A DNA stretch of 47,668 bases from Actinomycetota bacterium (GTDB lineage Bacteria; Actinomycetota; Acidimicrobiia; Acidimicrobiales; Ilumatobacteraceae), in contig WLJO01000016.1 in the NCBI GenBank assembly GCA_009701715.1, forward strand, positions 1-47,668. The letters run 5' to 3'. The position numbers were made by a program, and so were the translations under genes. The notes under the pieces are model-generated. The model saw only the letters and a list, made by a program, of their open reading frames with translations, had not been told where the DNA came from and searched no databases. This document shows, piece by piece, positions 1 through 47,668 of the stretch; position 1 is the first letter of the stretch, and each line of letters begins with the position of its first letter.

Positions 1-84
1 CGGTCGGGCCGAATCTGGGTGGAGCAGCACGTGTCGCCCGCGGCGGTCGCCGAGCGGTACGAGGCACTTTTCGCGTCGCTCTGA
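1..84 (+). CDS. C-terminal end of a probable glycosyltransferase (5' truncated)
   Basis: Frame 1 is open from the first base to a TGA at 82-84 and gives 27 residues. The tail contains VAERYEALF followed by ASL. A short amphipathic helix of this form, with Ala-Glu-Arg-Tyr-Glu, is typical of the last helix of GT4 (group 1) glycosyltransferases, and the surrounding genes concern surface glycans. Only the tail is present, so the assignment is tentative. It could be any protein with a similar terminal helix. Confidence 0.4.
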   Translation, partial: RSGRIWVEQHVSPAAVAERYEALFASL

Positions 85-117
85 TGTCCTGACCCCCGGT
101 ACGGGGCCGGGACCCGA

Positions 118-123
118 TAGCCT
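118..123 (+). promoter_or_regulatory. -10 element TAGCCT
   Basis: TAGCCT ends 11 nt before the ATG at 135. Initiation about 7 nt downstream would leave a leader of only a few bases. No Shine-Dalgarno sequence is visible. Confidence 0.5.
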
Positions 124-134
124 CGCTCCCTTGT

Positions 135-995
135 ATGGGTAAGGCCTCATCTGCGAAAAAAGTTGCTCGTCTCGCACAGCGGGGCAAAGGCAAGAAGATC
201 CGCTTCCAGGGTGGATCGATCTTTCCGATCGCCATTGCTGCAGTGTTTGTTCTCGGTGTGCTCGTCGTGGGGGTGTCCCGCCACTACAGCCGTGCCGAGG
301 CCGCCGGCCCGAAGTTGGGCAACCACTGGCACCTGGCCTACGGCATCTACGTGTGTGATCACTATCTGGATCCGTTCAAGGACAACAAGGAGTCCAGCGC
401 GGATTACCAGGAGCTCCAGATTCACTCCCACGGTGACGGTGTGATGCACTGGCATCCCTCGAACGAGCAAGCCATCAACCGCAGCACCGGTAAGTCTGCC
501 CGGTTCGACGTGTTCCTCGGCCTGTACGGAGTGAAGGTCACGGACACAAAGCTCACGATCACCGGAGCCGAACTCACCCCGCCCAGCGGCGATGTCACCT
601 ACGCCGAGGACAAGGACACCTGCGACGTGAACGGCAAGCCCGAGAAGGCCTCGCTGCGCACGATCGTGTGGGACCGTTACGACAAGGCTGATGCGCGGAC
701 GGTCCGTACCTCCGATCTCGGCAACGAGCGGATCCTCCACGATCAGCAGGTGTTTGTGGTGGCCTTTGTCGCCGACAGCGTCCAGAACGCGGACCTCCCG
801 CTTCCCAAGTGGGCCACTGATCTGCCGACGCTCGGCAGCGTCGATCAGGCACCCACGACGCCGACTACCTTCCCCGGTGACTCCACGCTTCCTGGCGCAA
901 CTGGCGCAACTGGCGCAACTGGCGCAACTGGCGCAACTGTGACCACGGTAGCCCCGTCCACCACCGCCGCCCTGGTGACCACGGCCGTCAACTGA
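135..995 (+). CDS. Membrane-anchored extracytoplasmic protein with collagen-like GAT repeat
   Basis: The product is 286 residues. It has a very basic N-terminus (many Lys/Arg in residues 3-24), one hydrophobic segment at about 29-50 and a long hydrophilic domain, so it is probably an N-in single-pass protein with its bulk outside. The domain starts with the motif NHWHLAYGIYVCDHYL and has further His pairs (HSHGD, MHWHP), so metal binding is possible but unproven. Residues 254-268 are five exact Gly-Ala-Thr triplets, followed by a Thr/Pro-rich tail that looks like a wall-spanning or glycosylated linker. I recognise it only as a conserved type seen in Acidimicrobiia-like genomes and know of no function. 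The start is ATG with a close -10. It ends 13 nt before the next start, so the two genes are probably cotranscribed. Confidence 0.75.
   Translation: MGKASSAKKVARLAQRGKGKKIRFQGGSIFPIAIAAVFVLGVLVVGVSRHYSRAEAAGPKLGNHWHLAYGIYVCDHYLDPFKDNKESSADYQELQIHSHGDGVMHWHPSNEQAINRSTGKSARFDVFLGLYGVKVTDTKLTITGAELTPPSGDVTYAEDKDTCDVNGKPEKASLRTIVWDRYDKADARTVRTSDLGNERILHDQQVFVVAFVADSVQNADLPLPKWATDLPTLGSVDQAPTTPTTFPGDSTLPGATGATGATGATGATVTTVAPSTTAALVTTAVN
892..936 (+). repeat. Perfect 9-bp tandem repeat, five copies
   Basis: The unit CTGGCGCAA occurs five times without a mismatch. It encodes Gly-Ala-Thr repeats in the tail of the protein at 135-995. The unit is a multiple of three, so copy-number change alters protein length without shifting frame. 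Confidence 0.95.
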
Positions 996-1008
996 TCGGT
1001 TGCCCTCG

Positions 1009-2010
1009 ATGCGAGCGGTGGTGCTGGTAGGGGGCTTCGGCACCCGACTGCGACCGCTCACCAACAACACACCGAAGCCGATGCTTCCGGTGGGACACCA
1101 TTCGATCATCGAGTCCGTTGTCTCGCAGTTGGCTCGAGGGGGGATTTCCGAGGTCGTTCTGGCACTGGGGTTCCGACCTGAGCCATTCGTTGCGGCGTTC
1201 CCCGACGGGACCTGCGCAGGCATCCCGCTCACTTACGCCGTGGAGCCCGAACCGCTGGACACTGCTGGGGCGATTCGTTTTGCCGCGATGGCGGCGGGGA
1301 TCGACGGCACTTTTGTGGTGGTGAACGGTGACGTGATCTGTGACGTCGATGTGGCGGCTCTCGTGGCGTTCCACCACTCGAGCGGCGCCGAGGGCACGCT
1401 CCACCTCACGGCGGTGGAGAACCCGTCAGCGTTCGGCGTAGTGGTGCTCGACGGCAGCGGCGTGGTCCAGCGCTTCGTCGAGAAGCCCGCACCTGGAACC
1501 GAGACCTCGAACCTCGTCAACGCAGGGACCTACGTGCTTGAGCCGTCCGTGATCGAACGCATTCCGGACGGGCGGAAGGTCTCGGTGGAGCGCGAGGTGT
1601 TCCCGCTCATGGTTGCGGACCGGACGCTGTTCGGGCTTGCCACCGACGACTACTGGCTCGATACGGGCCAACCCCATCTGTACCTGCGGGCCAACCTGGA
1701 CCTGCTGGACGGTCGTCGCCAACACGAACGATGTGCGGCGGTCGCTCCGGGGGCAACAGTGGCGCCGTCGGCAACGATTCGCCACAGCGTGGTCGGCGAG
1801 GGTGCGGTGGTGGGGGACGGGGCGCTTGTCGAGGACTCGGTGCTGCTGCCCGGTGCCTCGGTCGGCGACGGAGCCCGTGTGCGGGACTCGATCGTCGCGG
1901 GCTCTGTCGGGGCCTGGGCGAGTCTGTTGTCCTGCGTCGTCGGCAGTACGGCCACGGTTGCCGAGGGGCTCGAACTGACGGGTGCGCGGGTTCCGGACCC
2001 GACTGCCTGA
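1009..2010 (+). CDS. Mannose-1-phosphate guanylyltransferase-like nucleotidyltransferase
   Basis: The product is 333 residues. An N-terminal nucleotidyltransferase domain has the signature GGFGTRLRP at 8-16 and PKPM at 22-25. The metal-binding Asp lies in VNGDV (Asp at about 108). From about 245 the sequence becomes hexapeptide-like (repeats such as GAVVGDGA, GASVGDGA), a left-handed beta-helix. This layout is that of GDP-mannose or glucose-1-phosphate nucleotidyltransferases. GDP-mannose fits the context because gmd and a phosphomannomutase lie in the same window. The sugar and base cannot be proven from sequence. I use the ATG at 1009, which opens directly on the first beta strand. A TTG at 1000 would add MPS. 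It is convergent with cofE, with a hairpin between. Confidence 0.75.
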   Translation: MRAVVLVGGFGTRLRPLTNNTPKPMLPVGHHSIIESVVSQLARGGISEVVLALGFRPEPFVAAFPDGTCAGIPLTYAVEPEPLDTAGAIRFAAMAAGIDGTFVVVNGDVICDVDVAALVAFHHSSGAEGTLHLTAVENPSAFGVVVLDGSGVVQRFVEKPAPGTETSNLVNAGTYVLEPSVIERIPDGRKVSVEREVFPLMVADRTLFGLATDDYWLDTGQPHLYLRANLDLLDGRRQHERCAAVAPGATVAPSATIRHSVVGEGAVVGDGALVEDSVLLPGASVGDGARVRDSIVAGSVGAWASLLSCVVGSTATVAEGLELTGARVPDPTA

Positions 2011-2033
2011 CGGACGGATACCGTCCGCGTCAG
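2007..2033. terminator. Bidirectional hairpin between convergent genes
   Basis: CGGACGG (2011-2017), loop ATA, CCGTCCG (2021-2027) form a perfect 7-bp stem. The stem extends across a 2-nt bulge by CTGA (2007-2010) with TCAG (2030-2033). The outer arms contain the TGA stop of the plus-strand gene and the stop of cofE on the minus strand. There is no long T tract. Confidence 0.5.
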
Positions 2034-2743
2034 CGGAAGAGGTCCTCCTGGGCCGGCCGGACCAGTTCCTTCACGTCGGACTCACGGAGCCATTCGGGGT
2101 CGACACCGCGCACCACAGCGACCGGGATGCCGGATGACTTGCCCATCACGAGTTCCGCTGCCGATGCGATCTCGTCGGCAACGGCAACCTCGGTCACCTG
2201 CATAATGCGCCCCAACGAGTCAGGGGTTCCGCGCAGGTCCACCACCCCTGCGATGCCGGCAACACCGATGGCCACGTCGGTGAGGCCCTTGCGCCAGGGC
2301 CGCCCGAAGGTGTCGCTCACGATGACACCCACGTTGACGCCGAGGCGGGCACGCACGATGTCTCGGACGCGGCGGGCCGAGCGGTCGCTGTCGAGGGGCA
2401 GGAGCGCGGCGTAGCCGCGTTCCACGTTGGAGAGGTCCACGCCGCTGTTCGCGCAGATGAAGCCGTGTCTGGTCTCGGTGATGATGAGGTCGCCGCGGCG
2501 CCGCACGATGCGGACGGCCTCGTCCTCGACGAGTGTCTTGTGGGACAGCGGATCGGAAGCGTCAACCTGTACCAATTGGCCCTCGGCCTTGGAGACAACC
2601 TTCTGCGTGACGACGAGGACATCGCCGTCCAGCAACGGCCCGTTCGGGGCGGCGTTGCATGCATCAGCAACGATGTCGCCGAGCTGGTCCCCGGGACGGA
2701 TCTCGCCGATTCCCTCGACACCCCACGCAGTGATCCTGTTCAC
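2030..2743 (-). CDS. cofE: Coenzyme F420-0:L-glutamate ligase
   Basis: The product is 237 residues. It matches the CofE family, which adds gamma-linked glutamates to F420-0 using GTP. Visible landmarks are GDVLVVTQKVVSKAEG near the N-terminus, ETRHGFICANSGVD in the middle and VIVSDTFGRPWRKG towards the C-terminus, all characteristic of the fold. The length is that of stand-alone CofE. The C-terminal FMN nitroreductase-like domain found in mycobacterial FbiB is absent. The start is GTG at 2743: GGAGG lies 7 nt upstream (2751-2755) and the codon overlaps the cofD stop as GTGA, so translation is coupled. The open frame continues upstream inside cofD but lacks family similarity there. Confidence 0.9.
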   Translation of the reverse strand: MNRITAWGVEGIGEIRPGDQLGDIVADACNAAPNGPLLDGDVLVVTQKVVSKAEGQLVQVDASDPLSHKTLVEDEAVRIVRRRGDLIITETRHGFICANSGVDLSNVERGYAALLPLDSDRSARRVRDIVRARLGVNVGVIVSDTFGRPWRKGLTDVAIGVAGIAGVVDLRGTPDSLGRIMQVTEVAVADEIASAAELVMGKSSGIPVAVVRGVDPEWLRESDVKELVRPAQEDLFR

Positions 2744-3690
2744 GAAATTGCCTCCAGGGTGGTTCGGCCGAGAGCTGCTGCGACCTCGGGTGTCTTCATG
2801 ATCGTGTCGGTAACAACGCAGCGCAGGCCCAGCGCGCGGATCTCGTCGGCGCGGTCGGCGTCCTGTTCGTCGATCACCATCGTTGCGCAGACGGGCGCAT
2901 ACAGCCGAGCCACACCGACCACCGAGGGTTCGTGCCCGAGCTCGGTGAGCATCCGGTCTGCCGGGCCTTTGAGTGCTGCTCCGGCGACGATCGGCGAGAC
3001 GGCAACCACCTGCTCGCGACGGGCCTCTAGGAGCGGGCGGATCCCCGGCAGGGCGAGGAGCGGGCCGATGGATACCAGCGGGTTGGACGGTGCAACCACG
3101 ATCACTGCGGCGGACTCGATTGCCTCGGTGACGCCTGCCGTGGGCCGCGCCGAGGCGATGCCTGCAAAGTCGACAGCCTCGATAGCGACCGAGTGATGGG
3201 TGCCGACGAAGTACTCCTGGAACCCCATCCACGCACCGTTCACTCTCACCCGTGTGCTCACGGTGTCATCGGTCATCGGCACGATCGAGTGGGGGAGACC
3301 CCAGGCGCAAGTGATCTCCGCGGTTACTTCAGTGAGCGTTGCTCCCTCGGCGAGACGAGCCGTTCGGTAGAGGTGGGTCGCGAGGTCTCGGTCGCCGAGG
3401 TTGAACCAAGTGCCCCCGGCCGACGATCCGGCCGGTCGGTGCGGCGTGTACCGCGCAAGCGACTCCATGGCTCTCCACGACTCGTCGACGAGGCCCCAAC
3501 CGCGATCGGGGTCAATCGCTCCCGCAAGGGTGTACGTGACGGTGTCGAGGTCAGGACTGATGCGGAGCCCGTGCATGACGGTGTCGTCGGCCGTGTTGAC
3601 GATTGCGGTGACCCGTGAAGGGTCCATCACTGCGCTGATGCCGCGCAACATGCGCGCTGCACCCACTCCGCCGGCGAGAACTACGACCAC
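2740..3690 (-). CDS. cofD: 2-phospho-L-lactate (or phosphoenolpyruvate) transferase
   Basis: The product is 316 residues. CofD/FbiA moves the phospho-lactyl or enolpyruvyl unit from the activated guanosine donor to the deazaflavin Fo, making F420-0 or dehydro-F420-0. It shows LAGGVGAARML at 5-15 and the family signature SNPLVSIGPLLALPGIR at about 188-204. In mycobacteria the orthologue FbiA uses the PEP-derived donor. The donor here cannot be read from sequence. The start is GTG at 3690 with TAGGTT 8 nt upstream, predicting an almost leaderless message. It is first in a two-gene operon with cofE and divergent from gmd. The donor-making enzyme (CofC/FbiD) and Fo synthase are not in the window. 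Confidence 0.9.
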   Translation of the reverse strand: MVVVLAGGVGAARMLRGISAVMDPSRVTAIVNTADDTVMHGLRISPDLDTVTYTLAGAIDPDRGWGLVDESWRAMESLARYTPHRPAGSSAGGTWFNLGDRDLATHLYRTARLAEGATLTEVTAEITCAWGLPHSIVPMTDDTVSTRVRVNGAWMGFQEYFVGTHHSVAIEAVDFAGIASARPTAGVTEAIESAAVIVVAPSNPLVSIGPLLALPGIRPLLEARREQVVAVSPIVAGAALKGPADRMLTELGHEPSVVGVARLYAPVCATMVIDEQDADRADEIRALGLRCVVTDTIMKTPEVAAALGRTTLEAIS

Positions 3691-3698
3691 AGAACGCC

Positions 3699-3704
3699 AA
3701 CCTA
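3699..3704 (-). promoter_or_regulatory. -10 element TAGGTT for cofD-cofE
   Basis: On the minus strand TAGGTT ends 8 nt before the GTG start of cofD. No Shine-Dalgarno sequence is present, consistent with leaderless initiation. Confidence 0.5.
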
Positions 3705-3717
3705 CTGCCCGGTTCAG

Positions 3718-3723
3718 TACTAT
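3718..3723 (+). promoter_or_regulatory. -10 element TACTAT for gmd (with conventional leader)
   Basis: TACTAT lies 46 nt before the gmd ATG, giving a leader of about 40 nt. A GGAG at 3759-3762 sits 7 nt before the ATG. This is a conventional ribosome-binding arrangement, unlike most promoters in the window. Confidence 0.4.
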
Positions 3724-3769
3724 TCAGGTTCCTCCAGCCCCCTGCCAACCCCCCCCACGGAGTCGTCGC

Positions 3770-4755
<986 letters not shown>

Positions 4756-4759
<4 letters not shown>

Positions 4760-6135
4760 CCCTCCACGGGCAAGTCGGTGATGGCCTCCATGATGGATCC
4801 CTCGTCGGGCCGGGCACCGGAACGGAGCCGGCTGCGCAGGGCGATCAGGAACGTGAACATCGCCGCAGCGGAGCCGAACAGCGTCCCGAGCTCCACCCGC
4901 CGGAACGGGTCGTTGCCGGCCACGATCGTGACGACGATGAACACGGTGACACCGATCGTCCACCCAAGCGCAACCAGCGAATGCCCGCGGAGTGCGATCA
5001 CGGCCTGAGCAGTGGCAAGCGCGACCATGTAAAAGACGCTGCCGAGGGCGAGAACGGCAAGGGTGCGGCTCGTGAGGGAAGCGTCGTAGAGCGTCCTCAC
5101 GGCGAAGGGACCAAAAACGAACGCGGCACCGGTACCGACGATGCCCACGGCACCGACGATGCCGAGGAGCCTGAGGAACCCGCGCCGAAACTCGTGCATC
5201 TCGCCCTTGGTCGCGAGTCTGGCGAGGCGCGGGAGGAGGGCCGCTTGAACCGCCTGGAAGAGGAACAGGGGGATACGGGCGAGGATCACGCCGTACCCGA
5301 AGCGAGTCACGATCGCGTCCTGACTCGGCTCGGCGATGATTGAGAGTGCCAGCGGAGCGGCATTGACGAGCAGTGCGGCCATCACCGAACCGACCAACAG
5401 CCAGCCGAGATTCGGGGTCACCTCGGACCATGATGCTTTCGGTCCCGGCTCCGTCCGGAGTTCGCGTTGCCACAGGACGATGCCCACACCGACCAGCGGG
5501 GCGAGCGCAACACCCATTCCGTACGCACCGACCGCTTTCACGCTGAAGGCCGCAAGGATCAGGCAGAAGACGACGCGCATGAGCCCGTCCGCGCCGAGCA
5601 CGATCCCGTAGGCACGGAAACGTCCGGTACCCGCGCAGATGCCGCGCGCGAGGTGCGTCGGGGCGTACGCAATGATGGCGATGACGAGCGACACGACCAT
5701 GGCCCAACTGCCCCGGAAGTACTCGCTGCGGAGCCACGGTCCTGCAACGATCAGGCCGACAACCACTACGACGGCGATGATCGCTCCGAGCGCGAGGACC
5801 CGTCGTACGACCGGGCGGCCGCCCTGACCGAGTGCTCGGCGGGCGGCAAGGGCGCGGCCGAGCTCCTGCTCAAGCGGGAGGAAGAACCCGGGAGCGAGCG
5901 CGAAGGTTGCGAACCACAGACCGGTGACGGGCTTGAACGACTCCTCGCTGCCGAGCGCAAACTTGCCGACCCGGAAGAACGCGAAACTAGCGAGACCGCC
6001 GATGAGGAGACCTACTCCGACCGGCAGCGTTCCCTCAGGGAGAGGTAGGCGTTCGAGGAGCCGGCGGACCGGGTGACCGCCGGCGGGACCTGTCGAGGAC
6101 CGGGACGGTAAGGGAGGTGAGACATCGCCGGACAA
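4756..6135 (-). CDS. Polysaccharide flippase-like multi-pass membrane protein (MOP superfamily)
   Basis: The product is 459 residues with about twelve hydrophobic segments starting near residue 38. The layout and loops such as RIPLFLFQAVQAALLPRLARL are like Wzx/MOP-type lipid-linked oligosaccharide flippases, where a conserved P-x-L-x-R loop follows the seventh helix. The likely role is moving an undecaprenyl-linked glycan across the membrane. The neighbours (gmd, GT2 fusion) support this. Its stop overlaps the gmd stop by 4 bp tail to tail. The start is uncertain: a TTG at 6135 is the first usable codon after an in-frame stop, with AGAGGG about 13 nt upstream. Later GTG codons are possible. 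Confidence 0.7.
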
Positions 6136-6164
6136 GCCCGATGATCGTATCCCTCTTCAGGAAG

Positions 6165-6329
6165 TCAGCGGGCACGGTCCGGCATAGAGCGCTCGAACTC
6201 CCGCCGGAGGACCTGAACCCGCTGGAAACCGAGCACGGCGAACCCGACCGTTACAAACGTCACATCCCGAACGATCGACGCGACCCGCTCAGGCTTGACC
6301 AAGTCTCGAAGCGAGCAGCCAGACACCAT
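6165..6329 (-). CDS. Small conserved-looking protein, 54 residues
   Basis: A short frame from ATG at 6329 to TGA at 6165-6167. The product starts MVSGCSLRDLVKPERV, continues with VRDVTFVTVGFAVLGFQRVQ and ends in a charged helix (LRREFERSMPDRAR). The layout is an amphipathic N-terminus, a hydrophobic stretch at about 23-35 and a basic/acidic helix. I recall similar small proteins with a GF-VL-FQR-QV-RRE pattern in Acidimicrobiia, but have no function for them. TACAGT at 6337-6342 on the same strand ends 7 nt before the ATG, the same promoter-to-start geometry as the secure genes here. It lies upstream of the flippase on the same strand and divergent from the GT2 fusion. Confidence 0.5.
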   Translation of the reverse strand: MVSGCSLRDLVKPERVASIVRDVTFVTVGFAVLGFQRVQVLRREFERSMPDRAR

Positions 6330-6336
6330 ACGTTGA

Positions 6337-6342
6337 ACTGTA
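6337..6342 (-). promoter_or_regulatory. -10 element TACAGT for the 54-residue gene
   Basis: Read on the minus strand, TACAGT ends 7 nt before the ATG at 6329. It is the main support, besides the protein pattern, that this short frame is a gene. Confidence 0.45.
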
Positions 6343-6399
6343 GCGGCGTGGGTGAGCCACCACGCCGGGCGGTGACCGGGTGCTCCCGGACCCGGCGGC

Positions 6400-6405
6400 T
6401 AACGT
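6400..6405 (+). promoter_or_regulatory. -10 element TAACGT for the GT2 fusion gene
   Basis: TAACGT ends 9 nt before the GTG at 6415. There is no Shine-Dalgarno sequence. Confidence 0.5.
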
Positions 6406-6414
6406 CTTCGTACC

Positions 6415-9400
6415 GTGGATGTCGACCCCGAGCTCGTGTCGAGCGCCCCCTCACCGCCGGTTGTGGCAGTCATGGTGGCACACGACCCCGGACCATGGTT
6501 TGACGAGTCGCTCGCTGCCCTCCGAGCCCAGGACTACCCGAATCTTCGGGTGCTCTTCCTCCTGACCGGCCAGGACCCCGGGCTTGCGTCGCGGATCGGG
6601 GCGGTGTTCCCCGATGCCCCCCTGCGTGACCTTCCGGCAAACCCGGGGTTCGGCGCCGCCGTGAACGACGTCGTCCGCCTGGTCGAGGGGGACCAAGGGT
6701 TCTTCTGCTTCTTGCACGACGACATCGCACTTGCCCCCGACGCCGTCAGCCAGTTGGTGGCGGAGGTATATCGATCCAACGCGGGCGTGGTGGGTCCGAA
6801 ACTGCTCGAGTGGGTAGATCCGGGTCGCATCCAGAGCGTGGGCATGCGGGTGGATCGCTTCGGTGCTGCAGTCGGGATCGCCGAGCGCGGAGACTCGGAC
6901 CAGGAGCAGCACGACGCTGTTCGGGACGTCTTTTGTCTGTCCACCGCATGTCTGCTCGTGCGGGCAGACCTGTTCCGCGCGCTCGGGGGCTTCGACGCCT
7001 CGATCGAGTATCACGGGGACGGTCTCGACCTGTGTTGGCGGGCGCATCTCAGCGGCGCGAGGGTGATGGTCGTCCCGGCCGCCACCGCTCGCCATCGTGC
7101 GGATCTTGCGGTCCGCCGCCCGGACATTGGTGCGCAGGCAGACAGCGCGCGCCATGGTCTGCTCACCGCGCTTGCATCGAGCAGTGGCGCTCGCTCGGTC
7201 TTCACGCTCCTGCTTGCTCCCTTGGTCGGCGTGGTCGCAGCGGTGGCCGGCCTGTTCACCGGCATGGCCAAATCCGGCCTCACCATGCTCGCGGCCGCGG
7301 GAGCGGGAATCACGCACCTTCCTGGCGTGCTCCACCGACGGCGCGCGGTCCAGCGCCTTCGTGCCGTGCCCGACCGGGAGATCACACCTCTGCAGGCCCG
7401 CGGGTCACTGCAGCTTCGCCTGCTGTTCCGGCGCCGACACGATGCCGAGGAGGTTCGGGACCGCACCCGAGTCGCCCGGAGATCGCTGCGCACCGCTGGC
7501 AAACTCGCGGTGGGTGCGTGGGTTTCGATTGCTGTGCTCTTCGTCATCGGAAGTCGGTCGATCATCGGGCGGAAGATGCCGGTTGTGGGGACCTTCCTGC
7601 CGATTCCGTCGAGCCCGACCGACCTCCTCGGCATCTATGGATCAGGTTGGTGGCCCTCCGGCCTCGGCCGCAGCGAGGCGGCGCCGAGCGGGGTTGGGCT
7701 CCTCGGGCTGGCCAACGCGGTCTCGTTCGGGCATCCAGGTCTATTGCGGATGCTCCTCGTGCTCGGTCCGGTGGTGCTCGGGTTCATCGGGATGTTTCAC
7801 TTCGCGGCAGTGTTCCGCAGTACGCGGAGTCGCGTTGCGGCGCTCGTTGCGTACGTCGTGAACCCACTCCCGTACGCAGCCATCGCTGCCGGGAGATGGG
7901 GTCCACTTGCGGTCTACGGGGCCTTCCCGTGGGCGCTCGAGCTCCTCAGGCGTGCTAGTGGCATTCAGGCTGCGTCGAGCGTGCTCGACGAGGACGGCGT
8001 GGAGATCACCGACGCGGTCGCCGTTGTCGGCATCGGCCGACAGGTGCGCCTCGCCGCCGCTCTCACCCTGCTCGAGGCTGTGGTGGCGGCATTCGTCCCT
8101 TCGTTCCCCCTGATGGTGCTCGTCTCCGCAGCAGTCCTCGCTGTGGCGACGCTGGTCGTGCGCGGCACGCTTGCGTCGCTGGCAGGCCTGGGCACCGCAG
8201 CCATCGCCGGCGTTGCGGCGTTCGTGTTGCACGTGCCGTGGAGCATCCGTTTCATGGAGCGCGGCGGTTGGGGAGAGCTGATGGGCAACGGTGAGCACGT
8301 CGGTTCGCTCGGCCTCGCCCGGATCGCGCGCTTCGAGATCGGCCGCGTCCCGCTTGCCCCGCTGTCGCTCGCCCTGCTCGTGCCGTTCCTCGTCGGGATT
8401 CTCCTTGCTAAGGGCTGGCGTCTCACATGGATGGCGCGGGCCGCGGCGCTGGTGCTGCCGTTCGGCGGGCTCGCGCTTGCCTCGGACGCCGGGTCCGCAC
8501 TCCCCGAGTCAGGGATACTGCTCGTGCCGGTTGCCGTTGGGCTCGCGATTGCGGCAGCGGGAGCAGTGTCGGCCTTCGACGAGGACGTACGGGGCGGTCG
8601 GATCGGATGGCGGCAGCCCTTGGGCTTGGCCACCTTCATCGCGCTCGGGGTGGCGGTCGTCCCGGCTCTCGCGGGCGTCGGCAGCGGGCAGTGGCAGACC
8701 CCCAGTTCCGAACTTGCGGGGACCCTCGGGTCGTTGCCCTCGAACCCGCCGACCGGCGACTTCCGGATCCTGTACCTCGGGGATTCCCGGCTACTGCCGA
8801 TCCCGGGTCGCGAATACCGTGATGGGGTCTCGTACGCGATCTCCGATGACGGGTCACTCGACGCGCTCGACTCGTGGGCGCCGCGCAGCAGTGCGGGCGA
8901 CGCGTTGGTGATCGAGGCACTCGATGCCATTCGGTCGAACGCGACTCTCCGCGGCGGACACCTGCTTGCGCCGCTGGGCATTCGTTACATCGTCGTTCCG
9001 CTCATCGACGGTCTGCAGTCGAGGCGTGGCCAGCCGTTGCCGGCTCCGAAAGGTCTCGAGGATGCGTTCTCGGACCAGGTTGACCTGCGGCGTTCCACCT
9101 ACGTCAGCGACCAGGCGATCGTGTTCGAGAACACTGCTTCGCTGCCGCTGCGTTCGCTCCTTGTGGGCAGGACCCAGATGGCGAGCCAGACAGCGGGACC
9201 GATGGCGCTTGCGCACGCAGACTTCTCCGAGTTCATCCCGCTCTTCGTCGGTCAGGAGGCACCCAGCGCCGCGGGTGACAGCATCTCCGGTAGTACGCCC
9301 GGTTCGTTGCACGACTCGATCGGCAAGGATCCCCGCTGGCGCCTCACAGTGAACGGCACCACTGTGGCACCACGTTCTGCCTTCGGGTGGTCGATGGCTT

Positions 9401-9618
9401 ACGACCTCCCTGATGGGGGCAAGGTCCGTCTCTCGTACTCGACCTCGTTCGGCAGGCGCCTAGCACTGGCCGTTCAGGTGCTCCTCTGGTTGCTCGTCAT
9501 CGTCGCGACGTCGAGGTTCCGCAGTTGGCGGCGTTGGCTCGTACGACGTCGGCATAGCATCGAGGTCCCGTCCGACCCGTTGATCCGCATGGACGACCCG
9601 ATCGGAGGTCCGTCGTGA
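6415..9618 (+). CDS. GT2 glycosyltransferase fused to a large multi-pass membrane domain
   Basis: The product is 1067 residues. The first ~270 form a GT2 (GT-A fold) domain with a hydrophobic opening strand (VVAVMVAHDPG), NPGFGAAVN, the metal-site motif HDD (Asp102/Asp103) and GGFDASIEYHGDGLDLCWR, the acceptor-side motif of rhamnosyl or galactofuranosyl-type transferases. From about 270 it becomes a polytopic membrane domain with many hydrophobic segments. A soluble stretch follows at about 770-1010, then a last transmembrane helix and a basic tail. The likely role is extending a lipid-linked cell-envelope glycan. Donor and acceptor are unknown. The start is GTG with a close -10. Its stop overlaps the next gene as GTGA, so the two are translationally coupled. 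Confidence 0.8.
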   Translation: MDVDPELVSSAPSPPVVAVMVAHDPGPWFDESLAALRAQDYPNLRVLFLLTGQDPGLASRIGAVFPDAPLRDLPANPGFGAAVNDVVRLVEGDQGFFCFLHDDIALAPDAVSQLVAEVYRSNAGVVGPKLLEWVDPGRIQSVGMRVDRFGAAVGIAERGDSDQEQHDAVRDVFCLSTACLLVRADLFRALGGFDASIEYHGDGLDLCWRAHLSGARVMVVPAATARHRADLAVRRPDIGAQADSARHGLLTALASSSGARSVFTLLLAPLVGVVAAVAGLFTGMAKSGLTMLAAAGAGITHLPGVLHRRRAVQRLRAVPDREITPLQARGSLQLRLLFRRRHDAEEVRDRTRVARRSLRTAGKLAVGAWVSIAVLFVIGSRSIIGRKMPVVGTFLPIPSSPTDLLGIYGSGWWPSGLGRSEAAPSGVGLLGLANAVSFGHPGLLRMLLVLGPVVLGFIGMFHFAAVFRSTRSRVAALVAYVVNPLPYAAIAAGRWGPLAVYGAFPWALELLRRASGIQAASSVLDEDGVEITDAVAVVGIGRQVRLAAALTLLEAVVAAFVPSFPLMVLVSAAVLAVATLVVRGTLASLAGLGTAAIAGVAAFVLHVPWSIRFMERGGWGELMGNGEHVGSLGLARIARFEIGRVPLAPLSLALLVPFLVGILLAKGWRLTWMARAAALVLPFGGLALASDAGSALPESGILLVPVAVGLAIAAAGAVSAFDEDVRGGRIGWRQPLGLATFIALGVAVVPALAGVGSGQWQTPSSELAGTLGSLPSNPPTGDFRILYLGDSRLLPIPGREYRDGVSYAISDDGSLDALDSWAPRSSAGDALVIEALDAIRSNATLRGGHLLAPLGIRYIVVPLIDGLQSRRGQPLPAPKGLEDAFSDQVDLRRSTYVSDQAIVFENTASLPLRSLLVGRTQMASQTAGPMALAHADFSEFIPLFVGQEAPSAAGDSISGSTPGSLHDSIGKDPRWRLTVNGTTVAPRSAFGWSMAYDLPDGGKVRLSYSTSFGRRLALAVQVLLWLLVIVATSRFRSWRRWLVRRRHSIEVPSDPLIRMDDPIGGPS
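9604..9608 (+). promoter_or_regulatory. Ribosome binding site GGAGG before the DUF5719 gene
   Basis: GGAGG lies 6 nt before GTG 9615 and 9 nt before ATG 9618, so it supports either start. It sits inside the end of the GT2 fusion gene, as expected for coupled translation. Confidence 0.6.
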
Positions 9619-11051
9619 TGAACCGTCGCCTGATGCTGATCGTGCTCGTGCTCGGATCCCTCGTTGGTCTGTTCGTGTTCGGAACCGAGTCAGAGAATCC
9701 CGCTGCCAGCACCTTTTCGGTGCTCGGCCCGCCCGGGATGCCGTTCGCGCCCACACAGGTGGGCATCAACTCCAGCTGGTTCTGTGCCGGCGTTCCCGCA
9801 ACGTCCCAGCGCGGGGGAGATGTGATCGTTACCAATCCCACGGCGGTGCCGTTGCGCGGTCGGATCACCGTATTTTCGACATCGCGCAAGGTGGTCATGC
9901 AGGACATCTCGGTCGGGGCGAGGGATTCGGGGTCCTTCGCGCTCGAGAAACTGGCCACGGGAGACTACCTGTCCGCCTTTGTCGAGCTTGACGGAGGGCT
10001 CGGCATCGTCGAGCAACGGGTGAGGCACCCCAACGGGCGCTCGCTCTCGCCGTGCTCCAACGCGCCGTCCAGCAATTGGTACCTCGCGGACGGCATCACC
10101 CTGAGCGCAGGGTACGACCTCGTCGTTACCAACCCGTTCCCCGACTACACGAACATCACGGTGTCGGTACTCACTGCCGATGGCGTTCGAACACCGGCGA
10201 AGCTGCAGAACCAGACGATCGCCGGACAATCGGTGCTGAAGATCGATCTCGAGCAGTTCGGCCTGCGCGACGAACAACTCCTGGCCGTCGAGGTCAACTC
10301 GACCCCCGAACGTGTCGTGGTGTCCCGGGCGCAGAACTACTATGGGGGACTCGGCCGGAACGGGTATGCGATGACGCTGGGAGCCCCGTCGACAGACCAT
10401 CGTTGGTTCTTCGCGGATGGCGAGAAAGCGGGTAATACGTCGGAGTCGCTCACCTTGCTGAATCCGTCGGAGCTACCGGCATCGGTGACGGTGCAGGTGT
10501 TCACCGCGACCGAGGGGGGTGACGAGTTCGTCGCCGTCCAGCTCTACGACGTGGCGGAGGGATCAGTCCTGAAGGTCGATATCGATGCCATTGCCGGACT
10601 GCCCACTGGCCGGCACGCCTTGGTCGTCGACTCGCCGGAGGTGGGCATCGTTGCCGAACAGGTCATCACGCGGGGTTCGGGTGGGGGTGCGGTCACCGTC
10701 GTCAGCCTCGGTGCGCGTGTATCAAGCAAGCGCTGGTGGGTGTCAACCGCGCTTCAGGACGTCAACGAGGCCGCAATGGTCGTGATGAACCAGACCGGTG
10801 AGAGCGGTACGTTCTCGCTGTTCACACTCGGGCCGGGCGGCCTGCAGCCTGTTCCGGGCTTCCAGAAGGTTGCCCTGCCAGCCGCCAGTGACTTCGTTGG
10901 CGGCTTCGCGGACGTGGACCTCACCGGAACCGGGCTCATCGGCCAGCCGATCCTTGTGGAGACCACTGTCGACTCGGTGGTACTGCGCCGCCCGAACCGT
11001 GGCACCGGGTTGAAGGGCCGCACCTCGGTACTGGCCGTCCCCGAGATCTGA
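9615..11051 (+). CDS. DUF5719 family secreted or anchored protein
   Basis: The product is 478 residues. An N-terminal hydrophobic segment (about residues 6-22) acts as signal or anchor. The rest is beta-rich, with three or four similar blocks that each contain an Asn-Pro turn (VTNPTAVPLRG, VTNPFPDYTN, LLNPSELPAS, VMNQTGESG) and a W-Y/F-AD/G motif (NWYLADG, RWFFADG). This repeat pattern matches DUF5719, which in actinobacteria commonly follows the large GT2-membrane gene, as here. Function is unknown. A role in assembling or stabilising the envelope glycan made by the upstream protein is a context inference. The start is GTG 9615 or ATG 9618, the latter giving a 1-nt TGATG overlap. Confidence 0.75.
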   Translation: MMNRRLMLIVLVLGSLVGLFVFGTESENPAASTFSVLGPPGMPFAPTQVGINSSWFCAGVPATSQRGGDVIVTNPTAVPLRGRITVFSTSRKVVMQDISVGARDSGSFALEKLATGDYLSAFVELDGGLGIVEQRVRHPNGRSLSPCSNAPSSNWYLADGITLSAGYDLVVTNPFPDYTNITVSVLTADGVRTPAKLQNQTIAGQSVLKIDLEQFGLRDEQLLAVEVNSTPERVVVSRAQNYYGGLGRNGYAMTLGAPSTDHRWFFADGEKAGNTSESLTLLNPSELPASVTVQVFTATEGGDEFVAVQLYDVAEGSVLKVDIDAIAGLPTGRHALVVDSPEVGIVAEQVITRGSGGGAVTVVSLGARVSSKRWWVSTALQDVNEAAMVVMNQTGESGTFSLFTLGPGGLQPVPGFQKVALPAASDFVGGFADVDLTGTGLIGQPILVETTVDSVVLRRPNRGTGLKGRTSVLAVPEI

Positions 11052-11065
11052 GCAAGGATTTCCCT

Positions 11066-11545
11066 GTGATCACCCGCGTCCTCGTCGCCCTCGCAGTCGT
11101 CATCGTTGCAGCGCTCGTCGCCCTGGTGCTGCGCCGGCGAACTGCGGGCACCGATGCCCCGACACAGGCGCCGCACATCGTGCCCACCCAGCTCGACCGG
11201 AACGACTTCGCACGACCCGAGGCAGCGTGGCTTGTCGTGCTGTTCTCGTCGGCATCGTGCACGACCTGCGCGAATGTCCGGGAGAAGGCTCTCGTGCTCG
11301 CGAGCACGTCGGTGGCAGTCGACGACGTGGAGTACACCGCACGGCGCGCGCTCCACGAGAAATACTCCATCGATGGCGTTCCGTGCCTCGTGGTGGCGGA
11401 CTCGATGGGAGTGGTCAAGGCCTCGTTCCTCGGACCGGTGAGCGCCACGGACCTCTGGGCTGCGGTGGCCGATGCGCGGGAACCCGGTGCGAGGAACGTG
11501 CATGCCTGCGAGCAGCACGGGTGTGGCGACACCGACCACGACTGA
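11066..11545 (+). CDS. Membrane-anchored thioredoxin-like protein
   Basis: The product is 159 residues. One N-terminal transmembrane segment (about 4-22) precedes a basic stop and a thioredoxin-fold domain. The redox motif is CTTC within SSASCTTCANVREKA. The cis-Pro side is IDGVPCLVV, with an extra Cys next to that proline. The C-terminus has a Cys/His cluster (HACEQHGCGDTDHD) that could bind metal. It probably handles disulphide or thiol transfer outside the membrane. Partners are unknown. The start is GTG with AAGGA at 11054-11058, 7 nt upstream. It follows the DUF5719 gene by 14 nt, so it is probably the last gene of that operon. Confidence 0.75.
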   Translation: MITRVLVALAVVIVAALVALVLRRRTAGTDAPTQAPHIVPTQLDRNDFARPEAAWLVVLFSSASCTTCANVREKALVLASTSVAVDDVEYTARRALHEKYSIDGVPCLVVADSMGVVKASFLGPVSATDLWAAVADAREPGARNVHACEQHGCGDTDHD

Positions 11546-11574
11546 TCGTGCCGGGTTGATCCAGACACGATCAG
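11542..11574. terminator. Bidirectional hairpin between trx-like gene and ftsH
   Basis: A perfect 9-bp inverted repeat, CTGATCGTG (11542-11550) and CACGATCAG (11566-11574), has a 15-nt loop. The stop codon of the thioredoxin-like gene lies in the left arm. ATTTCA follows on the plus strand. It sits between convergent genes and could terminate both. Confidence 0.6.
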
Positions 11575-11577
11575 ATT

Positions 11578-13545
11578 TCAGGAACCCGTGGGGACCCCAG
11601 TGGTGCCCTCGACCGGTGAGCGTCCGGGCTCACCCAAGCCTTGCTGGATCAACTTCGCCACGTCGGTGCCGTCGATGGTTTCCTTCTCGAGCAGCGCTGC
11701 AGCAACAAGGTCGAGTCCCGCTCTGTGCTGGGCAAGCATCTTGCTCGCCCGCACTTCCTGCTCGGTGAGGATCCGCTGGATCTCCTCGTCCATCAGGCGG
11801 GCGGTCGAATCGGAGTACTCACGGCCTCCGGTCATGAGGTCCTCGCCGAGGAAAACCTGCTGCTGGCCGTGCCAGGCCATGGGCCCAACCTTCTCGCTCA
11901 TACCCCATTCGCGAACCATCCGTCGTGCGAGCCCGGTGACCACCTCGAGGTCATTGGACGCACCGGTGGTCTGCTGGCTGAAGATCAGTTGTTCCGCAAC
12001 GCGTCCGCCGAGCGCCATACAGATGCGGTCCTCGATGTAGTCCTTCGAGAACGAGTGACGTTCCTCGGGCAGTGTCTGGGTCACACCTAGTGCCATTCCA
12101 CGGGGCAGGATCGTGACCTTGTGCAACGGGTCCCCGTTGGGTAGCACGGCAGCGAGGACGGCGTGGCCACCCTCGTGGTAGGCGGTGGTGCGGCGCTCCT
12201 CGGCCGAGAGGATCAGCGATTCGCGCCGGGCGCCCATCATGATGCGGTCACGGGCAGACTCGAAGTCGATCCGTTCGATCTGCTTGGAGCCGCGTCGGAC
12301 GGCCTGCAGCGCTGCCTCGTTCACCAGATTGGCGAGATCGGCGCCGCTCATCCCGGGTGTGCCCTTGGCCATGACAGGAAGGTCAGCGTCGGAGCCCATG
12401 CGCTTGTCCCTGGAGTGCACCTTGAGGATCGCGAGACGCTCCTCGTACTCGGGCAGGGGTACCACGATCTGGCGGTCGAAACGGCCCGGTCGGAGGAGCG
12501 CAGGGTCCAAGATGTCGGGACGGTTCGTTGCCGCGAGGATCACGATGCCCTCCGACGTCTCGAACCCGTCCATCTCGGCGAGCAGCTGGTTGAGTGTCTG
12601 TTCCCGCTCGTCGTGACCACCGCCGAGACCGGCACCACGCTTGCGGCCGATGGAGTCAATCTCGTCGATGAAGATGATGGCGCGGCCCATCTTGCGGGCC
12701 TGCTGGAAGAGGTCGCGCACGCGGCTCGCGCCTACGCCCACAAACATCTCCATGAAGTCGGAGCCGGTGACGGACAAGAAGCCCACGCCCGCCTCGCCCG
12801 CAACCGCCCTGGCGAACAGGGTCTTTCCGGTGCCGGGGGGCCCGACGAGCAGCATTCCCTTCGGCACCTTGGCACCGATCTCCTTGAACCGCTCGGGCAT
12901 GCGGAGGAAGTCGACGACTTCTTTGATCTCTTGCTTGACGCTCTCGTAGCCCGCGACGTCGGCAAAGGTCGTGGAGGGACGATCAGTGGTGTACGCCTTT
13001 GCCTTGCTGCGACCGATGGACATGACGTTGCCCATCTGGCCCTGCGCGCGACGGTTCATCCAGACGATGAACCCGATGAACAAGATGATCGGGAGCAGCA
13101 AGGGGATCAGGCTGGTGAACCAGTTTGACTCCGGGGTGGTCGGCTTGAAGTCGACACCCTTCAGCTCGATCAGCTTGCGGTCATCCTCGTTCGGGAAGCC
13201 AACCGGCGCAGTGGTGCTGAACTTGTCCCCGTTGGTCAACTGACCAGAGATCTTGAGGGTCTGGTTGTTGAGGCGGAACTCCTTGACAAGACCGGACTGC
13301 AGCTTGGTCTCGAAGGCGCCGAAGCCGATCTTGTCGGCCGAACTCGTCGGGATCAGCCGGGAACCGAACAGCAAGAGGGCGAGAACCCCGAGCAGCACCC
13401 AGATTGACCAGCGCGGGAGCCCACCGGGGCCCTTGAACGGCCCCTTCCGACCTTCCTGACCTTCCCCACCCTGCCCACCTGGGGCACGTCCCGGTCCGCG
13501 ACCGGGCGGCGGCGGGGGCGGCGGCGGCGGGGGCAGATTGCTCAT
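11578..13545 (-). CDS. ftsH: ATP-dependent zinc metalloprotease FtsH
   Basis: The product is 655 residues, a membrane-bound AAA+ protease for membrane and regulatory proteins. A cytoplasmic N-terminal extension contains ten consecutive prolines followed by Gly/Arg-rich sequence. Two transmembrane helices (about 46-62 and 145-165) flank a small external domain. The AAA module has Walker A GPPGTGKT at 235-242, Walker B IIFIDEID and RPGRFDR. The zinc site is His457-Glu-Gly-Gly-His461, with the third ligand Asp in [10 protein letters not shown]. Most FtsH proteins have HEAGH, so the Gly is a mild variant with the catalytic residues kept. I start at ATG 13545 because TAGCAT ends 7 nt upstream. The in-frame ATG at 13554 lies inside that -10 element. 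It is divergent from DUF3499. Confidence 0.95.
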
Positions 13546-13552
13546 GGCGATC

Positions 13553-13558
13553 ATGCTA
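13553..13558 (-). promoter_or_regulatory. -10 element TAGCAT for ftsH
   Basis: On the minus strand TAGCAT ends 7 nt before ATG 13545. The element contains the alternative upstream ATG, so that codon would not be on the main transcript. Confidence 0.5.
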
Positions 13559-13598
13559 CGGCCGACCCGGCATCCACCGCTCGCGGGAGGTGCATCGG

Positions 13599-13604
13599 TA
13601 CGGT
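13599..13604 (+). promoter_or_regulatory. -10 element TACGGT for the DUF3499 gene
   Basis: TACGGT ends 6 nt before the GTG at 13611 and so argues against the upstream in-frame GTG at 13590. Confidence 0.5.
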
Positions 13605-13610
13605 TACTGC

Positions 13611-13829
13611 GTGGTTCGGCAATGCTCCAGAACGGGTTGCGCCGAGCCGGCAGCGGCAACCCTCGCTTACGACTACCGGCAGAGCCGGGTGTGGCTTGAG
13701 CAGTTGCATGAGGACCGCGATCCTCACCGCTACGACCTCTGCGAGCGTCACGCCAACCGGCTCGCCGTTCCGTCCCGTTGGGTGCTCGAGGACCTGAGGT
13801 ACTCGAGCACAACGCGGTTGGCATCCTGA
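13611..13829 (+). CDS. DUF3499 family small Cys-rich protein
   Basis: The product is 72 residues. It opens with CSRTGCAEPAAATLAYDY and ends with HRYDLCERHANRL-P, the two halves of the DUF3499 signature. A Cys-x4-Cys pair and a later Cys-x2-His suggest a small zinc-binding fold. This is a conserved actinobacterial family of unknown function. The start is GTG 13611: the family begins a few residues before the first Cys, and a -10 hexamer ends 6 nt upstream. The frame stays open back to GTG 13590, which would add seven residues. Its stop lies 23 nt before the next gene, which has its own -10. Confidence 0.8.
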   Translation: MVRQCSRTGCAEPAAATLAYDYRQSRVWLEQLHEDRDPHRYDLCERHANRLAVPSRWVLEDLRYSSTTRLAS

Positions 13830-13838
13830 CTGCCGGGC

Positions 13839-13844
13839 TAGCGT
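13839..13844 (+). promoter_or_regulatory. -10 element TAGCGT for the CPBP protease gene
   Basis: TAGCGT ends 8 nt before the ATG at 13853 and fixes that start over an upstream extension of the same frame to 13778. Confidence 0.5.
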
Positions 13845-13852
13845 CATCGGCG

Positions 13853-14578
13853 ATGTCACCCGTGCCCGAAGATCGCCCTGTGCGCGCGGGTATCGGGACG
13901 GCCGTTGCGGTCTGGTTCGGCTCGGTTGCGGTATCCGTCGTGGCGTTCCAGGTGATCGTCGGTGCCGCCGGCTATGGCGGCAAGCCCACACAGGACCTGC
14001 CGTTCTGGCTCTACCCGGCGATGTCGATGATGGTCCTCTGGATCCCGACGCTTGCAGCGCTTTCCTGGGTGTCCCGACGTCGGCTTTCGGGCTCGTTCCG
14101 CGTCGATTACGGCTTCCGCTTCTCGCTGGTCGATCTCGCGGGCGTACCGATCGGGATCGCCTGTCAACTCGGTGTGCTGTCGGTGCTCTACTGGCCGCTC
14201 GCCAAGTGGTTCCCGGACACGTTCGCCCGGGATGACGTGGAGCGTTCCGCCCGGGAACTCACCGAACGAGCCAACGGTGTCTGGCGGGTCGTGCTCGTCA
14301 TCGCTGTGGTCGTGGGGGCACCCGTGATCGAGGAACTTCTCTACCGGGCGCTCGTCCTTGGATCCCTCGAGTCCAGGCTCCCCGGGAACGTGGCCGTCGT
14401 CCTCGCTTCCCTGTGGTTTGCAGCCGCTCACTTTCAGGGTGTCCAGTTCCTCGGGCTCTTCGTGTTCGGCTTGGTGCTCGGTGCCTGTTGGCGCAGTACT
14501 GGCCGGATTGGGTTGGGGATCGTGACCCATGCGGCGTTCAATGCAACCTCTCTGGTGATCCTGTGGCCGAAACGCTGA
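13853..14578 (+). CDS. CPBP (CAAX-type) intramembrane metalloprotease
   Basis: The product is 241 residues with about seven hydrophobic segments. The three CPBP/Abi motifs are present: EELLYR at 160-165 (the EExxxR motif), FAAAH in the next helix (FxxxH), and HAAFN near the C-terminus (HxxxN). These residues form the glutamyl/metal-type active site of CAAX prenyl endopeptidase-like enzymes. In bacteria they have roles such as bacteriocin self-immunity or processing of membrane proteins. No substrate gene is recognisable nearby. It starts with ATG and a close -10. The large GT-C-like gene begins right after or overlaps its end, depending on the start chosen there. Confidence 0.85.
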   Translation: MSPVPEDRPVRAGIGTAVAVWFGSVAVSVVAFQVIVGAAGYGGKPTQDLPFWLYPAMSMMVLWIPTLAALSWVSRRRLSGSFRVDYGFRFSLVDLAGVPIGIACQLGVLSVLYWPLAKWFPDTFARDDVERSARELTERANGVWRVVLVIAVVVGAPVIEELLYRALVLGSLESRLPGNVAVVLASLWFAAAHFQGVQFLGLFVFGLVLGACWRSTGRIGLGIVTHAAFNATSLVILWPKR

Positions 14579-14613
14579 CACCCGAACCCCGTGACGAATC
14601 TGCAGGTGCGAGT

Positions 14614-17235
14614 ATGACCGATCACATGGAACCCCTGCCGGAACCAGATGCCGAAGAGACCGTCGGCCAACCACCGGATACCGGCGTTGAAGTGCACCTG
14701 CCCGACTGGAAGCACAACCTCGGTCTGATCCGCCGGATCGCGACGATCGCGGCAGTGGTTGGCACCTCGCTGTTCGCCGTTATTCAGGTACACATCGAGA
14801 AGGTCTTCCTGAACAACACGCCGACGGGCGGGGACATGGGCGCACACGTCTGGGCACCGGCCTTCCTCCGCGACCATCTCCTGCCGAGCCTGCGGCTCCA
14901 GGGCTGGAGCATGGACTGGTATGCCGGTCTACCGGTCTACCGCTTCTACATGCTCCCGCCGGCGTTGCTGGTCGCATTCATTAATGGACTGTTCCACGTC
15001 CCGTACGGCATTGCGTTCAAATTGGTTGCGGTCCTCGGGGTCTGCACCCTTCCCCTCAACGCGTGGTTGTTCGGTCGATTCGCGAAGATGCCCTGGCCGG
15101 TTCCCGAATTTCTTGCAGTCGCTGCCGTGCTTTTTCTTTTCGACGAGAACTTCTCGATCTATGGCGGCAACGTCGCCTCCACGATGGCCGGGGAGTTCTC
15201 CTTCTCGATAGCGCTTTCGCTCGCGCTGCTCGGCTTCGGCTTGCTCGCGCGGGGACTGCGGGAGGGGAGAGGCCTCGGTGCTGCCGCCCTTGTGCTCGCT
15301 CTGGCGGCAGTGAGCCACGGGATCGTCGCCATCTTCGTTGGTCTCGGAGCGGTCACGTTGATGCTTCTCTGGGCGGATCGGAAGCGGTGGAAGTGGAGTC
15401 TCGCAACGCTGGGCACCTTCGGCCTGCTTGTCGCCTGGTGGATCCTGCCGTTCAAGCTCACCGCGCACTACATGACCAACATGAAGTACGAGCCGTACAA
15501 CGGTCCGTGGTGGAAGTTCTTCAATCCGCAGTCACCGCAGATGACGGTATTCCTCCTACTCTTCGCACTGATCGGTTTTGGTGCCTCGATCCTCCGGAGG
15601 AACCGTGCCGGCGCGTTCCTCGGTGTGTCATGCGTGACCTGGGTGGTCCTCGTTGTTGCTGCCCACAAGCCACTCCCACTCGTGGGCGACCTCTTCTGGA
15701 ATTACCGGGGTCTGCCGTTCTTCTTCCTGCTTCGCTACCTCCTTGCGATGATCGGTGTCGCCGAGACGATCCGCTTCCTCACGCGAGCGTGGGCGCTCAA
15801 CCGGATAGCGGGCTCGTCGGTGGAACCGGAATCACATGAGGAGCTCGGTTCGACGTTGACGACTGCCCCCGACGTGCCGATCCGCGAGCAGTTGGACAGG
15901 CTCGAGGGTGCCCGTGTGCGGGTGCAGGGCATGGCCCTGTTGGTTGTTGGGCTGCTCTCGCTTGGCTGGGTGGGTTTCGCCATTGACCGGCTCCCGTTCG
16001 AGCGACAGGTGTACCAAGACGGCAAGTGGGTGCACCAGTGGGGGTTCATCAAGGGACCGGTGGTGAATGATGGTGTGGACTCCGACGGATGGGCCGCGTA
16101 CAACTTCGACGGCTATGAGGGACGCGAGAACTGGAACGAGTACCGCGCTGTGCTGCAGGCGTCGAAGGATGTCGGGTCGAAGCGTGGGTGCGGAAGGGCA
16201 CTCTGGGAGCATCAGTCCGATAAGTACGGCAACTACGGCACGCCGATGGCACTCATGCTGTTGCCCTTCTGGACCGATGGGTGTATCGGCTCGATGGAGG
16301 GATTGTTCTTCGAGGCATCGGGAACCACTCCGTATCATTTCCTCACAGCCTCAGCCGCGAGCGAGAACGCATCGGATCCTGTCCGCAAGCTCCGCTACGA
16401 CAAGAACAACATCGACCTCGCGGTTGCGTACATGCGCAATCTCGGGGTCCGCTACTACTACGCCTTCACCCCGACCATGGTGGAGAAGGCCTCGAAGCGC
16501 TCGGACCTCGTCGAAGTCAGCGTCTCGGGCCCCTGGCACATCTATGAGATCAAGGACTGGGCATTGGTCGTGCCGCTTGATGCGGAACCCGTGGTCGTCC
16601 GCGAACGTTCAGGGGATGCGCGTGAGAGGTGGCTGGAGATCGGGGTCAGTTACTTCCAGCACCCCAGCGACTGGAAGGGACTCCTCGTAGCGGACGGTCC
16701 CAAGGTGTGGCAACGCATCGACGTTGTCCCTGACGAGGCGCGCAGCGGTGACGATCGGGTCGACGTGCTCACCACCAGGACGCCGTACGCTGCCCGTCCC
16801 GCCGCACCCTTTGTGATCGACCCAGCAACAGTGCGGCTCGGCCAGAGCTCGATCGAGTTCGACGTCCCGGAATCAGCAATCGGCCGTCCCGTGCTCGTGC
16901 GGGTCAGCTACTTCCCGAACTGGAGGGCACACGGAGCCAAGGGCCCGTACCGGGCGGCGCCGAACTTCATGGTGGTCGTGCCGACCGACACCCACGTCAG
17001 GCTGTCCTACGGGTACTCCGCACTCGATCTCGGCTCCTACTCCCTCACGCTGGTCGGTGTTGGCCTGCTGGTGTTCTTCTGGAGGCGCAGGAAGGTCAAC
17101 TTCGACCTGGTTGAAACCGACGCCGTGCCACCAGACCCTGCAGGTTCGGATGAGGGCTCCTACCCCGAGCCAGACGCTGATGCTGGTGTCTTCGGTAACG
17201 ACGGGTCGCCCGCGCTCGCGACGCCGGCGGGATAG
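14614..17235 (+). CDS. Large GT-C-like polytopic membrane protein
   Basis: The product is 873 residues from ATG 14614. A GTG at 14563, overlapping the protease gene, would add 17. An acidic cytoplasmic N-terminus precedes a first transmembrane helix at about 38-55, then the loop GGDMGAHVW (Asp74, His78), which resembles the catalytic loop of GT-C glycosyltransferases. A long polytopic region follows to about 385, then a soluble stretch at about 435-800 rich in Trp/Tyr, and a last helix near 820 with an acidic tail. YfhO-like and related GT-C proteins have this plan. It probably uses a polyprenyl-phosphate sugar to glycosylate an outer-face acceptor. Substrate and acceptor are unknown. Its TAG stop forms part of the next gene's -10 element. 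Confidence 0.65.
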   Translation: MTDHMEPLPEPDAEETVGQPPDTGVEVHLPDWKHNLGLIRRIATIAAVVGTSLFAVIQVHIEKVFLNNTPTGGDMGAHVWAPAFLRDHLLPSLRLQGWSMDWYAGLPVYRFYMLPPALLVAFINGLFHVPYGIAFKLVAVLGVCTLPLNAWLFGRFAKMPWPVPEFLAVAAVLFLFDENFSIYGGNVASTMAGEFSFSIALSLALLGFGLLARGLREGRGLGAAALVLALAAVSHGIVAIFVGLGAVTLMLLWADRKRWKWSLATLGTFGLLVAWWILPFKLTAHYMTNMKYEPYNGPWWKFFNPQSPQMTVFLLLFALIGFGASILRRNRAGAFLGVSCVTWVVLVVAAHKPLPLVGDLFWNYRGLPFFFLLRYLLAMIGVAETIRFLTRAWALNRIAGSSVEPESHEELGSTLTTAPDVPIREQLDRLEGARVRVQGMALLVVGLLSLGWVGFAIDRLPFERQVYQDGKWVHQWGFIKGPVVNDGVDSDGWAAYNFDGYEGRENWNEYRAVLQASKDVGSKRGCGRALWEHQSDKYGNYGTPMALMLLPFWTDGCIGSMEGLFFEASGTTPYHFLTASAASENASDPVRKLRYDKNNIDLAVAYMRNLGVRYYYAFTPTMVEKASKRSDLVEVSVSGPWHIYEIKDWALVVPLDAEPVVVRERSGDARERWLEIGVSYFQHPSDWKGLLVADGPKVWQRIDVVPDEARSGDDRVDVLTTRTPYAARPAAPFVIDPATVRLGQSSIEFDVPESAIGRPVLVRVSYFPNWRAHGAKGPYRAAPNFMVVVPTDTHVRLSYGYSALDLGSYSLTLVGVGLLVFFWRRRKVNFDLVETDAVPPDPAGSDEGSYPEPDADAGVFGNDGSPALATPAG

Positions 17236-17238
17236 CCT
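17233..17238 (+). promoter_or_regulatory. -10 element TAGCCT for the phosphomannomutase gene
   Basis: The first three bases are the TAG stop codon of the preceding gene. The element ends 11 nt before ATG 17250. Confidence 0.45.
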
Positions 17239-17249
17239 CCGCACTCGTC

Positions 17250-18602
17250 ATGACTCTCGCTGAAATCGTCAAGGCATACGACATCCGGGGAACTGTGCCC
17301 GATCAGTTCGATACCGACTCGGCCTTCGCGCTCGGGGTGGCCTTCGCCGTGTTCTCCGGCTCGTCCAGCGTTTTTGTTGCCCGCGACATGCGCCCGTCTG
17401 GCGTGCAACTCGTCGATTCCTTCGCCTGTGGTCTCGAGACCCAGGGCGTCGACGTAGTTGACCTCGGCCTTGCCTCGACGGACCTGCTGTACTTCGCGTC
17501 CGGCGTCAGGGATGCGCCGGGAGCGATGTTCACCGCGTCGCACAACCCCGCTCAGTACAACGGCATCAAGCTGTGCCTCTCGGGCGCTCGGCCTGTCGGT
17601 GTGGATACCGGTCTGCTCGAGATCCGCGCAATAGCCCAGTCAGTGCTCGACGGCAGGGGTCCGATGCCGTCGGCGTCCCCCGGTCGACGTTCCTCCGACG
17701 AACTCTTGGGGGCCTTCGCGGATCACGTGGTCTCCTTCATCAACCCCACTGCGCTCCGCACGATGCGCGTCGTGGCCGACACGGCCAACGGTATGGGTGG
17801 TCTGGTGGTCCCGGCAGTATTTGAGCGTCTGGGCACGATCGAGCTCGAGATGATGTACGGGGATCTCGACGGCACGTTCCCCAACCACCCGGCAGACCCG
17901 TTGCAGCCCGAGAACCAGCGTGATCTCCAGGCTCGAGTCCTCAGCGGAGGTTTCGACCTCGGCCTCGCCTTCGATGGGGATGCTGACCGGGTGTTCCTGG
18001 TGGACGAGTTGGGGCGGGGTCTCTCCGGTTCGGCAACTACCGCCGTTCTCGCGGCTGCAATGTTGCGAACCCATCCGGGGGCGACGATCCTGCACAACCT
18101 GATCTGCTCGCGGGCAGTCCCCGAGGTGATCCTCGAGCAGGGCGGCATCCCGGTGCGCACAAAGGTAGGTCACTCGTTCATCAAGCAATTGATGGCGGAG
18201 ACCGGCGCGGTGTTCGGCGGCGAGCATTCTGCGCACTACTACTTCCGTGAGAACTTCCGTGCCGACAGTGGGATCATCGCCTCGCTGCTCGTGCTTGCAG
18301 AGCTCAGTCGGGCTGAGGTTCCGATGTCCACGCTTCGGCGCCCGTTCGAGCGCTACGCGGCGAGTGGTGAGATCAACACCGAGGTGGAGGACACCACTGC
18401 GGCTATCGAGCGTGTCGCAAAGGTCTACGAGAGGTTCTCCTCGGATCGCCTCGACGGCCTGTCGGTGGACTGCGGGTCCTGGTGGTTCAACCTTCGGCCC
18501 TCGAACACCGAGCCACTGCTCCGTCTCAACCTTGAGGCAGTCGAGCGCGACGAGTGCGATCGCCGAGTTGCCGAGGTGCTTCAGGTGCTCACCGGTGGCT
18601 GA
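17250..18602 (+). CDS. manB: Phosphomannomutase/phosphoglucomutase
   Basis: The product is 450 residues, an alpha-D-phosphohexomutase. All four active-site loops are visible: the phosphoserine loop TASHNP (Ser97), the metal loop DGDADR (Asp242/244/246), the sugar-binding loop GEHSAHYYF and the phosphate-binding loop RPSNTEPLLR. The loop GEHSA is typical of PMM/PGM enzymes rather than GlmM. It supplies mannose-1-phosphate, or glucose-1-phosphate, and so feeds the GDP-mannose route together with the nucleotidyltransferase at 1009 and gmd at 3770. The start is ATG with an upstream -10. The Trm112-like gene follows after 30 nt. Confidence 0.9.
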   Translation: MTLAEIVKAYDIRGTVPDQFDTDSAFALGVAFAVFSGSSSVFVARDMRPSGVQLVDSFACGLETQGVDVVDLGLASTDLLYFASGVRDAPGAMFTASHNPAQYNGIKLCLSGARPVGVDTGLLEIRAIAQSVLDGRGPMPSASPGRRSSDELLGAFADHVVSFINPTALRTMRVVADTANGMGGLVVPAVFERLGTIELEMMYGDLDGTFPNHPADPLQPENQRDLQARVLSGGFDLGLAFDGDADRVFLVDELGRGLSGSATTAVLAAAMLRTHPGATILHNLICSRAVPEVILEQGGIPVRTKVGHSFIKQLMAETGAVFGGEHSAHYYFRENFRADSGIIASLLVLAELSRAEVPMSTLRRPFERYAASGEINTEVEDTTAAIERVAKVYERFSSDRLDGLSVDCGSWWFNLRPSNTEPLLRLNLEAVERDECDRRVAEVLQVLTGG

Positions 18603-18622
18603 ACGAATTCAACCCCCTTGTC

Positions 18623-18628
18623 AGGAGA
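18623..18628 (+). promoter_or_regulatory. Ribosome binding site AGGAGA
   Basis: It lies 4 nt before ATG 18633. It decides that start over the upstream in-frame TTG at 18618. Confidence 0.6.
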
Positions 18629-18632
18629 AGAC

Positions 18633-18875
18633 ATGACTAGCGTGCTCGATCCCCGTCTCCTCGAGATCCTTGCCTGTCCACAGGACAAGGGACCGCTGTA
18701 TTTCGTTGACGACGAAGACTGCCTCTATAACCCGCGCCTCAAGCTGTGCTTTTCGGTGAGGGACAACATTCCAGTGATGCTCGCGGACGAGGCGAAAACG
18801 TTTGATTCAGCAGAGCACGATCGGATTATGGGCAAGATTGGCGCCCGTGGGATCGCGCCGACCTTCGGTTCCTGA
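18633..18875 (+). CDS. Trm112-like small protein
   Basis: The product is 80 residues. ILACPQDKGPL near the N-terminus and NIPVMLADEA in the middle are the signature of the Trm112/YcaR family, small proteins often linked to methyltransferases or envelope genes. Only one Cys of the usual zinc quartet is seen in the first motif (CPQDK in place of CPxC), so zinc binding may be lost. It follows the phosphomannomutase with a clear ribosome binding site, so it is probably the second gene of that operon. The cellular role is unknown. It is convergent with the CapD-like gene, with a weak hairpin between. Confidence 0.8.
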   Translation: MTSVLDPRLLEILACPQDKGPLYFVDDEDCLYNPRLKLCFSVRDNIPVMLADEAKTFDSAEHDRIMGKIGARGIAPTFGS

Positions 18876-18896
18876 AAACCCGTCCCGCGGTTCAGG
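18871..18896. terminator. Weak bidirectional hairpin
   Basis: CCTGAA (18871-18876) pairs with TTCAGG (18891-18896), and an inner CC/GG pair is possible. The stop codons of both convergent genes lie in the arms. The stem is short and there is no T tract. Confidence 0.3.
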
Positions 18897-20712
18897 CCGA
18901 CGGCATCGGCGCGGATGCCGGCAAACCCGCAATGCGGGCAAGGTCCGCCGCAGTTGCATGCTCCGTCGGCAGGCCCCCTACAGCCCTCAGGTCGAGAATC
19001 GGTACCGCAACATGACTGATCTTTGGGTGAGCGGGACGGGCTTCGTCCTCGTCTTTGCCGAGGAGCGCCTCATGCATCTTCTCGCCGCTGCGCAGGCCCG
19101 TGAACTCGATGGAGATCGGTCGGGGGGACGTGGCGGCCAGTCTGCGAGCGACGTCAACGATCCGGACCGGGGCTCCCATGTCGAGTACGAGGACCTCGCC
19201 GGCGGAACCGACAGCAGCGGCGTTCATGGTGAGCCTGACGGCCTCGGACACGGTCATGAAGAAGCGGGTGACGTCCTCGTCGGTGACGGTCAGCGGTCCG
19301 CCAGCCCGCAATTGCGCCTCGAAGATCTCGAGTACTGATCCGCGTGATCCGAGAACGTTGCCAAAGCGGACAGAGACGAAGTGCCGGCCGCTTGAGGCCG
19401 CAGCGTGGGCGGTTTGCCTCTCGGTGATGCGCTTGGACCATCCGAGCACGCTCGACGGGTCCGCGGCCTTGTCGGTGGAAATGTTGACGAAGTGAAGGAC
19501 ATCGGTGGCAAGCGCAGCGTCGAGTACGTGCTGCGTACCGAGCACGTTGGTCTTCCATGCCTCTCCGGGGAATCGTTCGAGGAGGGTGAGATGCTTGAGC
19601 GCAGCGGCGTGAAAGACGATCTCGGGACGCACGCGCTCGAAGGCTGCAAGAATCGCAGTCCGGTCGCGAATGTCAGCGAGGACTAGACCCTCGTCGTCGA
19701 GCAGAGCCCTCCCCTGGAGCGACAACTCCACGCCGTGCAGACTGCTGTCATCGCAGTCGAGCATGTGCAGGCTCGAGGGCGCGAAGGCCTGTATCTGGCG
19801 GCACAACTCCGAACCGATCGAGCCCCCGGCTCCGGTGACCAACACCCGTCGGCCCGAGATCAGCGAGGCGATCACTGCCATGTCGATTTCGACGGGGTGC
19901 CGGCCAAGGAGGTCAGATTCCCCGACGGGACGGATATCCCCGTAGGCGACCGCGCCGAGCAGTTCGTCGACACGCGGCAGCACGAACACCTCGAGACCGG
20001 CGGCCTGTCCGATCTCGGTGAGTTGGCGGAGCGTCGCACTGGCTGCGCTCGGGATCGCGATTAAGAGAGCGTCCGCGTTGGTGCGCTGGGCAACCTCGCG
20101 GATGCAGAAACGATCGCCCATCACCCGAACGTGCTCGATCTCGAGGCGGCGCTTCCGGGCGTCGTCGTCGATCAGGGCGACGGGGAGGAACTGACCGGCC
20201 TTGGACCCGCGGAGCGAGCGCAGGACCATCTCGCCGCCGTCCCCAGCCCCGAACACGATGAGGCGACGGCCGGAATTGGGGCCTGAGGGAATGTGACGCC
20301 GTCTACTTATCCAGACGGAGATCCGGACGATGTTGGCGAGGCACACCGAGCCGGGAGCCGCGAGCGCAACGGTGACGACCCCAACCCGTCCGGTGCCGAC
20401 CGCGAGGGCTGCAACAACGCCAGCGGCTGTTGCGCACAGTTCGGTGGCGTAGAGCCGAATCGACTCACGTGAACTGCCGTACCAGAAGCGGCCTTGGTAG
20501 AGGCCGGTGAGGAGCGCGACGGGGACGTGAGTGGCGACAATCACCGCTGTGACGATCGTGCGGTCAATTGCTGTGAACGGGGCCCCCGTGTTGTGCCGGA
20601 GCACGAAGAACAGAAAGCCGAGCGATGCTCCCCAACAGCAGACATCCACGAACGCCTGCCCCAGCCGCCGAAGTCGCGCCACCGGCTTCGGTTGTACAAC
20701 CTCTCGAACCAT
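18892..20712 (-). CDS. CapD/PglF-like nucleotide-sugar 4,6-dehydratase, membrane-bound
   Basis: The product is 606 residues. Four hydrophobic segments occupy about 1-130. A CoA-binding-like Rossmann domain follows (FGAGDGGEMVLRSL, about 150). The catalytic SDR domain starts at VTGAGGSIGSELCRQI (about 285). The catalytic stretch ISTDKAADP is present, but the position that is Tyr in classical SDRs and Met in many long members reads Leu in VLGWSKR. Family members turn UDP-GlcNAc into UDP-4-keto-6-deoxy-GlcNAc, the first step to bacillosamine and related sugars. The acetyltransferase, sugar transferase and aminotransferase genes next door fit this. I start at ATG 20712 (AGAGGG 9 nt upstream). A GTG at 20736 would add eight residues. 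A frame continuing upstream to 21099 is antisense to the next gene. Confidence 0.85.
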   Translation of the reverse strand: MVREVVQPKPVARLRRLGQAFVDVCCWGASLGFLFFVLRHNTGAPFTAIDRTIVTAVIVATHVPVALLTGLYQGRFWYGSSRESIRLYATELCATAAGVVAALAVGTGRVGVVTVALAAPGSVCLANIVRISVWISRRRHIPSGPNSGRRLIVFGAGDGGEMVLRSLRGSKAGQFLPVALIDDDARKRRLEIEHVRVMGDRFCIREVAQRTNADALLIAIPSAASATLRQLTEIGQAAGLEVFVLPRVDELLGAVAYGDIRPVGESDLLGRHPVEIDMAVIASLISGRRVLVTGAGGSIGSELCRQIQAFAPSSLHMLDCDDSSLHGVELSLQGRALLDDEGLVLADIRDRTAILAAFERVRPEIVFHAAALKHLTLLERFPGEAWKTNVLGTQHVLDAALATDVLHFVNISTDKAADPSSVLGWSKRITERQTAHAAASSGRHFVSVRFGNVLGSRGSVLEIFEAQLRAGGPLTVTDEDVTRFFMTVSEAVRLTMNAAAVGSAGEVLVLDMGAPVRIVDVARRLAATSPRPISIEFTGLRSGEKMHEALLGKDEDEARPAHPKISHVAVPILDLRAVGGLPTEHATAADLARIAGLPASAPMPSA

Positions 20713-20751
20713 CTCAACACCCTCTTGACCTTCCACACGGAAGGTGGGCGG

Positions 20752-20759
20752 TAGCCTAT
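20752..20759. promoter_or_regulatory. Overlapping divergent -10 elements (TAGCCTA)
   Basis: The plus strand has TAGCCT at 20752-20757, ending 9 nt before GTG 20767. The minus strand has TAGGCT at 20759-20754, facing the CapD-like gene. The two hexamers share four bases, so one near-symmetric site may start both transcripts. Confidence 0.45.
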
Positions 20760-20766
20760 CCAACGT

Positions 20767-21456
20767 GTGGGATCGCGGGGGCGAAGGATGCCCAGATGTT
20801 CTTCGGTCAGGGTGCTGACCTTGTCCGTTCTGGTTGTGGGTGCGGGAGGTCATGCGCGCGTGTGTCTCGAGATTCTCGAGGGCTCCGGCTGGGTGGTGTC
20901 GGGGTGTCTGAGCAGCGATGCCTCGGCGATACCGGGCCTTCCGGTCCCCGTCCTTGGGCTCGATTCCGAGCTCGAGGACCGGATCTCGGGGGGTGCAGCG
21001 GATGTGTTCGTGGCCATCGGCGACAACACCGTGCGCATGGAGATCGGTAGGCGCGTACTGGCGGCAGGTGGGCGACTTGTCACCGCCGTGAGCCCGCATG
21101 CAGTGGTCTCTGCATCAGCAGTGCTCGGAGCGGGTTCGGTGGTGATGCCCGGTGCCGTGATCAACGCAGGATCCGTGCTCGGCATGCTGGTTATCGTCAA
21201 CACCAACGCAACCGTCGATCACGACAGCCTGCTCGAGGACGGCACCCATGTTGCGCCGGGCGCATGTCTTGCGGGTGGGGTGCACGCTGGCGCAGGGACA
21301 CTCATCGGGATCGGCGCCAACGTGCTGCCGGGAACTCAAATTGGTGAGCGTTCAATTGTCGCCGCTGGGGCCGTTGTCACCGGGAACGTCGACGTGGGCG
21401 TTACCGTTGGGGGAGTGCCCGCCAGGGTGATCAGGTCGGGCACCGGCCCGCTCTGA
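20767..21456 (+). CDS. NeuD/PglD-like sugar acetyltransferase
   Basis: The product is 229 residues. An N-terminal Rossmann-like nucleotide-sugar domain has LVVGAGGHARVCLEIL. A left-handed beta-helix of hexapeptide repeats follows, with the catalytic His region ATVDHDSLLEDG. PglD N-acetylates the 4-amino group of UDP-4-amino-sugars. NeuD O-acetylates sialic acid. The adjacent dehydratase, aminotransferase and phosphoglycosyl transferase favour the PglD role. The start follows the -10 at 20752. Alternatives are ATG 20788 and TTG 20821, the last directly before the Rossmann strand. It is first of five tightly spaced plus-strand genes running to 24965. Confidence 0.85.
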   Translation: MGSRGRRMPRCSSVRVLTLSVLVVGAGGHARVCLEILEGSGWVVSGCLSSDASAIPGLPVPVLGLDSELEDRISGGAADVFVAIGDNTVRMEIGRRVLAAGGRLVTAVSPHAVVSASAVLGAGSVVMPGAVINAGSVLGMLVIVNTNATVDHDSLLEDGTHVAPGACLAGGVHAGAGTLIGIGANVLPGTQIGERSIVAAGAVVTGNVDVGVTVGGVPARVIRSGTGPL

Positions 21457-21486
21457 CGGGTCGAACATCGGAGTCGCGATGACAGC

Positions 21487-22023
21487 GTGGTACGAGAGGT
21501 GTTAGTGGTGACGGTGTGCACGGCGAACCTCTGTCGCTCGCCGTTCGCGGAACATGTTTTGCGCCGTTGCTTCCTTGCAGCCGGATTTGACGTCGATGTT
21601 GCCTCTGCAGGCGTTGCGCCTTCGTTGGGACGGATGGTTCCGCCGGACTGGTGCGCGATCGCGGCCGGCTTCGACGTTGATCTGGGGGAGCACGTACCCG
21701 GTCCGGTCGGTCCGCTCGTGGGCAGCGCGAGTCTGGTGCTGACAATGACGGCTGCGCATGCGCGGGATCTTGTGGTTGCGCACCCGACGCTCGTGGGCCG
21801 TCTTGCCGTGCTCGGTGATGTAGCCGAGCGGCTCGAACGCATCCCCCCAGGCGCTGGAACGATCGCCGAGGTAGTAGCGCCCCGGCGCGCCATCGAACTG
21901 CTCAATGGGGTGTCCCCGAACGAGGTTGCAGACCCGTACCGCCGCCGGAAGGACGAGCAACTCGCGATCGCCGCGAACCTGGCCGCACGCTGTGCCCGAA
22001 TCGTCGAGCGGTGGCCGGGATGA
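21487..22023 (+). CDS. Low-molecular-weight protein-tyrosine phosphatase
   Basis: The product is 178 residues. The P-loop is CTANLCRSP, with the CX5R pair Cys11-Arg17. The acid/base Asp is in ADPYRRR (about Asp150). The fold dephosphorylates tyrosine and in polysaccharide loci usually opposes a Wzc-type BY-kinase. No such kinase is in the window, so the target may be the adjacent glycan enzymes or a kinase elsewhere. The start is given as GTG 21487. GTG 21505, closer to the P-loop strand, is possible. It overlaps the phosphoglycosyl transferase as ATGA, so the two are probably coupled. Confidence 0.85.
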   Translation: MVREVLVVTVCTANLCRSPFAEHVLRRCFLAAGFDVDVASAGVAPSLGRMVPPDWCAIAAGFDVDLGEHVPGPVGPLVGSASLVLTMTAAHARDLVVAHPTLVGRLAVLGDVAERLERIPPGAGTIAEVVAPRRAIELLNGVSPNEVADPYRRRKDEQLAIAANLAARCARIVERWPG

Positions 22024-22613
22024 AGCGTGCACTCGACGTAACGATCGCGTCAGTTGCGCTCGTGTTGCTCTCCCCGGTGATGATCGTGACCGGCCTCGGT
22101 GTGTGGCTGACGACGGGTTCCCCGATCCTCTTCCGGCAGGCTCGTGCGGGCCGCAACGGTGTGTGCTTCGACGTGCTCAAGTTCCGGACGATGCGCGGGG
22201 CACGTGCCGGCGAGGACGGCCCGGAACACGATCTGGCACGCGTTACGTCCCTCGGGCTCCTGTTGCGCAGGGCGAGCGTGGACGAGTTGCCGTCGCTGTT
22301 CAATGTGCTACGCGGCGAGATGAGCATCGTGGGCCCGCGGCCCCTGCCGGTTGCATATGTCGAGCGATACACGCACGCTCAGGCGCGTCGTCTCGAGGTC
22401 CTTCCCGGGCTCACCGGTTGGGCAGTCGTGCACGGCAGGAACCGCCTCGGTTGGGGCGAGCGATTCGCGCTCGACACGTGGTACGTCGACAACCGGTCCT
22501 TCCTGCTCGATCTCAGGATCATCTGGTTGACGGTCTCGCTCGTGCTTCGCGGCGAGAACGTCAACCACGACGGGAACACGACGATGACCGAGTTCATCGG
22601 CGACGGTGGGTGA
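22020..22613 (+). CDS. PglC-like phosphoglycosyl transferase (initiating sugar transferase)
   Basis: The product is 197 residues, the short monotopic form (PglC size) rather than the long WbaP form. One hydrophobic re-entrant segment lies at about 8-30. The conserved KFRTMRG motif, the catalytic Asp-Glu pair (Asp88-Glu89 in SVDELPSLFNVLRGEMSIVGPRP, quoted here as separate motifs SVDELP and SIVGPRP) and PGLTGWA follow. It transfers a sugar-1-phosphate from a UDP-sugar to undecaprenyl phosphate at the inner membrane face, starting glycan assembly. UDP-diacetylbacillosamine is the donor predicted from context. ATG 22020 overlaps the phosphatase stop. GTG 22011 is possible. Confidence 0.9.
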   Translation: MKRALDVTIASVALVLLSPVMIVTGLGVWLTTGSPILFRQARAGRNGVCFDVLKFRTMRGARAGEDGPEHDLARVTSLGLLLRRASVDELPSLFNVLRGEMSIVGPRPLPVAYVERYTHAQARRLEVLPGLTGWAVVHGRNRLGWGERFALDTWYVDNRSFLLDLRIIWLTVSLVLRGENVNHDGNTTMTEFIGDGG

Positions 22614-23814
22614 GCCGAGATTGAGATTGAGATTGATGCACCTCACGACGGTCGACATGAGCCTCGAACTCCTGCTCGCCCCGATCCTCGACGAGGCGGT
22701 TCTGCGAGGCCACGAGGTGATCGGCGTGAGCGCGCCCGGTCCGTTCGTCGAGCGGGTCGAGGCCCGCGGCGTGCGTCATGTGGCACTACCGTCGTCGACG
22801 AGACGCTTCGACCTCCTCGCGGACCTCAAGACCGCGCTGGAGTTCTGGCGGGTGGTCCGTCGGGAGCGCCCGGATGTGCTGCACACCCACAACCCGAAAC
22901 CCGGTCTCTATGGGCGCGTGCTCGGCCGGCTTGCAGGGGTCCCGGTCGTCGTCAACACCGTTCACGGGCTGTACGCCAGCCCGGATGATCGACCTCTCAA
23001 GCGTGCGGTTGTCTACGCAGCCGAGTTCGTCGGCGGACATTTCTCCCATGCCGAGTTGGTGCACAACCCGGAGGATCTCGGTCTGATGCGCCGCCTCCGC
23101 CTCGCCCCGCGACGAAACCTCCACCTGTTGGGGAGCGGCGTGGCGATCGAGCGTTTTGCGAACCCGGATGCCGAGCGATCGGCAGCCCTTCGGGCGGAGT
23201 GGGGGATCGCCCCGGATGAGGTTCTCATCGGCACGGTCGGGCGTCTCGTTGCCGAGAAGGGGATCCCCGAACTCCTCGAGGCGACGCGAGGACTCTCGGG
23301 CGCACGGCTCGTCGTTGTGGGCGGTCCGGACCCGGACAAACCCGACGCGCTCGTCCCAGCCGTACTCGCGGAGGCCGAGCGTCGAGGCGTGGTGCTGGCC
23401 GGATTCCGTTCGGACATGGCAGACGTCTACGGGGCGTTCGACGTGTTTGTGCTCGCATCGCACCGTGAGGGCTTCCCGTTGTCGGGGATGGAAGCAGCAG
23501 CCGCAGGCCTGCCGATCGTCACCACCGACATCCGGGGCTGCCGCCAGATCGTTACGGACGGGCTGAACGGGTTACTCGTGCCCGTTTCCTCCGTCGATGC
23601 ACTCCGGCGCTCGCTTGAGCGTTTGGTTGGCGATCGGGCGTTGCGTGAGCGGCTGGGCGCCGCCTCGGCCGACCGGGCACGGGAGGAGTTCGACGAACGT
23701 GCCGTCGTGGATCGTGTGTTCCACTGCTACGAGGAAGTTGCTGACCGGCAAGGAACGATCCGGCAAGGAACGATCCGGCGAAGGACGAACCGGCCCGCCG
23801 ATCGGCGAGACTGA
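22606..23814 (+). CDS. GT4 glycosyltransferase (PglA/WbnK-like position)
   Basis: The product is 402 residues, a GT-B fold. HLTTVDMSLELLL lies near the N-terminus, the donor-side strand is IGTVGRLVAEKG, and the E-x7-E motif is EGFPLSGME. The N-terminal pattern is typical of enzymes adding the second sugar to a polyprenyl-linked primer, which fits its place after the PglC-like gene. GTG 22606 overlaps the upstream stop. ATG 22636 is the alternative. Between these lies a (GAGATT)3 run coding for Arg-Leu repeats. The last ~25 residues are a basic tail from a 15-bp tandem repeat and are probably disordered. Confidence 0.88.
   Translation: MGEPRLRLRLMHLTTVDMSLELLLAPILDEAVLRGHEVIGVSAPGPFVERVEARGVRHVALPSSTRRFDLLADLKTALEFWRVVRRERPDVLHTHNPKPGLYGRVLGRLAGVPVVVNTVHGLYASPDDRPLKRAVVYAAEFVGGHFSHAELVHNPEDLGLMRRLRLAPRRNLHLLGSGVAIERFANPDAERSAALRAEWGIAPDEVLIGTVGRLVAEKGIPELLEATRGLSGARLVVVGGPDPDKPDALVPAVLAEAERRGVVLAGFRSDMADVYGAFDVFVLASHREGFPLSGMEAAAAGLPIVTTDIRGCRQIVTDGLNGLLVPVSSVDALRRSLERLVGDRALRERLGAASADRAREEFDERAVVDRVFHCYEEVADRQGTIRQGTIRRRTNRPADRRD
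22617..22634 (+). repeat. Hexanucleotide repeat (GAGATT)3 at a gene start
   Basis: Three exact copies lie between the alternative GTG and ATG starts of the GT4 gene. If translated they encode Arg-Leu units. Confidence 0.9.
23745..23789 (+). repeat. 15-bp tandem repeat, two exact copies and one degenerate
   Basis: CCGGCAAGGAACGAT occurs at 23745-23759 and 23760-23774, with a diverged third copy to 23789. It encodes the basic tail of the GT4 protein (RQGTI units). In-frame expansion is possible. Confidence 0.85.
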
Positions 23815-23819
23815 CGGCC

Positions 23820-24965
23820 GTGGCACGCATCTATCTCAGCCCACCCGAGTTGAGCGGTTCCGAGCTGGCTGCGCTTTCCGGGGCGCTCGATGGGGGGTGG
23901 ATCGCCCCGATCGGTCCAGACCTCGATGGTTTCGAGAGCGATCTCGCACTCGTTGCCGGTCGGCGCTACGCCGTTGCGGTGTCGAGCGGCACGGCGGCTC
24001 TGCACCTCCTGCTGCATGCATGTGGTGTCACCGACGGCTCTGAGGTCCTCGTTCCGTCCCTCACCTTCGTGGCCACAGCGAACGCGGTCCGTTACTGCGG
24101 CGGTCATCCGGTCTTCATCGATTCCGATGATGACACCTGGTGCGCGGACGAGGACCTGCTGCTCATTGAGCTGGAGCGGCGCCGGCAGGCCGGACGTCTC
24201 CCGGCTGCAGTGGTCACGGTGGACCTCTACGGGCAGGTCGCTCGCTGTGAGTCGATTGCTGCTCGCTGTGCGGAACTCGGAGTGCCACTCATCGAGGATG
24301 CAGCAGAGGCGATCGGGGCGACGCGCGGAGCCCCCGCCGGCTCGTTCGGGATTGCCGGAGCGTTCTCGTTCAACGGCAACAAGCTGATTACGACCAGCGG
24401 CGGCGGTGCGGTGGTTACCGATGACGAGGACCTTGCACGAAGGGTTCGTCACCTCGCCACTCAGGCCAGGGAGCCGGTGCTGCACTACGAGCACACCGAG
24501 GTCGGCTTCAACTACCGGATGAGCAATCTGCTGGCTGCTTTCGGCCGTGCGCAACTCTCGACTCTGGAACAGCGCATTGCGCGCCGGCGCGACATCAATG
24601 CCTGGTATCGCACGCTGTTGTCGTCGACTCCTGGCGTGAGGGTGATGCCGGACGACCCGGCGGGTCGGCCGATCAATTGGCTCACCTGTATCGAGGTCGA
24701 TCCGCTCGTGGCGGGCTTCTCCTCCGACGACGTGATCGCTGCACTCGCCACCGATGACATCGAGGCCCGTCCGGTGTGGAAGCCGATGCACCTGCAGCCA
24801 CTGTTTGCGGGTCACGAACTTGTCTGTCGTGATCCGGACAACGCCGTGTCCACGAGACTGTTCGAGCGGGGTGTCTGCCTGCCGAGCGGGAGGATGGGAG
24901 ACGACGGCCGGGCGCGAATCGAGCGGGCACTGCGGTCGCTGATCGGTCAGGTGACGGCGTCGTGA
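23820..24965 (+). CDS. DegT/DnrJ/EryC1/StrS aminotransferase (PglE-like)
   Basis: The product is 381 residues, a PLP enzyme for sugar 3- or 4-amination. It shows SSGTAALHLLL (phosphate-side loop), EDAAEAIGA (the Asp that contacts the pyridine nitrogen), and FNGNK with the PLP lysine at Lys188, followed by TTSGGG. GFNYRMSNLLAAFG completes the family pattern. In this cassette it would convert the 4-keto sugar made by the CapD-like enzyme to the 4-amino sugar used by the PglD-like enzyme. It begins with GTG 5 nt after the GT4 stop, so it is the last gene of the operon. Its 3' end overlaps the convergent deacetylase gene by 19 bp. Confidence 0.9.
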   Translation: MARIYLSPPELSGSELAALSGALDGGWIAPIGPDLDGFESDLALVAGRRYAVAVSSGTAALHLLLHACGVTDGSEVLVPSLTFVATANAVRYCGGHPVFIDSDDDTWCADEDLLLIELERRRQAGRLPAAVVTVDLYGQVARCESIAARCAELGVPLIEDAAEAIGATRGAPAGSFGIAGAFSFNGNKLITTSGGGAVVTDDEDLARRVRHLATQAREPVLHYEHTEVGFNYRMSNLLAAFGRAQLSTLEQRIARRRDINAWYRTLLSSTPGVRVMPDDPAGRPINWLTCIEVDPLVAGFSSDDVIAALATDDIEARPVWKPMHLQPLFAGHELVCRDPDNAVSTRLFERGVCLPSGRMGDDGRARIERALRSLIGQVTAS

Positions 24966-25702
24966 TGCCGCAGCGTGTCGTACTGCTCCCGGAGCCAGCC
25001 CTCGAGCCGTCCGCCACCGTTGAGCTTGCTCATGAAACGCCCTGCGCCGTCCGATCGCTTGATCGGTGTGCGTCCGAGCCGAGCCGGGTCGGTGCGTCCG
25101 GGTACGTTGACACGGTTGCCTGCGAGCGCAGCAGTAGTGAATCGCTTGCGCACCTCTCGATCGGCCTCATCAGAGGGTGCGAGCGCCTTCGGGTAGGCAA
25201 AGTGGCGACAGGGCCTGCCAAGCTCCTCCTCGATCCGGCCGATGGAGCGGTCGAGTTCGGTGGCAGCACTCGCCGCATCAAGCTTCGTCATGACTGCATG
25301 CGAATGGGTGTGGGAGCCGATCGTGACGAACCCGGTCGACACTGCTTCGCGCAGGGCGGACCAAGAGATCGGCGACCCCTCGTACGGAAAGCCTTCCCGC
25401 TCGTCGACGAACTTGGTGGCCACGTACCACGTCATGGGCAGGCGACGAGCGACCAAGAGGGGCAGCAGTACCTCGACCCAGTCCGCCGTGCCGTCATCGG
25501 CGGTCAGCACCACCTGGGGACGGGTCGGTTGTGTCCCCGCGGGCCTGATCAGGCGCGCTGCAGCGTCGTCGAGGCTGATCGTGTCCGCTGTGCCGGCGAT
25601 CCAGTCGAGTTGGTCCTCTGCCTGAGCGAGCGGAAGGTCCACCGACACCGGGGTGGACCCCCCGAAGCGGTGATAGGCGAGAATGGTCACGCCGTTGCGC
25701 AT
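24947..25702 (-). CDS. NodB-type polysaccharide deacetylase-like protein
   Basis: The product is 251 residues. It starts MRNGVTILAYHRFGG, the usual opening of this carbohydrate esterase family. The metal and base motif is ADDG (Asp69-Asp70) and the His pair is in SHTHSH (His131/His135). FAYPKA replaces the common F-YPYG. It has no signal peptide, so it may act on a cytoplasmic-face lipid-linked or nucleotide-bound acetyl sugar, or on an exported glycan by another route. I start at ATG 25702 because TACGCT ends 7 nt upstream. The frame extends to 25885 without family similarity. Confidence 0.85.
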   Translation of the reverse strand: MRNGVTILAYHRFGGSTPVSVDLPLAQAEDQLDWIAGTADTISLDDAAARLIRPAGTQPTRPQVVLTADDGTADWVEVLLPLLVARRLPMTWYVATKFVDEREGFPYEGSPISWSALREAVSTGFVTIGSHTHSHAVMTKLDAASAATELDRSIGRIEEELGRPCRHFAYPKALAPSDEADREVRKRFTTAALAGNRVNVPGRTDPARLGRTPIKRSDGAGRFMSKLNGGGRLEGWLREQYDTLRHHDAVT

Positions 25703-25709
25703 CGAATGC

Positions 25710-25715
25710 AGCGTA
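25710..25715 (-). promoter_or_regulatory. -10 element TACGCT for the deacetylase gene
   Basis: On the minus strand it ends 7 nt before ATG 25702. It lies within the 38-bp divergent gap to the GNAT gene, for which I see no matching plus-strand hexamer. Confidence 0.5.
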
Positions 25716-25740
25716 CTTGTCGTTGCCTCGGTGACGTCCG

Positions 25741-26691
25741 ATGAGTACCGAGATTCGTCGTGCCACACACGACGATCTGCCTGGGATCCTTCGGCTGCTC
25801 CGGTTGGACCTCGGATGGCCGGCGGACGAGCGAGCGCAGCGACTGTGGGACTGGAAGCACGTGCAGAACCCCTTCGGGGCGTCACACGTCTGGGTGGGGC
25901 TCGAGGACACCGAGGTGGTGGCGGTCCGTACGTTTATGAGATGGCAACTGCGGGAACCTGACGGCGGCCTTGTGCATGCCGCACGTGCGGTGGACACCGT
26001 CACGGATCGGGAGCACCGCGCTCGTGGATGGTTCCGGCGTCTCACCGAACGCAGCATGGACTCGCTCGGCGCGGACGGTGTCACGGTGCTCTTCAATACC
26101 CCGAACGCGCAGAGTGCTCCGGCGAACCTGTCCCTCGGCTGGTCCGAGCAGCCTCGACCATCGGTGTGGTTCCGTCCGAGCCGACTCCGCTCCCTGCCGG
26201 TCGTGCTGAGGTCGCGGGTGAGTGCAGGGCTCTGGCCCACAGAGACCGCTGTCGGGCTGGACCCGGCGTCCGCGTTTGCGAGCCCCGACATCATCGCTGC
26301 GCTGACGTCACAGCGCTGCGGTCCTCTCGATGCTCTGGAGACCGATTGCTCGTTGGGCTTTTTGCGGTGGCGCTACGGACTTCCTGAGCTCGGCTATCGC
26401 GTGGTGGTCGATACGGGCCGAGGCGCCGGCAGCGTGGCCATGGTGCGCACTCGCCAGCGTGGGCCAGGTCGGGAACGAGCGGTGCTCGATCTCGCCGGTG
26501 GGCCTGCGGCTCTCGCGAACGCACTGTCGGACCCTGACAACTTCGACTACGCCATCTGGGTGGGGCACCGACCTGCTCGTGGCTGGTACCGGGTTCCCAG
26601 TGGCGGCCCGCGCCTTGTTGCGCGTCGCATCGACGGAGCATCCATCGACCAGCGTTTCGCGCTCGGTCTCGGCGACCTGGAGCTGTTCTGA
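25741..26691 (+). CDS. GNAT-family N-acetyltransferase-like protein
   Basis: The product is 316 residues. The first half looks like a GNAT domain: TEIRRATHDDLPGILRLLR at the start, then ARAVDTVTDREHRARGWFRRL, where V-T-x-x-x-R-x-R-G resembles the acetyl-CoA pyrophosphate loop, and GVTVLFNTPNAQS. The second half is less clear and may be a second, degenerate GNAT lobe (FLRWRYGLPELGYRVVV). Proteins of this type occur in polysaccharide loci and modify amino sugars. The substrate is unknown. The start is ATG 25741. One nt separates its stop from the next gene, so the two are cotranscribed. Confidence 0.7.
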   Translation: MSTEIRRATHDDLPGILRLLRLDLGWPADERAQRLWDWKHVQNPFGASHVWVGLEDTEVVAVRTFMRWQLREPDGGLVHAARAVDTVTDREHRARGWFRRLTERSMDSLGADGVTVLFNTPNAQSAPANLSLGWSEQPRPSVWFRPSRLRSLPVVLRSRVSAGLWPTETAVGLDPASAFASPDIIAALTSQRCGPLDALETDCSLGFLRWRYGLPELGYRVVVDTGRGAGSVAMVRTRQRGPGRERAVLDLAGGPAALANALSDPDNFDYAIWVGHRPARGWYRVPSGGPRLVARRIDGASIDQRFALGLGDLELF

Positions 26692-26692
26692 G

Positions 26693-27775
26693 ATGAACGC
26701 TGCGAGCACCGGTTGCCCGGTTGTCGTCGTGCTCCCGTCCGCCCAGCGGCGCGGGGCGGAGATCCAGGGTGCCGAACTGGCGTCAGCACTGCGCACCCGG
26801 GGATGGGACGCACAGGCAGTCGCCATCGCGCCGGGCGCGGGCACGGCTGCGCTCGAGGTACCCGTGCTTGGCGCCACACGGTGGTCACTGCGGGGCCTGA
26901 TGGCGCTGCGACGCGCGGCGAAGGACTCGCTGCTCGTCGCCCACGGCTCGAGTGCACTCCTCGCAGTCGGCCTTGCGACGATTGGAATGCGTTCGCGCTG
27001 GGTCTATCGGAGCATCGGGGACCCGAATGCCTGGGTGAGCGGACGGGTGCAACGCCTGCGGACGGGCTTCCTGTTGCGCAGGGCCGAAGCGGTGGTTGTC
27101 CTGTGGTCGGGCGCGGAGGAGGCAATGGTTTCGACCTACGGAGTGTCGCGCGGGCGGATCGTCACGATCCCGAACCACCGGGATGCGGACAGATTCGCCC
27201 CGATCGATCCTGAGGAACGAGAGACAGCGCGGGGGCGTCTCGGCATCGGTGGGCCAGCGGTGCTCTTTCTCGGCGCGCTGAGTGTCGAGAAGGGCCCTCT
27301 CGAGGCTGTTGCCGCCGTTGCCGGGATCGATGGGGCGACCCTGCTCGTGGTGGGCGAGGGCCCGCTCGCTGAGGAGGTTCGGCTGCTTGGTGAGCGACTG
27401 GCTCCCGGCAGGGTCCGGCTACACGGGCCGACGGACGACCCGGGAGGCGTGCTCGCCGCCGCCGATGTGCTCGTACTGACCAGTCGTACCGAGGGCATGC
27501 CCGGTGTGATCATCGAGGCGCTAATGCGTGGAGTGCCGGTCGCCGCAACGGACGTCGGGGCGGTCCGGTCGATGATCGAGGACGGGGTCAACGGGTACGT
27601 CGTACCGGTGGGCGATACCGGGGCGATGGTCGAGGCGCTGCGCAAGACGCTTGACGAACAGGCTTGTGGACCATTGGTGAGCGAGTTCTCGAGTGCCGCG
27701 CGCCGCACGTACGCACCGGCGATCGTGCTCGACCGGTGGGAGACGCTTCTGTCGTCGCTTACCGAACGCCGATAA
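26693..27775 (+). CDS. GT4 glycosyltransferase
   Basis: The product is 360 residues, a GT-B fold. The N-terminal domain has SAQRRGAEIQGAELASAL, a loop for the acceptor side. The C-terminal domain has VLFLGALSVEKGPLEAV, VVGEGPL, and the donor-binding E-x7-E motif EGMPGVIIE, followed by GVPVAATDVGA. It is the usual length for the family. Donor and acceptor are unknown. It starts 1 nt after the GNAT stop. Its 3' end overlaps the convergent GT4 gene by 17 bp. Confidence 0.88.
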   Translation: MNAASTGCPVVVVLPSAQRRGAEIQGAELASALRTRGWDAQAVAIAPGAGTAALEVPVLGATRWSLRGLMALRRAAKDSLLVAHGSSALLAVGLATIGMRSRWVYRSIGDPNAWVSGRVQRLRTGFLLRRAEAVVVLWSGAEEAMVSTYGVSRGRIVTIPNHRDADRFAPIDPEERETARGRLGIGGPAVLFLGALSVEKGPLEAVAAVAGIDGATLLVVGEGPLAEEVRLLGERLAPGRVRLHGPTDDPGGVLAAADVLVLTSRTEGMPGVIIEALMRGVPVAATDVGAVRSMIEDGVNGYVVPVGDTGAMVEALRKTLDEQACGPLVSEFSSAARRTYAPAIVLDRWETLLSSLTERR

Positions 27776-28886
27776 GGCTCCGGTAAAGGGCGACAAGCGC
27801 CTCGGCACTTCGGTGCACGTCGAACGTCTCGCCGAGCGCTGATGCACCGGCGCGCAGCGATGCGAGCAGTTGGCGATCCGATGCCACGCTCACCAACGCG
27901 TCCGCGAGAGCCTCCGGATCTGCCGGCGGCACGAGTCGGCCGCTGTTCGCGTCGATCGTCTCGGAGATACCGCCGACGTCGGTGCACACCACTGCGAGAC
28001 CAAGCGCGAGTGCCTCCATGAGCGACACCGGTAGACCCTCGTAATCCGACGAGAGCGTGAAGATGTCGGCCGCGGACAGCACGGCAATCGCGTCCGGGCG
28101 GTACCCGAGCAGCAGCATCCGGTCCCCGAGGCCGAGGGCGGAGTGCAGCGCCTCGACGTCGCGGGCGCCCGGACCCTGGCCGACGACGACGAACCTCAAC
28201 TGCGGGTCCCGGGCGGTCGCCAGTGCGCACGCCTTGAGCAGCACGGGGTAGTTCTTCTGCTTCCGGTAGTTCGCCACCGTGGCGACAACCACTGCGTCCC
28301 GATCGATGCCCCACTCCGTTCGCAGGGAGTCCCTCCTGCCGGAAAGAGCGCGCGCCGCTGTGATGTCGATGCCGTGCCGCACGGTTACCGCCCGAGATGC
28401 AAGGGCCCACGGCCTCATGGAATTGCGTACCTCGTCGGTTACCGCAACCGTGGCGTCATCGAGGAACGCTGTCAGGGCGTTCGCGATGCGGGACACGCGG
28501 TGATACGAGGACCATCGATTGTGTTCCGTGGTGACAAGCCGCGGTCGCCTGAGGCCGAGGAGCCTCAGGTGGGCAGCGAGACGCACAACCGGCGTCAGGG
28601 CGGGGGAGTGAACGTGAACTACATCCGGCCGTTCCGCTCGGAGCGATTTGACCATTCGGACGATCCAGCGGAGTTCCCGGAGCCTGGTCACGCCGAGACA
28701 GCGGACCGGGATGCCGAGTGCCTCGAGGTCGGGGATGAGGTGCTGCTTCTGCCGGAGCACGCTCACGACGGTGAGTTCCACGCCGTGCTGGGCGGCCGCC
28801 CCGGCAAACTCGACGAGCAGGCGCTCGGCCCCACCCGGACCGAGGCCCTTGATGACTGCCGTCACGCGAGTCACATCAGTCGCCAT
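27759..28886 (-). CDS. GT4 glycosyltransferase
   Basis: The product is 375 residues, a GT-B fold. GLGPGGAERLLVE near the N-terminus, VHVHSPA, RHGIDI, VVVGQGPG and the E-x7-E motif EGLPVSLME are all as expected for the family. It is the last gene of a minus-strand unit after the Wzm and Wzt genes, overlapping wzt by 11 bp. This suggests the transferase acts on the polymer that the exporter carries. Its specific sugar is not predictable. Confidence 0.88.
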   Translation of the reverse strand: MATDVTRVTAVIKGLGPGGAERLLVEFAGAAAQHGVELTVVSVLRQKQHLIPDLEALGIPVRCLGVTRLRELRWIVRMVKSLRAERPDVVHVHSPALTPVVRLAAHLRLLGLRRPRLVTTEHNRWSSYHRVSRIANALTAFLDDATVAVTDEVRNSMRPWALASRAVTVRHGIDITAARALSGRRDSLRTEWGIDRDAVVVATVANYRKQKNYPVLLKACALATARDPQLRFVVVGQGPGARDVEALHSALGLGDRMLLLGYRPDAIAVLSAADIFTLSSDYEGLPVSLMEALALGLAVVCTDVGGISETIDANSGRLVPPADPEALADALVSVASDRQLLASLRAGASALGETFDVHRSAEALVALYRSLIGVR

Positions 28887-30057
28887 CCCGCCACGACACG
28901 TCCACGACTACCGGGGAGAGCCGTACGATGCCGGTCGGTGTGGGTGGCAGCAGCAGCCCGTCAACCTCGATGTGTCCGATCGGCGACCACGAGCGCACGG
29001 TGCGTCCGTTGACGTCGAGCACCGTCGCATAGACGGCGTACTCCCCGGCCGGAAGCGGAATGCTCTCGAGCCGGCAGAAGAAACGGTTCTGGCCGGGCGC
29101 GAGTGTGCCGACATGCTGGGCGATGAAGATCGGTGCAGGTGAGCCCTCGCTGAACCCGATGACGATCTGGACGTCGCGCTGCAGGGCGGATTGCACGAGC
29201 AGGTCGAGCTCCACAGTTCCCTGCGACTTGATCCGTTCGCCATTGCCGTTCGACGAGCGCAGCACGTGGACGTCGATGTCGCCCGAGCTCGGGTGCTGCG
29301 CGATTGCGTGCACCTCGACGGACCTCCGGTACTGACCGACGACGTCGTGGGTCGGCCCCTGCCCCCGGACAACGCCTTGATCGAGCCAGAGGGTGGACTC
29401 GCACATCGACTCGACGGTTGCCAGATCGTGCGATACGTAGAGCAGAGTCGTGCCCTGTGCCATCACCTCGCGCATCCGGTCGAGACAGCGTTGCTGGAAC
29501 GCTGCGTCCCCTACGGCGAGCACCTCATCGACCACCATGATGTCCGGTTCCAGGAACGCGGCGACGGCAAAGCCGAGCCGCATACCCATTCCGGAGGAGT
29601 AGTACTTCACTTGGCGGTCGATGGCGTCGGTGAGTTCGGCGAACTCGACGATGTCGTCGAAGCGCTTGCGTACGTCAGCTCGCTTGAGGCCGAGCAGCGA
29701 CCCGAACATGAACACGTTTTCGCGGCCCGTGAGATCGGGGTGGATGCCTGCCCGTACCTCGATGAGGGCACCGATGCGGCCGTTTGCCGTGAGACTCCCG
29801 TAGGTCGGGAACATGATCCCGGCAAGCATCTTGAGCATGGTGGACTTGCCCGAGCCGTTCGCCCCGATCAGCGCAAGGCTTTCCCCGGGCTGCACCTCGA
29901 AGGAAATGTCGCGAATCGCCCAGCGCCAACGTTCTGCAGCTGATCCCTTCCTCCGCTGACGAAGTCGGGCCACTTCGTCGCGCAGGAGTTGTCGGTTGCG
30001 GTCGGCACGGAAGCGCTTCCAGATCTGATCGGCACGAACGTGGCCGTCACGCGACAT
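28876..30057 (-). CDS. ABC transporter ATPase, Wzt-like with C-terminal extension
   Basis: The product is 393 residues. The nucleotide-binding domain has Walker A GANGSGKST at 65-73, signature SSGMGMRLGFA, Walker B VVDEVLAVGD and the switch His in YVSHD. The SSGM signature and the long region before Walker A are typical of the polysaccharide/teichoic-acid exporter subfamily. Residues from about 245 form a beta-rich extension resembling the Wzt C-terminal carbohydrate-binding domain, which in O9a-type systems recognises the capped end of the glycan. It overlaps the permease gene upstream and the GT4 gene downstream, each by 11 bp. The open frame above ATG 30057 belongs to no domain. Confidence 0.9.
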   Translation of the reverse strand: MSRDGHVRADQIWKRFRADRNRQLLRDEVARLRQRRKGSAAERWRWAIRDISFEVQPGESLALIGANGSGKSTMLKMLAGIMFPTYGSLTANGRIGALIEVRAGIHPDLTGRENVFMFGSLLGLKRADVRKRFDDIVEFAELTDAIDRQVKYYSSGMGMRLGFAVAAFLEPDIMVVDEVLAVGDAAFQQRCLDRMREVMAQGTTLLYVSHDLATVESMCESTLWLDQGVVRGQGPTHDVVGQYRRSVEVHAIAQHPSSGDIDVHVLRSSNGNGERIKSQGTVELDLLVQSALQRDVQIVIGFSEGSPAPIFIAQHVGTLAPGQNRFFCRLESIPLPAGEYAVYATVLDVNGRTVRSWSPIGHIEVDGLLLPPTPTGIVRLSPVVVDVSWRDGD

Positions 30058-30919
30058 CGGCAAACCCCGGCTCGAGCCGCTTGAAGAACCAATACGCGAA
30101 TGTGAGAAAGATCGCCGTGGACGTAGAAGACAGCCCGAAGGTCCGCCAGTCCGGGGCATTGCCGTAGACGAGCGTGCTCCGGTAGGCCTCGCAAACCGTC
30201 GCCATCGGGTTCAGCAAGGCGTATAGATCGAAGATCGGTCCTGACACCCGCTGGCGGATTGCGGCTTGGCCCCACACGACAGGTGTGGCGAACATCAGCA
30301 ACTGCGTGAGCAGGGGCAGAAGGTGGCGCACATCCCGGACGTACATGAGCGCCGCGCTGAGGAACAGCGAGATCGCGACAGCCGCCGCTACCTGGAGGAT
30401 GAGCACCGGCGCGAGCAGGAACGTGGTTGCGTAGAAGTGCTCGCCGAACGCCAGAACGACGATGGGGAACGCAACCGCCGAGACCAGCATGTCCACGAAT
30501 GCGGTGGCGATGCCGGAGAGGACAAAGGTCTCCCGGGGGCAGGCCACCTTGTTGAGCAGCACGAGGTTGTCGACGATGGATGTTGCCCCACGGCCGAACG
30601 ATTGGGAGAAGAAGCCCCACGGGATGATTGCCGCGTACGCAAAGACGGGGTAGGGGCGCCCGAAGGTCTCGATGTTCGCAGTGCGGTCGAAGAAGACGGT
30701 GAACACCAAGACGTAGCCGAGCGGGGCCGCGAATGCCCAGGCCATTCCGAGCAGTGCCTGCTTGTAGCGGACCCGAAGTTCTCGCTCGCTCAGGGTGAAC
30801 GCCAGCAGGCGAGACCGCCAAGCCTGCTGGGCAAATGTTGTCAGGCTCATCCTCCGGTGAAATCGGAGATGAGCTGGCGGCTCGTGGGCTACGGAAGGAC
30901 TGGGGGAGGGGACAGTCAT
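30047..30919 (-). CDS. ABC-2 type polysaccharide exporter permease, Wzm-like
   Basis: The product is 290 residues with six hydrophobic segments. ELRVRYKQALLGMAWAFAAP before the first core helix is the hallmark of Wzm/TagG-type permeases (RYK-S-LG--W). It forms the channel of the exporter with the Wzt-like ATPase. I start at ATG 30919. ATG 30850 has GGAGG directly against it, too close to serve well. No good TANNNT lies at the expected distance. A strong hairpin at 30932-30965 immediately upstream separates it from the LPETG gene. Confidence 0.88.
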   Translation of the reverse strand: MTVPSPSPSVAHEPPAHLRFHRRMSLTTFAQQAWRSRLLAFTLSERELRVRYKQALLGMAWAFAAPLGYVLVFTVFFDRTANIETFGRPYPVFAYAAIIPWGFFSQSFGRGATSIVDNLVLLNKVACPRETFVLSGIATAFVDMLVSAVAFPIVVLAFGEHFYATTFLLAPVLILQVAAAVAISLFLSAALMYVRDVRHLLPLLTQLLMFATPVVWGQAAIRQRVSGPIFDLYALLNPMATVCEAYRSTLVYGNAPDWRTFGLSSTSTAIFLTFAYWFFKRLEPGFADVA

Positions 30920-30931
30920 GTCGGGATAAAC

Positions 30932-30965
30932 GTCAGAGGCTCGGACCGAAGCCCGAGCCTCTGAC
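30932..30965 (-). terminator. Strong intrinsic-type terminator after the LPETG gene
   Basis: GTCAGAGGCTCGG (30932-30944) and CCGAGCCTCTGAC (30953-30965) form a perfect 13-bp stem with an 8-nt loop, the best hairpin in the window. On the minus strand it is followed by GTTTAT, a short T-rich run. It lies 22 nt past the LPETG gene stop. Confidence 0.75.
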
Positions 30966-30986
30966 TGTGATCGAGGACTGTCTGGA

Positions 30987-31508
30987 TCAGGCGGCAGCGC
31001 TGGTCTTGCGGGGACGACGCCTAATTGCCACAGCGGCGAGCAGAGCACCACCGAGGGTCGCGCCCAGTGCAATCTTGCCGATCGGAGCGGTGTTGCTCCC
31101 GGTCTCGGGAAGGTCGCAGTCCGCCCTGTCGATCGTCTTCTCTTGGAGAGTTACGCCGCCGTTGACGAGATTGGCCGTTAGCGAAACGATGATTGAGGTG
31201 ACGCCAGTCGGGATCGGCACGTTCGTGCTCCAGGTTGCCGAACCAAGCACACCGGAACTACCGGTAGCGGTATCGTCGATGCCCACCACTTCGTCGTCGC
31301 CGGCCTTAACGAAGGTCACCGAACCGGTAACTGCCGAAGCGGGAACAGCGCCGTCGATCGCGAGTACAACGTTGTCCGCGTCGCAACCGAGGATCGTGAT
31401 GGCGGCGACGTCTGCCGGGTAAGACGACCCTGCAGACGCTGCGGGGATTCCCACGGCGAGCGAGAGCGGGACTGCTATGGCGAGGGAGCGGAGAGTTCTT
31501 GAGATCAC
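30987..31508 (-). CDS. Secreted protein with LPETG cell-wall sorting signal
   Basis: The product is 173 residues from GTG 31508. It has a signal peptide (basic MISRTLRS, hydrophobic core, AASA cleavage region near residue 26), a small Thr/Val-rich beta-type domain with two Cys, and the sortase signal LPETG at 133-137 followed by a hydrophobic helix and RRRPRK tail. It should be covalently attached to the wall by a sortase, none of which is in the window. TATAGT ends 6 nt before GTG 31508. The alternative ATG 31526 overlaps the DUF4012 stop as ATGA and adds MRYSCN. The own promoter and strong terminator suggest abundant, separate expression. Function unknown. Confidence 0.8.
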   Translation of the reverse strand: MISRTLRSLAIAVPLSLAVGIPAASAGSSYPADVAAITILGCDADNVVLAIDGAVPASAVTGSVTFVKAGDDEVVGIDDTATGSSGVLGSATWSTNVPIPTGVTSIIVSLTANLVNGGVTLQEKTIDRADCDLPETGSNTAPIGKIALGATLGGALLAAVAIRRRPRKTSAAA

Positions 31509-31514
31509 GTTGCA

Positions 31515-31520
31515 ACTATA
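31515..31520 (-). promoter_or_regulatory. -10 element TATAGT for the LPETG gene
   Basis: It is the hexamer closest to consensus TATAAT in the window. On the minus strand it ends 6 nt before GTG 31508 and starts just after the DUF4012 stop codon. Confidence 0.55.
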
Positions 31521-31522
31521 CC

Positions 31523-33811
31523 TCATGAAGTCAAGTGTGTGGTGACTTCCAGCGGTCCCGAATGACTGATTGACCGCTTTCCGTGTCGGAATCGCACCAG
31601 TACTCTAACATTGTTTGGTGCACTGAGTGGTTGCGGTTTGGTGAGCCATGTGTATTCGGCCGCAACGGAGACCTTGCCCCCAAGCCTGATCGTGATGACG
31701 GTCTCCTCACCGGGCGCCACGGTGACCTGGCCAGAGTACGCCCGCCAGCCGAGTTCGGTCTCCTCGCTCCAAGCCGTGCGCTGCCCATTGATTTCGACGC
31801 TCAGCACCTGAAGCGGGCTGTACGCAGTAATGAGGGATCGAATCGAGCCCTTCGGGGCGCCGCGCTTGTTGCCGCTGACGTCCTCGGGGAGGGTGTTCGG
31901 GTCGGTGAGCGTGTTCTTGATCGTGATCGTTGCCGTTGCCTCGACTGCGCCGGACCGCTCGTTGACGCTTGCCTCGTAAGTGAGCGAACGGCTGGCGAAC
32001 GTGTCGAGCTTGTTGGGCCCGGAGTTGTTGAGCGTGTAGGAAAAGCCGTCGGATTCCGGCGCTGGCAGCGTCCCGCTGATGCCGAGCGCCCGGATCGCCT
32101 CCTGATCCTCGGGATGCAGCGACCAGAACATCAGGTGTCCGGATGCGAGCGGCTTGCCGAAGGCGCGGGCGATCACGACGGGGGAGGGAAGATCTTTCGC
32201 GAGGAGTGCCTGAATCGCCTGATTAGACACGTCCTGCAGCGCGTCTTTCCGGTCGGCTGTCGAGCCGGCGTACACGCGGTACTGATCGATCAACAGGTAC
32301 GGCACGATGTTGGTGGGAGTCAAGGTGGTCTCGGTGCCGGCGCGGGTGAGCGGTCCTGTGAGGGTGAGGATGGCCTGCAGCGCGTACGGGTCGGCAACCA
32401 TCACGCCGTCGACCTGCTGGCCTCCACTCTGGAGGTACAGGTCAGCGGCCACCTCAGCGACTGTCGGCCCGTCGGGCGACAGCGTGACGTTGTTCCAGAA
32501 CATTCGATTCATCGGTGCGCCGTCCTCGCCGGCCCCGTACTTGCCGTAGCGGTCGAGGTAGTCCTTGGGCGCATGCACGATTCGTCCGTCCTTGTTGTCA
32601 CCGCCGTTGATGAGGCCGATCACCGTTCCGCTCCGGGTGATGGTGATCCTTCCGTTCTGGGTGGTGATCTCGGCCCAGTTGCCCGGGAAGCCGCCGAGAC
32701 CCCGGGCCTCGGCGGGGGTGGTGAACAGCACAAGCCAAACCCGCTTGGTGCCCTGCCCGAGCAGGGCAGGCGCGAGGTGTGCGGCTTCCACAGCATTACG
32801 GGCCTGGAGGTCCGCCTTGGCGGTCTCCCTCGCCAGATTGCGAAGTCGCGAACCGAGCGGGTCGACAAGCCAGCCGGATCGGCTTGACTGAACCACCCGG
32901 TTGAGGGCTACGACGGCGTCACGCGTTGTTTCGAGTGGCAACTGAAGACGGTCAATCGCCGTCAGGTCCACGACGCCGGCGTTCACCTTCACGCTCTTGA
33001 CGTCGACGCCGGCGATCGCCCGGGAAACGACTTGTGCTGTGTCCTGGGCTGCGTCGACCAAGCGTTCGGCGCTGTGTACGTGCTGTCCGAGCACGGGCAC
33101 CAGCTTGGCGGGCCAGGTGAGCGGGGAGCGGACGATGGATCGCGCGCCGGACAGCGCCGAAGCACCCGCAGCGAGGTCCTCGGACGCTGCCTCAGGGTTT
33201 CCGGCGCGCATGGCGCGCAACCCACTCGCCGCGCTTTGCACACCCTTGGTGATGTTTCCGCGCGCAGCGAGTCCGGCAATCACGAGGAGAAGGAGCGAGA
33301 GGCCGCTGAAGGCGAGGGCACCGAGCCCGATAATGCGGGCTGTCCGGCGGGTCTCTGCAGAGCGGCGGCGCAGACCCGACAGGACAATCGCGCCCATGGT
33401 GACGGCGGCTAGCGCTGCGCTCAGGCCGAAAGGGCTCCGGAGGTCCAGTCGGAGGGCGAGCTGAGCGATGGCCGCTGCGCACAGCGACCGGGTGACGGCG
33501 GCACTCTCCCGGGTTGCACCTACGCCGGACATCACGACGCAGACGGCGAGCGCGACCCAGAGTAGCCACGAGGCAGGCTGTGCCAAAGCGATCACGGCAC
33601 CGGCGCCGCCGGCCACCCACCACACAGAGGTGGCGCCGGCCCACGTCACCAGTGCTGCAGCGAGACCGGTCAGCACGGGGTCCACACCCGCAGTCTGGGT
33701 GGGATGGCACCCTGCGAGGGCCCCGAGCACGCCAGACACCACGGCAAGACCGACCACGATCTGGGACTGCCGCGAGGACAGTCGATTGCGACGTCGGAGC
33801 ACTTCGGGCAC
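31523..33811 (-). CDS. DUF4012 multi-domain membrane protein
   Basis: The product is 762 residues. Several hydrophobic segments lie in the first ~185 residues. A helical linker region at about 190-340 follows, then the DUF4012 core with its hallmark [18 protein letters not shown] (commonly LF-NNAE-R-TGGF-G) and a large C-terminal beta-rich extracytoplasmic part. The family is common in exopolysaccharide loci of actinobacteria, but its biochemical role is not established to my knowledge. It heads the minus-strand set DUF4012, LPETG protein, Wzm, Wzt, GT4. The start is GTG 33811, 6 nt after TATTCT. Confidence 0.85.
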
Positions 33812-33817
33812 CTCTGG

Positions 33818-33823
33818 AGAATA
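33818..33823 (-). promoter_or_regulatory. -10 element TATTCT for the DUF4012 gene
   Basis: On the minus strand it ends 6 nt before GTG 33811, in the 82-bp divergent gap shared with ahcY. Confidence 0.5.
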
Positions 33824-33858
33824 CGTACGGGATGCCCGAGCCCCTCAGCAGGGGCCGC

Positions 33859-33864
33859 TAGCCT
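33859..33864 (+). promoter_or_regulatory. -10 element TAGCCT for ahcY
   Basis: It lies 29 nt before ATG 33894, so the leader is about 23 nt. GGAG at 33885-33888 is placed 5 nt before the ATG, a conventional ribosome site. Confidence 0.45.
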
Positions 33865-33893
33865 CAGAATTTCCTCGTACCGATGGAGTATCA

Positions 33894-35348
33894 ATGCCCC
33901 CGACTTCGATGGCTAACCGTCGAGATTTCCGAGTAGCGGACCTCTCCCTCGCCCCCTTCGGGCGCAAAGAGATCCACCTTGCCGAGCACGAAATGCCGGG
34001 GCTCCGCGCGCTGCGCAAGGAGTTCGGCGCCACCAAGCCGCTCCAGGGGGCCAGGATCTCCGGTTCGCTCCACATGACGATTCAGACGGCTGTGCTCATC
34101 GAGACCCTCGTCGAGTTGGGTGCCGAGGTCCGTTGGGCAAGTTGCAACATCTTTTCCACGCAGGACCACGCTGCTGCTGCGGTCGCCGTCGGCCCGACCG
34201 GAACCAGCGAGGACCCGTCCGGTGTGCCTGTGTTCGCCTGGAAGGGCGAGACGCTCGAGGAGTACTGGTGGTGCACGGACCAGATGATGACGTGGCCAGA
34301 CGGCGACGGTCCGAACATGATCCTTGATGACGGCGGTGACGCCACGATGCTCCTTCACAAAGGAGTCGAGTACGAGGCAAGCGGAGTCGTCCCCGACCCG
34401 ACGACGGCGACGAATCCCGAGCTCGCCATCGTGCTCGGGCTCCTTCAGCGCTCGCTGAAGTCCGACCCGACGAAGTGGACACGCATGGCACGCGGGGTGC
34501 GGGGCGTCACCGAGGAGACCACCACCGGGGTCAAGCGTCTCTACAAGATGCACTCGCTGGGGGAGCTGCTTTTCCCGGCGATCAACGTGAACGACTCCGT
34601 CACCAAGAGCAAGTTCGACAACCTGTACGGATGCCGTCATTCGCTCGTTGACGCGATCATGCGTGCCACTGACGTGATGCTCGCCGGGAAGGTGGCTGTG
34701 GTCTGCGGCTACGGCGACGTCGGCAAGGGTTGCGCGCAATCGCTGCGCGGCCAGGGCTCGCGTGTGATCGTCACCGAGATCGATCCGATCAACGCGCTGC
34801 AGGCAGCGATGGAGGGTTATCAGGTCACGACCATGGAGGACATGGTCGGCGAGGCGGACATCTTTGTCTCTGCCACCGGTAACGAGTCGATCATCACGAT
34901 CGATCACATGCAGCGCATGAAGCACAATGCGATCGTGTGCAATATCGGCCACTTCGACTCCGAGGTGGACATCGCCGGCCTCGCTCGTTGCGGGGCGGTG
35001 CGGGACGAGCTGAAGCCCGGGACGGACCTGTGGACCTTCCCCGACGGACACGCGGTCATCGTGCTTGCAGAGGGGCGCCTCGTGAACCTCGGGTGCGCAA
35101 CGGGGCACCCCAGTTTCGTGATGAGCTGTTCGTTCTCGAATCAGGTGATTGCCCAGATCGATCTGTTCACGCAGCCGGACAAGTACCCACTCGGCGTGCA
35201 CGTCCTGCCGAAACGGCTCGACGAGAAGGTTGCGGCACTCCATCTCGAGGCCCTCGGGGTGAAGCTCACCCGCCTCACGGACGAACAGGCCGAATACATC
35301 GGCGTTGATCCCTCGGGACCCTTCAAGCCGGAGAGCTACCGGTACTGA
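33894..35348 (+). CDS. ahcY: S-adenosyl-L-homocysteine hydrolase
   Basis: The product is 484 residues, close to the length of mycobacterial SahH. It reversibly splits S-adenosylhomocysteine into adenosine and homocysteine, keeping methylation going. Landmarks are the substrate-domain stretch [14 protein letters not shown], the NAD motif GYGDVGKG from Gly272, and GHFDSEVD and [14 protein letters not shown] in the C-terminal half, ending in the usual P-x-x-YRY tail. The insert between substrate and cofactor domains is of the long bacterial type. The frame is open upstream to 33468 but is antisense to DUF4012 there. The ATG at 33894 has GGAG in front. ATG 33909 is less well supported. Confidence 0.96.
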
Positions 35349-35384
35349 GCCCTACCCGGGCAGCCCCGGTGGCTTGTCGCGGAC

Positions 35385-35390
35385 TACGGT
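35385..35390 (+). promoter_or_regulatory. -10 element TACGGT for the SDR gene
   Basis: It ends 7 nt before ATG 35398 and fixes that start over an extension to 35305 that overlaps ahcY. Confidence 0.5.
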
Positions 35391-35397
35391 CGGCGCG

Positions 35398-36195
35398 ATG
35401 AAGGATCTCCGGGAGAAAGTAGCGGTCATCACGGGCGGCGCGAGCGGTATCGGGCGGGCGATGGCGGAGTCATTCCGCGACGCCGGCATGAACGTGGTGA
35501 TCGCGGATGTAGAGGCGGTTGCGCTCGAGCGCACGGCGTCCGAGCTCGGCGTACACCACGTTCAGGTGGACGTCACCAAGGAGGAACAGGTTGCTGCTCT
35601 TGCCGAGGAAGTCCGCACCCGCTTCGGCACGTGCCACCTCCTGTGCAACAACGCCGGGGTCGGCGGGGGCGGCATGCTGCACGAGCTCTCGATGCGCGAC
35701 TGGAAATGGGTGATTGACGTCAACCTCTGGGGCGTTGTCCACGGTCTGCAGTCGTTCCTGCCGATGCTGCTCGGCAACGCCGACGGGGGCCACGTGGTCA
35801 ATACTGCGTCGATGGCCGGACTGAGCCCTTTGCCGGGGGCGGCACCGTATGCGGCGACGAAGTATGCGGTAGTGGGGATCAGCGAGACGATGCGCGAGGA
35901 ACTGCGGGAGTCCCAAGTGGGGGTGAGCGTGCTCTGTCCGGGCTTCGTGAAGACGAATATTTTCACGAGCCAGAGGAATCGGCCCGAGGAACTACGCAAC
36001 GAGAGGAAAAAGACCTCCGCCCGAGTGGCGAACGAGGACATGATCCGGCTCGTGAACGAGACGGCTATCGATCCCCGTGACGTAGCGGCGAAGGTGTTGG
36101 CGGCGGTCGAGAACGACGAGTTCTGGATCATTACGCACCCGGACCTCCTCGAGCCGTACCGACTGCGCAATCGCGAGCTGCACGGCCCCTGCTGA
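35398..36195 (+). CDS. Classical short-chain dehydrogenase/reductase
   Basis: The product is 265 residues. The cofactor motif is TGGASGIG near residue 15. Acidic ADVE follows the second strand, favouring NAD. NNAGVG is next, then the catalytic Ser of NTASMAG and the Tyr-x3-Lys of YAATKYA. FVKTNIF and a C-terminal substrate loop complete the domain. The exact substrate is unknown. Many actinobacterial members of this shape oxidise fatty or steroid-like alcohols. It sits between ahcY and comF with its own -10, so it is probably independent. Confidence 0.88.
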   Translation: MKDLREKVAVITGGASGIGRAMAESFRDAGMNVVIADVEAVALERTASELGVHHVQVDVTKEEQVAALAEEVRTRFGTCHLLCNNAGVGGGGMLHELSMRDWKWVIDVNLWGVVHGLQSFLPMLLGNADGGHVVNTASMAGLSPLPGAAPYAATKYAVVGISETMREELRESQVGVSVLCPGFVKTNIFTSQRNRPEELRNERKKTSARVANEDMIRLVNETAIDPRDVAAKVLAAVENDEFWIITHPDLLEPYRLRNRELHGPC

Positions 36196-36249
36196 CGGCT
36201 TACCGGTTGGCCCCGGTGTGTACGGAGGAACCCTGTCACACCCCCTGCG

Positions 36250-36255
36250 TAGAAC
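36250..36255 (+). promoter_or_regulatory. Possible -10 element TAGAAC for comF
   Basis: TAGAAC ends 6 nt before ATG 36262, the same spacing as the other elements, but the last base is C rather than T. Confidence 0.25.
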
Positions 36256-36261
36256 TTCGGT

Positions 36262-36837
36262 ATGTTCTTCCCTTCGAACTGTCCAGGCTGCGGGGTACTC
36301 CGGGTGGGCAGGTGCACCGAGTGCGCTCGCTCGCTCGCCCTCGTTGCAACCAGCCGCTCGGCAACCGCGCCCCTCGTTCATGTCGGACCCCCGCGGCAGA
36401 TGGTCCTCGGGCTCAAGTACCGCAACGCCCGCCATGCCGCCTCGGTGCTGGCTCCGGCGATCGCCCGTTCTGTCAACGAGCCTGGCCTGCTCGACGTCGT
36501 CACCTGGGCCCCCACCTCGGCAAGGCGTATCGCCGACCGTGGTTACGACCCCGCCGAGCTCTTGGCCCGGGCGGTAGCAAACCTGCTCGGTCTGCCCTGC
36601 CGTCGGATGCTGCACAGAGGCAGAAAGTCCTCCCCGCAATCCGGAAAGAACCGAAGCGCCCGCCTGATTGGCCCGCAGTTCGTCGCCAAGCCCCTCTGGC
36701 GCAATCCCCGGGTACTCCTCATCGACGACGTCACGACCACGGGGGCAACGCTCCGCGAGGGGGCGAGCGCCCTGCTGGCCGTCGGCGCGGCCAGCGTGCA
36801 GTGCCTTGCCGCCACCGCGACGCCCCCATCCGGTTAG
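36262..36837 (+). CDS. comF: ComF family phosphoribosyltransferase-like protein
   Basis: The product is 191 residues. An N-terminal zinc-finger-like part (CPGC, then CTEC) is followed by a phosphoribosyltransferase domain with LKYRNARHAA, WAPTSARRIADRGYDPAELLA and the PRPP-binding motif LLIDDVTTTGATL. ComF assists DNA uptake in naturally competent bacteria. In actinobacteria the family is widespread and its role outside competence is unclear. It lies just before secA, the normal neighbourhood in this phylum, though the hibernation factor gene hpf that often sits between them is absent. The start ATG gives the expected short lead before the first Cys. Confidence 0.87.
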   Translation: MFFPSNCPGCGVLRVGRCTECARSLALVATSRSATAPLVHVGPPRQMVLGLKYRNARHAASVLAPAIARSVNEPGLLDVVTWAPTSARRIADRGYDPAELLARAVANLLGLPCRRMLHRGRKSSPQSGKNRSARLIGPQFVAKPLWRNPRVLLIDDVTTTGATLREGASALLAVGAASVQCLAATATPPSG

Positions 36838-36847
36838 GGGGTCCCGG

Positions 36848-36853
36848 TAGGAT
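36848..36853 (+). promoter_or_regulatory. -10 element TAGGAT for secA
   Basis: It ends 10 nt before ATG 36864. It also lies just past the comF stop, so secA can be expressed apart from comF. Confidence 0.5.
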
Positions 36854-36863
36854 CGTCTACTGC

Positions 36864-39647
36864 ATGGGAATCCTCGATCGCGTCCTCAGAGCCGGTGAAG
36901 GCAAGAAAATCAAAGCGCTGGCTGGACTAGTGCCGGAGATCAGCGCTCTCGAGCCCTCCATGAAGCAACTGACCGACGATGCGCTTCGCGGCAAGACCGC
37001 AGAGTTCCGGGCGCGCCACGAACGGGGAGAATCCCTCGACGATCTCCTCGTGGAGGCGTTCGCTGCCGTCCGCGAGGGCGCGTTGCGCTCAATCGGGCAG
37101 CGTCCCTTCGATGTCCAGCTCATGGGCGGCTCGGCACTCCATTTCGGTTGGGTTGCCGAGATGAAGACCGGCGAGGGCAAGACCCTGACGTCTTCCCTCG
37201 CGGCCTATCTGAACGGCGTGAGCGGTCGGGGAACCCACCTCATCACTGTGAACGATTACCTCGCCCGTCGTGACTCAGAGTGGATGGGTCGCATCCACCG
37301 CTTCATGGGCCTCTCGGTCGGACTCGTCATCCCCGGGCACAAAGAGACGCCTGCCGAGAAGCGTGCGGCATACGGATGCGACATCACGTACGGCACCAAT
37401 AACGAGTTCGGGTTCGACTACCTCCGCGACAACATGGCGGTCCGGCTGGAGGACAAGGCCCAGCGGGGCCACAACTATGCCATCGTCGACGAGGTGGACT
37501 CCATCCTCATCGATGAAGCGCGAACGCCGCTGATCATCTCGGGCCGTATCGCCGATGCTGCGAAGCTCTACTACAAGTTCGCCAGCATCGTTCGGAGCCT
37601 GAAGCGCGACGATGACTACGAAGTAGAGGAGGACAAGCGCATTGTCTTCCCCATGGAGCCCGGTATCGAGAAGGTGGAGCAGGCGCTCGGCATCGCGAAT
37701 CTCTACGACGAGGTCCAGCAGAACCTCGTACACCAACTGCAGGCGGCGCTGAAGGCCAAGGAGCTGTATAAGCGCGACAAGGACTACATAGTGCAGGGCG
37801 GCGAGGTGAAGATCGTCGACGAGTTCACCGGCCGCATTCTCGAGGGCCGTCGCTGGTCCGAGGGCATCCACCAGGCCGTCGAGGCCAAAGAAGGGGTGAA
37901 GATCAAGGAGGAGAACCAGACCCTCGCCACGATCACACTCCAGAACTACTTCCGGATGTACGACAAGCTCGCCGGGATGACGGGAACCGCTTCCACCGAG
38001 GCGGCCGAGTTGATGAACACCTACGGCCTGAACGTGGTGCCGATCCCTACAAACAAGCCGATGGTCCGCGAGGACGCTGCGGACCTTATCTTCAAGGGAG
38101 AGAAGCCTAAGTTCGACGCGGTTGTCGAGGACATCAGCGAGCGTTTCGAGGCCGGGCAGCCCGTGCTCGTCGGCACGATCAGCGTCGAAAAGAGCGAGTA
38201 CCTGTCCAGGCAGTTGGCCAAGCACGGGATACCCCACGAGGTCCTCAATGCCAAGCAGCACTCCCGTGAGGCAATGATCGTCGCCCAGGCCGGCCGCCTG
38301 AAGGCGGTCACGGTGGCCACCAACATGGCGGGCCGAGGCGTCGACATTCTGCTCGGCGGCAACCCGGATCTGCTCGCCCGCCAGGAGGTCCTGAAAGAGG
38401 GCCACCATCAAGACACATTGGCTGACGAGTACGCCCTGCCGGCGCCGCTCGACCAGATGCCCGAGGAGTACCGCACCGCGCGTACTGCCGCGCAGAGACG
38501 CTACGCCGAACTGCTGGCCGAGCTCACCGAGGACTGTCAGGCCGAGGGTGACCTAGTCCGTGCGGTTGGCGGTCTCTACGTGATCGGCTCGGAGCGCCAC
38601 GAGTCCCGCCGCATCGACAACCAACTTCGCGGCCGTTCGGGCCGTCAGGGTGATCCCGGCGCGAGCCGCTTCTACCTCAGTCTCGACGACGAGCTGATGC
38701 GCCTCTTCGCGACGGGAGCGCTGTCGTGGGTGATGGGTCGTGCCCTGCCCGACGACGAGGCGATCGAGGCAAAGATGGTCACGAAGGCCATCGAGCGTGC
38801 GCAGAACACCGTGGAGCAGCGCAATGCGGAGATCCGCAAAAACGTGCTCAAGTACGACGAGGTGATGAACGAGCAGCGCAAGGTGATCTACCGGCGCCGT
38901 GACCAGATCCTTACCGGCGAGGACCTCAAGTCCGCTGCGATGGAGTACCTGTCCGAGGCGCTCGACGCGCTGATCTCGCGCCATTGTGTGTCCGACGTGG
39001 ACGACGAGTGGGACCTCGCCGGCCTGGCCCAGGAACTGCACAGTTACTACCCCTCGACGCTCGACGAGTCCCGTCTGGGCGCCTCCGGCGACACCGACGA
39101 GATGTACGACGTCGTGATGGCCGAGGCCATGAAGTACTACACCGAGCGTGAGGCCTCGATGGGCCCGGAGGTCATGCGCGAGGTGGAGCGTCAGGTGATG
39201 CTCCGGATCATCGACCAGCGCTGGCGGGAGCACCTCGTGGAGATGGACTATCTCCAAGAGGGCATCAACCTCCGGGCGATGGGCCAAAAGGACCCCCTGG
39301 TCGAATGGCAGCGCGAGGGCTTCGAGATGTTCGGCATGCTGATGAAGGGCATTGCCGATGATTTCGTGCGATACATGATGCACGTGGAGGTGGTTCAAGA
39401 ACCCTCCGAGCCGACCCCGGTGCTGAATCTGCAGACCTCGGCACCCGAGCTCGGAGCCAGCGGATTCGCGAGTGCCGCTGCAGTGGGTCCGGTCGAGGAG
39501 GACGGCGATCTCGACATGCCGCCGGTGGCACCTGCCTCCAAGCAGCAGACCGTTGTGAACGACGAGTGGTCCAAGACCGGCCGAAACGAGCCCTGTCCAT
39601 GCGGCTCGGGCAAGAAATTCAAGATGTGCCACGGCCGGAACGCCTGA
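36864..39647 (+). CDS. secA: Preprotein translocase ATPase SecA
   Basis: The product is 927 residues, the housekeeping SecA length. It drives unfolded preproteins through SecYEG. Walker A is MKTGEGKT at 100-107, with Walker B VDEVDSILIDEARTPLIISG, the second motor domain motif TNMAGRGVDI and the QLRGRSGRQGDPG motif. The scaffold and C-terminal parts follow. The end is the zinc-binding SEC-C tail with Cys911, Cys913, Cys922 and His923. I see no sign of the shorter SecA2. The frame is open upstream through comF, but ATG 36864 is the family start and has a -10. prfB follows after 9 nt. Confidence 0.97.
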   Translation: MGILDRVLRAGEGKKIKALAGLVPEISALEPSMKQLTDDALRGKTAEFRARHERGESLDDLLVEAFAAVREGALRSIGQRPFDVQLMGGSALHFGWVAEMKTGEGKTLTSSLAAYLNGVSGRGTHLITVNDYLARRDSEWMGRIHRFMGLSVGLVIPGHKETPAEKRAAYGCDITYGTNNEFGFDYLRDNMAVRLEDKAQRGHNYAIVDEVDSILIDEARTPLIISGRIADAAKLYYKFASIVRSLKRDDDYEVEEDKRIVFPMEPGIEKVEQALGIANLYDEVQQNLVHQLQAALKAKELYKRDKDYIVQGGEVKIVDEFTGRILEGRRWSEGIHQAVEAKEGVKIKEENQTLATITLQNYFRMYDKLAGMTGTASTEAAELMNTYGLNVVPIPTNKPMVREDAADLIFKGEKPKFDAVVEDISERFEAGQPVLVGTISVEKSEYLSRQLAKHGIPHEVLNAKQHSREAMIVAQAGRLKAVTVATNMAGRGVDILLGGNPDLLARQEVLKEGHHQDTLADEYALPAPLDQMPEEYRTARTAAQRRYAELLAELTEDCQAEGDLVRAVGGLYVIGSERHESRRIDNQLRGRSGRQGDPGASRFYLSLDDELMRLFATGALSWVMGRALPDDEAIEAKMVTKAIERAQNTVEQRNAEIRKNVLKYDEVMNEQRKVIYRRRDQILTGEDLKSAAMEYLSEALDALISRHCVSDVDDEWDLAGLAQELHSYYPSTLDESRLGASGDTDEMYDVVMAEAMKYYTEREASMGPEVMREVERQVMLRIIDQRWREHLVEMDYLQEGINLRAMGQKDPLVEWQREGFEMFGMLMKGIADDFVRYMMHVEVVQEPSEPTPVLNLQTSAPELGASGFASAAAVGPVEEDGDLDMPPVAPASKQQTVVNDEWSKTGRNEPCPCGSGKKFKMCHGRNA

Positions 39648-39656
39648 GCACCGGGC

Positions 39657-40769
39657 ATGCGTGACTTCTCCTCAGATCTCAAGGAACTCCGTCGACGGCT
39701 GGATGAGGCCTGTTCGTACCTGAACGTGGATGCCGGGCGTGTGCGCCTCAGCGAGTTGGAGGTGACGATCTCCGCCCCCGACCTCTGGGACGATCAAGAT
39801 CGTGCCAAGAAGGTGAACGCCGAGTACGCCAACCTGAAGGGCGACGTCGCCGAGTACGACGTCCTGGCGGCGTCTATCGAGGATGCCGAGGTGCTCGCAG
39901 AACTGGCACGCGAAGAGGGTGACGAGTCCCAGGAACCCGAGATCGAGGCCGGCATTACGGCGCTCGCCAAGAAGTTCGACGGGCTGGAGCTCCGGAGCCT
40001 GTTCACGGGTGACCACGACGCGGGCGACGCAATCGTCCAGATCAACGCGAAGGACGGCGGGGTGGACGCTCAGGACTGGGCCGAACTCCTGCTACGCATG
40101 TACCAGCGGTGGGCAGAGCGCCGGGGGTTCGACCTCGAGGTGAACGACGTGTCGCAGGGCACCGAGGCCGGGATTCTCTCGGTCGATTTCACGATTCGGG
40201 GTCGCTACGCGTACGGCCTGATGACCGCCGAGCGTGGTACCCATCGACTCGTGAGGATCAGCCCGTTCGACAACCAGGGCCGACGTCAGACCAGCTTTGC
40301 GGCAGTCCAGGTCTGGCCCGACATGGAGGATCCCGACGTCGAGCTGAACGAGGCGGACATCCGGACGGAGGTATTCCGTGCCTCGGGCGCCGGCGGTCAG
40401 CACGTGAACAAGACCTCGTCGGCAGTTCGTTTCATCCACCTGCCGACGGGCCTCGTGGCAAGTTCGCAGGAGGAGCGCAGCCAGCTGCAGAACCGTGCGA
40501 AGGCGATGACCCGGCTGAAGTCGATGATTGCCGCAAAGGCCGAGGAAGAGCGGGCAATCGAGCTCGAAAAGATCGCTGGTCGCCAGGCGCAGGTGGGCTG
40601 GGGCAGCCAGATCCGCTCGTACGTGTTGCAGCCGTACCAGATGGTGAAGGACCTGCGCTCCGGCGTTGAGACCGGGAACATTGCTGCAGTGCTCGACGGG
40701 GACCTCGACACCTTCATGGAGGGCTACCTGCAGTGGAAGCGTTCCGGAGCTGCCGCCGCGGGCGAATGA
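39657..40769 (+). CDS. prfB: Peptide chain release factor 2
   Basis: The product is 370 residues. RF2 releases the peptide at UGA and UAA stops. The stop-codon-reading motif is SPF at 202-204 and the peptidyl-transferase motif is GGQ at 246-248 in GAGGQHVNKTSSAVR. The gene is one uninterrupted frame: at Tyr21-Leu22 the codons are TAC CTG AAC, where E. coli has the autoregulatory CTT TGA C frameshift site, so programmed frameshifting is not used here. It starts 9 nt after secA with no -10 of its own and is probably cotranscribed. Confidence 0.96.
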   Translation: MRDFSSDLKELRRRLDEACSYLNVDAGRVRLSELEVTISAPDLWDDQDRAKKVNAEYANLKGDVAEYDVLAASIEDAEVLAELAREEGDESQEPEIEAGITALAKKFDGLELRSLFTGDHDAGDAIVQINAKDGGVDAQDWAELLLRMYQRWAERRGFDLEVNDVSQGTEAGILSVDFTIRGRYAYGLMTAERGTHRLVRISPFDNQGRRQTSFAAVQVWPDMEDPDVELNEADIRTEVFRASGAGGQHVNKTSSAVRFIHLPTGLVASSQEERSQLQNRAKAMTRLKSMIAAKAEEERAIELEKIAGRQAQVGWGSQIRSYVLQPYQMVKDLRSGVETGNIAAVLDGDLDTFMEGYLQWKRSGAAAAGE

Positions 40770-40777
40770 CCCCCTGC

Positions 40778-40783
40778 TACCGT
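40778..40783 (+). promoter_or_regulatory. -10 element TACCGT for ftsE-ftsX
   Basis: It ends 10 nt before ATG 40794, in the 24-bp gap after prfB. Confidence 0.45.
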
Positions 40784-40793
40784 CGCAATACCG

Positions 40794-41471
40794 ATGATTC
40801 GACTTGAGAACGTCACCAAAATCTATGACGGCGACGTCACCGCTCTGCGGGACGCGTCATTTGACATCCCCAAGGGCGAGTTCATCTTCCTCGTCGGCCC
40901 ATCGGGCTCGGGTAAGAGCACGATCCTGCGACTACTCAACCGGCAGTACAAGCCCGAGCGCGGCGACGTCTGGGTCGCCGGCAAGAACATCAACCGGATG
41001 CGTGAGGGTGACGTTCCCCGACTGCGCCGTCAGATCGGCAACATCTTTCAGGACTACAAGCTGTTACTGAACAAGACGGTGTTCGAGAATGTGGCGTATG
41101 CCCTCGAGGTGATCGGTCAGCCCCGTCACGTCATCCGTCAGCAGGTGCCGCAGGTGCTCGATCTCGTTGGCCTCGCCGGCAAGGAGGACCGTTTCCCGAA
41201 TCAGCTGTCCGGTGGCGAGCAGCAGCGGGTCTCGGTTGCCCGGGCGTTCGTCAACCGGCCCTTGATCCTGCTTGCGGACGAGCCCACTGGAAACCTCGAC
41301 CCGGCAACCGGTGAGGGGATCATGAAACTGCTCGAGGCCATTAACAAGACCGGAACCACGATTGTGATGGCCACTCACGACCAGGTGATTGTGAACTCGA
41401 TGCGCAAGCGCGTCGTTCAGCTGGACCGTGGCGTGATCGTCCGCGACCAAACTCGCGGGGTGTACGAGTAA
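40794..41471 (+). CDS. ftsE: Cell division ATP-binding protein FtsE
   Basis: The product is 225 residues. The ABC ATPase has Walker [10 protein letters not shown] at 35-43, the Q-loop stretch [11 protein letters not shown], signature [14 protein letters not shown], Walker [15 protein letters not shown] and the switch His in ATHD. The family consensus of FtsE ([11 protein letters not shown], and [14 protein letters not shown]) is clear. With FtsX it forms a complex that activates periplasmic or extracellular peptidoglycan hydrolases during division. The stop overlaps the ftsX start by one base (TAATG), so translation is coupled. Confidence 0.96.
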
Positions 41472-42394
41472 TGCTCTCCCGTGTCGGGTACGCGCTGAGG
41501 GAGACCTGGCAGGGCTTTCAGAGGAACTGGACCCTCACGGCGGCATCCGTGCTCACGGCGGCAGTCTCGCTCCTCCTTGCTGGCGTGTCGTTCTTCATCC
41601 AGAAGGCATTCGACCAGGTGCTCGAGCAGTGGAGCAACAACGTCCAGTTCGTGGTGTTCATGCAGCCCGACGCGACCGACGACCAAGTTGCGGCAGTGCG
41701 GTCCACCCTGGAGGACCAGCAGGCGTCGGGAATCGTCAGGGAGGCCCCGTACACGGACAAGACCGCCTCGTACGAGGAGTTCCGTCGCCTGTTCGCCACC
41801 AACCCGACGGTGCGAGACACCCTCACCGAGGAAGAGATGCCCACCCAGTTCAAGGTTGCCCCGGCATCGGAAGACTCCGTGGTGATCAACAACCTGATCG
41901 GTCAGTTCCGGGGCAGACCGGGGGTACTCGACGTCCGTTCGCCGGCGGAATACGTCAAGGTCATCAGCAAGCTGTCGGGCTTCATCCGATGGGTTACCAC
42001 GGCGCTATGGATCGTCCTGCTCGGGACTGCGGTGGGCCTGATCTGGAACACGATCCGTACCGCGATGTTTGCCAGACGCAGGGAGATCGAGGTGATGAAA
42101 CTGGTTGGCGCGACGAACTGGTTCATCCGCATCCCGTTCATGCTCGAGGGGCTCATTCAGGGTTTGATCGGCTCGGCAATCGCTAGCGCGTCCCTCGTGG
42201 GCCTCAACGTGATCTGGACCGGGCGGATCCGGTCGGTCACCGCGGGCCTGTCGAACGTCAAGGACCTCGCCCTCGTCCACTTCATCGTCGGCAGCGGATA
42301 CGTCGGGTCCATCGTGGTGCGCCTGATCGTGCTGGGAGCGCTCGCCGGCGCCGCGGGCGCGGGTATTGCGGCCTCCCGCTTCCTCGACGTCTAG
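41471..42394 (+). CDS. ftsX: Cell division protein FtsX
   Basis: The product is 307 residues. There are four transmembrane helices (about 25-45, 175-195, 225-250 and 275-300), with the large external loop at about 50-170 that in other bacteria binds hydrolase activators. RYALRETWQGFQRNW-like sequence at the N-terminus and RREIEVMKLVGATNWFIRIPF are family motifs. It is the membrane partner of FtsE. In many actinobacteria smpB or a peptidase gene follows. Here a crotonase gene with its own promoter follows instead. I see no terminator between. Confidence 0.95.
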   Translation: MLSRVGYALRETWQGFQRNWTLTAASVLTAAVSLLLAGVSFFIQKAFDQVLEQWSNNVQFVVFMQPDATDDQVAAVRSTLEDQQASGIVREAPYTDKTASYEEFRRLFATNPTVRDTLTEEEMPTQFKVAPASEDSVVINNLIGQFRGRPGVLDVRSPAEYVKVISKLSGFIRWVTTALWIVLLGTAVGLIWNTIRTAMFARRREIEVMKLVGATNWFIRIPFMLEGLIQGLIGSAIASASLVGLNVIWTGRIRSVTAGLSNVKDLALVHFIVGSGYVGSIVVRLIVLGALAGAAGAGIAASRFLDV

Positions 42395-42416
42395 GCAGCG
42401 CCCGGTCCCGAGCGAC

Positions 42417-42422
42417 TACGGT
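42417..42422 (+). promoter_or_regulatory. -10 element TACGGT for the crotonase gene
   Basis: It ends 6 nt before GTG 42429. It rules against the in-frame extension to 42366, which overlaps ftsX. Confidence 0.5.
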
Positions 42423-42428
42423 CGTGGC

Positions 42429-43292
42429 GTGGACTACACCCAGATTCGATACGAAGTGGCCGATGGTATTGCAACCATCACCCTGAACCGGCCCGACCAG
42501 CTCAACGCCTTCACGAGCACGATGATGAATGAAATCATCGATGCCTTTGACCACACGGACGCCGATGATGACGTGCGCGTCGTCGTCATGACCGGTTCGG
42601 GCCGGGGCTTTTGCGCCGGCGCGGACCTCTCGAGCGGGGGTGCCACCTTCGCCAAGGGGGGTAGCGACGTCAAGACCAAGGTGGAGGGTGTGACCCGCGA
42701 TGGCGGTGGGCTTGCCTCGCTGCGGATCTACGAGAGTCACAAGCCGGTGATCGGCGCGATTAACGGAGCCGCGGTCGGTGTTGGTGTCACGATGACGCTC
42801 CCGATGGACTTCCGTCTCGCCAGCACCACTGCCAGGTTCGGCTTCGTGTTCGCCCGTCGTGGCATCGTGCCCGAGGCCTGCTCGTCGTGGTTCCTGCCCC
42901 GCATCGTGGGCATCTCCAAGGCAACCGAGTGGGTGTACACGGGAAGGATCTTCTCGGCGCAGGAGGCACTCGAGGGCGGTCTCGTCCGCAGTGTCCACGA
43001 GCCTGACGATCTACTCGCCGCGGCCTACGTGCTCGCACGGGAGATCGCCGACAACACGGCACCCGTATCGGTGTCGCTCGCCCGTCACATGCTCTGGCGC
43101 GGCCTGAGCCTGGATCACCCCATGGAGGCTCACAAGATGGATTCACGCGGGATCGCCGTTCGCGGACCCAGCGCCGACGCCATCGAGGGCGTGACCTCCT
43201 TCCTCGAGAAGCGGCCTGCCCGCTTCCCGGACCGCGTGAGCGACGGCCTGCCAGACATCTTCCCCGGGTGGACCGAGCGCGAGTTCTCCTGA
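42429..43292 (+). CDS. Enoyl-CoA hydratase/isomerase family protein
   Basis: The product is 287 residues, a crotonase fold. TITLNRPDQLNAF at the start and the oxyanion-hole motif GRGFCAGADLSSG are clear, as is GAAVGVGVTMTLPMDFRLAS. In the usual alignment the first catalytic Glu (PEI-LG in mitochondrial hydratase) falls at VFA in GFVFARRGIVPEA and is not Glu, while the second Glu is kept in ATEWVYTG. VPEACSSW is characteristic of a subgroup. It is probably an acyl-CoA hydratase or isomerase with altered chemistry. The substrate is unknown. The C-terminus with HKMDSRGI is long. Confidence 0.85.
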   Translation: MDYTQIRYEVADGIATITLNRPDQLNAFTSTMMNEIIDAFDHTDADDDVRVVVMTGSGRGFCAGADLSSGGATFAKGGSDVKTKVEGVTRDGGGLASLRIYESHKPVIGAINGAAVGVGVTMTLPMDFRLASTTARFGFVFARRGIVPEACSSWFLPRIVGISKATEWVYTGRIFSAQEALEGGLVRSVHEPDDLLAAAYVLAREIADNTAPVSVSLARHMLWRGLSLDHPMEAHKMDSRGIAVRGPSADAIEGVTSFLEKRPARFPDRVSDGLPDIFPGWTEREFS

Positions 43293-43310
43293 CCGGGACC
43301 AAGGTCCCGG
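43293..43310 (+). terminator. Hairpin directly after the crotonase stop
   Basis: CCGGGACC (43293-43300), AA, GGTCCCGG (43303-43310) is a perfect inverted repeat. A 2-nt loop is tight, so the innermost pair may open. There is no T tract. Confidence 0.45.
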
Positions 43311-43378
43311 AACTCTGATGACGATCGGTCCGATACAGGTCACGTTGTCCAGGTTGTGACGTATGAGACAGCGAAATC

Positions 43379-43405
43379 GGGAACACAGCGTGGCCCATTT
43401 CCGTT
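43379..43405 (+). promoter_or_regulatory. ECF sigma-type promoter, GGGAAC-N18-GTT
   Basis: GGGAAC at 43379-43384, 18 nt, GTT at 43403-43405 (read as C-GTT). This matches the known SigR/SigH-class pattern, GGGAAT/C with N18 and GTT, and ECF promoters in general (GGAAC and CGTT). Transcription would start near 43411, giving a leader of about 55 nt before ATG 43467. No TANNNT element fits this gene. Confidence 0.55.
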
Positions 43406-43450
43406 AAACCTTCCAGATCGAAACAATCGGAGAGACCGGTTGAACCCCTG

Positions 43451-43458
43451 AAGGAGGG
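43451..43458 (+). promoter_or_regulatory. Strong ribosome binding site AAGGAGGG
   Basis: It lies 8 nt before ATG 43467 and is the best Shine-Dalgarno match in the window. Confidence 0.8.
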
Positions 43459-43466
43459 ACACTCAC

Positions 43467-43670
43467 ATGAGCATTTTGTTGAGTGACAGAATTGAGACGG
43501 GCAACGTTCTCGAGGTTCGCATTGACGGCGAATGGGTCTCGGCACTCGTTCTCCTCGCAAGTGACGAAGCAGTAATCCTCGACCTGTGCGACGGCTCCAC
43601 CCCCGTGGTCCTGCAGGCCGAGGAACTCCAGGACTACCGCCTCTTCGTGGCGGACCCCACCTGGATCTGA
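43467..43670 (+). CDS. Small acidic protein of unknown function, 67 residues
   Basis: The product begins MSILLSDRIETGNVLEVRI and ends QDYRLFVADPTWI. It alternates short beta-type strands (VLEVRIDGEWVSALVLL, AVILDL, PVVLQA) with turns and carries one Cys (DLCDG). I predict a small soluble beta-barrel with no signal or membrane segment. I do not recognise the family. An ECF-type promoter and the strongest ribosome site in the window precede it, and a hairpin follows, so it is probably a single-gene unit expressed strongly under stress. The next gene, a truncated haemoglobin, has its own -10. Confidence 0.75.
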   Translation: MSILLSDRIETGNVLEVRIDGEWVSALVLLASDEAVILDLCDGSTPVVLQAEELQDYRLFVADPTWI

Positions 43671-43685
43671 CATTGCCGGTTCTTG

Positions 43686-43704
43686 TGGAGCGCCCCCCGC
43701 TCCA
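43686..43704 (+). terminator. Hairpin after the 67-residue gene
   Basis: TGGAGCG (43686-43692), CCCCC, CGCTCCA (43698-43704) form a perfect 7-bp stem with a 5-nt loop. It directly abuts the -10 element of the haemoglobin gene at 43705. There is no T tract. Confidence 0.5.
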
Positions 43705-43710
43705 TAAGAT
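43705..43710 (+). promoter_or_regulatory. -10 element TAAGAT for the haemoglobin gene
   Basis: It ends 7 nt before ATG 43718. Confidence 0.5.
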
Positions 43711-43717
43711 CTGACAC

Positions 43718-44137
43718 ATGGCCACCGACGGCGAAGAGGTTGAGCTAACACTCTTCGAAGCAGCCGGTGGCATTGTGTTTTTTGAGGGCCTGGTGGAGAT
43801 CTTCTACCGAGAGGTGCAGGCAGACCCGGTGCTCGTGGTGCTGTACCCAGAGGCTGATCTCGGCCCGGCGAAGCACCGCCTCGCCACCTTCCTCGCCCAG
43901 TATTGGGGTGGTCCGATGACCTACGCCGAGGAGCGGGGGAACCCAGCGCTCAAGATGCGCCACTTCCCGTACGCAATCGGTCCGGAACAGCGCGACCGAT
44001 GGCTCGCTGCTATGGGCATCGCGATCGACGAGATGGACCCGGTCCCGGACGTGAGGCGCATGTTGACGGAGTACTTCGTCATGGCGGCGGAACACCTGCG
44101 CAACGACCAGTCGATGCGCTTCACCGGATCCGCATGA
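43718..44137 (+). CDS. glbO: Group II truncated haemoglobin (trHbO type)
   Basis: The product is 139 residues. The two-on-two globin fold is marked by Tyr30 (B10), the loop QYWGGP with Tyr62 (CD1), the proximal His82 (F8) in KMRHFPY, and Trp95 (G8) in QRDRWLAAM. Trp G8 together with Tyr at CD1 is the group II pattern. Such proteins bind O2 and may handle NO, peroxide or electron transfer. The start is leaderless-like. The 3' end overlaps the convergent methyltransferase gene by 17 bp. Confidence 0.92.
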   Translation: MATDGEEVELTLFEAAGGIVFFEGLVEIFYREVQADPVLVVLYPEADLGPAKHRLATFLAQYWGGPMTYAEERGNPALKMRHFPYAIGPEQRDRWLAAMGIAIDEMDPVPDVRRMLTEYFVMAAEHLRNDQSMRFTGSA

Positions 44138-44930
44138 GGGCGTAGCACGCCACAGCGGCCGCAGAGCCCACGTTCAACGAATCGACCTCGGTGTGCATCG
44201 GGATTCGAGCGCGGACGTCTGCAGCGGCCATGGTCGGCTCCTTGATGCCGTGACCCTCGGCGCCAAGCACGAGCGCGATCCGGTCGTGGGGAGCAATGTC
44301 GGCGATGTCGATTGCGTCCGGTGCGGGGGTGAGCGCAACGATCACGAAGCCGGCGTCCCGGAGTGGGGCAAGTCCGTCGGGCAGCGGCGCTGTGCGTGCA
44401 TAGGGGAAGCGATAGACCTCGCCCATCGCCACGCGTGACGCGCGCCGGTACAGCGGGTCCGCGCACTGCGGGTCGAGGAGGAGCGCATCAACGCCCAGCG
44501 CGGCGGCGCTGCGCACGATGACCCCGACATTTGTCGGGTTGTTCACGCCCTCGGCAACGACGACACGTCGTGCCGTAGCGATTACGTCCTCCAGAGTGCG
44601 GAGCGGCTTGCGCTCGAAACATGCGAGCATCCCGCGGTGGACGCCCATGCCGGTGATCCGTTCAATCACCCTCACCCCTGCCGCGTACACGGGTGGGTCC
44701 GTCGGGATTGCCTCCGGGAGCGGTTGCTCACGCTGGGCATCGACGAGACAGTGCAGCATCCGGTAGCCAGCACGGATCGCGCGTTCGACCACGATGTCGC
44801 CCTCCGCAATGAAGAGCCCGCTGATGTCACCACCGGGGGACTCACGCTGCTGGCGGAGCGCGTGGTCGCGCAGGCCGAGGTACACGTTCAGACGGGCGTC
44901 GTCCGGTTGCTCGACGGGAATCCAGGCCAT
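44121..44930 (-). CDS. SpoU/TrmH family RNA 2'-O-methyltransferase
   Basis: The product is 269 residues. An N-terminal substrate-binding domain (to about 100) precedes the SPOUT methyltransferase with its three motifs: NPTNVGVIVR-AAALG, LVLGAEGHG, and the knot motif IPMHTEVDSLNVGSAAAVACYA. It methylates ribose in tRNA or rRNA using SAM. Target not predictable. ATG 44930 gives MAWIPVEQ. ATG 44939 would add MIH. A near-consensus CAGAAT precedes these starts. The frame continues to 45698 on this strand but is antisense to the M50 gene. Confidence 0.9.
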   Translation of the reverse strand: MAWIPVEQPDDARLNVYLGLRDHALRQQRESPGGDISGLFIAEGDIVVERAIRAGYRMLHCLVDAQREQPLPEAIPTDPPVYAAGVRVIERITGMGVHRGMLACFERKPLRTLEDVIATARRVVVAEGVNNPTNVGVIVRSAAALGVDALLLDPQCADPLYRRASRVAMGEVYRFPYARTAPLPDGLAPLRDAGFVIVALTPAPDAIDIADIAPHDRIALVLGAEGHGIKEPTMAAADVRARIPMHTEVDSLNVGSAAAVACYALMRIR

Positions 44931-44975
44931 GTGAATCATTCTGCGGCGTGTCCGTGGAAGAATGGCCCTTCTCGT

Positions 44976-46403
44976 ATGCGCTTCACTGTCCTCGGCATCC
45001 CCGTCACGGTGGACTTCTTTTTTGTGATCGGCCTCGTGATGATTTGGTCGTGGGCCGGCGGCAACCGGGCCGGCCTGTTCGCGGCGGTCCTGGTGGGCGT
45101 GTTCACGCTTATCCACGAACTCGGTCACGCACTCACGGCCCGGCGATTCGGTGCCCGCTCCGCGATCACGCTGAACCTGCTGGTCGGCTGGGCGACCTAT
45201 GCGGCCCCGCGCCCTTTGACCCGCCGGCAGCGCAATCTCATCGGTCTGGCGGGTCCGCTCACCCAGATCGTGGTCGCACTCCCTCTGCTCGTGGTTACGT
45301 ACCTCGTGCTTCCCGAGAGCGGTAGCCCCGAGGCACTGGCGATCCTGCGGACGGGCACCACGACCGTGGCCTTCGACGTGTGGCAGGGAGCCGTCTGGGC
45401 GGGCATCATCATCGGGCTCCTCAATCTGCTGCCGCTCTGGCCGCTTGACGGGGGCCACGTGGTGGACTCGTTCCTGACGGGCGCGCTCGGAGAACACCGC
45501 GGGCGCAGGGCGATGCTCATCGGGACCCTGGTCGTGGTCGGTGTGGTGGCCGTGCTCGGCTTCACGACGTCTCGCATCGAGGCCCCGTATTCCTTCGTCG
45601 AGCGAGAGGTGGTGGGCGCACGCCTCGCCCCGTACTCGGCGCTCTATCGGTCCCTCCCGAGCGCTGTCTGGGAGCAGATCCGTCACTTTCCCGGGCACGT
45701 TCTCGACTTCCCGCTCCTGCTGATCGTGTTCTGCGGCCTGAACAGCTTCCTTGCGCTACAGCGCCTGTCGAGAGCGGCCCCAGCGGCCCCAGCGTCACCA
45801 CGGGCGGATGTGCGGGAGCCCTCGCCGGTGCCCCGCGGTGTTGCCGAGATCTCTGCCCCGTCCGCCGTCCTGCAGGCAGAGCGGATGGGCTGGCTCCATG
45901 GAACCCTGGCGCCCTTCCCGTCCGGCTGGGCACCGTCCCCGTGGCTGCAGGCGCAACTGCAGATACGTGCGGGCCACGAGTCCGAGGCACGGGTGCTCGT
46001 TGCCCACGCAACCGCTGTCGGCGGGCCACGCTGGTGGCTCCCGCCGCCCGAGGAGCGCCCCGAGCTCGCGGCACTGGTTCCCCTTCTGCCCCCGACGCTC
46101 GAGGTGGGCGATTACGAGCGTGCGCTCGTGCTGCTCGGTGTGCTTGCCTCCTACGGCTCGCCCGAACAGATCGCCTCGTTCGGGGTCCTGCTGTACAACG
46201 TGTCGCACGAGGCGGAGACGCTGTACCTCGTGGCTGGGGGTCTCGCCCGCACGGGCAATGGCGACGACGCGATGATGTGGCTGCGGCGCGCCGTGCAGGA
46301 TCAGCCGGATCACCACCGACTTTCCACCGACCGCTTGTTGGGGCGCCTCCATAGCCGTACGGACTTCCAGCACCTGCTCGTCGAGGCGCGCGGCGGACCT
46401 TGA
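44976..46403 (+). CDS. M50 site-2-type metalloprotease with C-terminal helical region
   Basis: The product is 475 residues. MRFTVLGIPVTVDFFF opens the first helix. The zinc motif is HELGH at 47-51. The third ligand is in PLWPLDGGHVVD, the equivalent of the NPDG motif. About six transmembrane helices reach to about 255. Residues from about 285 are a soluble, Ala-rich helical stretch with TPR-like pattern (LAGGLARTGNGDDAMMWLRRA). Many M50 proteases carry PDZ or CBS domains, so a TPR-like tail is less usual. It probably cuts transmembrane regulators. No anti-sigma gene lies beside it. ATG 44976 is the first start at the family N-terminus. Confidence 0.88.
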   Translation: MRFTVLGIPVTVDFFFVIGLVMIWSWAGGNRAGLFAAVLVGVFTLIHELGHALTARRFGARSAITLNLLVGWATYAAPRPLTRRQRNLIGLAGPLTQIVVALPLLVVTYLVLPESGSPEALAILRTGTTTVAFDVWQGAVWAGIIIGLLNLLPLWPLDGGHVVDSFLTGALGEHRGRRAMLIGTLVVVGVVAVLGFTTSRIEAPYSFVEREVVGARLAPYSALYRSLPSAVWEQIRHFPGHVLDFPLLLIVFCGLNSFLALQRLSRAAPAAPASPRADVREPSPVPRGVAEISAPSAVLQAERMGWLHGTLAPFPSGWAPSPWLQAQLQIRAGHESEARVLVAHATAVGGPRWWLPPPEERPELAALVPLLPPTLEVGDYERALVLLGVLASYGSPEQIASFGVLLYNVSHEAETLYLVAGGLARTGNGDDAMMWLRRAVQDQPDHHRLSTDRLLGRLHSRTDFQHLLVEARGGP

Positions 46404-47176
46404 GCACGAGGTTGCTCTCCCTCGCTGCAGGGGTCATGGCAGACCTGCCGGTACCCGACTCGGTCACGGCTGCTGCGGCCGCCGGGTGGCCGGCCTGTGG
46501 GGTCTGGTTCGATCACGAGGTGTGGACCGCTGCACACGAACGTGAGGTTCTACGACGGGTGGCAGACAGCGGCATCGCCGTACTCGATGTGGAACCGATC
46601 ATCGTGGGGCTCGAACCGGACGTGAGCGAACGCCTGGTGGACGCTGCTGCGGCGCTGGGGGCACGCTTCGTCCTGTTCACCGCACGGGTGGCAGACCAGG
46701 CGCTGGTGGTGGAACGATTCGGGCACGCGTGCGATCTTGCCGCCGCGGCGGACCCCCGTCTGACCATCGTCTACGAGTTCCTGCCCGCCTTCCCGATCGG
46801 CACGCTCGCCGGTGCACTCGGCGTGGTCCGTGATTCGGGGCGCAGCAACGGAGCAGTACTGGTCGACAATCTGCACCTTTCGCGTTCCGGGGTGATGCCC
46901 GAGGTGCTGCACTCGCTGGATCCCTCCCTGCTCCCGTACCTGCAGGTAAGCGATGCTCCGCGCCAAGCCCCGAAGGGGAGCGATGAACTCCTCCACGAGG
47001 CTCGCCACGCTCGGCTGTGGCCCGGCGACGGAGAGCTTCCGATCGGTGAGCTGCTGTCGGCCGTTCCCCACGTGCCGCTGTCGTTCGAGGTGCGTTCGCA
47101 GCGAGTACGTGACACGTTCCGCGATCCTTTGGATCGGGCGGCGTTCGCGTGGTCCCGGGTTCACCACCTCGCCTGA
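46400..47176 (+). CDS. Sugar-phosphate isomerase/epimerase-like TIM-barrel protein
   Basis: The product is 258 residues, an AP-endonuclease-family-2 barrel. Metal-type residues are spaced as usual: Glu in YEFLPAF, Asp-His in VDNLHLSRSG, a later Asp in QVSDAP, and Glu in SFEVRS. Members isomerise or epimerise keto sugars or cyclitols. The substrate is unknown. The start is TTG 46400, overlapping the stop of the M50 gene as TTGA, so translation is coupled. The first codon is odd, but other early starts would cut the first strand. Confidence 0.78.
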   Translation: MSTRLLSLAAGVMADLPVPDSVTAAAAAGWPACGVWFDHEVWTAAHEREVLRRVADSGIAVLDVEPIIVGLEPDVSERLVDAAAALGARFVLFTARVADQALVVERFGHACDLAAAADPRLTIVYEFLPAFPIGTLAGALGVVRDSGRSNGAVLVDNLHLSRSGVMPEVLHSLDPSLLPYLQVSDAPRQAPKGSDELLHEARHARLWPGDGELPIGELLSAVPHVPLSFEVRSQRVRDTFRDPLDRAAFAWSRVHHLA

Positions 47177-47183
47177 ACCGACC

Positions 47184-47189
47184 TAACGT
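47184..47189 (+). promoter_or_regulatory. -10 element TAACGT for the amidohydrolase gene
   Basis: It ends 6 nt before GTG 47196. Confidence 0.5.
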
Positions 47190-47195
47190 GTGGCG

Positions 47196-47668
47196 GTGCA
47201 GACCACGGCCATCACGAACTCGTTCGTCGTCACCGTCGATCCGGGGTTCCGCTGTTTCTCCCCGGGATCCGTCGTGTTCGACGATCGTGGCATCCGGGCA
47301 ATCGGCCCGAGCGGCGATGTCGTTGTTCCCGCAGGTGCGCGTGTCATCGACGGCCGGGGCCGCCTCGCTGTCCTTCCCGGCCTCGTCGACGTGCACAGCC
47401 ATTCCAGCCTGCTCAAGGGCTTCTCCGAGAACGCACAGCTGATCGATTGGCTGCCCGAGTACCAGCGGGAGCATCAGGTGCTCACCGAGGCCGATGCCTA
47501 CCACGCATGCCTCATCAGTTATCTCGAGGCGCTGAAGGGTGGCACCACGACGGTGCTGGACATGTACCGCTTCCTGCCGCAGGGTGCCCGCGCAGCGGAG
47601 CAACTCGGCCTGCGGGTGCATCTCGTCCCCTATGCCGCAGACCACCCGACGAAGAAGTTCTTCGAGAC
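47196..47668 (+). CDS. Amidohydrolase family protein (3' truncated by window end)
   Basis: An open frame of 157 codons runs off the end. It starts with VQTTAITNSFVVT, a beta-sandwich side domain, then enters the metal-binding barrel at LAVLPGLVDVHSHSS, the H-x-H metal motif, followed by the helix ending in KGGTTTVLDMYRF, where Gly-Gly-Thr-Thr-x-x-x-D is the next family landmark. The LLKGF sequence after HSHSS matches the TRZ/ATZ deaminase branch. The substrate is unknown. GTG 47190 is an alternative start. The -10 spacing prefers 47196. Confidence 0.85.
   Translation, partial: MQTTAITNSFVVTVDPGFRCFSPGSVVFDDRGIRAIGPSGDVVVPAGARVIDGRGRLAVLPGLVDVHSHSSLLKGFSENAQLIDWLPEYQREHQVLTEADAYHACLISYLEALKGGTTTVLDMYRFLPQGARAAEQLGLRVHLVPYAADHPTKKFFE

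Follow-up and report, generated by a model that had tools for sequence, protein, structure and literature searches.

Gene content of the locus

The analysed window (the whole stretch of DNA, 47,668 nucleotides, contig 8 of a 2.8-Mb draft genome) contains an open reading frame (ORF) of 67 amino acids, with an enoyl-CoA hydratase gene upstream and a globin gene downstream. The features of the locus, all on the forward (+) strand, are as follows:

43293-43310, +: hairpin after the enoyl-CoA hydratase gene and before the promoter (-14.7 kcal/mol, z -2.0)
43355-43370, +: putative CRP-type operator remnant, a TGTGA half-site, N6 and a degenerate AGACA; its GTG lies 24 nt before GGAAC
43379-43384, +: -35 box GGGAAC of a predicted ECF (SigR/SigH-type) promoter, from the pattern match and orthologue conservation
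43403-43405, +: -10 box GTT within CCGTTAAACC, separated from the -35 box by 18 nt; both genus relatives have GCGTTA here
43410-43466, +: predicted 5' leader with a possible hairpin at 43424-43442, its fold compared with shuffles
43451-43458, +: Shine-Dalgarno sequence AAGGAGGG, 8 nt before the ATG
43467-43670, +: 67-aa ORF with ATG start; product acidic, predicted SH3-like small beta barrel
43681-43709, +: 12-bp hairpin downstream of the 67-aa gene and before the globin gene, with stem arms 43681-43692 and 43698-43709 (-22.7 kcal/mol, z -5.9)
43718-44137, +: bacterial-type (truncated) globin (PF01152, E 1.2e-24), probably leaderless with its own -10 box

As judged from matches in 51 of the 221 genomes of its family, distributed over 14 of 27 genera, the 67-aa ORF is a real gene. 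The orthologue set used for the comparisons comprised 50 sequences of 13 genera from the 51 genomes with a match. Loci L009 and L010, which are the same contigs as those of the L008 and L007 genomes, were left out of the counts, as were the non-homologue L002 and the weak matches in G347 (E 0.008) and at a second place in G419 (E 0.003). Sampling of 298 genomes of the order, 395 of the class and 396 of the phylum gave no clear homologue beyond the family; one class-level match (E 0.006) was obtained. Among the samples searched, the protein appears so far to be confined to one actinobacterial family. The search for a paralogue in the own genome returned a chance match alone (E 1.2).

Conservation of the ECF-type promoter

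The sequence-only reading had proposed that the gene is preceded by an ECF-type promoter, and GGGAAC-N18-GTT is indeed located at 43379-43405, about 55 nt before the ORF. The pattern alone is indecisive because it has three exact matches in the window (0.24 expected from shuffles), the others being located inside a long opposite-strand ORF (40992-41018) and 78 nt before an LMW-phosphatase-like ORF (21382-21408); the matter is settled by the orthologues. In all three genomes of the genus GGAAC-N18-GTTA is kept, together with GAAATC immediately 5' of the -35 box, and the conserved footprint comprises TGTGAC, GAAATC-n-GGAACA and CGTTA/GTTA-n-ACC. In the promoter spacers 5-8 of 18 bases are identical. 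The expected behaviour, boxes and spacing retained while the spacer drifts, is therefore visible in 3/3 genus genomes, except for the first G of GGGAAC, which is lost in L007.

When the 130-nt upstream regions of the 50 orthologues were scanned, GGAAY-N17-19-GTT was present in 28 of them. The counts were 15, 9 and 4 for spacers of 17, 18 and 19 nt, 2 for 20 and 1 for 14, and none of the 50 regions had the pair at the remaining spacings within 10-29 nt, or on the reverse strand with N17-19; dinucleotide shuffles yield it in 1.1%. The pair is missing in 22/50 orthologues, and the poorest genera are g4 (0/9), g188 (1/5) and g189 (3/9). Orthologues without the boxes, which the sequence-only reading had named as evidence against itself, are thus absent from the genus (3/3 keep them) but make up 22 of the 50 sequences overall.

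Identity of the sigma factor

Actinobacterial sigma factors of the SigR/SigH type are freed from a zinc anti-sigma upon thiol oxidation. The promoters of the thiol-stress regulons of SigR/RsrA (Streptomyces) and SigH/RshA (Corynebacterium, Mycobacterium) have the form GGAAT/C-N18-19-GTT, trxA and clpB are SigR targets in other bacteria, and the HxxxCxxC motif is the mark of RsrA. The window's promoter shares the box letters and the 18-nt spacing with these systems. In its own genome GGGAAY-N18-GTT occurs at 39 sites, compared with 7 for the reversed pattern, and many of the 30 sites inspected lie inside reading frames. One ECF site is located 44 nt before the thioredoxin gene trxA (TIGR01068) and another before clpB (TIGR03346), at a distance of 22 or 43 nt depending on the start codon; both carry GGAAT. 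In the gene-bearing genomes the ECF pair precedes trxA at 27 of the 30 loci inspected, with N18 in 26 of these.

A SigH_actino match with E <= 1e-30 was obtained in 48/50 genomes, above the curated cut-off in 5/50. The sigma factor of the own genome (G000:C27; TIGR02947, E 1.6e-71) scores 239.6 bits, slightly below the cut-off of 251.55, and an HxxxCxxC protein adjoins it. Such a protein follows the sigma gene at 27/30 loci, the remaining three being incomplete or off-target in the scan. The trxA/clpB sites and the SigH-like sigma beside an HxxxCxxC protein are further features shared with the SigR/RsrA and SigH/RshA systems. The locus differs from them in that the fifth -35 base is C in the window rather than the more usual T, in the interleaved WhiG-type boxes and CRP-type operator added in the relatives, and in a target product without a named family. 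Upstream of the sigma gene itself the ECF pair was found at 1/30 loci, that of the own genome (L192 and L194 were scanned off-target).

In C. glutamicum (PMC10012870) the SigH core consensus is GGAAt-N18-19-GTT, while promoters of the form GGAAC-N17-18-cGTT are recognised by SigH as well as SigE; in Corynebacterium SigE requires GGAAC, and SigH tolerates GGAAN. The earlier statement that the promoter fits the SigR/SigH class exactly holds for boxes and spacing, but it is too firm as an assignment, because GGAAC with cGTT belongs, in Corynebacterium, to the dual SigH/SigE class (PMC10012870). For the same reason SigR-type control of the 67-aa gene can be described as likely, not certain. Another ECF sigma, SigE-like and related to envelope stress, might read the promoter in place of SigR; the gene would then be tied to surface stress, and the GGAAT sites of trxA and clpB would represent a separate regulon. 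The combination of GGAAC and cGTT in the window speaks for such a factor, given the SigE requirement for GGAAC in Corynebacterium, as does GGAAC at the gene in both genus relatives, compared with GGAAT at trxA and clpB of the own genome. Outside the genus, however, 17 of the 21 loci whose pair has a spacer of N17-18 carry GGAAT, which fits SigR, and the SigH-like match is nearly general. SigE-type control is therefore considered rather unlikely, and a SigR/SigH-type factor is preferred.

Near-identical GGGAAC-N18-GTT stretches were also noticed near contig ends (G000:C21:144-170; G000:C59:70-96 and 244-270), at least one of them within an open frame.

Leader, flanking hairpins and neighbouring genes

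If transcription starts 5-9 nt after the GTT, the leader would be 53-57 nt long. Its fold in the window is no better than that of shuffles (z -0.37), and the leader folds of the 50 orthologues have a mean z of -1.1, compared with -0.4 to +0.3 in five shifted windows. These values point weakly to a leader hairpin. The ribosome site had been called the best one, and AAGGAGGG is the sole AAGGAGG-N5-9-ATG occurrence in the window (0.18 expected); part of it is able to pair in a weak 4-bp helix.

Both flanking hairpins described in the sequence-only reading are present, the 3' one being longer than claimed (43681-43709 instead of 43686-43704). Its right arm overlaps the TAAGAT (43705-43710) located 7 nt before the globin ATG. 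The contrast with leaderless neighbours, also drawn earlier, is thus correct for the globin gene, and the haemoglobin gene reported next door corresponds to the globin listed above. By eye, L007 has a near copy of the 43681-43710 hairpin and L008 an altered, perhaps still pairing form. Intrinsic terminators at both hairpins were considered and rejected, since a scan of 42600-44600 gave no terminator-like site. The comparison of 43200-43800 with Rfam gave one sub-threshold chance match.

The globin gene lies 3' of the gene on the same strand in 47/50 loci. This constancy may suggest that the 67-aa protein is a small haemoglobin partner, regulated jointly with the truncated globin for NO or redox stress. 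However, the hydratase gene is found 5' (within 1.5 kb) in 45/50 loci and is nearly as constant, therefore the gene block may merely be stable. Moreover, by eye and without a count, the globin gene in many loci appears to have its own leaderless -10 box. A functional partnership with the globin is unlikely.

WhiG-type promoter in the relatives

The pattern T[CA]AAG-N16-CCGA[AT] was found in 25/50 upstream regions, in 0/50 at all other spacers from 9 to 24 nt and in none on the reverse strand. With one further site that overlaps an annotated start, these strict WhiG-type boxes are present in 26 of the 43 genomes whose FliA/WhiG match is strong (E < 1e-60) and in 0/7 without such a match, and the other 17 of the 43 lack them. 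When one mismatch was allowed in either box, the numbers were 33/43 and 1/7 (shuffles 3.8%), with a Fisher p of 0.003 that is optimistic, because the seven genomes are drafts representing five lineages and the rows are non-independent. The single retained one-mismatch site belongs to G493. In the window no WhiG-type site with at least 4/5 letters per box and spacers of 15-17 nt was found within 130 nt of the gene, and no strong FliA/WhiG gene was detected in the three drafts of its genus (97, 85 and 81% complete).

Genome-wide, CTCAAG-N16-CCGAT occurs at 4-21 sites in each of 12 genomes, compared with 0-2 for the reversed pattern (G134, 21 vs 0; G006, 18 vs 1; window genome, 4 vs 0). Altogether 166 sites were counted, and 47 sites other than those of the 67-aa gene, 2 of them from the own genome, were inspected. 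In PMC8325347 the flagellar/WhiG consensus is given as TAAA / GCCGATAA, and the WhiG regulon of Rubrobacter includes type IV pili and c-di-GMP enzymes. The CCGAT core is common to this sigma28-clade regulon and the relatives' boxes. The 20 proteins encoded behind CTCAAG-N16-CCGAT sites in five relatives include 2 GGDEF, 1 pilin-like, 2 HAMP and 1 Roadblock proteins, the remainder belonging to other or no families, so that GGDEF and pilin-like genes also stand behind some of the relatives' sites. In comparison with that regulon (PMC8325347), the -35 box here is CTCAAG or TAAAG, the spacer before CCGA is strictly 16 nt, and the boxes are missing from the window's genus.

The sigma gene of G134 has WhiG as its best NCBIfam match (PRK06288, 288 bits, below the cut-off), with TIGR02479 above the cut-off, and it is located near rrf, tsf and a Mg-chelatase (ComM-like) gene. 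Because of this neighbourhood and best match, both from G134, WhiG and not the flagellar FliA is meant here. The possibility that the CCGAT boxes are flagellar promoters was rejected, as flagellin-type genes occur in just 11 of the 50 gene-bearing genomes and two weak sigma28-type matches were found before the 23 flagellin-type genes scanned. Several flagellin loci of the relatives (L084-L095) share other upstream letters, and another factor may drive them.

In 13 orthologues (genera g2, g5, g186 and g187) the ECF and WhiG-type promoters are interleaved in the order GGAAY, 2-3 nt, CTCAAG box, 8 nt, GGTT or a near form, 4 nt, CCGAT. At the 47 other CTCAAG-N16-CCGAT sites GGAAY was never found at the matching place and GTT was nearby in 2, therefore the ECF letters are particular to the 67-aa gene. 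GGAAY-N18-GTT is present in 5/7 genomes that lack a strong FliA/WhiG gene, compared with 4/43 that have one. The gene of the relatives could nevertheless belong mainly to the WhiG (pilus/c-di-GMP) regulon, with GGAAY...GTT as an extended part of the WhiG promoter or a site of some other factor. The near-fixed distances between the interleaved boxes would agree with such a composite element, and the GGDEF, pilin-like, HAMP and Roadblock products resemble the Rubrobacter regulon (PMC8325347). The particularity of the ECF letters argues against it, and because 5/7 FliA/WhiG-less genomes keep GGAAY-N18-GTT, the two sets of boxes separate in both directions. This explanation is improbable, and two distinct promoters are preferred.

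In the relatives with interleaved promoters the ECF spacing is mostly 17 nt, whereas it is 18 nt at trxA; therefore the ECF sites of these promoters may be weak SigR sites or sites of another ECF sigma. The distribution of spacings suggests that 17 nt is a compromise in the woven promoters, with the standard 18 nt where WhiG has gone.

Putative CRP-type operator

Operators of the CRP/GlxR type have the form TGTGA-N6-TCACA. The matching GTG-N8-CAC palindrome, which we take to be the CRP-type operator form, was found in 26/50 upstream regions of 170 nt (shuffles 5.6%), the window being among the 24 without it. Nine other spacings between 4 and 13 nt gave 1-11 regions, and the 11 regions with GTG-N10-CAC may partly be GTGTG...CACAC forms of the same site. 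Of the 20 loci with both the palindrome and the ECF pair, 18 have the GTG 23-25 nt before GGAAY, and in the other two the distance is 34 or 36 nt, longer by roughly one helical turn. By arithmetic the centre of the palindrome would be near -50 from the ECF start and near -60 from the WhiG start. From the form of the palindrome we infer a CRP-family site. In contrast to a full operator, the window's genus keeps just a half-site: TGTGAC is invariant in 3/3 genomes, at a distance of 23-24 nt upstream of GGAAC, the second half is worn, and in the window TGTGA was the sole part of a TGTGA-N6-TCACA-like palindrome found.

The description of the locus as an isolated stress gene is thus only partly retained. 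The ECF promoter agrees with it, but more than an isolated stress gene is indicated, because 22/50 orthologues are without the ECF pair, many of these with a sigma28/WhiG-type promoter instead, and because of the CRP-type operator.

The 67-aa protein

The product had been described as not assignable to a family, and no Pfam or NCBIfam family was found for the window's protein, with nothing in Pfam up to E 10. AlphaFold, run on the 50 sequences, predicts a five-strand barrel (pLDDT 86, pTM 0.72), which is taken here to be an SH3-like small barrel. Structural comparison gave no Foldseek match at E <= 0.001 (best E 0.014, TM 0.60), the top rows being mostly Spt5 KOW, Tudor, Hfq and designed small barrels, and VIA Z scores up to 7.6 over mixed folds; unrelated small-barrel proteins score alike. 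Named folds missing from the structure lists were given no weight as evidence. Residues G12, V14, E16, V28, L29, L30, D39, P46 and R58 are invariant in the 50 members, and Cys41 is present in 49/50. Acidity is common to all 50, with net charges from -3 to -13 (mean -8.4) and pI values of at most 4.49 (4.05 for the window's protein). The predicted five-strand barrel is shared with DUF2187 (PF09953) and other SH3-like small barrels such as CooT and KOW, and DUF2187 gives weak profile matches in 11/50 members (best E 7e-4). In contrast to these barrels the family is strongly acidic and has conserved Gly12, Glu16, Asp39, Cys41, Pro46 and Arg58, and the window copy is unmatched by DUF2187.

A KOW/Hfq-like nucleic-acid-binding barrel acting on RNA or RNA polymerase, to which the top Foldseek rows and the DUF2187 matches might point, is doubtful, as Foldseek scores of this level are shared by unrelated small barrels and direct nucleic-acid binding is disfavoured by the acidity of all 50 members. 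At low confidence, and as a guess, the protein may be a protein-binding adaptor, perhaps redox-sensing via its conserved cysteine.

Proposed regulation of the gene

Taken as a whole, the locus is best explained, with a probability of roughly 0.68, as a SigR/SigH-type ECF unit whose orthologues have up to three inputs and whose product is an adaptor protein. The window would contain a self-contained transcription unit for the 67-aa acidic SH3-like small barrel protein, with its promoter read by RNA polymerase carrying a SigR/SigH-type ECF sigma. Its mRNA would carry some 55 nt of leader and a strong ribosome site, in contrast to that of the globin gene, which would be leaderless. The control regions of the orthologues would receive up to three inputs, namely the ECF boxes, a WhiG promoter of the sigma28 type, either woven into these boxes or standing in their place, and a CRP-type activator site with its start some 24 nt ahead of the ECF -35 element. 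In the window's genus, where neither a strong FliA/WhiG gene nor WhiG boxes were found, the 18-nt ECF promoter and the operator half-site would be left. Comparison of the genomes shows the elements themselves, their spacings and their co-occurrence with sigma genes. Which sigma reads the promoter, its induction and the action of the protein are inferred; the protein would most likely be a small adaptor that binds other proteins and could signal the redox state through its conserved cysteine. A stress- and lifestyle-induced adaptor is the best reading, in which the protein function is a guess.

A more specific evolutionary scenario is possible, at somewhat less than even odds. SigR-type and WhiG boxes would be woven into 35-40 bases and share one CRP-type site, so that the acidic barrel protein with its conserved cysteine would answer to thiol stress, to the c-di-GMP/WhiG lifestyle switch and to one more signal, and the WhiG-less lineages would have lost the WhiG boxes and returned the SigR spacer to 18 nt. 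If true, this would be a natural experiment in promoter rewiring. In the literature on overlapping ECF/WhiG/Crp promoters and on Acidimicrobiia/Ilumatobacter regulons, no such promoter or protein was present among the matches listed from a partial library. The locus would join the thiol-stress and WhiG regulons at one promoter in a deep actinobacterial lineage and supply natural gains and losses for the study of overlapping-promoter evolution. Moreover, it would add an uncharacterised protein family to the likely stress and lifestyle effectors.

As a minor observation on the CTCAAG-N16-CCGAT sites of other genes, the start codon lies 8-9 nt past CCGAT at 18 of the 47 distinct sites (L149-L178, L242-L257), and much of the WhiG-type regulon in the relatives may consist of leaderless mRNAs.
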